The notes below the pieces were generated by a model. That model was not told the DNA's origin. It did not search any database and saw only the letters and a list, made by a program, of their open reading frames with translations. Both the position numbers and the translations under genes were made by a program. Shown here piece by piece: positions 1-25,645 of a DNA stretch of 25,645 nt. Location: IMG/VR virus record IMGVR_UViG_3300021963_000590, positions 1 to 25,645 of that record. One strand, given 5' to 3'. This stretch comes from a virus. Position 1 is the first letter of the stretch. Each line of letters opens with the position of its first letter.

Positions 1-243
1 GGAAGTCGAGCCGTAGAGGAAATCCCCATCGGTCGGCTTCACGTCACAGTGGTCGCCGGTCGCCGCCCCGTTCAACGTGACCTGCGAGGTGGTCGCAGCG
101 CCCGATGCGATCGAGCTCACGTTGATAGAGGAGGTAGTCCGGTAGTGGCCGTCGATCTTCGTTCCGTACACACCTCCGATCACCAGACCGGAGATGAGCG
201 TCAAAGCCCCGAATACTGCCGCGCCGCGTTTGAAGACTTGCAT
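1..243 (-). CDS. Membrane-anchored phage protein, N-terminal part (runs off left edge)
   Basis: This frame opens at the ATG at 243-241 and stays open to base 1, giving 81 codons with no stop, so the C-terminus lies outside the window. A short basic N-terminus (MQVFKRG) is followed by a hydrophobic stretch at about residues 8-27 (AAVFGALTLISGLVIGGVYG). This is a transmembrane or signal-anchor segment. The rest is Ser/Thr/Ala/Gly-rich and looks beta-structured, like small phage head-fibre or virion-surface proteins. It follows the major capsid gene by 18 bases in the same direction, so a virion role is likely, but I do not recognise the family. A non-virion membrane protein is the main alternative. 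Confidence 0.6.
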   Translation of the reverse strand, partial: MQVFKRGAAVFGALTLISGLVIGGVYGTKIDGHYRTTSSINVSSIASGAATTSQVTLNGAATGDHCDVKPTDGDFLYGSTS

Positions 244-261
244 AATGTAGCGGCTAGTGGC

Positions 262-1200
262 TTAGACGGCGCTCTTAATGAGGTAGCAGAAGTTGCTGTC
301 AAAGACGTTCTGGTCGTAGCTGTAGCGGACGCGCACGACGTTGCGGACGTGCGATTCCTCGCGGTACACGTCAACCTGCTTCGGAAGATCCGTGAGCGTG
401 AGGCCGAAGGTCGCGCGCATCAGGGAAGGCTTGGCCGAGCGGTACATGACCCAGACGTTATTCGTCCAGATATCGTCGAGATCGTCGGTCTGGCCAGCGT
501 CAGCGGAGTTGTAGACGGCTTCGCCGATCAGCACTTCCTCCAAGCGCCAGTAGTCCTTGATCCACTGCATCACCTGGCTGTCAGAGGCATTGCCGTTGGC
601 ACCGGAGTACTTGAGCTGCTCGCGGATATCCGGATGGCTCTTGAAGGCCAGCCAGGCATTGTGGGCGAACACGATCACGTTCGGACGGCGGCCACCATTC
701 GACTTCACGGAAGCGATGGCGGTGTCGATATCGTCCATCGGATCGGAATTCGTCTTGTCGCTCCACTTGTCCGTACCCGAGAGGGTGGTGTTGAGCGTGA
801 TGTTGGCGGTATTCGAGAGGTAGATGGACAAGGCCAGTTCCTGGTTGACCGAGACGTTGTCCATGGCGACCTCGGTAGCGTCGCGCTCCGGGTCATACGG
901 ATCGTCGCAGTTCTTGTACATCTCGTCAGGCACGATCTTTTCGACGGCCTTTTCGGTACAGATGTAGGTACCTTGCGACACGGAGTAGTCCACGCTGTGG
1001 GCGCGGGTACCAGGGGCGCGGTAGATGGCGCCGAGGTAGGCGCGGAGGTTTTCCTTGCCGTACTTGGCGTACTTGCCCGTCTTTTCCTTCACGGCGAGCA
1101 CCGGGAGGATCTTTTCAGCGATGTAGTCGTCATTGCGATACATCTGGGAGAAATCGGAAAGGATCTTATCGACCTTTGCGTCTCCAACACGAGGATTCAT
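262..1200 (-). CDS. Major capsid protein
   Basis: A 312-residue protein in the size range of HK97-fold major capsid proteins. The N-terminal region has a helix and extended arm (DKILSDFSQMYRNDDYIAEKILPVL) typical of the family. A central VIVFAHNAWLAFKSHPDIREQLKY segment and a C-terminal VRVRYSYDQNVFDSNFCYLI beta strand resemble the P and A domains of E/Gp5-type capsid proteins. It sits directly after the protease-scaffold and cement genes, the standard order in Mu-like and related head modules. The ATG at 1200 is preceded by an A/T-rich leader with no Shine-Dalgarno sequence, as for its neighbours. The family call is from overall pattern and context; the fold is inferred. Confidence 0.85.
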   Translation of the reverse strand: MNPRVGDAKVDKILSDFSQMYRNDDYIAEKILPVLAVKEKTGKYAKYGKENLRAYLGAIYRAPGTRAHSVDYSVSQGTYICTEKAVEKIVPDEMYKNCDDPYDPERDATEVAMDNVSVNQELALSIYLSNTANITLNTTLSGTDKWSDKTNSDPMDDIDTAIASVKSNGGRRPNVIVFAHNAWLAFKSHPDIREQLKYSGANGNASDSQVMQWIKDYWRLEEVLIGEAVYNSADAGQTDDLDDIWTNNVWVMYRSAKPSLMRATFGLTLTDLPKQVDVYREESHVRNVVRVRYSYDQNVFDSNFCYLIKSAV

Positions 1201-1225
1201 ATCAGGTGTTTATTTCTTAGGTTAA

Positions 1226-1630
1226 TTAAGAGGCGTCGGCACCTTCGACTTCACCATGGCAGACGATAGCGGCAATCAAGTCGCCGGAATCACCAGAGGA
1301 GAGAGCCTTGGCGACAAAGTCGTAGCCAGCGGTAGCGGCCTTGACCAAGTAGCCGGAAGAGTCGGGCGTGAGGAAGTCCATGGCGGCAACCGAGCCACCG
1401 AGCTTGACGAGCGAGACGCCACCGACGCGGACGGTACCGGCAGTGACTTTCGAGGAGCCGTTAGGGGCGCCCTGCAAGATACCAACGGACTTTTCATGGG
1501 CACCGGAGATGACGGCCTGTTCGGACGTGTTGATCTTCACGGCGCAATACTGCTTGGCGGAAAGGTCGGTAGCGACTTCACAGGTGATGTCGCAAGCGCC
1601 TGCCTCAGTATAGAATTGGAGGTCGGACAT
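1226..1630 (-). CDS. Capsid cement/decoration protein (DUF2190-like)
   Basis: A 134-residue small beta-rich protein. It has the features of head-decoration (capsid cement) proteins: alternating hydrophobic strands, a KSVGILQGAPNGSSKVTAGTVRVGG segment that resembles the conserved core of DUF2190 proteins, and a C-terminal half ending in IAAIVCHGEVEGADAS. Cement proteins of this kind stabilise the expanded capsid at three-fold sites. It lies between the protease-scaffold gene (19 bases upstream) and the major capsid gene (25 bases downstream), which is the expected place. The leader carries the 12-base sequence CTAACTAACAAG, also found before the putative internal scaffold start. No SD sequence is visible. 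Confidence 0.75.
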   Translation of the reverse strand: MSDLQFYTEAGACDITCEVATDLSAKQYCAVKINTSEQAVISGAHEKSVGILQGAPNGSSKVTAGTVRVGGVSLVKLGGSVAAMDFLTPDSSGYLVKAATAGYDFVAKALSSGDSGDLIAAIVCHGEVEGADAS

Positions 1631-1649
1631 AATCGTTATTTTTTGCTTG

Positions 1650-2264
1650 TTAGTTAGAGAGTTCCTTCATCGCCATCTTCTGAGCTTCGGTGATGTTGGC
1701 CGCCTTCTTTTCGGCGAGCAATTCGTGCGAGCGCTTCACGATGGCCTCCTGCTTCTGTTCCTCGGAAAGCTGCGTCTTCTTGAGCTCGTCAGCGTTCACG
1801 GCCTTCCCCTTTTCGCCGAACTCGACATGCGAATTCTTGGACATGAGGGAGAGGAACGCGGCGCGCTGCGTCTCGTTGAGGGAGAGCATGAACTTCACGG
1901 CTTCCTCCTTGGCGTCAGGGCGGAAACCCGCAGGACGCTTTTCGGAGAGCATGAGATTCGTCTCGACGACCTCGGAAAGCTCAACCTTCTCGTACTTTTC
2001 CTTGAGGGCGAGATGCTCGGCCAAGGAAACAGTGCCTTTCGTCGCTTCCGCGAGCTTGGCTTCTTCGGCCTGCTTCGCTTCTTCGGCGGCCTTGGCGTCG
2101 GCGGCGGCCTGTTCGGCCTGCTTCTTCTCAAGGTCTTCCACGTCCGCCTTCATGGCTTCCTGGTCTTCGGCGGATGCCTCGGACAAGAGCGTGCGGGCGA
2201 ACTTGGTATCGGATTCGCTCAGCTTGGAGCGACCCTTCAAGTCTTCAATCAGCTTCTTGAGCAT
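1650..2264 (-). CDS. Putative scaffold protein from an internal start inside the protease gene
   Basis: Inside the protease-scaffold frame, the ATG at 2264-2262 (codon 215) falls exactly where the protease domain ends and the coiled-coil scaffold begins. The six bases before it follow CTAACTAACAAG, a 12-base string that also precedes the cement gene start at a distance of 15 bases. Starting here gives a 204-residue MLKKLIEDLKG... protein. Nested scaffold genes in the same frame are well known (lambda Nu3 within C, Mu Z within I). The internal start is inference from position and the repeated leader; no SD sequence supports it. Confidence 0.45.
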   Translation of the reverse strand: MLKKLIEDLKGRSKLSESDTKFARTLLSEASAEDQEAMKADVEDLEKKQAEQAAADAKAAEEAKQAEEAKLAEATKGTVSLAEHLALKEKYEKVELSEVVETNLMLSEKRPAGFRPDAKEEAVKFMLSLNETQRAAFLSLMSKNSHVEFGEKGKAVNADELKKTQLSEEQKQEAIVKRSHELLAEKKAANITEAQKMAMKELSN

Positions 2265-2906
2265 AATTGTCTTGTTAGTTAGTAAGTCGATTTCCTGTTC
2301 TGACAGGGTGATCGGTTTTTGTTTCTTGAGCGCCGGGGTATTCGTCAGCGCTGCGCCGATGAATACGTTTGGCGTCATCGCGCCCGTGTCGGCGTCCGGG
2401 TAGTCGAAGGCGAACTCGGCGGATACGAACTTGTAGAGCTTCTTGGTCAGCTTCTCGATGCCGAGCTCAGTCCATTCGACCATGCCCAGCAACTGCTCAC
2501 CGCTCACCCTCAAGGTCTTGATCCATCCAGCGGCCTCTCCCTCGCGGTAGTGGCCTAGATTCACCTGCAATTCCGTACCGTACACGTCGTCCTGGAAGTT
2601 GCGGACAAAGTCCTCAAGCATCGTAGGGGTGATGTCGAGCCCACGGTCGCGGATCGTGCCGACCCGCAACATCTCGATCTCACTCTTCTTCGATCCCTCG
2701 GAGAGCTCGACGGTCGAGGTGAACTCGAACCGCTCGCCCATCTTCATCTGCTTGCAACGTGAGATGGCGACCGCGATGGCTTTACCGTCGTCCATCCCTT
2801 CTTTCTTCAAGGCATTGAAGATGTCCAGGCACTTCGTTTTTTGCTTCGCCGCCATTCCCTTCACTCCAGGAAACGACTTTTCGAAGTCAGCGACGGATTT
2901 ATACAT
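1650..2906 (-). CDS. Prohead protease fused to scaffold (Mu gpI-like)
   Basis: A 418-residue protein with three parts. Residues 1-50 carry a helical segment (FNALKKEGMDDGKAIAVAISRCK) like the ChaB/Mu-I N-terminal region. Residues 60-200 match the Mu-I/DUF2213 protease type, with ITPTMLEDFVRNFQDDVYG, LQVNLGHYREGEAAGWI and the GAALTNTPAL motif near residue 190. From about residue 215 the protein is an Ala/Glu/Lys-rich coiled coil (QAEQAAADAKAAEEAKQAEEAK in two adjacent pieces), typical of a scaffold. In this family the protease cleaves the scaffold and itself during head maturation. It sits four bases after the HeH-domain gene and just before the cement and capsid genes. An internal start could make a separate scaffold; see the next entry. 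Confidence 0.8.
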   Translation of the reverse strand: MYKSVADFEKSFPGVKGMAAKQKTKCLDIFNALKKEGMDDGKAIAVAISRCKQMKMGERFEFTSTVELSEGSKKSEIEMLRVGTIRDRGLDITPTMLEDFVRNFQDDVYGTELQVNLGHYREGEAAGWIKTLRVSGEQLLGMVEWTELGIEKLTKKLYKFVSAEFAFDYPDADTGAMTPNVFIGAALTNTPALKKQKPITLSEQEIDLLTNKTIMLKKLIEDLKGRSKLSESDTKFARTLLSEASAEDQEAMKADVEDLEKKQAEQAAADAKAAEEAKQAEEAKLAEATKGTVSLAEHLALKEKYEKVELSEVVETNLMLSEKRPAGFRPDAKEEAVKFMLSLNETQRAAFLSLMSKNSHVEFGEKGKAVNADELKKTQLSEEQKQEAIVKRSHELLAEKKAANITEAQKMAMKELSN

Positions 2907-2911
2907 AGCGT

Positions 2912-3484
2912 TTAGGCCACCTCGTCGCCTTCCTCACCTTCGCCATCCTCATCCTCGGAGCCTTCCTCAGATTCCTCATCGGATTCGTCTTCGGATTCGT
3001 CTTCGGATTCCTCATCCCCTGCGCTTTCATCTTGCGACGGCGCGACCGGAGCGATGCTCGAGCCGTCCGCGGCAGTAACAAAGCCATTCTGGATGAACAA
3101 GGACAGCGTATCCACGTCAAGTGTAACATGCTCGCCCTTCTTGTAGGTCGTGCCGTTGTGCTTGACGTTCAGCGCCATCACCACGCCGCCCTCGGCAGAT
3201 CCGGACTTCGCGGCCTCGATCACCTGTTCGGCGGTCTTGCCCGGAAGCGTCACGAACCCGTTGGAGAGGAATTCGGCGAGCGTCGCCTCGTCGAGACTGA
3301 CGCTTTCGCCCTTCTTGTAGCGGACGCCATTGTGCTTGACGTCAACGGCCATGACGTAGCCAGAGGCACCCACGACCTCGCCTTCCTTCGCATCCAACAT
3401 GGCCTTGAGCTCCTTGTTGGTGAGGTTTTCGTCGGCAACGATGCCGCGAGCCTTCAACTCTTCGATCAGTTCTTTCTTGGTCAT
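2912..3484 (-). CDS. HeH-domain protein with tandem repeats and acidic tail
   Basis: A 190-residue protein. Residues 1-32 (MTKKELIEELKARGI..LTNKELKAML) form a HeH/LEM-type helix-extended-helix motif. Two diverged copies of a beta-rich unit of about 40 residues follow: VMAVDVKHNGVRYKKGE...LSNGFVTL and VMALNVKHNGTTYKKGE...IQNGFVTA. The final 40 residues are almost entirely Glu, Asp, Ser and Gly. Proteins with HeH units occur in phage head modules, often next to portal or MuF genes, but their role is not settled. The acidic tail might bind a basic partner or mimic DNA; that is inference. It lies 14 bases after the MuF-like gene and four before the protease. Confidence 0.65.
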   Translation of the reverse strand: MTKKELIEELKARGIVADENLTNKELKAMLDAKEGEVVGASGYVMAVDVKHNGVRYKKGESVSLDEATLAEFLSNGFVTLPGKTAEQVIEAAKSGSAEGGVVMALNVKHNGTTYKKGEHVTLDVDTLSLFIQNGFVTAADGSSIAPVAPSQDESAGDEESEDESEDESDEESEEGSEDEDGEGEEGDEVA

Positions 3485-3498
3485 AATAAAGTGGTTAT

Positions 3499-4992
3499 TT
3501 AGTTTTCCAGCTTGCGCCGGATGGCGTCCTGCGCCTCCTTGCCGGATTCCGCGACAGGCCGCTTGAGCTGCTTGTACGCGTTCACGACCGGCCTTCCGTC
3601 TACGGTGTCGAAGCTATCCTGGATAGACTTCGGGATTCCCGTGACTTCCGGCTGCTCGTCATCTTCGGCAAAGATAGGCACCCACAGCCCGCGACAATGC
3701 GAGTGGACGATGTCGAGACGAGCCATAGGATCGTCCGGCTTCACCACACGCTCATCGAGAGCAAGGCACATGGCGCACGTCCGCGCATCGAGCACTTCCG
3801 ACCGTTGGAAGGCGACGATACGGGATACGTTGTCAAACATAACGGACGCCCGGCCGCGATTGATATATTGGCCTACGACCGTTCCTGACGTGTTAATGAT
3901 AGCACGGGAAGCCTCATCGCTTACACGGCTGCGCACGCTCGAAACGATGGCCGACACGGCCGCCCCGGCGGCAAGCCCGTCGAGGATCGCACCCTTGGTC
4001 ACGTTCTCAAGGTTATCGGCATACGCATCGGCGATCAGCTTGGAATCCGTGTTCATGATCTGCGTGATCTCGAGCGGAGTGCCTGGACGCCCCAGCTTCA
4101 ATTCCGTCGCCGCCATGTCCTTGCCGAAGTCAAAGGACTTCTTGACGTATTTGTTCAGGATGGCGCGGATATCCGTCCGGAACATGAAAAGGATGGCCGC
4201 GATGGCAAGGATGTCCCCTGCGTCCAGCTTCTTTTTCGTCTGTTGCGCGACGCGGTCGATCTCCGGACGCGTGACGGCCATGATTTCCTCCTCCATTCCC
4301 GTCTGGATGGTGTTCATCTCGCCATTGAGCGTCTCGAAATCGATCCGGCGTTCCTGCATGGACAGCTTGCGCGTCATCGGCTTGAACGGAACCTCGGAAA
4401 GATGCTCGTAATGGCACACTTCCTTGAAGTCGAACGCCTTGGAGCGCTTCACCGCGATTCCCGTCTGAGCCACCTTGCGCCATTCGCCAAGGTTTTTCTC
4501 AAGGCTCGCCTTGTTCGCCATCGCCCGCTCAAGGCGGGATTGCAAGCGCGCCTTCCGGTCAGGGTCATCCGTGCTCACCAGCATGTCGGTGATCTTGGAC
4601 ACCAGGCCGTTGTACCGAGAGATGCGAGCCTCGCCCTTCGCAATGTTCGCGGCGGCGTCCGCCTTCGCCTTCTTACCTCCCGCTTCCTTCTTGATGGCTT
4701 CCAGCGTCTTGCGCGTGGTCTTCATCTTGGAATCCAGCTCTTTCAGGCGTTTCTTGGCCTTTGCCTTTTCCTTGATCCCCATCTTCTTCCCCTTGGCCTT
4801 CACTTCCTCGCGGATCTGGTCGCGCTCGGCCTTCGCTTCCTCGTACTCGACGCGCTTGGCGACGAAATTATCCATGTACGCCGAACCGGCGCTTGTCCGA
4901 TTGGATGCGCCGGAATCGTCACCAAATCCCTTTTTGAGAGCCTCGGAGATCTTCTTTTTCGTCTCCTCGCTCATCGGCTTCTTGGTAGGCAT
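3499..4992 (-). CDS. MuF/SPP1 gp7-like head morphogenesis protein
   Basis: A 497-residue protein. The C-terminal third has the MuF-type core: VGQYINRGRASVMF, AFQRSEVLDARTCAMCLALDERVV and IVHSHCRGLWVPI. The CAMC and HSHC pairs probably form a small zinc site. Before it lies a long charged coiled-coil region (residues about 45-180). The first 20 residues (PMSEETKKKISEALKKG) closely resemble the NUMOD3 DNA-binding motif of homing endonucleases, which is unusual here. MuF proteins are minor capsid proteins ejected with or near the portal and needed for head assembly. The gene follows the portal by five bases, the normal order. The ATG at 4992 is preceded by the portal stop and CCTGT, without an SD sequence. 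Confidence 0.85.
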   Translation of the reverse strand: MPTKKPMSEETKKKISEALKKGFGDDSGASNRTSAGSAYMDNFVAKRVEYEEAKAERDQIREEVKAKGKKMGIKEKAKAKKRLKELDSKMKTTRKTLEAIKKEAGGKKAKADAAANIAKGEARISRYNGLVSKITDMLVSTDDPDRKARLQSRLERAMANKASLEKNLGEWRKVAQTGIAVKRSKAFDFKEVCHYEHLSEVPFKPMTRKLSMQERRIDFETLNGEMNTIQTGMEEEIMAVTRPEIDRVAQQTKKKLDAGDILAIAAILFMFRTDIRAILNKYVKKSFDFGKDMAATELKLGRPGTPLEITQIMNTDSKLIADAYADNLENVTKGAILDGLAAGAAVSAIVSSVRSRVSDEASRAIINTSGTVVGQYINRGRASVMFDNVSRIVAFQRSEVLDARTCAMCLALDERVVKPDDPMARLDIVHSHCRGLWVPIFAEDDEQPEVTGIPKSIQDSFDTVDGRPVVNAYKQLKRPVAESGKEAQDAIRRKLEN

Positions 4993-4997
4993 ACAGG

Positions 4998-6431
4998 TTA
5001 TTCGGCTTCGGCAGGGTCGGCCGCCTCCTCATCGGCGTCATCCTCCATCCCGGCAGGCTCCTCGACCGCATCGTCTTCGGGGAGATTCATGCCGTCCCCG
5101 GAATCCATCGGCAGGCTTCCCGCGCTTTCGAGCTCGGCCAGCTCGCCCTCGATGTCCTTTTCATCCATCATCTCGATATCCTTATCCGTCAGCTTCGGCA
5201 GGCCAAACGTCTCATGGACGTATTGGATAAGGCGGGCATTCACCTTGACCAGCCCTGCGGAAGTCAGGGAGCTGAGCGCACCGCTGAATTCCTGGTAGTC
5301 GATATCGCCGATAGGGGCGAATTCAAGGTACGGATAGTTTTCCTGTTCGCCGAAATTGATATCGACCATCGGCTTGATCACCTGGTTGGTGATCTGCTCC
5401 TTGAGGTAGCAGGCGACGTCCTCGAGCGCCTTGAGGAAGAAAGAAGACTGATCCTTGGAAAGCGCATAGCTTCCCGTCCCATCCGTCCCAAGGCCGATAA
5501 AGGAGGCCAGGATGGACATCAGGATCTGCTTGCTGTGGTGTTCGATTGCCGCCTCGATGGCCGAAGTCTGCGGATTGCCGCTCGGCGTCAGGATCTCCAG
5601 CTTGTAGTCCTTGTTCGGGAGCACGACAAAGCCCTGCTCGTTCGAGCGCACATTGCCGCCCCATTCCTCCGCCTTGCTCTTTTCCGCCTCGCCAGCGCCG
5701 TCGCCAAGGGTGACGACGGGGATGCCGACGCCCCAGCGCTCGGCCGCGATGCCCTGGATCTTATAGAGCATCTGCTTGATCTGGTAATGCTTCCATCCGG
5801 CACGCAACACGGATTGCCCGGTCACGTCGTCGCCTTCCTTGTCGAACGTCAGGATCAATAGCTTGTCTTCCGGGATCTCGACGGTCGCCTTCGGGAATTC
5901 GTCGGTCGTGATCTGCTGGACGATGCCGCGACCTCCCGTGGAGATGCGCCACTTCAAGATGGAGTGCGGGATGCGCGGGGCAAGGTCTTTGATGACGATG
6001 TATTTCCCCTTCTTTTCCCAGACGATCTCGAAGCAGTAATGGCCGAAGTCGAGGAACGCCAAAGCCTCGCGCAAGAACTCCTTCCATGTGCGCTTCATCC
6101 CGAAAAGGCTCTTTTCCACCATCAGGCGGATCTCCTCATCCTTCGGCTTCGTCCCGTCGGTCTTCACCGTCCAACCCGTGGCGAGCAACGGAGCCTTGAG
6201 CGCACGCAACGTGCCTTTGCACGTCCCGTCGCCACGACGCATCTCCTCGACGGAATCGACGCGCTTCCGATTCGTCCAATCGCTGTTGTATTCCTCGTAA
6301 AAATAACCGCCTTGGCGTTTCGTACCGGAATCGCCAAGCGTGGTCTTCAAGTTGTCGATGACGGCCTTCTTGTCGGAAGGCGATGCGCCGACCTTCACCT
6401 GTCCGTCGTTCATTGTTGGTATAGAGGCCAT
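4998..6431 (-). CDS. Portal protein, Mu gp29-like (DUF935 family)
   Basis: A 477-residue protein of the Mu gp29-type portal family. Evidence includes VEEMRRGDGTCKGTLRALKAPLLATGW near the N-terminus, WKEFLREALAFLDFGHYCFEIVW, LAPRIPHSILKWRI, and the central GNPQTSAIEAAIEHHSKQILMSILASFIGLG segment. The C-terminus is acidic (EEPAGMEDDADEEAADPAEAE in pieces). The portal forms the dodecameric DNA channel at one capsid vertex and binds the terminase. It sits between the large terminase (17 bases upstream) and MuF gene, as expected. The ATG at 6431 has the A-rich leader AAACTAAACT and no SD sequence. Confidence 0.88.
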   Translation of the reverse strand: MASIPTMNDGQVKVGASPSDKKAVIDNLKTTLGDSGTKRQGGYFYEEYNSDWTNRKRVDSVEEMRRGDGTCKGTLRALKAPLLATGWTVKTDGTKPKDEEIRLMVEKSLFGMKRTWKEFLREALAFLDFGHYCFEIVWEKKGKYIVIKDLAPRIPHSILKWRISTGGRGIVQQITTDEFPKATVEIPEDKLLILTFDKEGDDVTGQSVLRAGWKHYQIKQMLYKIQGIAAERWGVGIPVVTLGDGAGEAEKSKAEEWGGNVRSNEQGFVVLPNKDYKLEILTPSGNPQTSAIEAAIEHHSKQILMSILASFIGLGTDGTGSYALSKDQSSFFLKALEDVACYLKEQITNQVIKPMVDINFGEQENYPYLEFAPIGDIDYQEFSGALSSLTSAGLVKVNARLIQYVHETFGLPKLTDKDIEMMDEKDIEGELAELESAGSLPMDSGDGMNLPEDDAVEEPAGMEDDADEEAADPAEAE

Positions 6432-6447
6432 AGTTTAGTTTGGAGGG

Positions 6448-8001
6448 TCACCATTTTTTCGTCATCAGGTTTCCCGTGATGGTCGTATTGTACCCTGTTT
6501 TCTGCACGGGCTGTAGGACTTTTTTCTTTTTGATCTCGCGCCCGCTCAATTCCAGGGCTCCGACGACGGAGTCCGCGCGGTCGTCATGGTCGGCATCGTC
6601 GCCCACCGTGAAGCGCAACTGGCGCACCAATTCCTCCATCTCGCGGCGTAGGTGGATCTCCCCGCGTTCGAAGTCAGGCTCGTATATCTCAAGGCGCGCG
6701 ATCTTGTCCTTTCCGTTCGGCGAATGAGCCAATAGCGGCATGTTGCGGTCGCTCTCATCGATGTACCCGGCATCCCCCGGCTTCGCGTCCGGAGGGTTGA
6801 GGTTGATCTTCCGGGCTTTCCAATCCTTGAGGGTCTGGAACACGGCCGTCTGGTTGAGCACCTTTTCCACCCCGACGACACGCACGATGGACTTATGGCG
6901 CAACCACATGCGTACGACCTCGCGCGCCTGATCCATTTGCCCCATCCGTCCCGCGACCTGCTCGAAGACGTAACGGTGAAAGCCGCCCTTTTGCCGATAC
7001 AGGGCGGTGATCGCAAATTCGTCCGCTTGGGCGCTTTCTCCCGCCTGCGGGTCGATGTAGACGACGCACTCGTACGCGAACTTGGGGTCGAGGCTAGAAA
7101 AGTAGCTCTTTTCCAGCCAGACCTCCTTGATCTTTTCTTCATCCTCGGCGCTCGGGTTGTTCATAAGTTCGCGGTTAAAGGCACGGGTACCGATCTTTTC
7201 CCTGATCTCGTTCAGCCGTTCCGTCCCGAACCGCGCAGGCCAGATCGGCTTCCCGTCCTCGATGGCGCGCCGGAAGATGCCCCCATGCTTCTTGAAGAAG
7301 GCGAGGACTTCGCACTGCTCATGGATGTTCGTCCCGATCATCTTGATGAACCCGCGATCCGGATCCATGGAAGGAAAGACCACGTTGTACAGCCAATCGT
7401 GGAACTTGGCACGCTGTTTCGGGTTCCGCACCTGCTCATCGTCTTCGGCGTCGTCAACGACGGCCTTGGTCGGACGCTTGCCCTTAACGTTCACGCCACG
7501 TCCCTTGCGGCGACCACGGGCAAGGCAATTTACCCCGTTCGTCGTCTCAAAATGCCGGTTATTCCATTTGCGGCCACGGATGCGCTGATCAGGCACCAGA
7601 TTCCCATAGACGTAGCGCAAAAGGACGTTGCTCTCCAGCTCGGACTTGATGCTCTCGAAATGCGTACCGGCGTCCCCCATGGTCGCGCCGATGTATAAAA
7701 TCACGTCTTCCAGGCCATACACGCAGTCATGCACGGTATCGATCTTTTCCCAGGTGGTCTTGGCAAATCCGCGAGGAAAGATGATCGCCCCGTTCTTGCG
7801 CTTCCCGATCTCCAGCGTCAGGTCGATATGGCACTCCGGGACGTCGTCACTGCCCTTGATGAGATGAGGAAAGAAATACCGCCCGAAGATATGCAAATTC
7901 TTCTTCTTACGCAGGGAGCGGATTATAAAAGCAGGCTGATCCGCTAGCTTGGTCGCCTTCAAATCAGCCTTCCATTCCTCGTAGGTAAAAAGATGCGGCA
8001 T
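6448..8001 (-). CDS. terL: Terminase large subunit
   Basis: A 517-residue DNA-packaging motor. The Walker A-like loop is IIFPRGFAKTT at residues 74-83, and Walker B is KAVVDDAED at about 179-187. The C-terminal nuclease half has VVYIDPQAG with the first acidic residue at about 317, and DDRADSVVGALEL near residue 480 carrying further acidic ligands. Length and motif order are typical. It translocates DNA into the prohead through the portal and cuts concatemers. The start lies two bases after the small terminase stop. The motif FPRGFAKTT is a non-classical Walker A, common in phage terminases. Confidence 0.92.
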   Translation of the reverse strand: MPHLFTYEEWKADLKATKLADQPAFIIRSLRKKKNLHIFGRYFFPHLIKGSDDVPECHIDLTLEIGKRKNGAIIFPRGFAKTTWEKIDTVHDCVYGLEDVILYIGATMGDAGTHFESIKSELESNVLLRYVYGNLVPDQRIRGRKWNNRHFETTNGVNCLARGRRKGRGVNVKGKRPTKAVVDDAEDDEQVRNPKQRAKFHDWLYNVVFPSMDPDRGFIKMIGTNIHEQCEVLAFFKKHGGIFRRAIEDGKPIWPARFGTERLNEIREKIGTRAFNRELMNNPSAEDEEKIKEVWLEKSYFSSLDPKFAYECVVYIDPQAGESAQADEFAITALYRQKGGFHRYVFEQVAGRMGQMDQAREVVRMWLRHKSIVRVVGVEKVLNQTAVFQTLKDWKARKINLNPPDAKPGDAGYIDESDRNMPLLAHSPNGKDKIARLEIYEPDFERGEIHLRREMEELVRQLRFTVGDDADHDDRADSVVGALELSGREIKKKKVLQPVQKTGYNTTITGNLMTKKW

Positions 8002-8003
8002 GG

Positions 8004-8348
8004 CTATTCGTCGTCTTCCTCGTACTTCTTGGCGCGTTTCTCGGCTTCCCCGACGAGGTTGATCTGTATGTCGTTTCCGGTCGGCGAGATCATCATGGAA
8101 ATGTCCGGCAGGATCTTGTTGGCAAAGATGCCAAGCACGCGGTCGGACTTACCCGCCAAAGCCTTGTAGAGAAAGATATCGCGCACGCTGTACACGCCGG
8201 ACGCGATCTTCTTCCCTAGCTCCTCAAGGGCGGTCGGGTTGTCCCACACGCCCTTATGCCATTGGGCATCGAGAAACTCCTCGTAGGCCGACTTGCGGCC
8301 TCCGCCTCGATTGCCCTTGGCGTGTTGATTGCCTTTTTTAGCTCCCAT
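8004..8348 (-). CDS. Terminase small subunit (probable)
   Basis: A 114-residue protein beginning MGAKKGNQHAKGNRGGGRKSAY, the basic glycine-rich N-terminus seen in many small terminases. A helical centre follows (YEEFLDAQWHKGVWDNPTALEELGKKIASG) and then an acidic C-terminal end (EKRAKKYEEDDE). It probably binds the packaging start site and recruits the large subunit. I chose the ATG at 8348 because the basic motif begins there; a longer reading from a TTG at 8372 adds eight residues and overlaps the previous gene. The position directly before terL supports the call. Confidence 0.75.
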   Translation of the reverse strand: MGAKKGNQHAKGNRGGGRKSAYEEFLDAQWHKGVWDNPTALEELGKKIASGVYSVRDIFLYKALAGKSDRVLGIFANKILPDISMMISPTGNDIQINLVGEAEKRAKKYEEDDE

Positions 8349-8368
8349 ATGTTTTGTGAATAGACACT

Positions 8369-9076
8369 TCAAGTGTTCAATAGAATCTCATCAGGACGGC
8401 GAGGGTTGTCCTTGATCAGCTTGCCCCATTTCGCCTTGAGGTAGGCGATAGCCTCCTGCTCGCGCTCACGCGTACGGTACTCTACGGCACCTCCCGCGTT
8501 CGTCCGATGCGCGAACGTGGCAAGGATACGGTTTTCACGGTAGACCTTCCCGAACGCCTGGAGATGCTGGAGCGTGTAGTCGTAGTCTTCTTTCAGCTTG
8601 AGCCCCGTATCGAACCGTACCCCATTGAGAAAAGCCTCGGGACGTACGGCGATGAAGTCACCCACGATGAACGCCCGGTCATGCGCGGGCTTGGTGTAGT
8701 AGAACGCATTGGCCGTAGGCGCTACGCCTCCGAGCATGGCCTTATTCACTTCCATCCCGGCAAGTAAACGCTGGATTGCGTCATTTAAGCCAATATCCTT
8801 CGGCTTATCTTTCCCCTCGTACCATTGGATCTTGGAAAGGTCATCGGAAAGCTGGATGCAGGCCTCACCCGCACGGGCGCTATCCTCCAACGCATAGTTG
8901 CGGCTCTCGCAAAGCCCACCGGCGATGACGACGCTCTTGGCGCCGAACATCGAGTAGCTCCGGACGTCGGTAGCCTTCACATACCAGTGGATATCCTGGT
9001 CATGCGGGAAAAGCCGTTGCATGAGCGGCACGCGCTCAGGCCTTCCCGTGGAGATGATGCAGACGCGGTATCTCAT
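8369..9076 (-). CDS. Glycosyltransferase, TET-associated type (probable DNA-base glycosylation)
   Basis: A 235-residue protein with a GT-A-like layout: MRYRVCIISTGRPERVPLMQ at the N-terminus, CESRNYALEDS at about 56-66, and IQLSDDLSKI with an acidic SDD triplet at 77-79 in the usual metal/nucleotide-sugar position. Later segments include FIVGDFIAVRPEAFL, RFDTGLKLKEDYDYTLQHL and NRTNAGG-like FAHRTNAGG. This pattern matches the TET-associated glycosyltransferases reported beside phage TET/JBP dioxygenases, which add sugars to hydroxymethylated bases. Its ATG overlaps the previous stop as ATGA, and the TET-like gene is only one gene upstream, so I infer a joint DNA-modification role. The sugar and target base are unknown. 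Confidence 0.7.
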   Translation of the reverse strand: MRYRVCIISTGRPERVPLMQRLFPHDQDIHWYVKATDVRSYSMFGAKSVVIAGGLCESRNYALEDSARAGEACIQLSDDLSKIQWYEGKDKPKDIGLNDAIQRLLAGMEVNKAMLGGVAPTANAFYYTKPAHDRAFIVGDFIAVRPEAFLNGVRFDTGLKLKEDYDYTLQHLQAFGKVYRENRILATFAHRTNAGGAVEYRTREREQEAIAYLKAKWGKLIKDNPRRPDEILLNT

Positions 9077-9309
9077 AGCTTTTTCTCGGAAAGCCCGCCG
9101 ATACACCCGCAGGAATCGCAATAAAGCGACAAGACGGGTCTATCCTGCAAGCCAGGCCGTTCTTCTAAGACCTCAAGATGCCTGAAGCCTCCGCCAGCCA
9201 TTTCATCACCATCAACGAAACAGCCGAACGGGATATCGAACGTCACCTCACGTCCATCGCAGAACTTGCAGACGTAGGTATCCTTCCTCGCGCGCGAATA
9301 GTCGATCAT
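9073..9309 (-). CDS. Small zinc-ribbon protein between the dioxygenase and glycosyltransferase
   Basis: A 78-residue protein with two CxxC pairs: CKFC at about residues 14-17 and CDSC near residue 66. Together these probably make one zinc ribbon around a central domain (VTFDIPFGCFVDGDEMAGGGFRHLEVLEE). It begins six bases after the TET-like gene and its stop overlaps the glycosyltransferase start (ATGA), so the three genes are translationally linked. A role in binding DNA or one of the modifying enzymes is plausible, but the sequence alone does not show it. Confidence 0.6.
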   Translation of the reverse strand: MIDYSRARKDTYVCKFCDGREVTFDIPFGCFVDGDEMAGGGFRHLEVLEERPGLQDRPVLSLYCDSCGCIGGLSEKKL

Positions 9310-9315
9310 ATCGTT

Positions 9316-10131
9316 TTATTTCTCTTTATTAAGCCTTTTAATCTCCCTTTCCGTCTTGACCTTCCGGATACGCGCAAGCTCCTCGGTCATGGGTTTGCAG
9401 TTCCACATCTGCCGGAGCGAGTAGAACACGACCGTGAAGCGCGTCGCGTCCTCGCTCAGCCGCGTGATCGGCGTCACGCCGTGGAGGATGGACTGCCCAT
9501 CGAACAGCGAGACGGAGAAGTTGCCGATCTCGAACGCGAGCCCGTACTCCGGAAAGGCCAGGTATCCGCCCGCGATATTGTTTTTGAACCCGAGCATGCA
9601 GGAAAACACGCCATCGAAGTTGCCGGAGTCGAAGTGGTACTTGAGCGGGTTGTTCTTGTTGACGATCCCCGAAGTGAACACCGTGCCGTTCATCCGGTAT
9701 TCGCCCAAGACCTTGGCCGTCAGCTCCGCGTGCTTGGCGTACCGGTCAGGCGCATACCGTTGGTAGATGCGTTCCGCTTCCTGACCCCACTTGAGCAAAA
9801 GCGCATTGGCCTGCGGACTATCCTTCGCCAACCCCGCCATGCGGCAGAAATCACTCCGGAGCGCGATGCGCGGCATGTACCCGAAGATGCGCGATGTGGT
9901 CTTCAATCCCCCCGTACGTTCCGTCTCCGGGTAGTCCACGGTACGCAAGGCCACGGGCAATTCCCGTGCCTCAGGCGGCAGGAAGTCGTAGATGGCGACC
10001 AATTCCCCCGTCGCCTCATCGAAAAGCTGCGTCGGCTCGCGGACGATCTCCAAAAAGTCGCTTTCCAAAGCGGATCTTTTGACGTAGTCGGCAAAGTTAA
10101 TTACCGCTTTACTTCGCGTTAGCTGCTGCAT
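9316..10131 (-). CDS. TET/JBP-like 2-oxoglutarate/Fe(II) dioxygenase (DNA base hydroxylase)
   Basis: A 271-residue protein. The iron-binding triad is visible: YHFDSGN supplies H166 and D168 (with the N171 seen in TET/JBP proteins), and SILHGVTPI supplies H217. R231 in ATRFTVVFYS is in the usual place for binding 2-oxoglutarate. GGYLAFPEYGLAFEIGNFSVSLFDG between them is the double-stranded beta-helix core. Phage members hydroxylate 5-methylcytosine or thymine in DNA. The start (ATG at 10131) lies inside the 3' end of the ParB-like gene, a 23-base overlap. Nearby ParB and glycosyltransferase genes fit the reported phage base-modification neighbourhoods. The substrate is inferred only; no cytosine methylase is in the window. 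Confidence 0.8.
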   Translation of the reverse strand: MQQLTRSKAVINFADYVKRSALESDFLEIVREPTQLFDEATGELVAIYDFLPPEARELPVALRTVDYPETERTGGLKTTSRIFGYMPRIALRSDFCRMAGLAKDSPQANALLLKWGQEAERIYQRYAPDRYAKHAELTAKVLGEYRMNGTVFTSGIVNKNNPLKYHFDSGNFDGVFSCMLGFKNNIAGGYLAFPEYGLAFEIGNFSVSLFDGQSILHGVTPITRLSEDATRFTVVFYSLRQMWNCKPMTEELARIRKVKTEREIKRLNKEK

Positions 10132-10777
10132 AGTCGATGCAGATAGCCAGCAGGGCTTCCGCATTGGTATCCACCTCGTACCGGCTCTTTACACCATCGA
10201 AAAGCATCTCGATCCGTTCACGCTCATTTTCCATGAAGAACAGAACAACCTGCTTTTGGTCGCCGTTCTGGTAGGTATCCATCTTTTCCTTCGTGCTATC
10301 GGTATCGGCCTTCCGGTCGTCCCCAGCGATATCCTTGGCTTTCCCGTCCAGGAAGGCACGCATGTCCACGGGAAGCGACGTATCGGCATGCAAAAGGTCG
10401 CGCACGTCCTTTTCCCAGTCGGCGATGATGACCTGCGCCCGTAGGCTTTCCTCGACGTACGCACCAGCACGCCCATTGTCGTCTTGGGCGATGGAGACGA
10501 TATCCGTCCGGCTCAGCTCCTTCCCGGCATCCACCTGGAATACCCAGGCCTCCTTGATGCCTTTCTCGCGCATGACGCGCAGGCGTTGGTTGCCTCCGAT
10601 GACCGTCCCGTCGGAAAGCGCGAGCAAAGGCTTGTACAGCTCATCGCCCGTCATGCCGATCTGCCCAAAAAGGCGCTTCAAAGCCTCCGGCGTGGCAAAG
10701 CGCGGGTTATCCACCCACTCCTTGAGGGAAGAAAGCGGACGGATGTCCTTTTCGATTTCCGTGATCTTAATCGGCAT
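10109..10777 (-). CDS. ParB-like nuclease/NTPase-domain protein, paralogue 2
   Basis: A 222-residue protein. The N-terminal part has ParB-type motifs: IRPLSSLKEWVDNPR, LYKPLLALSDGTVIGGNQRLRVMREKGIKEAWV (the GGNQR is the ParB GxxR box). The C-terminal segment KQVVLFFMENERERIEMLFDGVKSRYEVDTNAEALLAICIDYA is similar in layout to the end of the neighbouring ParB protein. The start overlaps the end of that gene by 11 bases. ParB-domain proteins recur beside phage TET/JBP and glycosyltransferase genes; their exact role in base modification is not settled. A classical partition role is unlikely, as there is no ParA. Confidence 0.75.
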   Translation of the reverse strand: MPIKITEIEKDIRPLSSLKEWVDNPRFATPEALKRLFGQIGMTGDELYKPLLALSDGTVIGGNQRLRVMREKGIKEAWVFQVDAGKELSRTDIVSIAQDDNGRAGAYVEESLRAQVIIADWEKDVRDLLHADTSLPVDMRAFLDGKAKDIAGDDRKADTDSTKEKMDTYQNGDQKQVVLFFMENERERIEMLFDGVKSRYEVDTNAEALLAICIDYAAANAK

Positions 10778-11363
10778 ATTGTTCAAGCAACCAAATGACG
10801 GCCTCGGTATGGTCGGCCTTCCCTTCCTTGTTCCGCACGTCTTCAAGCACAGCCAAGACCTTTTCATAGTCCGCATTCCCGAACGGCAGGATCATCTTCC
10901 CGATGGTGGAGACGTCCGCCATGTCGCTCGGAGCCTCGTTCCCGATCCCGGCCTCATCGAGAATATCCTCGACGGACTTGTGGGCGCCGAAGTCCACCGT
11001 CATGTCGTCGAGGTCGGCCGGAGCCATGTCGCCGATCAGCTTCATCAGCTTTTCCGGATCGGTCGCGCCGATGGCGTCATTGTCCGAGATGGCGACGAAC
11101 AGGCGTTGCGCGTGCGTCTTGGCATCCACGACGGACACCCAGGCGGTCTTTTCCCCGATAGCGCCAAGCGCCTTGAGACGCGCATGCCCGCCGAGCACTA
11201 GGCCATCCTCATCGATCACGAGCGGCTTGTACGCCCCGTACTTCCTGATCTTACGCACCAGCTTTTCCACGTCGGTATCGAACACGACGCGCGGGTTGTC
11301 CCCCCAGGGCTTGAGGTCGGAGATGTCGGCGTACCCGGTACGCAGCACTTTGATCTTTTCCAT
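10767..11363 (-). CDS. ParB-like nuclease/NTPase-domain protein, paralogue 1
   Basis: A 198-residue protein. ISDLKPWGDNPRVVFDTDVEKLVRKIRKYGAYKPLVIDEDGLVLGGHARLKALGAIGEKTAWVSVVD is a clear ParB N-terminal domain, with the GGHAR box near residue 60. RLFVAISDNDAIGATD follows, as in ParB/DNA-methylase-associated proteins, and the C-terminal KMILPFGNADYEKVLAVLEDVRNKEGKADHTEAVIWLLEQYA mirrors paralogue 2. The chosen ATG at 11363 begins exactly seven bases after a TATAAT, so the mRNA may be leaderless; a GTG at 11378 would place the -10 box inside the gene. It heads the putative base-modification operon. Confidence 0.75.
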   Translation of the reverse strand: MEKIKVLRTGYADISDLKPWGDNPRVVFDTDVEKLVRKIRKYGAYKPLVIDEDGLVLGGHARLKALGAIGEKTAWVSVVDAKTHAQRLFVAISDNDAIGATDPEKLMKLIGDMAPADLDDMTVDFGAHKSVEDILDEAGIGNEAPSDMADVSTIGKMILPFGNADYEKVLAVLEDVRNKEGKADHTEAVIWLLEQYAD

Positions 11364-11369
11364 GCGTCC

Positions 11370-11389
11370 ATTATACACCTAGCGTGCGC
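11370..11389 (-). promoter_or_regulatory. Class-2 promoter placed for a leaderless ParB transcript
   Basis: On the minus strand GCGCACGCTAGGTG is followed at once by TATAAT (11375-11370), six bases and the ATG of the first ParB gene. A transcript starting at the usual distance from the -10 box would begin at the A of ATG. No good -35 box is visible. The upstream GCGCACGCTAGGT is shared with the site at 14021-14048. Confidence 0.5.
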
Positions 11390-11392
11390 CTG

Positions 11393-11563
11393 CTACGAGG
11401 GGAAAAGCATGGCCTGGTTCGGATTCACGAACCTCGGCGAGCGGCACTTCCGGCACAGCTTCTTTTCCGCGACGCGCCGCCTGAAAGACTGGCGTCTCGC
11501 GCCGCAACCGCCGCATTGGAAATAGAATACCTTGCGCTCATTGAATAGCGTCTTATTCCTCAT
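11393..11563 (-). CDS. Small basic zinc-ribbon protein
   Basis: A 56-residue protein, MRNKTLFNERKVFYFQCGGC, then a basic linker (ARRQSFRRRVAEKK) and LCRKCRSPRF. The CGGC and CRKC pairs define a zinc ribbon. Its start overlaps the end of the RusA-like gene by 11 bases, so the two are probably translationally coupled. A nucleic-acid-binding role is likely from the charge and zinc ribbon; no specific family is recognised. It ends 29 bases before the ParB start codon, and the class-2 promoter fills that gap. Confidence 0.6.
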   Translation of the reverse strand: MRNKTLFNERKVFYFQCGGCGARRQSFRRRVAEKKLCRKCRSPRFVNPNQAMLFPS

Positions 11564-11930
11564 AGCTCTTGAGAACGACGAACACCGTCGCCCCTTCGGG
11601 CAGGCATCCGCCGTATGCGAAATGGCAATCGACGACCTGCGCGTCATCCTCGTACGCGACATGCTGCAAGGCATCCAATATCGTCTCCACCTTCCCGATG
11701 CAGTCCGCCTTCCCCGTCTTCCGGACGAACACCGTGGCCGACACCTTCCCCGGGAAAAGCCGGTATCCATTCTCCCTAGCGATCCACTTCGCCTCCTCAT
11801 GGAGACGGTCTTCGCTGAACACGGCATTCTTGCGCCGGTACTGGTAAAGACGCCCATGCTTGGATATCCCGGCACGGAAGCTGTTTTTTTTCGGCACGAC
11901 GGCCGACTTGAGCGTGTATACCTGCTCCAT
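11553..11930 (-). CDS. RusA-like Holliday-junction resolvase
   Basis: A 125-residue protein, the usual RusA length. The C-terminal half has VSATVFVRKTGKADCIGKVETILDALQHVAYEDDAQVVDCHFAY, matching the RusA layout of an acidic motif, a DAL helix and the hallmark EDDAQV. RusA enzymes cut four-way junctions made by recombination or replication, which suits the ERF/YqaJ set upstream. The first acidic motif is odd: the usual D-x-D-N is D-C-I-G here, so one catalytic aspartate may be missing or displaced. The ATG at 11930 is preferred over an upstream TTG at 11939. A hairpin with a T-run lies immediately upstream. Confidence 0.7.
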   Translation of the reverse strand: MEQVYTLKSAVVPKKNSFRAGISKHGRLYQYRRKNAVFSEDRLHEEAKWIARENGYRLFPGKVSATVFVRKTGKADCIGKVETILDALQHVAYEDDAQVVDCHFAYGGCLPEGATVFVVLKSYEE

Positions 11931-11940
11931 ACATACCAAA

Positions 11941-11962
11941 AGGCCGCGCTATCGCGCGGCCT
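11941..11962 (-). terminator. Strong hairpin with T-run overlapping a stop codon
   Basis: Nine perfect GC-rich base pairs (AGGCCGCGC with GCGCGGCCT) enclose a GATA loop, followed by four T on the minus strand. The stop codon of the 11949-12248 gene lies inside it, and the RusA start is about 11 bases past it. It may act as an attenuator or terminator between the two genes. Confidence 0.6.
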
Positions 11963-12248
11963 GTTCGCCTTCCGGCTTTTCCTTCTTGTCCCGAGCCTCC
12001 TTGTTGGCCTCTTCCTCGAGCAGAGAGAAATCGCCATCGAACCCATTGAGGAATCCGAGGAAATCCTGGAAGTCGGCGATGTCCTTCCGATTCTTGCGGA
12101 TCTGGCTACCCAGCATGGAAGCCTCCTGCTTCGACGCGACCTTTTTCCGTTGGAGGATAAGGTACGTCGTATTGATCTGGAGGGTATTGATATTCTTTTC
12201 GACTTCGGTACGCATCTCCTCGAGACGCATGCCAACGGTATCCTGCAT
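11949..12248 (-). CDS. Coiled-coil hypothetical protein
   Basis: A 99-residue, highly charged protein. MQDTVGMRLEEMRTEVEKNINTLQINTTYLILQRKKVASKQEASMLGSQIRKNRKDIADFQDFLGFL suggests two long helices, probably a coiled coil, with a charged tail (EEEANKEARDKKEKPEGEQAAR in pieces). I recognise no family. The ATG lies four bases after the stop of the two-helix membrane protein. Its stop codon is buried in the hairpin described at 11941-11962. Confidence 0.6.
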   Translation of the reverse strand: MQDTVGMRLEEMRTEVEKNINTLQINTTYLILQRKKVASKQEASMLGSQIRKNRKDIADFQDFLGFLNGFDGDFSLLEEEANKEARDKKEKPEGEQAAR

Positions 12249-12252
12249 ATGG

Positions 12253-12429
12253 TTAGGAAGTCGCCGCGATGACGTATGCCATGGCGCAGCAGACGATGCT
12301 GATGAATAAGGTGGTGGAGAGCAGCGTGTAGTCGCGGTAGGCCTGGGACACGGTAGATTCCTCGAGCGCGACGTCGCCCATGAAGAGGGCGACGACGAAC
12401 ATGAAGACGAAACCAGCGAAAGACATCAT
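12253..12429 (-). CDS. Small two-helix membrane protein
   Basis: A 58-residue protein, MMSFAGFVFMFVVALFMGDV then a polar turn (ALEESTVSQAYRDYT) and LLSTTLFISIVCCAMAYVIAA. That is two transmembrane helices joined by a charged loop. The first ATG (12429) overlaps the upstream stop as ATGA; a second ATG follows directly. The topology would suit a small holin or another inner-membrane protein, but no lysis gene is adjacent, so I leave the function open. Confidence 0.6.
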   Translation of the reverse strand: MMSFAGFVFMFVVALFMGDVALEESTVSQAYRDYTLLSTTLFISIVCCAMAYVIAATS

Positions 12430-12650
12430 ACGTTCCGCAGATTGTGCAGGGCGACCGACGTGACGCGCTTCCCCGTCAGCTTGTGGTATTTGCCACCTCG
12501 CGCCACTTCGATCCTCGCACGCTTCTGCTTCTTGCCCTTGAACGTCATGGAGAACACCTCGAGGATCTTCCCTTTGGCCTCGAACCGCTTCCCATGGCTC
12601 TTGCGTGCCGTGAATAAAATACTGTCTCCGACTTTCAATGTGCTTGGCAT
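12426..12650 (-). CDS. Small basic beta-barrel-like hypothetical protein
   Basis: A 74-residue, lysine-rich protein. LKVGDSILFTARKSHGKRFEAKGKILEVFSMTFKGKKQKRARIEV reads as a small SH3/KOW-like beta barrel, with VGD and KGKILEV turns typical of nucleic-acid-binding barrels. The C-terminus is RVTSVALHNLRNV. I recognise no exact family. A 54-base hairpin (12680-12733) lies just upstream. The ATG at 12650 has no SD sequence, and the stop overlaps the next start as ATGA. Confidence 0.55.
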   Translation of the reverse strand: MPSTLKVGDSILFTARKSHGKRFEAKGKILEVFSMTFKGKKQKRARIEVARGGKYHKLTGKRVTSVALHNLRNV

Positions 12651-12679
12651 ATCGCCATTTGTGTTAATGAGGTTATTCC

Positions 12680-12733
12680 CTCCCGCGAGAGCCGAATGCG
12701 CTTAAGGACACACTCGGACACCTCGCGCGGGAG
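12680..12733 (-). ncRNA. 54-base two-stage hairpin upstream of the 12426-12650 gene
   Basis: CTCCCGCGCGAG pairs with CTCTCGCGGGAG with one mismatch, then a four-base interruption, then CCGAGTG pairs with CATTCGG (one G-U) around a 12-base loop. No T-run follows on either strand, so it does not look like a terminator. It fills the gap between two genes and may be a 5' regulatory or processing element. Confidence 0.5.
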
Positions 12734-12744
12734 AAAGGCCAGCC

Positions 12745-13008
12745 TCAAGCGCTGACCCGTGGGCATAACGCGGATTGCGTCATGGCCGGAGGCGGGATGG
12801 AATACCCCGCAAAGACGACGTGAGGCAACGTGCGCTCACGGTCAATGGCCTCGATATCGAGGCCGCGCCGCTTTCCGTAGAAATCGACGGTCACTTTGGC
12901 CTCGGAAATGAGGCCGCGATCCGATGCTTGGAGCAAGACGATCAGCTCCTTGTCGGTGATCTCGCTCGTAAGCTCGATCCCTGGCACGTTCTTGACGTAG
13001 ATACGCAC
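12745..13008 (-). CDS. Hypothetical protein with a GTG start and a true Shine-Dalgarno site
   Basis: An 87-residue protein, MRIYVKNVPGIELTSEITDKELIVLLQASDRGLISEAKVTVDFYGKRR and onward, with an alternating beta/helix pattern but no recognised family. The start is the GTG at 13008: GGAGGAAAACA precedes it, giving a clear SD at normal spacing. This is the one strong SD leader among the minus-strand genes here. Reading on upstream would run into the tRNA-like element, so the shorter start is preferred. Confidence 0.6.
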   Translation of the reverse strand: MRIYVKNVPGIELTSEITDKELIVLLQASDRGLISEAKVTVDFYGKRRGLDIEAIDRERTLPHVVFAGYSIPPPAMTQSALCPRVSA

Positions 13009-13034
13009 TGTTTTCCTCCATCGTTTGAAAGAGC

Positions 13035-13118
13035 GGCCTAGGCAGGATTCCAACCTGCGATCCTTCACCGTTGAAGTTGTCTCGGGTTATCCCCTGGCTT
13101 CTTGGGGCTATCTAGGCC
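13035..13118 (-). ncRNA. tRNA-like element: perfect acceptor and T arm, abnormal middle
   Basis: GGCCTAG at the 5' end pairs perfectly with CTAGGCC at the 3' end (7 bp). Directly next to the 3' strand is a T arm, GCAGG-TTGGAAT-CCTGC, where TTGGAAT differs by one base from the usual TTCGAAT. A CCCC/GGGG helix sits where a D arm would be. The remaining hairpin, CTTCA-ACGG-TGAAG, has only a four-base loop, so no normal anticodon loop can be drawn. Length is 84 bases and no CCA is encoded. It may be a decayed class-II tRNA, a tRNA mimic or an odd functional tRNA. It lies in the gap before the GTG-start gene. Confidence 0.4.
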
Positions 13119-13135
13119 ATTTGTGACTTGCGCCA

Positions 13136-13223
13136 CTGTGAAGAGGTGATGTGATCTTGCTTTCAGGGATTTATTGCCCAACCTGTCATGACAGGAGGAT
13201 GCACCTTCATCACCACCTCACAG
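13136..13223 (-). ncRNA. 88-base structured element with long terminal inverted repeat
   Basis: The ends CTGTGA...GGTGATG and CATCACC...TCACAG pair with 6 bp, a small internal loop and 7 bp. Inside are the perfect hairpin CCTGTCATGACAGG and GGG-CAATAAAT-CCC. It stands 17 bases from the tRNA-like element, with no gene between 13008 and 13236. The size is tRNA-like, but I cannot fold a standard cloverleaf. Confidence 0.4.
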
Positions 13224-13235
13224 CGAGGGGCGATG

Positions 13236-13436
13236 TTAATCGCCCTCTTCTGCCTCGTCTAACTCCTGTTGTGTTACCCCGCTCTTATCAATCTGTCTTA
13301 GGCACAATTTGCAACTAACATCATTGATATATCTTGTGGTAGTCGCTGACTTTTTGAACGGTTTCGGCTCTGAACATGCGGTGATCGCAAATCGTCCACC
13401 ACCGACAATTCCTTTGTATAAATGAATGACAGACAT
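13236..13436 (-). CDS. Small zinc-binding phage protein
   Basis: A 66-residue protein, MSVIHLYKGIVGGGRFAITAC, then ATTTRYINDVSCKLCLRQI and an acidic C-terminus (TQQELDEAEEGD). The pattern of an upstream cysteine, a Thr-rich strand and a V-S-C-x-x-C-L pair is common in small phage zinc proteins that begin with a histidine-bearing strand (IHL). No function is known to me. A GNRA hairpin ends just before the start codon, with GGAAAGAT as a weak possible ribosome site. Confidence 0.55.
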   Translation of the reverse strand: MSVIHLYKGIVGGGRFAITACSEPKPFKKSATTTRYINDVSCKLCLRQIDKSGVTQQELDEAEEGD

Positions 13437-13443
13437 ATCTTTC

Positions 13444-13638
13444 CGGCTTTCGCCGCCGTGAGGAGTGGTAGACCGCGTGGATCGGCTGACCCTGATCCTT
13501 TGGGTCTGCGGTATTGAGGCCGTGGTCTACTACCACTCGCGGCGACACATGACGCTCATGCTTGTCATTTGGGCGTCATGTCTCGCTTTCGCTCCGCAAC
13601 GAACGGAGTGGGCTTTCGCCCGCAACAGGCCACATGAC
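13444..13638 (-). ncRNA. GNRA-rich structured RNA with mutually exclusive helices
   Basis: On the minus strand this stretch contains three GCGAAAGC tetraloop hairpins (13610-13621, 13585-13592, 13444-13455). GTCATGT (13638-13632) can pair with ACATGAC (13581-13575) to close a junction holding GGGCGAAAGCCC and CTCCG-TTCGTTG-CGGAG. The same ACATGACGC (13581-13573) can instead pair with GCGTCATGT (13555-13547). A further 16-bp interrupted helix joins 13454-13474 to 13524-13544. GAAA loops appear only in the minus-strand sense, which gives the orientation. The gap between the genes at 13436 and 13714 holds no convincing protein. It may be a 5' regulatory RNA of the zinc-protein gene or an independent RNA. 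Confidence 0.5.
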
Positions 13639-13713
13639 AGGGAGGAGGAAAACCCCACCATGCGACCCGTTGCGGACGAACGCCTATTGGCGCGGAATTC
13701 ATGGAGTGAACCA

Positions 13714-13881
13714 TCAATGCCCGCCAGCAGGCGTCGAGGCGACAGCCTCGCAACTACTGCCGACGCACACGGCGTCGGATGCGACCTTCACATTCCAAAG
13801 AGCCGTAACCGCCGCCGCGACGAATGCCGAGACGATGCAGGCCAGCCAGATGTGTCTAAGTGTCGCGCGAATCCTTCCCAT
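13714..13881 (-). CDS. Small single-helix membrane protein
   Basis: A 55-residue protein, MGRIRATLRHIWLACIVSAF then VAAAVTALWNVKVASDAVCV and a Gly/Ser/Ala tail with a second cysteine (GSSCEAVASTPAGGH). A basic N-terminus precedes one transmembrane helix at about residues 12-28. The start overlaps the end of the 52-residue upstream gene by 26 bases in another frame. I recognise no family; the call rests on the membrane pattern and gene packing. Confidence 0.45.
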   Translation of the reverse strand: MGRIRATLRHIWLACIVSAFVAAAVTALWNVKVASDAVCVGSSCEAVASTPAGGH

Positions 13882-14014
13882 AGCGTTTCTGCTTTCCCGG
13901 CTTCTTGCGCGGCTTCCGCGCAATATCTCGCATGTACTCCTTGTACCGCTCGATCCCTCCGAGCCGTTCCACCATGACCTTGTGGGAACGATGCGCCATC
14001 TCTTGGGGCGTCAT
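13856..14014 (-). CDS. Small basic hypothetical protein on a possible leaderless mRNA
   Basis: A 52-residue protein, MTPQEMAHRSHKVMVERLGG then IERYKEYMRDIARKPRKKPGKQKRYG and a short polar end. It is helical at the start and strongly basic at the end, so nucleic-acid binding is possible. The frame resembles the 17951-18139 product in ending with a Tyr-rich basic segment. The ATG at 14014 lies exactly six bases after a TATCAT -10-like box, as in the ParB promoter. Confidence 0.55.
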   Translation of the reverse strand: MTPQEMAHRSHKVMVERLGGIERYKEYMRDIARKPRKKPGKQKRYGKDSRDT

Positions 14015-14020
14015 GCCCCC

Positions 14021-14048
14021 ATGATAACACAACCTAGCGTGCGTGCGC
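14021..14048 (-). promoter_or_regulatory. Class-2 promoter placed for a leaderless transcript
   Basis: On the minus strand GCGCACGCACGCTAGGT (14048-14032) is followed by TGTGT, TATCAT (14026-14021), six bases and ATG. The GCACGCTAGGT element and the exact six-base gap match the site at 11370-11389. The distance from the element to the -10 box is four bases longer here. Confidence 0.45.
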
Positions 14049-14407
14049 TAACGCATCAGCGCGACGACCGTGGAAAGAAGGAAGATGACGCTCCACCATG
14101 CGGAAAGAAGCAGGAACAGGCGCTGGAACGGATCAGCCTTTCGCCACCCGTTCCGCACCGTGAGCGCCGCGCGTTCCGCGAAAGAGATGTCCTTGAGGCG
14201 CTCCGGATCGGTGTGGCGGATCTTGTCCATGTGATCGAAGAACGCCCCGCCAAGGCTCCGCACCTCGTCATACGAGCGCACGTTCGCCTGTCCGACGACC
14301 TGATCGCCCTGGCTTCCGTAGAAGATGAACCCTCCCAAATCGTTATATTCCTTCACCTCCGGCTCCTTCCCCTCGACCTCGTGAATGACGAATACCTTGT
14401 ATGGCAT
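14048..14407 (-). CDS. Hypothetical protein with C-terminal membrane anchor
   Basis: A 119-residue protein. The N-terminal domain (MPYKVFVIHEVEGKEPEVKEYNDLGGFIFYGSQGDQVVGQANVRSY) is beta-rich and soluble-looking. The end, PFQRLFLLLSAWWSVIFLLSTVVALMR, is a transmembrane helix, so the soluble part is probably tethered to the membrane by a C-terminal tail anchor. I recognise no family. It begins five bases after the TM2-domain gene, another membrane protein, and the two may act together. Confidence 0.6.
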   Translation of the reverse strand: MPYKVFVIHEVEGKEPEVKEYNDLGGFIFYGSQGDQVVGQANVRSYDEVRSLGGAFFDHMDKIRHTDPERLKDISFAERAALTVRNGWRKADPFQRLFLLLSAWWSVIFLLSTVVALMR

Positions 14408-14412
14408 ATGCT

Positions 14413-14616
14413 TTACGCGCCGTAGCGCTCTTTCCATTTTGAATCAGGCGTACAGATGATGATGATAGCATCAATGAAGCCGAGGATCGCCGGGACGAAC
14501 GTCCAGCAGAACAGCAGGTAAACGAGCCCGATGCCCGGCTTGTCAAGATAGAACTTATGGATGCCGAGGCCACCAAGGAAGATGGCGAGCAGCACCGCGA
14601 TACCTTTGGATTTCAT
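14413..14616 (-). CDS. TM2-domain membrane protein
   Basis: A 67-residue protein beginning MKSKGIAVLLAIFLGGLGIH, then KFYLDKPGIGLVYLLFCWTF and VPAILGFIDAIIIICT. This is the TM2 domain: two membrane helices around the conserved GGxGxHKFYL turn and an aspartate in the second helix. TM2 proteins occur in bacteria and phages; their function is not well defined. I chose the ATG at 14616 because the domain normally starts MKSK; an ATG at 14631 adds five residues. The gene is complete. Confidence 0.8.
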   Translation of the reverse strand: MKSKGIAVLLAIFLGGLGIHKFYLDKPGIGLVYLLFCWTFVPAILGFIDAIIIICTPDSKWKERYGA

Positions 14617-14646
14617 AATTGGTATATTCATTATTTAATAGTTTTT

Positions 14647-14916
14647 TTACGCGGCGTCCCCACCAAAGAACGGCGGATGCCGTCTCGGCGCGACGTGCAT
14701 CAATTCCTGCAATACGTTGTCATGCGTATATCGGAAACGCTCAGGAAAGGCGCGGTAGAAATCGACCTGTCCATAGGTATCCGTCTTTGTGTTGAGCATC
14801 GCGCAGAGTAGCTCGCCCGACCAAGGGATCTCCCTTACCGAGTATCCTTTCTGCCTGGCTTCGACCACCATCTCGCCGATGGTCGCGGCCATGTTTTCCG
14901 TGTCGATCTGCTTCAT
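14647..14916 (-). CDS. Hypothetical protein
   Basis: An 89-residue protein, MKQIDTENMAATIGEMVVEA, then RQKGYSVREIPWSGELLCAM and FYRAFPERFRYTHDNVLQELMHV, ending PPFFGGDAA. The ATG at 14916 comes one base after the stop of the upstream gene (TGATATG), so they are probably coupled. It reads as a compact helical protein with aromatic patches. No family recognised. Confidence 0.55.
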   Translation of the reverse strand: MKQIDTENMAATIGEMVVEARQKGYSVREIPWSGELLCAMLNTKTDTYGQVDFYRAFPERFRYTHDNVLQELMHVAPRRHPPFFGGDAA

Positions 14917-14917
14917 A

Positions 14918-15418
14918 TCAGGGGAGAATGACGCGGCCTTCGGAGATCGTGAACCCCGGCACCTCCCAATACTCGCCTTTCTTGAGCACCTCGTGGATCG
15001 TGACCATCTCATCGGACGTGAAAAGCGCATGCGAATGCTTGTCCTTGGTGGTCTTCTTGGTAAACGCCTCGCGCGGCACCGGCTTCCCATTCAGGAAGTC
15101 CTGGCCTCGGCGCGTGATCGCGTAGTTGCCCGTATCCGGTAGGTCGATGATGAGGCCGAGGCGCACAAGATGCGTACGGTTGCCCGCCTGCGTCTTGGTA
15201 ATGATCCCCGTCGCCATCAGCTCCTTTTCGATATGCACCGCATTCAAATTCTTTTCCTTCACCCGGCGATAGATCGCCTGCATGACATGAGCCGTCCCAC
15301 GAGAGATGCGCGAACCGTATCCGATGCGTTGGCCGCACGTCTCGCAGTGCGTGTTTTTATCCGGAAGCTCGTCACCATCTTCGGAAAAGAGCGTTAGATT
15401 CAGATTTTCTACCTCCAT
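14918..15418 (-). CDS. Zinc-finger plus winged-helix-like DNA-binding protein
   Basis: A 166-residue protein. Near residue 24, CETCGQRIG gives one CxxC pair. The centre (GTAHVMQAIYRRVKEKNLNAVHIEKELMATGIITKTQAGNRTHLVRLGLIIDL) reads as a winged helix, followed by the wing-like NYAITRRGQDFLNGKPVPREA. Phage proteins of this layout are often early regulators or host-takeover factors, but I do not recognise the family. It follows the SSB gene by 34 bases. It is a candidate for a regulator of the promoters described here, without direct evidence. Confidence 0.6.
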   Translation of the reverse strand: MEVENLNLTLFSEDGDELPDKNTHCETCGQRIGYGSRISRGTAHVMQAIYRRVKEKNLNAVHIEKELMATGIITKTQAGNRTHLVRLGLIIDLPDTGNYAITRRGQDFLNGKPVPREAFTKKTTKDKHSHALFTSDEMVTIHEVLKKGEYWEVPGFTISEGRVILP

Positions 15419-15452
15419 AGAATTCTTTTATTTGCTTGGATAATTCGAACGA

Positions 15453-15872
15453 CTAGAACGGGATGCCATCCATGGGAATGTCCTGGCCTGGCGGCGTGAC
15501 CGGCGCGGTCGTAACGGCAGGCTGTGAGCCTCCCTGCGGCTTTCGATCAAGCATGACCATCGTCTCAGCCACAATCTCGGTACGTTGCTTCTTAGCGCCA
15601 TCCTGAGCCTCCCACTCGCGCGTCTGTAGCCGACCTTCGATATAGACCTTCGATCCCTTGGCGAGATATTGGTTGCAAATCTCGGCCAGCTTCCCCCACA
15701 CGACGATGTTGTGGTACTCGACGCGTTCCTGCTTCGCCCCGTTCGCGTCCTTCCAGACGGAATTGGTGGCCATCGAGAAGTTGGAGACCTGCTGACCCGT
15801 CGTAGTGGATCGCATTTCCACGTCCTTCGTGAGATTGCCGATGAGAATGGCTTTGTTTACCGATGCGGACAT
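15453..15872 (-). CDS. ssb: Single-stranded DNA-binding protein
   Basis: A 139-residue OB-fold SSB. MSASVNKAILIGNLTKDVEM, RSTTTGQQVSNFSMATNSVW, ERVEYHNIVVWGKLAEICNQ and YLAKGSKVYIEGRLQTREWE are the four typical segments. A Pro/Gly-rich linker leads to the acidic tip DIPMDGIPF, which normally binds partner proteins. The EYHNIVVWGKLAEICNQYLxKGSKVYIEGRLQTR style recalls SSBs of Patescibacteria, a host hint only. It coats single strands during replication and recombination, working with the ERF and YqaJ proteins in the same operon. Confidence 0.92.
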   Translation of the reverse strand: MSASVNKAILIGNLTKDVEMRSTTTGQQVSNFSMATNSVWKDANGAKQERVEYHNIVVWGKLAEICNQYLAKGSKVYIEGRLQTREWEAQDGAKKQRTEIVAETMVMLDRKPQGGSQPAVTTAPVTPPGQDIPMDGIPF

Positions 15873-15886
15873 ATATTTTCGATTTA

Positions 15887-16300
15887 TTAGAAATGAGCCC
15901 CGTCCGGATCAGGTACAAGGATGCCCATGCTGGCCGCCTCCGCCCTGATCCGTTCGATGTACTCGCTAAATTCGTTCGTATCCTGATCCGTCGTCGTCCC
16001 CGGCACGGGAAACTCCTTGCCCTTGTAATTGATGATCTTTTTCTTCAAGAACATCCGCTTGTAGATCTCATGCAATTCCTCCGGCGTGTGACCCGTGTCC
16101 TTGGCGATGATGTCGAGGACAACGCCCCAGTAGTAGGCATTCTGCCGATTCGACCGCGAGCGCGATTGGCGCTTGATCGTCACCAGGACATTGTCCCCAT
16201 CCTCGAATAGCTGCATGTGCCTGGAGTACAGGGACGGATTGTTGAATGTCAGGCTCTTGCCTTTCACCTTGGCCGTGAACGTGCGCTCCAGGGCAGACAT
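15887..16300 (-). CDS. NinB/Orf-like recombination protein
   Basis: A 137-residue protein. RSRSNRQNAYYWGVVLDIIA, TGHTPEELHEIYKRMFLKKK and a C-terminal TTTDQDTNEFSEYIERIRAE segment give the NinB (lambda Orf) pattern: RSxxQNxYYW, then the TxEExHxxxK helix, then the T-x-x-x-D-x-x-x-F-x-x-Y-I end. NinB assists loading of the annealing protein on SSB-coated DNA, which fits its place between ssb and the YqaJ gene. The ATG at 16300 starts MSALERTF; longer readings overlap YqaJ. Confidence 0.8.
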   Translation of the reverse strand: MSALERTFTAKVKGKSLTFNNPSLYSRHMQLFEDGDNVLVTIKRQSRSRSNRQNAYYWGVVLDIIAKDTGHTPEELHEIYKRMFLKKKIINYKGKEFPVPGTTTDQDTNEFSEYIERIRAEAASMGILVPDPDGAHF

Positions 16301-16308
16301 ATTTTTTA

Positions 16309-16953
16309 TTAAATGCTTAGTAATTCGTCCACGATGGCGTCGATCTCGGCAAGCGTCGTGCGCTCGAAGATGGACACCCGCTCGATGTCCGGGAGGACAA
16401 GAGAGCGCGGGATCTCGATGACGTGAAAGTCTTTCACTTTGAGACGTGGATCGTAGAGGCAGAAGTACAGCGTCTCCAGCTTGTCGTTCACGATGAAATA
16501 CTGGATCGCCTGCATCTCGTAATCGTCCGGGATGCGATTCTCGATCACGGCCTGCAAGTGCTTGGCCGTGGAAAGGCACTTGATCTCGACGGCCTCGATG
16601 CCGTCCCCGATCACGCCGTCCGGAGAGATGGCGATGCGGTCGTCATCGTCCCGCGTCCACACGACAAGCGTCTGGTCAACGGCCTTGCCCGTCTTTTCCT
16701 CGAAACGCTCAATGGCTTCCTCTTGCAACCGATGCCCGCGCGACATCGGATCTTCGCCGTCATCCGGCAATCCGATACGCTCGGCGATCAGCTCGTAGAA
16801 ACCCAACTTGCGGTCGGACTTCTTCGAAATGGCGTCATTGAACGTGACATCGACCTTCTTTTTAGAAGCAATATCCTTGAGGCGCGTACCCGTGATCTTG
16901 CAGAGACGGGCTTCGAGCCATTCCTTTTCGTCGTTGAAATAGAGCGTCTTCAT
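16309..16953 (-). CDS. YqaJ-family exonuclease (lambda-exonuclease-like)
   Basis: A 214-residue protein. EWLEARLCKITGTRLKDIAS is the YqaJ N-terminal motif, DPMSRGHRLQEEAIERFEEKTG contains the glutamates of the first catalytic helix, and IAISPDGVIGDGIEAVEIKC gives the D...ExK active site (EIKC). YEMQAIQYFIVNDKLETLYF follows as usual. The enzyme resects double-stranded DNA to leave single strands for the ERF protein encoded five bases upstream, together forming a two-component recombination system. Confidence 0.88.
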   Translation of the reverse strand: MKTLYFNDEKEWLEARLCKITGTRLKDIASKKKVDVTFNDAISKKSDRKLGFYELIAERIGLPDDGEDPMSRGHRLQEEAIERFEEKTGKAVDQTLVVWTRDDDDRIAISPDGVIGDGIEAVEIKCLSTAKHLQAVIENRIPDDYEMQAIQYFIVNDKLETLYFCLYDPRLKVKDFHVIEIPRSLVLPDIERVSIFERTTLAEIDAIVDELLSI

Positions 16954-16958
16954 ACGTT

Positions 16959-17753
16959 TTACGCGGTCGGAGCAGCCTGCGGAGCCGCCAATTTCTTCTT
17001 GAGAGACGCGATGACGCCCTGAGCCTGTACCTCGGTCAGATCGGTGTACGAGATGCCGTAGAGCTCACGGATGCGCTTGGTAACAACATCCTTGGTCAAT
17101 CCTGCCTGTTGCGCCAGCGCGTCGATCTCGGCTTTCTGCTCATCGGTAGCCAGCTTCTTTGGCTTGGCGACGTCTTCGGCGTCATTGTCCTCGCCGCCGA
17201 TGATGAAGCCGAATCCATTGATGAACGCATAGCGCTTGGCGAACGTCATGGCGGATGCCGTCTTCTGCGGCGCGTTCATGTATGCCTTTTCGTCGATAGG
17301 GGCGATGAACGAAACATCCTCGGAATGCCCGTCACGATGCTTGATCGTACAAGTCACCTCGACTTCCTCCTTTGAAACCTTCGTATTGAAACTATGGGAG
17401 AAGCCGTACTTTTGGCGGAGGTCGCGCGTCTTCTGGTCGATGAACTCGAGCGGCGCGAACTTGTAGCGCAACGTCGTCTTGTCCTTTTCCCGGACTTCCT
17501 GCTTTTTCTCGATCACCGGGCATTCCGCCTGGAGCAAGGCCATTTCCCGGAAGTACGCCTCACGCGCCTGCTCGGCACGCAGATCCTTCCGCATCCCCAT
17601 GAGCCGCTCGAGCACGCCGACGTCCACCTTGTTCGTGATCGCAAGCTGCATGAGCGCCTGGATGCCATCCGCACCCTGCCCTTGCGCCTGATCCGCCACC
17701 TCTCCACCACCGTCGAGCGGCATGATCGCCTGCTCAGTTTTCTTTTTCGTCAT
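16959..17753 (-). CDS. ERF-family single-strand annealing protein
   Basis: A 264-residue protein. The ERF core is seen in LRAEQAREAYFREMALLQAE, EKDKTTLRYKFAPLEFIDQK and GFSHSFNTKVSKEEVEVTCT, then QKTASAMTFAKRYAFINGFG with the family GDDDA-like EDNDAEDV. The C-terminal half is a helical tail that probably binds SSB or the exonuclease. ERF promotes annealing of complementary single strands. It starts nine bases after a small zinc-protein gene and is the second gene behind promoter P1. Confidence 0.9.
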   Translation of the reverse strand: MTKKKTEQAIMPLDGGGEVADQAQGQGADGIQALMQLAITNKVDVGVLERLMGMRKDLRAEQAREAYFREMALLQAECPVIEKKQEVREKDKTTLRYKFAPLEFIDQKTRDLRQKYGFSHSFNTKVSKEEVEVTCTIKHRDGHSEDVSFIAPIDEKAYMNAPQKTASAMTFAKRYAFINGFGFIIGGEDNDAEDVAKPKKLATDEQKAEIDALAQQAGLTKDVVTKRIRELYGISYTDLTEVQAQGVIASLKKKLAAPQAAPTA

Positions 17754-17762
17754 AGATATGAG

Positions 17763-17888
17763 TTACGTTGTGTACATTAGAGGCACCTTGTCGCACGTCA
17801 GGCAGTAGCCATTCTCGTCGATGAACTCGACCTCGATCTGGCTAACACAAACCCGACCGCATGACGGGCACGCGATTGGCTCAGTCAT
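17763..17888 (-). CDS. Very small zinc-ribbon protein, first gene behind P1
   Basis: A 41-residue protein: MTEPIACPSCGRVCVSQIEV, then EFIDENGYCLTCDKVPLMYT and a final Thr. CPSC and CLTC form a minimal zinc ribbon. It starts about 20 bases after the expected transcription start of promoter P1 and ends nine bases before the ERF start. It is too short to place in a family but has a normal leader and sits in the operon, so I take it as a real gene. Confidence 0.6.
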   Translation of the reverse strand: MTEPIACPSCGRVCVSQIEVEFIDENGYCLTCDKVPLMYTT

Positions 17889-17916
17889 ATGTTTTTCGTT
17901 AGTGGCTTATGTCATT

Positions 17917-17945
17917 ATTGTGACATGTTAGCCCTAACGTGTCAA
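17917..17945 (-). promoter_or_regulatory. Promoter-operator P1
   Basis: Minus strand: TTGACA (17945-17940), 17 bases, CACAAT (17922-17917). The spacer is the palindrome with half-sites TGACACGTTA and TAACATGTCA around GGGC (17921-17944). It drives the zinc ribbon, ERF and downstream recombination genes. Its -10 box is the weakest of the four. Confidence 0.7.
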
Positions 17946-17950
17946 CATGT

Positions 17951-18139
17951 TTACTTTACCGACTTCTTCCGTCCCATCTGGCGAATGCGCTTGAAGTAGT
18001 CCGATCCGCGCGTCGCCTTCAACATCTCGCCAGTCTTCTTCCCGCGAGCTTGCGAAAGCCCGGGATTCCGACGGGCGGCTTCCTTACCGCCGAGGCTGCC
18101 AAAATAGGCGGCGGCCTCCCTCATCTTTTTTTCATCCAT
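17951..18139 (-). CDS. Small basic hypothetical protein
   Basis: A 62-residue protein, MDEKKMREAAAYFGSLGGKE then AARRNPGLSQARGKKTGEML and KATRGSDYFKRIRQMGRKKS. It is very basic; the AAAYFGSLGGKEAARR part resembles short stress/DNA-binding phage peptides (KGG-type repeats: GSLGGKEAARRN). A nucleic-acid-binding role is likely. The ATG lies within the 3' end of the upstream gene (8-base overlap). It ends six bases before the -35 side of P1. Confidence 0.55.
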   Translation of the reverse strand: MDEKKMREAAAYFGSLGGKEAARRNPGLSQARGKKTGEMLKATRGSDYFKRIRQMGRKKSVK

Positions 18140-18407
18140 ACATCTGGTACGCATCCATCCTTGCACCCGAAAGCGATTTTACGATCCCGAGCCAGTCGAT
18201 GCGCGTTTTATCAATTAGCTTGTTAGAAGCACGCATCATATACGTCGCTTGAATCCGTTTGGCCGCATCCTCGATATCGCATGCCATGCGGATATCGTAG
18301 ATAGCATCCCCAAACAGGGCATCGTCCATGACGATGTCTTCATGTACCACCGCCGTCTCAAGCGTGCGGAATTTCCGGCGGTTTCGTTGCTTGGCATTCA
18401 AATCCAT
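18132..18407 (-). CDS. Hypothetical protein
   Basis: A 91-residue protein, MDLNAKQRNRRKFRTLETAV, then DDALFGDAIYDIRMACDIED and AAKRIQATYMMRASNKLIDK. It reads as a helical protein with a basic N-terminus; no family is recognised. It begins 23 bases after the HNH-like gene and overlaps the next gene by eight bases, so it belongs to the P2 operon. Confidence 0.5.
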   Translation of the reverse strand: MDLNAKQRNRRKFRTLETAVVHEDIVMDDALFGDAIYDIRMACDIEDAAKRIQATYMMRASNKLIDKTRIDWLGIVKSLSGARMDAYQMYG

Positions 18408-18430
18408 ATTTTTGTTTCACGTGGAGCAAA

Positions 18431-18751
18431 TCAGCGCGCCTTTGCCGAGCCACGAATGAGGTGGCAAGGAGCACACAGCCAAACCACGGTAAGCGGTTCA
18501 GAATGATCCTCGTGATGCTTTTCGAGAATGCGACGCTTACCGCAGTCCCCACATCGAGATCGGCGCTTTAGCTTCCCTCGATGTTGATAGACGTTGGCAT
18601 ATGCGCGCGCCCTGCTTTTCTTTTTCTGTTCCTCAGTGAGTTCCTTATAGGAAGGACGCCAACCTCGCTGGTAAGCGTTATGACACTTCCGGCAGTACCT
18701 CTGCCCCGGTCGCCGCTGAACACGCTTTTTACATTTAGAGCATTGTTTCAT
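18431..18751 (-). CDS. HNH-like zinc protein (possibly degenerate endonuclease)
   Basis: A 106-residue protein. CSKCKKRVQRRPGQRYCRKC forms a first zinc knuckle, and CGDCGKRRILEKHHEDHSEP with WLCAPCHLIRG a second, in the HNH arrangement (HHED...LCxxCH). Phage proteins of this type are common and often annotated HNH. The typical Asn and second catalytic His are not clear, so nicking activity is uncertain. The ATG at 18751 is preferred, because the hairpin at 18785-18822 marks the sequence before it as 5' leader; MFLDILDAMKQ from 18775 is possible. Confidence 0.6.
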   Translation of the reverse strand: MKQCSKCKKRVQRRPGQRYCRKCHNAYQRGWRPSYKELTEEQKKKSRARAYANVYQHRGKLKRRSRCGDCGKRRILEKHHEDHSEPLTVVWLCAPCHLIRGSAKAR

Positions 18752-18784
18752 GGCGTCCAGTATATCAAGAAACATCCGCGCGGC

Positions 18785-18822
18785 GGCCGGAGTGGTGAAG
18801 TCGAAACCTCTCCACACCGGCC
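18785..18822 (-). promoter_or_regulatory. UUCG-capped leader hairpin in the P2 transcript
   Basis: On the minus strand three helices stack with single mismatches: GGCCGG, GTGG and GAGGT pair with ACTTC, CCAC and CCGGCC, capped by TTCG. That is 15 pairs in 38 bases. No T-run follows. It stands between P2 and the HNH-like gene, so it would be in the 5' leader. Confidence 0.55.
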
Positions 18823-18862
18823 ACCGCCCTCCTGACAGCCAGTATTTCGGCTATCTATAGAG

Positions 18863-18891
18863 ATTATGACATGTTAGCGGTAACGTGTCAA
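18863..18891 (-). promoter_or_regulatory. Promoter-operator P2
   Basis: Minus strand: TTGACA (18891-18886), 17 bases, CATAAT (18868-18863). The palindrome half-sites TGACACGTTA and TAACATGTCA surround CCGC (18867-18890). The stop codon of the gene ending at 18888 lies within the -35 box. It drives the HNH-like gene and the two genes after it. Confidence 0.75.
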
Positions 18892-19340
18892 GAGTTATCC
18901 GGAACGAACTCGTACGCCTCGACGGTGTAGCCCTCATGCGCGAGCGCGTGCTCCATGGAGTAGGCGAGGCAGTGCTTGGCGAACCATTCATAGACGCCGT
19001 TCTTTCCCTCGACGATAGCCTTGAGCTCGCCGTCCTTCCGGATGATCGCCATGTATTGCGTGTTCACCAAGGAATCCTTGTAGGTATCCAACGAATAGGT
19101 ATCGATGACGCAACGCTTCAACATACAGACGCAGTCGGAGGCCGAGAGCGTCCAACCCTTCCAGAGAGGATTCCGCATCCCTTCAAAATGGCTTTGCCAT
19201 TCCCGGAGCGGCACGTTGTTCAGATGCTCATCCTCCTGAATCAGCCTCCACCATTCCGCCCGGTCGCGCCCCTTATAGGTATCGCCTAGCTTGATCGCCA
19301 TCGCGTGGTAAAGCAGGCGGTATTTGTTGTTGTGCGGCAA
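18888..19340 (-). CDS. Hypothetical protein with a blocked ATG start
   Basis: A 150-residue protein from the TTG at 19340: MPHNNKYRLLYHAMAIKLGD, then EWWRLIQEDEHLNNVPLREW, CVCMLKRCVIDTYSLDTYKD and AYSMEHALAHEGYTVEAYEF. No family recognised. In the same frame a better-placed ATG (19364-19362) in the usual A-rich leader is followed by GAG and a TAA stop, and reading resumes ITWNKLPHNN. The TTG may be the true start, or the gene may have lost its ATG start by mutation. It ends inside the P2 -35 box. Confidence 0.5.
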   Translation of the reverse strand: MPHNNKYRLLYHAMAIKLGDTYKGRDRAEWWRLIQEDEHLNNVPLREWQSHFEGMRNPLWKGWTLSASDCVCMLKRCVIDTYSLDTYKDSLVNTQYMAIIRKDGELKAIVEGKNGVYEWFAKHCLAYSMEHALAHEGYTVEAYEFVPDNS

Positions 19341-19372
19341 CTTGTTCCAAGTGATTTACTCCATAGTGTTTT

Positions 19373-19678
19373 TTATTTCGTCTTAATGAGTTTTGCGGCC
19401 TTCACATCGACCGCGAGCCACATGCGCCCCTGCGTATCCGGGAACGTGGAATGCAGATAGTCGATCTCGAGCTTCCCGAGCGCCCGGAACGGATAGACGC
19501 CGTGGACATGGCCGTGCGTGTAGAAATTCTCCTTGAGGAACCTGACGCGCTCATCGTCCATCGGAACGTAGAGCTGGACGTACTCCTTCATGCTTCCACG
19601 CCCAATGTGCGCGGAAGATGGACGGACGCCCGTCAGATACTCAAACACCTGCATGGCGTTTTTCGTTTCGGTCTTCAT
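19373..19678 (-). CDS. Hypothetical protein
   Basis: A 101-residue protein, MKTETKNAMQVFEYLTGVRP, then SSAHIGRGSMKEYVQLYVPM and DDERVRFLKENFYTHGHVHG, ending RMWLAVDVKAAKLIKTK. It looks like a compact alpha/beta protein; HGHVHG could bind metal but nothing else supports an enzyme. The ATG at 19678 follows the previous stop by about nine bases. It lies in the P3 operon. Confidence 0.55.
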   Translation of the reverse strand: MKTETKNAMQVFEYLTGVRPSSAHIGRGSMKEYVQLYVPMDDERVRFLKENFYTHGHVHGVYPFRALGKLEIDYLHSTFPDTQGRMWLAVDVKAAKLIKTK

Positions 19679-19689
19679 AGAAATGCGGC

Positions 19690-19896
19690 TTAGCGCAGAT
19701 AGGCGCACGGATTGATCTTGAAACCGCGCTTGCCGTACTTCTTGGCGATCCGCATGCCTTCGGCGTCAAGGACGTCGAGGAACGGCTGGATGCGGAACCG
19801 GCACTCGTCATATCCGATCTTCCCGGCGCGCAGCAGGGCGCGGAGCTCCTCCGCCTGCGTGCGCGCATCCTGCACGGTGATCGTTTCGGTGGTCAT
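19690..19896 (-). CDS. Small hypothetical protein
   Basis: A 68-residue protein, MTTETITVQDARTQAEELRA then LLRAGKIGYDECRFRIQPFL and DVLDAEGMRIAKKYGKRGFK, ending INPCAYLR. A helical N-terminus is followed by a basic end. The ATG overlaps the preceding stop as ATGA, so it is coupled to the 19893-20198 gene. No family recognised. Confidence 0.55.
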   Translation of the reverse strand: MTTETITVQDARTQAEELRALLRAGKIGYDECRFRIQPFLDVLDAEGMRIAKKYGKRGFKINPCAYLR

Positions 19897-20198
19897 AGGA
19901 CGTAGTCTTTATAGCTGACCCCGTTCACTTTCTGCTCGCGGAGATCGACATAGAGCGTCTCGTACTCTTCCTCATCGACGTCCGGCTGGATGCCGAAGCC
20001 CGTAAGCCCGAGGACATCGTCCTGGATCATTTCACAAAAGATGACGCGGGCAAGGTAATAAGGATCGCTCCATCGGGACTTGCCCCGGATCAGCGCGGCC
20101 TTGAGGACTTCCGGCAACCCGTTCCCTCCCCAGTGCGAGTAAAAACAAATCTGCTTGCCGTCCCCGTACTCGAGGACGATGTTCGTGCGTGCGCCCAT
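19893..20198 (-). CDS. Conserved phage hypothetical protein (SHWGG type)
   Basis: A 101-residue protein, MGARTNIVLEYGDGKQICFY SHWGGNG..., with KAALIRGKSRWSDPYYLARV and IFCEMIQDDVLGLTGFGIQP. The CFYSHWGGxxLPxxL and RWxDPxYLARxIFCEMI pattern is one I recognise from conserved unknown phage proteins with no assigned function. It is the first gene after promoter P3, about 100 bases downstream, with a hairpin in the leader. The ATG at 20198 is the only sensible start. Confidence 0.65.
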   Translation of the reverse strand: MGARTNIVLEYGDGKQICFYSHWGGNGLPEVLKAALIRGKSRWSDPYYLARVIFCEMIQDDVLGLTGFGIQPDVDEEEYETLYVDLREQKVNGVSYKDYVL

Positions 20199-20229
20199 AT
20201 GTGTTGCGTGTTCGTGAGTGAGTAATGGT

Positions 20230-20272
20230 ATCGGGCGGATTCCGCCAGCCGAGGCCAGCCGTTCCGCCCGAT
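20230..20272 (-). promoter_or_regulatory. Leader hairpin in the P3 transcript
   Basis: ATCGGGCGGA pairs perfectly with TCCGCCCGAT (10 bp) around a 23-base loop that contains a GCCAGCC/GCCAGCC direct repeat on the plus strand. No T-run follows. It lies between P3 and the SHWGG-type gene, as the 18785 hairpin lies behind P2. Confidence 0.5.
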
Positions 20273-20306
20273 CCCGAAAGGTCGATGCTCTCAACCTTAT
20301 GTCTAT

Positions 20307-20335
20307 ATTATGACGTGTTAGGTCTAACGTGTCAA
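20307..20335 (-). promoter_or_regulatory. Promoter-operator P3
   Basis: Minus strand: TTGACA (20335-20330), 17 bases, CATAAT (20312-20307). The palindrome half-sites TGACACGTTA and TAACACGTCA surround GACC (20311-20334). It starts the four-gene block ending at 18888. Confidence 0.75.
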
Positions 20336-20340
20336 GTGGG

Positions 20341-21015
20341 CTAATTAGAGACGAATTTGTTGTAAAAGTCAATGCGTCCCTTTGTCTTCTGCTCGCCCTC
20401 GATAATCCCCTGGCAGACCCAGCGCGTTCCTCCTTTGAGCTTCTTGATCGCCGCCTTGGTAGCGCAAGTAAGGTCGTCGGCGCACTTGGTCGTGACGTCG
20501 GGATGCCACCGGCTATTGAACATGAAGTATCCCCGGTCAACCGATCCGGGCGCGGACGTGTTCCCTGCCGAATTCCGCATGCTGACCCCGAACGAGCTTT
20601 CGCAATCGGCGAGCGCCAAAAGGTACGGGATATCCTTGACCCCCTCGGCCTTGGCGATGGCCACGATCTTGTTGGCGACCTCAATCTGTTTCTTGGAATG
20701 CTTGGGGCTGAACGGCTTATGGTATGCGGCCTGCTTGGCCTTCGGCTTCCGGCTTTCCTCCCAAGCCTTCCATTCGGCGTCCAGCTCCGGCGTGGAACAG
20801 CGCCACTCCGTAGCCCCTACCTTCGGCCAAGCGCACCCCGTGTCCGCTTTCTGGACATCGGCCGCCACCGGGAGCGTATTGCCGCCCACAGAGGCTTCCA
20901 CGGGCTTCAAAAGCCCGACGACGATGGAATGCGCGGCGAACACGAAATACCCGCCGATGAATACCGTGGCGATACCCCGCTCAAGGCGAGGGCGCATCTT
21001 GGAAAGAAAGGGCAT
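20341..21015 (-). CDS. Membrane-anchored lytic transglycosylase/endolysin
   Basis: A 224-residue protein. A basic N-terminus and a hydrophobic segment at about residues 14-36 (GIATVFIGGYFVFAAHSIVVGLL in pieces) anchor it in the inner membrane. A linker with two cysteines (C61, C73) follows. The C-terminal domain is SLT-like: KIVAIAKAEGVKDIPYLLAL, then ADCESSFGVSMRNSAGNTSA with the probable catalytic E139, and YFMFNSRWHPDV. It would cut the glycan strands of peptidoglycan. Similar domains are frequent in Patescibacteria and their viruses. Export by a signal anchor means it may not need a holin. It lies ten bases after a 40-residue gene behind promoter P4. Confidence 0.75.
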   Translation of the reverse strand: MPFLSKMRPRLERGIATVFIGGYFVFAAHSIVVGLLKPVEASVGGNTLPVAADVQKADTGCAWPKVGATEWRCSTPELDAEWKAWEESRKPKAKQAAYHKPFSPKHSKKQIEVANKIVAIAKAEGVKDIPYLLALADCESSFGVSMRNSAGNTSAPGSVDRGYFMFNSRWHPDVTTKCADDLTCATKAAIKKLKGGTRWVCQGIIEGEQKTKGRIDFYNKFVSN

Positions 21016-21024
21016 ACAGGCTGG

Positions 21025-21147
21025 TTATTTGGCGAGGACGGCGTGGAGGGCGACGAGGCGCTTGTATTCCTCCGTGCCGGTCTGGCCTTCGATAATAAGG
21101 GTGTCGATCCGTTCATTGACCATCTTGAGCGTCTGGGACTTGTTCAT
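21025..21147 (-). CDS. Very small helical protein, first gene behind P4
   Basis: A 40-residue protein, MNKSQTLKMVNERIDTLIIE then GQTGTEEYKRLVALHAVLAK. Helical and charged; no family recognised. It starts about 28 bases after the expected P4 transcription start, with the leader AAATAACCAAAACAAAT, and ends ten bases before the transglycosylase start. Clean spacing on both sides makes it a likely real gene; it might be a regulator or partner of the lysis protein. Confidence 0.6.
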   Translation of the reverse strand: MNKSQTLKMVNERIDTLIIEGQTGTEEYKRLVALHAVLAK

Positions 21148-21181
21148 ATTTGTTTTGGTTATTTGTTTAGCTTACATCTAT

Positions 21182-21210
21182 ATTATGACACGTTAGGGCT
21201 AACATGTCAA
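21182..21210 (-). promoter_or_regulatory. Promoter-operator P4
   Basis: Minus strand: TTGACA (21210-21205), 17 bases, CATAAT (21187-21182). The palindrome half-sites TGACATGTTA and TAACGTGTCA surround GCCC (21186-21209). It drives the 40-residue gene and the transglycosylase. It marks the boundary with the plus-strand island. Confidence 0.75.
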
Positions 21211-21398
21211 TTATAGCTAAACAAAGAGCTACAAGCGGAACCCACGGATTATCCACCCCTGTGGGCAAGTCCGAACCCTTGCTTATTCGACGCGTTAGGC
21301 GTATCTTGACCTCAGCCTATGAGAGCGGCTATGATCGTAACGGATACGAAAACGGTATCCGCCTCTATCCTCTCCATCTCCAAGATGGCAGAGCTTAG
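21204..21398 (+). CDS. Possible plus-strand small protein next to the P4 operator
   Basis: A 64-codon frame, MSIIAKQRATSGTHGLSTPV then GKSEPLLIRRVRRILTSAYE and SGYDRNGYENGIRLYPLHLQ, ending DGRA. It stops ten bases before a long hairpin with a T-run on the plus strand, as a real gene would. Against it, the ATG lies inside the P4 operator palindrome, no plus-strand promoter is clear, and codon use differs from the minus-strand genes (more TAT, GAT, CGT). If real it would be divergently placed to the lysis block, with its start hidden by the operator. Confidence 0.35.
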   Translation: MSIIAKQRATSGTHGLSTPVGKSEPLLIRRVRRILTSAYESGYDRNGYENGIRLYPLHLQDGRA

Positions 21399-21408
21399 CC
21401 GCTTTCAC

Positions 21409-21443
21409 GCAAAAGCCCGCTCTTAAAAGGCGGGTTTTTGCGT
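21409..21443. terminator. Long bidirectional terminator-like hairpin
   Basis: CGCAAAAGCCCGC pairs over 13 positions (one G-U) with GCGGGTTTTTGCG around a nine-base loop. There are A- and T-rich arms on both strands, so it can end transcription in either direction. It separates the 21204-21398 frame from a noncoding stretch. Confidence 0.7.
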
Positions 21444-21591
21444 TTCGCCGGGCTCGTGCTCCACCTGCATGATGGGGGGCGAAATAGGTCAAAGTTCCCA
21501 TTAAGAAAGCGTGGCAACATGCCTCCAGCCTCATTACGCTGGCTTGTTGTGAGAATGCAGAATGTTAAATGGCACGGCCTGGGAGAAGGTA

Positions 21592-21704
21592 GGCAACCCG
21601 TTACAACCCGTAACGCTTTGCCGAGGCCCAACTGCTCCCTGCTTCACCGAAAAGGTGTCGACTTAGTAGCTGCCAGCTTCCTCCAGCCGGTTACGACCCG
21701 TAAC
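21592..21704. repeat. Paired inverted repeats GTTAC-RACCC-GTAAC, 90 bases apart
   Basis: GTTACAACCCGTAAC at 21600-21614 and GTTACGACCCGTAAC at 21690-21704 differ by one base and start exactly 90 bases apart. Each is also two 10-base direct repeats of the type CRRCCSGTWA. The first is flanked by GGCAA/TTGCC arms. Such pairs are typical of protein-binding operators or iterons. Confidence 0.6.
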
Positions 21705-21757
21705 CAGCGGAATGGACCAAGGAAGTGCATCAGTCCCTGAACCCCCTAACACACAAT

Positions 21758-21777
21758 GGGAGGGGGTAGGGGGAGGG
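21758..21777 (+). other. G-quadruplex-capable tract
   Basis: Four G runs, GGG-A-GGGGG-TA-GGGGG-A-GGG, with one- or two-base loops. The CCCCCTA at 21742-21748 can instead pair with TAGGGGG at 21767-21773, so a hairpin competes with the quadruplex. Confidence 0.55.
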
Positions 21778-21832
21778 CTGTGCCAACGCCAACCAGCTCT
21801 ATTATCTCGCTTGTTAGCAAAATACCCCTTCT

Positions 21833-22033
21833 ATGGTGTGCCGTTCCTGTGGCGCGGATATGCGCTTGAAACAAAGGACCGTTTGGCCTGAAAGGCTAAA
21901 GCGCCAAGCCTACTTCTTCACGGCTTGGTGGCTCTGCCCTTCCGGGCACATCGTCAACATCGAAAGCGAAAAGCATTGGCCTTCCGAATTCGATTCCTTA
22001 TGCCCTAACAAACCGACGGAATCATTCCTATGA
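21833..22033 (+). CDS. Plus-strand zinc-ribbon protein
   Basis: A 66-residue protein, MVCRSCGADMRLKQRTVWPE then RLKRQAYFFTAWWLCPSGHI and VNIESEKHWPSEFDSLCPNK. CRSC with C-P-S-G-H makes a four-ligand zinc ribbon, typical of small conserved phage or host proteins. It is read against the direction of almost every other gene. Its stop overlaps the start of the next plus-strand gene (ATGA), which supports both as real. No specific function is recognised. Confidence 0.65.
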   Translation: MVCRSCGADMRLKQRTVWPERLKRQAYFFTAWWLCPSGHIVNIESEKHWPSEFDSLCPNKPTESFL

Positions 22034-22134
22034 CCTGCATGTTCTGCAATACGCCAACCACATGGAAGATCATCGAGACGGACGACAACCTGATCGCCCT
22101 CTGCTCTAAACACGAATCGTTCGACTTGCTATAG
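22030..22134 (+). CDS. Plus-strand mini zinc protein with in-frame amber and 21-codon extension
   Basis: A 34-residue protein, MTCMFCNTPTTWKIIETDDN then LIALCSKHESFDLL. CMFC with C-x-x-H gives a minimal zinc site. After the TAG at 22132 the same frame continues for 21 codons (SPDLYGIPVLDKSQAGLRHR plus K) to TAA at 22200, and a terminator follows 17 bases later. The extension reads like protein, so amber readthrough or a recent nonsense mutation is possible. The start overlaps the upstream stop by four bases. Confidence 0.55.
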   Translation: MTCMFCNTPTTWKIIETDDNLIALCSKHESFDLL

Positions 22135-22217
22135 TCTCCCGACCTGTACGGGATTCCTGTCCTCGACAAGAGCCAGGCCGGTCTAAGACACCGGAAGTAA
22201 TCCCCAAAGCAACGGAG

Positions 22218-22240
22218 CCCCGGATAACATCTGGGGTTTT
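22218..22240 (+). terminator. Rho-independent terminator of the plus-strand pair
   Basis: CCCCGGAT pairs with ATCTGGGG (one G-U) around AAC, followed by TTTT. It stands 17 bases after the end of the amber-extended frame. A second small hairpin, CCGGT-CTAAGAC-ACCGG, precedes it. Confidence 0.65.
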
Positions 22241-22242
22241 GG

Positions 22243-22251
22243 TTATCCACA
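22243..22251 (+). promoter_or_regulatory. DnaA-box-like site
   Basis: TTATCCACA is a perfect match to the bacterial DnaA box consensus. TTATCCACC near 21249 is a weaker second copy. One good box can occur by chance or as part of a promoter region, so an origin role is unproven. Confidence 0.4.
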
Positions 22252-22256
22252 GACTG

Positions 22257-22440
22257 TTGACAAGTCAGAAATTCCTGTATCATTGTGTGGATGATCGCTC
22301 ACGCCTTCATCTCCTGCAGCCAAAGAAATCGCTAAAACCTAGGGCGGACGCCCGTCCCAATGCCGGTGTAGACGGCAGACGGCCGTAACCGACGCCCCGG
22401 CAAAGTACGCGACGCGTTGCGCGAGAGATCGTGCAACTGA
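22257..22440 (+). ncRNA. Possible plus-strand structured RNA with its own promoter
   Basis: TTGACA (22257-22262) and TATCAT (22278-22283) could be a promoter, though the 15-base spacer is short. The next 150 bases have no gene longer than 14 codons but contain GGGC-GGAC-GCCC and a TGCCGG/CCGGCA outer helix enclosing ACGGC-AGACG-GCCGT, and end at the terminator at 22441. A small structured RNA fits; a leader on the other strand is an alternative, because the stretch also lies after the tail genes. Confidence 0.4.
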
Positions 22441-22469
22441 AAAACAGCCCATTTGCGTGGCTGTTTTTT
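22441..22469. terminator. Bidirectional terminator after the tail genes
   Basis: AAAACAGCC pairs with GGCTGTTTT over nine bases around a nine-base loop, with A and T runs on both sides. It lies 13 bases past the stop of the hub gene on the minus strand and would also end plus-strand transcripts. Confidence 0.8.
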
Positions 22470-22482
22470 AATCCGTCTTTTA

Positions 22483-23565
22483 TTACCCGACGATCTTCGC
22501 CAGCTCGTTCCCGAAGTTGTCCACGACGTCCGCGAGGTTGAGCCGCGCCGTAGACCCGTCGTATTCCACGCGCAGGACGCGCAATACGCCGCTGACCATC
22601 TGCGACGTGTCGCCGCTGATGTTGACGACCTTCACGGTATCCCCCGGCTGGATCGTCTCGATAGGGTAGTTGGAATTCACCACGAGGACGGTCTTGGTGA
22701 ACGGATCCTTGAGACGCGCGACCTCCGCGTTTCCCTTGGCGTCCGCGCTCCCGCTATTCCCGATCCCGGAATCCGAGACGAGAGACATGCGCCGCCCGTA
22801 GTTCGTGATGCTCGTAGCGTCCGAGTACTCCGCGTCCGTCGGACCGCCTCCCCAAGACACCACGACCTTGTTCTTCGTGTCCAGCAGGGACTTGATCGCG
22901 CTGATCGAATCGACGTCCTTTTCCACGGTGAGCCGGTGGTCGGCCGTAACGTCGTTGAATTGGGCGAGATCCACCTGGCCGTTCGCCCGCATCCGCCAAT
23001 ACCAGGTAGACGTGAGGAACTTCGCCGCGCTCGTCACGGCGGCCAAATGCGTCTGCCTGGTGAACGTCTGCGTGATCGATACCCCCGGATTGCCGAGGTT
23101 TTTCGTCAGGAAGGTCGCGCCGTAGATCGTATTCACGTCGTCGATGGCGTCCGAGAAGATCGTGTCCACGTCCGCGCCCGCGTAGGCGACGGCGTAGCTC
23201 CCGGACTTCCAGAGCGAGCGCGAGAGCAGGGCGTCCACCGGGAAAAGGCGCAAACTGAGCGCATTCGTCCCGGCGCTATACGTCCCGGTGATCTCCTCGA
23301 TATGCCCCTGGTACACCAGGACGCCGGTCGGGTTGGCCTCGTTCACGGCATACACCTTCACGAGATCGAACAGGTTGATGCCGTCCGCGTCGCCGTACCC
23401 GAAATCGTCCCACGGAAGCGCGATAGCCAGCGAAAGGTCGCCGCACGGCTTGTTCACCTCGCGGATGATGCGCGGCACGGAAAGCATGATGTCAGCGCCA
23501 AGAACCCGACGGGTAGTGGCTCCCGTCGGGGTAAATACCTTGGCAAAGAACCGCGCCGCCTGCAT
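22483..23565 (-). CDS. Tail hub/baseplate protein (Gp37-like)
   Basis: A 360-residue protein of the siphovirus tail-hub type. It begins MQAARFFAKVFTPTGATTRR, then IREVNKPCGDLSLAIALPWD and LVKVYAVNEANPTGVLVYQG, then a central lectin-like or galactose-binding-like part (TWYWRMRANGQVDLAQFNDV). The end, ETIQPGDTVKVVNISGDTSQ with VLRVLRVEYDGSTARLNLAD, is the typical hub OB/beta domain. The layout matches ReqiPepy6 Gp37-like and gp27-type proteins that cap the tail tube and hold the tip. It starts three bases after the collar gene and ends at a terminator, so it is the last tail gene of the block. Confidence 0.65.
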   Translation of the reverse strand: MQAARFFAKVFTPTGATTRRVLGADIMLSVPRIIREVNKPCGDLSLAIALPWDDFGYGDADGINLFDLVKVYAVNEANPTGVLVYQGHIEEITGTYSAGTNALSLRLFPVDALLSRSLWKSGSYAVAYAGADVDTIFSDAIDDVNTIYGATFLTKNLGNPGVSITQTFTRQTHLAAVTSAAKFLTSTWYWRMRANGQVDLAQFNDVTADHRLTVEKDVDSISAIKSLLDTKNKVVVSWGGGPTDAEYSDATSITNYGRRMSLVSDSGIGNSGSADAKGNAEVARLKDPFTKTVLVVNSNYPIETIQPGDTVKVVNISGDTSQMVSGVLRVLRVEYDGSTARLNLADVVDNFGNELAKIVG

Positions 23566-23568
23566 ACG

Positions 23569-25053
23569 CTAGGTCTTGATGATGAAGTTGATCGAGAGGT
23601 ACGGGTTGAGGATGCTGAACGCGGCACCAGAACCGGCCGATGCGGCCGCCGCCGTAGCGGATGTCGGACCCGTGGTAGAAGACGCGTCATGGAGGCGAAC
23701 CTGGCCTGACGCACCAGACCCGGAGACAGGCACGGAGCCGTTCACGGTGTGGGTGTGCGCCGGCAATTCATTTGTGGTGAGCGTGACGCTCTGCGCGCCG
23801 CCCGTCTGCCCAAGACCCGCAAAGTCCGAATCCGTCTGGTCTTTCCCGACCGGGAAGCGTTGGCGCAAGTCCGGCACGTTGAACGTGGTGGATCCATCGC
23901 CAAGCCCGAACGGACACGTCCGGGCGGTGTGCGTCCCAGATTGACCCCCGGAGGTATTGATGTTCGTCGAGGCGAGCGCGTTCGCTAGCGACGTAGCCAG
24001 CTTGAACGTACCGGCGTCGATCTTCGTCACCCAGTAGCGCGTATTGGCGGAAAGCCCCGTCGGGAGCGCGCCGGTCGTCGTGAGGTATACGGAATCCCCC
24101 GTAGCCAGGCCGTGCGCGACCTTCGTGACCACGCCCGGAGACGCGATGGAGATCGTCACCGTCCCGAGGCTCTGCACGAGCACCGCGAAAAGCGCGGAAT
24201 AGGTCGAGCGCGAGACGGCCTGGCCGTTGCACAAAAGCCATCCGGAAGGCTCGGTATTCGCGGCATACATGGTGACGAACCCGGCCGGAAGCACGGTAAG
24301 GTCGGTGGCGAACGTAGATACCGTCCCCGCGCTGTCCTTCATCTTCAAAGATCCGGATTCAAGATACAGCCAGACATAGCCGGATGGCGGATTTTCGGCC
24401 GGAGCCGCCGCGCATTGCTTCACGAGGTCGTACACCTTCGCGCCGTGGCTCGAGATGGACATCTCGAAGCCGATGGACGTGATCGTCCCCGATCCCGGCA
24501 ATCCGTCTCCCGTGATCTCCACGGCCGTATCCGTCCCGAACGCGCTGGAGCGCACGGTCGCCCGGTACCAAGTGCTGCTGATCTTGTAGAGGATGACGCG
24601 CCCGACGGTGAAGTACGCGGTGTAGTCCGTACCGGCGAACGTGAGCGTATTCGCATCCGTCACGGTAGGCACGACGCCCGGGAACTGCACGATCATGCCG
24701 TCGTCATCGAAACGGCGGCCATGGGTAATGATGTTGTTCATCACGCCCTTCGGCAAATGGATCTCGACGGCCGTATCTGCCGCATGCGTAGCGGCCTGCG
24801 TGGAGTTGTACCCACGGCCTCCGGAGGCGATGGTACACGTCACGGTAGACCCGGAGACGCTAAAGGCGGAGAGGAGGATCTGCTCATTCTCAATCGTGAC
24901 CGTGCATTGGAAGGGCGACGTCATCGTCGCAAGCTGCGATGCGAGCGCCGAGGCGTTGTTGATCTGGAACGTGCCGGACGTCTGCGAGCTCAAAAGCTGC
25001 GCGGACAGCACCCCGGCGAAACGGTCGAGCAGGTAATCAGGTGTGAAAAGCAT
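23569..25053 (-). CDS. Tail-fibre protein with phage tail-collar domain
   Basis: A 494-residue protein. The C-terminal third is a tail-collar domain: MYAANTEPSGWLLCNGQAVS near residue 250, then FNVPDLRQRFPVGKDQTDSD and TTNELPAHTHTVNGSVPVSG with the conserved AHTHxxxG, ending ILNPYLSINFIIKT. An inserted segment (about residues 290-370) has VTKVAHGLATGDSVYLTTTG repeats of the type in fibre shafts. The N-terminal half is Ser/Thr/Ala-rich beta shaft (YNSTQAATHAADTAVEIHLP). Such proteins form receptor-binding fibres at the tail tip. It starts 18 bases after the Dit-like gene. Host range is probably set here. Confidence 0.85.
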   Translation of the reverse strand: MLFTPDYLLDRFAGVLSAQLLSSQTSGTFQINNASALASQLATMTSPFQCTVTIENEQILLSAFSVSGSTVTCTIASGGRGYNSTQAATHAADTAVEIHLPKGVMNNIITHGRRFDDDGMIVQFPGVVPTVTDANTLTFAGTDYTAYFTVGRVILYKISSTWYRATVRSSAFGTDTAVEITGDGLPGSGTITSIGFEMSISSHGAKVYDLVKQCAAAPAENPPSGYVWLYLESGSLKMKDSAGTVSTFATDLTVLPAGFVTMYAANTEPSGWLLCNGQAVSRSTYSALFAVLVQSLGTVTISIASPGVVTKVAHGLATGDSVYLTTTGALPTGLSANTRYWVTKIDAGTFKLATSLANALASTNINTSGGQSGTHTARTCPFGLGDGSTTFNVPDLRQRFPVGKDQTDSDFAGLGQTGGAQSVTLTTNELPAHTHTVNGSVPVSGSGASGQVRLHDASSTTGPTSATAAAASAGSGAAFSILNPYLSINFIIKT

Positions 25054-25071
25054 ATTTTAGTGGTTTTTTCT

Positions 25072-25645
25072 TTATAGGTAGCGGCTGTAGTGCTGTTCGC
25101 TGAACGAGACGGAATACCCGGAGCCCGTGAGCGTGACTACCAGTATGTTATCACCAGCGACGACCTTCGGGATAACGCCGGAGTATTCGACCGCGACGCC
25201 ATTCACCTTCACGGTCTTGTTCTCGCTATCGATCTCGAGCGTATCCCCGTCCGAGAACGCGCGCGTGACCGTGATGCTGTCCCCGTTTTCCTGGTTTTCC
25301 AGGTTGACCGCCGAGAGCGTCCCGGCCGTGACCACGGAAAGCGTGATGACGGGCTCGGTCGGAGCCGTCCCCGCATTTGCGAGGATGAAGTTGGTCGGGC
25401 TCGACGTGATGGCGTAAGGCGCATCCAGGATCGTCCGGTCGAGGTCGCGCCCGTACGGGTGTAGCGACGTGAACTCGATAGAGAACGGACACCAGTCGAT
25501 GTGGTAGTGGTCGCGCCCGTCGAAGATGCCCTCGATATTCGTCGGCCAGCAGTTGTCGAAATACCGCGCCTGTCCGGCGAACGAGATGCGGAGGATCTTC
25601 CCGCCGGTCGCCCCGAGCGCCTTCCGCATGCTGTCCATCAGCGCC
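25072..25645 (-). CDS. Distal tail protein (Dit-like), C-terminal part
   Basis: The frame is open to the right edge; the ATG at 25638 is preceded by sense codons (AL), so the N-terminus is probably outside the window. The visible 190 residues have FAGQARYFDNCWPTNIEGIF with HYHIDWCPFSIEFTSLHPYG, the last strands of a Dit N-terminal domain, then the C-terminal domain FILANAGTAPTEPVITLSVV, ITVTRAFSDGDTLEIDSENK and KVVAGDNILVVTLTGSGYSV. Dit rings connect the tail tube to the hub and fibres encoded next. A Dit-type C-terminal domain alone is secure; the full architecture cannot be seen. Confidence 0.75.
   Translation of the reverse strand, partial: ALMDSMRKALGATGGKILRISFAGQARYFDNCWPTNIEGIFDGRDHYHIDWCPFSIEFTSLHPYGRDLDRTILDAPYAITSSPTNFILANAGTAPTEPVITLSVVTAGTLSAVNLENQENGDSITVTRAFSDGDTLEIDSENKTVKVNGVAVEYSGVIPKVVAGDNILVVTLTGSGYSVSFSEQHYSRYL

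Follow-up and report, generated by a model that had tools for sequence, protein, structure and literature searches.

What is encoded by a gap of nearly three hundred bases in the accessory region of an uncultured phage, where no protein is evident? The window analyzed here, the whole stretch of 25,645 bases, is a virus record in which end repeats are absent. Its source is an uncultured tailed phage whose recognizable genes lie on the minus strand; we take these to include terminase, portal, MuF-like, RusA-like, SSB-like, and ERF-like genes, some of the names being assigned from sequence. The closest relative found, viral contig L002, shares ∼63–64% identity in terminase. Terminase searches of viral contigs returned 1 and then 17 loci (16 besides L002), and the same search of genome contigs gave 0 matches. 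The phage records searched contained no close cultured relative of this lineage. Single proteins were equally isolated: ERF and ORF 14014 had no homologues in the viral contigs searched, and the 14437–14051 and 13020–12748 proteins had none in the phage records searched. Within this window, the original prediction had placed a GNRA-rich RNA switch at 13444–13638.

The structured region proved to be larger than this interval. The whole intercistronic gap spans 13437–13713 (277 nt) and is flanked by two minus-strand ORFs, one small and of membrane type (about 13881–13714), the other small and Cys-containing (13436–13236; 66 aa, C...CxxC, no family match). This second ORF had no homologue in the viral contigs searched, and phages yielded only 2 chance-level matches. 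Read on the minus strand, the gap folds to a minimum free energy of −134.1 kcal/mol, and 0 of 200 shuffles folded as low (z −7.29). When the whole window was scanned in 510 folds of 150 nt with 20 shuffles apiece, the lowest z, −7.32, fell at 13601–13750 on the minus strand and was equalled by 18701–18850 minus. The structure is thus centered at, and beyond, the upstream boundary of the earlier interval. The interval 13444–13638 by itself scores better on the plus strand (z −6.05) than on the minus (z −4.19); therefore, only the long hairpin described below, hairpin A, clearly indicates the strand.

No credible gene fills the gap, as had been claimed. The overlapping ORFs tested on both strands gave no family match at the curated cut-off, and a coding role was rejected on this ground. 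The gap does end at an ATG, at 13436, and the Cys-containing ORF that begins there is what had been called a zinc protein, but it matches no family. The statement that no named RNA class has this arrangement also held: Rfam 15 gave 0 matches at the gathering cut-off in the whole window. Relaxed thresholds brought up precursors of eukaryotic microRNAs and a fragment of a long RNA (E 0.06 to 8.7, far under gathering scores and at chance level), and a known class was rejected. Taken together, the folding models support a structured sense-strand noncoding RNA in the gap 13437–13713, whose earlier limits were wrong.

The predicted fold of the full gap is a row of hairpins: A, a small one, B, C, and a GAAA-capped one. 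Hairpin A (13615–13680, minus) joins arms 13680–13653 and 13642–13615 through 28 contiguous pairs, 21 Watson–Crick and 7 G-U, with neither A-C nor any other mismatch. Neither the window nor the 222 kb of 17 related loci contains a longer contiguous helix when G-U pairs are allowed, the runner-up having 20 bp, and the chance expectation for such a helix in the window is about 6e-6. Its 10-nt loop, UUUUCCUCCU (13643–13652, minus), is predicted to be unpaired (P 0.98–1.00). The remaining members, all on the minus strand, are a 6-bp CUCCGU/GCGGAG hairpin (13592–13608) present as a helix of the minimum-energy fold; hairpin B, ACAUGACGC/GCGUCAUGU, of 9 bp (13547–13581, P 0.996; inverted repeat I1); hairpin C, a long interrupted helix (13455–13543) with helices of 4, 3, 3, 7, and 5 bp; and a GGC-GAAA-GCC hairpin (13445–13454), whose probability in the full gap, 0.63, drops to 0.11 once 13714–13760 is folded along with it.

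Do these repeats act in the RNA or in the DNA? The window contains many inverted repeats, and some 250 nt away from the gap there is a perfect palindrome, TGTCATGACA, as might be expected if the feature served replication, packaging, or recombination, or provided protein-binding sites. However, on the gene strand every one of the 7 non-Watson–Crick positions of hairpin A is a G-U pair, and hairpin A folded alone reaches −47.3 kcal/mol on the minus strand versus −27.6 kcal/mol on the plus. Hairpin A is therefore shaped as gene-sense RNA, not as DNA. The GC skew, moreover, shows no switch at the gap, and we consider a DNA-level feature very improbable.

The motifs that gave rise to the idea of a switch are present. 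Three GCGAAAGC boxes occur on the same strand, minus, at 13446, 13585, and 13612 (the window has 6, counting both strands); three GTCATGT/ACATGAC 7-mers have minus-strand starts at 13638, 13581, and 13553 (of 5 in the window); and the long interrupted helix exists at 13543–13455. Their predicted behavior is different from that proposed. Of the three GNRA hairpins claimed, only that of the 13453 box forms (P 0.63); the 13619 box sits in the 28-bp stem when the full gap is folded (hairpin P 0.000), and the 13592 box rarely forms (0.06). The middle 7-mer was said to pair with either the upstream or the downstream copy in mutually exclusive helices. Its pairing with the downstream copy, which is hairpin B, has a probability of 0.996–0.998 across all three windows folded, whereas its pairing with the upstream copy reaches only 0.0003 in the earlier window and vanishes (0.0000) when the full gap is folded. 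Forcing the alternative costs 5.0 kcal/mol in the earlier window and 29.9 kcal/mol in the full gap. A two-state switch was thus rejected by partition-function and forced-pair folding.

The origin of the apparent switch can be traced to the interval chosen. The strongest helix runs from 13680 to 13615, and only its 3′ arm lies inside 13444–13638. The upstream GTCATGT arm is paired to 13657–13663 of hairpin A, beyond the earlier window (P near 1 for 5 of the 7 bases, 0.60 and 0.91 for the remaining two), and the 28-bp hairpin that holds it would be transcribed first. The switch layout appeared because the earlier window cut hairpin A in half, and the case illustrates the pitfall of inferring a switch from a window that halves a hairpin. 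What stands of the original prediction is a structured sense-strand RNA in a noncoding gap before a small Cys-containing ORF; the switch itself does not. The same calculations bear on a broader proposal, that the Cys-containing ORF at 13436 is controlled from the gap by a switch, by a ligand- or protein-sensing leader, or by a translational operator to which a protein binds. The gap, ending at the ATG of that ORF, would be well placed for such a leader, but the competing fold is worse by 5 kcal/mol in the earlier window and by 30 in the full gap, and no Rfam class reaches the gathering score, relaxed matches being at chance level. Control of this kind is improbable.

Only one sequence underlies the fold of the gap 13437–13713, and no homologues of its RNA were found among the phage and plasmid records or the viral and genome contigs searched. 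In phages, blastn gave one 38-nt match (E 0.07–0.1), judged to be chance; in plasmids it gave no match to the region; and comparison of the region with the 17 terminase relatives by blastn and nhmmer gave nothing convincing. Searches with exact patterns returned 0 loci from genome contigs, 0 from one search of viral contigs, and 8 and 4 loci from two others. When folded, the 8 loci showed varied hairpins with G-rich and C-rich ends pairing on their own, and no common stem was apparent by eye. The 4 loci were rejected as homologues, having the hairpin-B arms alone in common and matching no protein of the window at E 1e-4; one of them, L028, had an additional 19-nt match (E 0.13). The failure to find relatives weighs against an independent small RNA cut out of the gap and acting in trans, as do the lack of any promoter-like site within 12400–14700 and the presence there of a single terminator-like site (14051–14034), where shuffles give 2.3. 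Although the RNA is compact (277 nt), highly structured, and set in a noncoding gap of its own, we hold this origin to be quite improbable.

The loop of hairpin A suggests a more specific role. Together with 13642–13640, loop positions 13652–13643 complete a CCUCCUCCC motif, whose last three bases, CCC, are paired with GGG; CCTCCTCCC occurs once in the window, in this loop. The ribosome-binding site of gene 13008–12745 (GTG start) is GGAGGAAAAC (13010–13019, minus; repeat I5), and GUUUUCCUCC at 13653–13644 of hairpin A is complementary to it (13019–13010) at 10 of 10 nt. Hairpin A might then be an antisense regulator whose CCUCCUCCC loop would pair with GGAGGAAAAC in cis or in trans, block ribosomes, and possibly invite RNase III. 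Indeed, among 36 candidate starts, of which 13006, 13893, 14404, and 18754 are not at start codons, GGAGGAAAAC gave the best predicted loop duplex (−17.8 kcal/mol; second −13.9). With 35 start regions, one doubtful start being dropped and 13878 and 14404 being 3 nt off, permutation gave 10/3000 with the loop shuffled and 26/3000 with CCUCC kept. The loop is open (P 0.98–1.00), as is most of the AAAAC part of the target. Against this, the GGAG of the target sits in a local hairpin (P unpaired 0.00–0.04), the loop also matches 11 nt within coding sequence at 4294, and by a simple estimate a 10-nt inverted repeat arises by chance about once per 1.5 kb. The match was noticed first and tested afterward, many start codons in the list used for the Shine–Dalgarno test were chosen by the analyst, and no relatives were found in which to compare loop or target. 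Antisense regulation by hairpin A is a minority possibility; the narrower claim that the anti-Shine–Dalgarno loop of the 28-bp hairpin specifically represses the gene 630 nt downstream, in cis or in trans, possibly touching host GGAGG messages, is rather unlikely. Elsewhere in the window, strong Shine–Dalgarno pairing is rare (−9 kcal/mol is attained at 4 of 36 candidate starts, against the 16S tail assumed), and many start regions have A-rich leaders. At 13184–13195 lies a perfect palindrome around GTCATGAC that, with an adjacent minus-strand CCTCC, resembles 13633–13646.

Two known systems are useful for comparison with this antisense arrangement. One is formed by the sRNAs SmelA075 and SmelA099 of Rhizobiales, which we take to be likely relatives of the CcsR sRNAs of Rhodobacter. 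In the account given in PMC3927594, the identical 9-nt loop motif acts as an anti-Shine–Dalgarno sequence in these rhizobial sRNAs, which present the exact CCUCCUCCC motif on a hairpin of variable stem. As described there, they have three or four motif hairpins, whereas the gap RNA has one, CCTCCTCCC being single in the window, and no Rfam match. The other is the icaR 3′-UTR of Staphylococcus aureus, which, according to PMC3868564, provides a precedent for the mechanism: a pyrimidine-rich anti-Shine–Dalgarno sequence in the UTR is matched to a specific ribosome-binding site, and pairing between the UTRs yields double-stranded RNA that RNase III cleaves. Unlike in icaR, the motif of hairpin A is carried in a loop on a 28-bp stem, upstream of the gene it would target, and the pairing is predicted. 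If the loop is functional, it would offer a simple, testable case of RNA–RNA control inside a phage message.

Is the gap exceptional in its surroundings? Thirteen gaps of at least 20 nt were compared, a 14th of 1467 nt being left out for length. The minus-strand z fell below −2.5 in 5 of the 13, with values of −7.62 for the gap 13437–13713 in this comparison, −4.69 for 12651–12744, −3.17 for 13009–13235 (plus strand −1.15), −3.65 for 17754–17950, and −6.4 for 18752–18887. Over all 13, the minus-strand z was the lower in 8, tied in 1, and higher in 4. The gaps 17754–17950 and 18752–18887 each contain a promoter-like operator palindrome, which contributes to their score. The other three structured gaps are consecutive, at 12.6–13.7 kb, each preceding one of three small genes. 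A further long hairpin (13130–13229, limits approximate, minus) lies between the Cys-containing ORF and gene 13008–12745, and in the next gap but one a minus-strand hairpin at 12677–12736 ends 26 nt before the ATG at 12650. L002 also has a structured gap (z −4.59), lying ahead of its homologue of gene 12650, which was identified by protein homology; the 20-bp hairpin of this gap (1463–1532) ends 27 nt before an ATG at 1560, although more than one start is possible, and is without sequence likeness to the window hairpin at 12677–12736. Structured gaps nearby and in L002 suggest a general habit of this neighborhood. The consecutive gaps and the counterpart in L002 favor intercistronic processing or stability elements, a group for which RNase III sites provide the known example.

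Several other elements were seen in the course of this work. A 24-nt palindrome, TGACAYGTTA....TAACRTGTCA, occurs three times (17921–17944, 18867–18890, and 21186–21209), each copy coinciding in part with TTGACA- and −10-like boxes of the minus strand; from their sequence, the three are probably operators of one phage repressor. After the operator palindrome in 18752–18887, the minus strand carries a strong leader hairpin of 11+4+5 bp, behind which lies a gene that is presumably HNH-like. A tRNA-like element at 13116–13030 (minus) has a 7-bp acceptor, GGCCTAG/CTAGGCC, a T-arm loop TTGGAAT, and, in its fold, a D-arm-like stem without a proper anticodon arm; by eye, its D-loop C may match T-loop G56. 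Neither ARAGORN nor cmscan called it. At a comparable place, L002 has a tRNA (901–979; RF00005, 42.4 bits), which ARAGORN assigns to Cys with the odd anticodon aca. Related phages share a conserved long intergenic inverted repeat, TATCCTCTCACTCTTTGTTTA ... GGGTGAGAGGATA (L004:9144–9231, L006:14487–14577, and L017:14457–14547), in which both sides have changed near the ends; it is possibly a conserved RNA or an operator. Finally, a 15-bp A/T-flanked hairpin at 21407–21443, in a gap without clear genes (21016–22482), resembles a bidirectional intrinsic terminator.

For the gap 13437–13713 itself, folding models make an mRNA processing or stability element, a static row of very stable hairpins, the most likely reading, to which we give about an even chance of being correct. 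A read-through message of the accessory genes would fold at the gap. Its 28-bp hairpin could then offer a double-stranded substrate to a host nuclease of the RNase III type, or block exonucleases, and the messages on the two sides might be separated or given different lifetimes. RNase III requires an RNA duplex of roughly two helical turns at least, and the 28 contiguous minus-strand pairs of hairpin A reach that length. The RNase III sites of T7 are conserved and contain internal bulges. Unlike these sites, hairpin A is uninterrupted and stands in a row of other hairpins, and RNase III cleavage here is putative.

The gap RNA most likely represents an ordinary type of intercistronic RNA in phages, with one hairpin of unusual length. 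The UUCG hairpins of phage T4 are intercistronic hairpins. Likewise, stable hairpins lie shortly upstream of phage starts among the T4 translational operators and intercistronic hairpins (PMC3014915); those of the gap are far longer and arranged in a row, and no binding protein is known for them. T7 R1.1 and other early sites, together with E. coli rpsO-pnp, are also long sense-strand stem-loops between genes, with G-U pairs; PMC8708148 describes R1.1 as an RNase III target and places RNase III cuts between the coding sequences of rpsO-pnp. If the processing reading is true, this locus would be a strong example of phages dividing their accessory genes by RNA structure.
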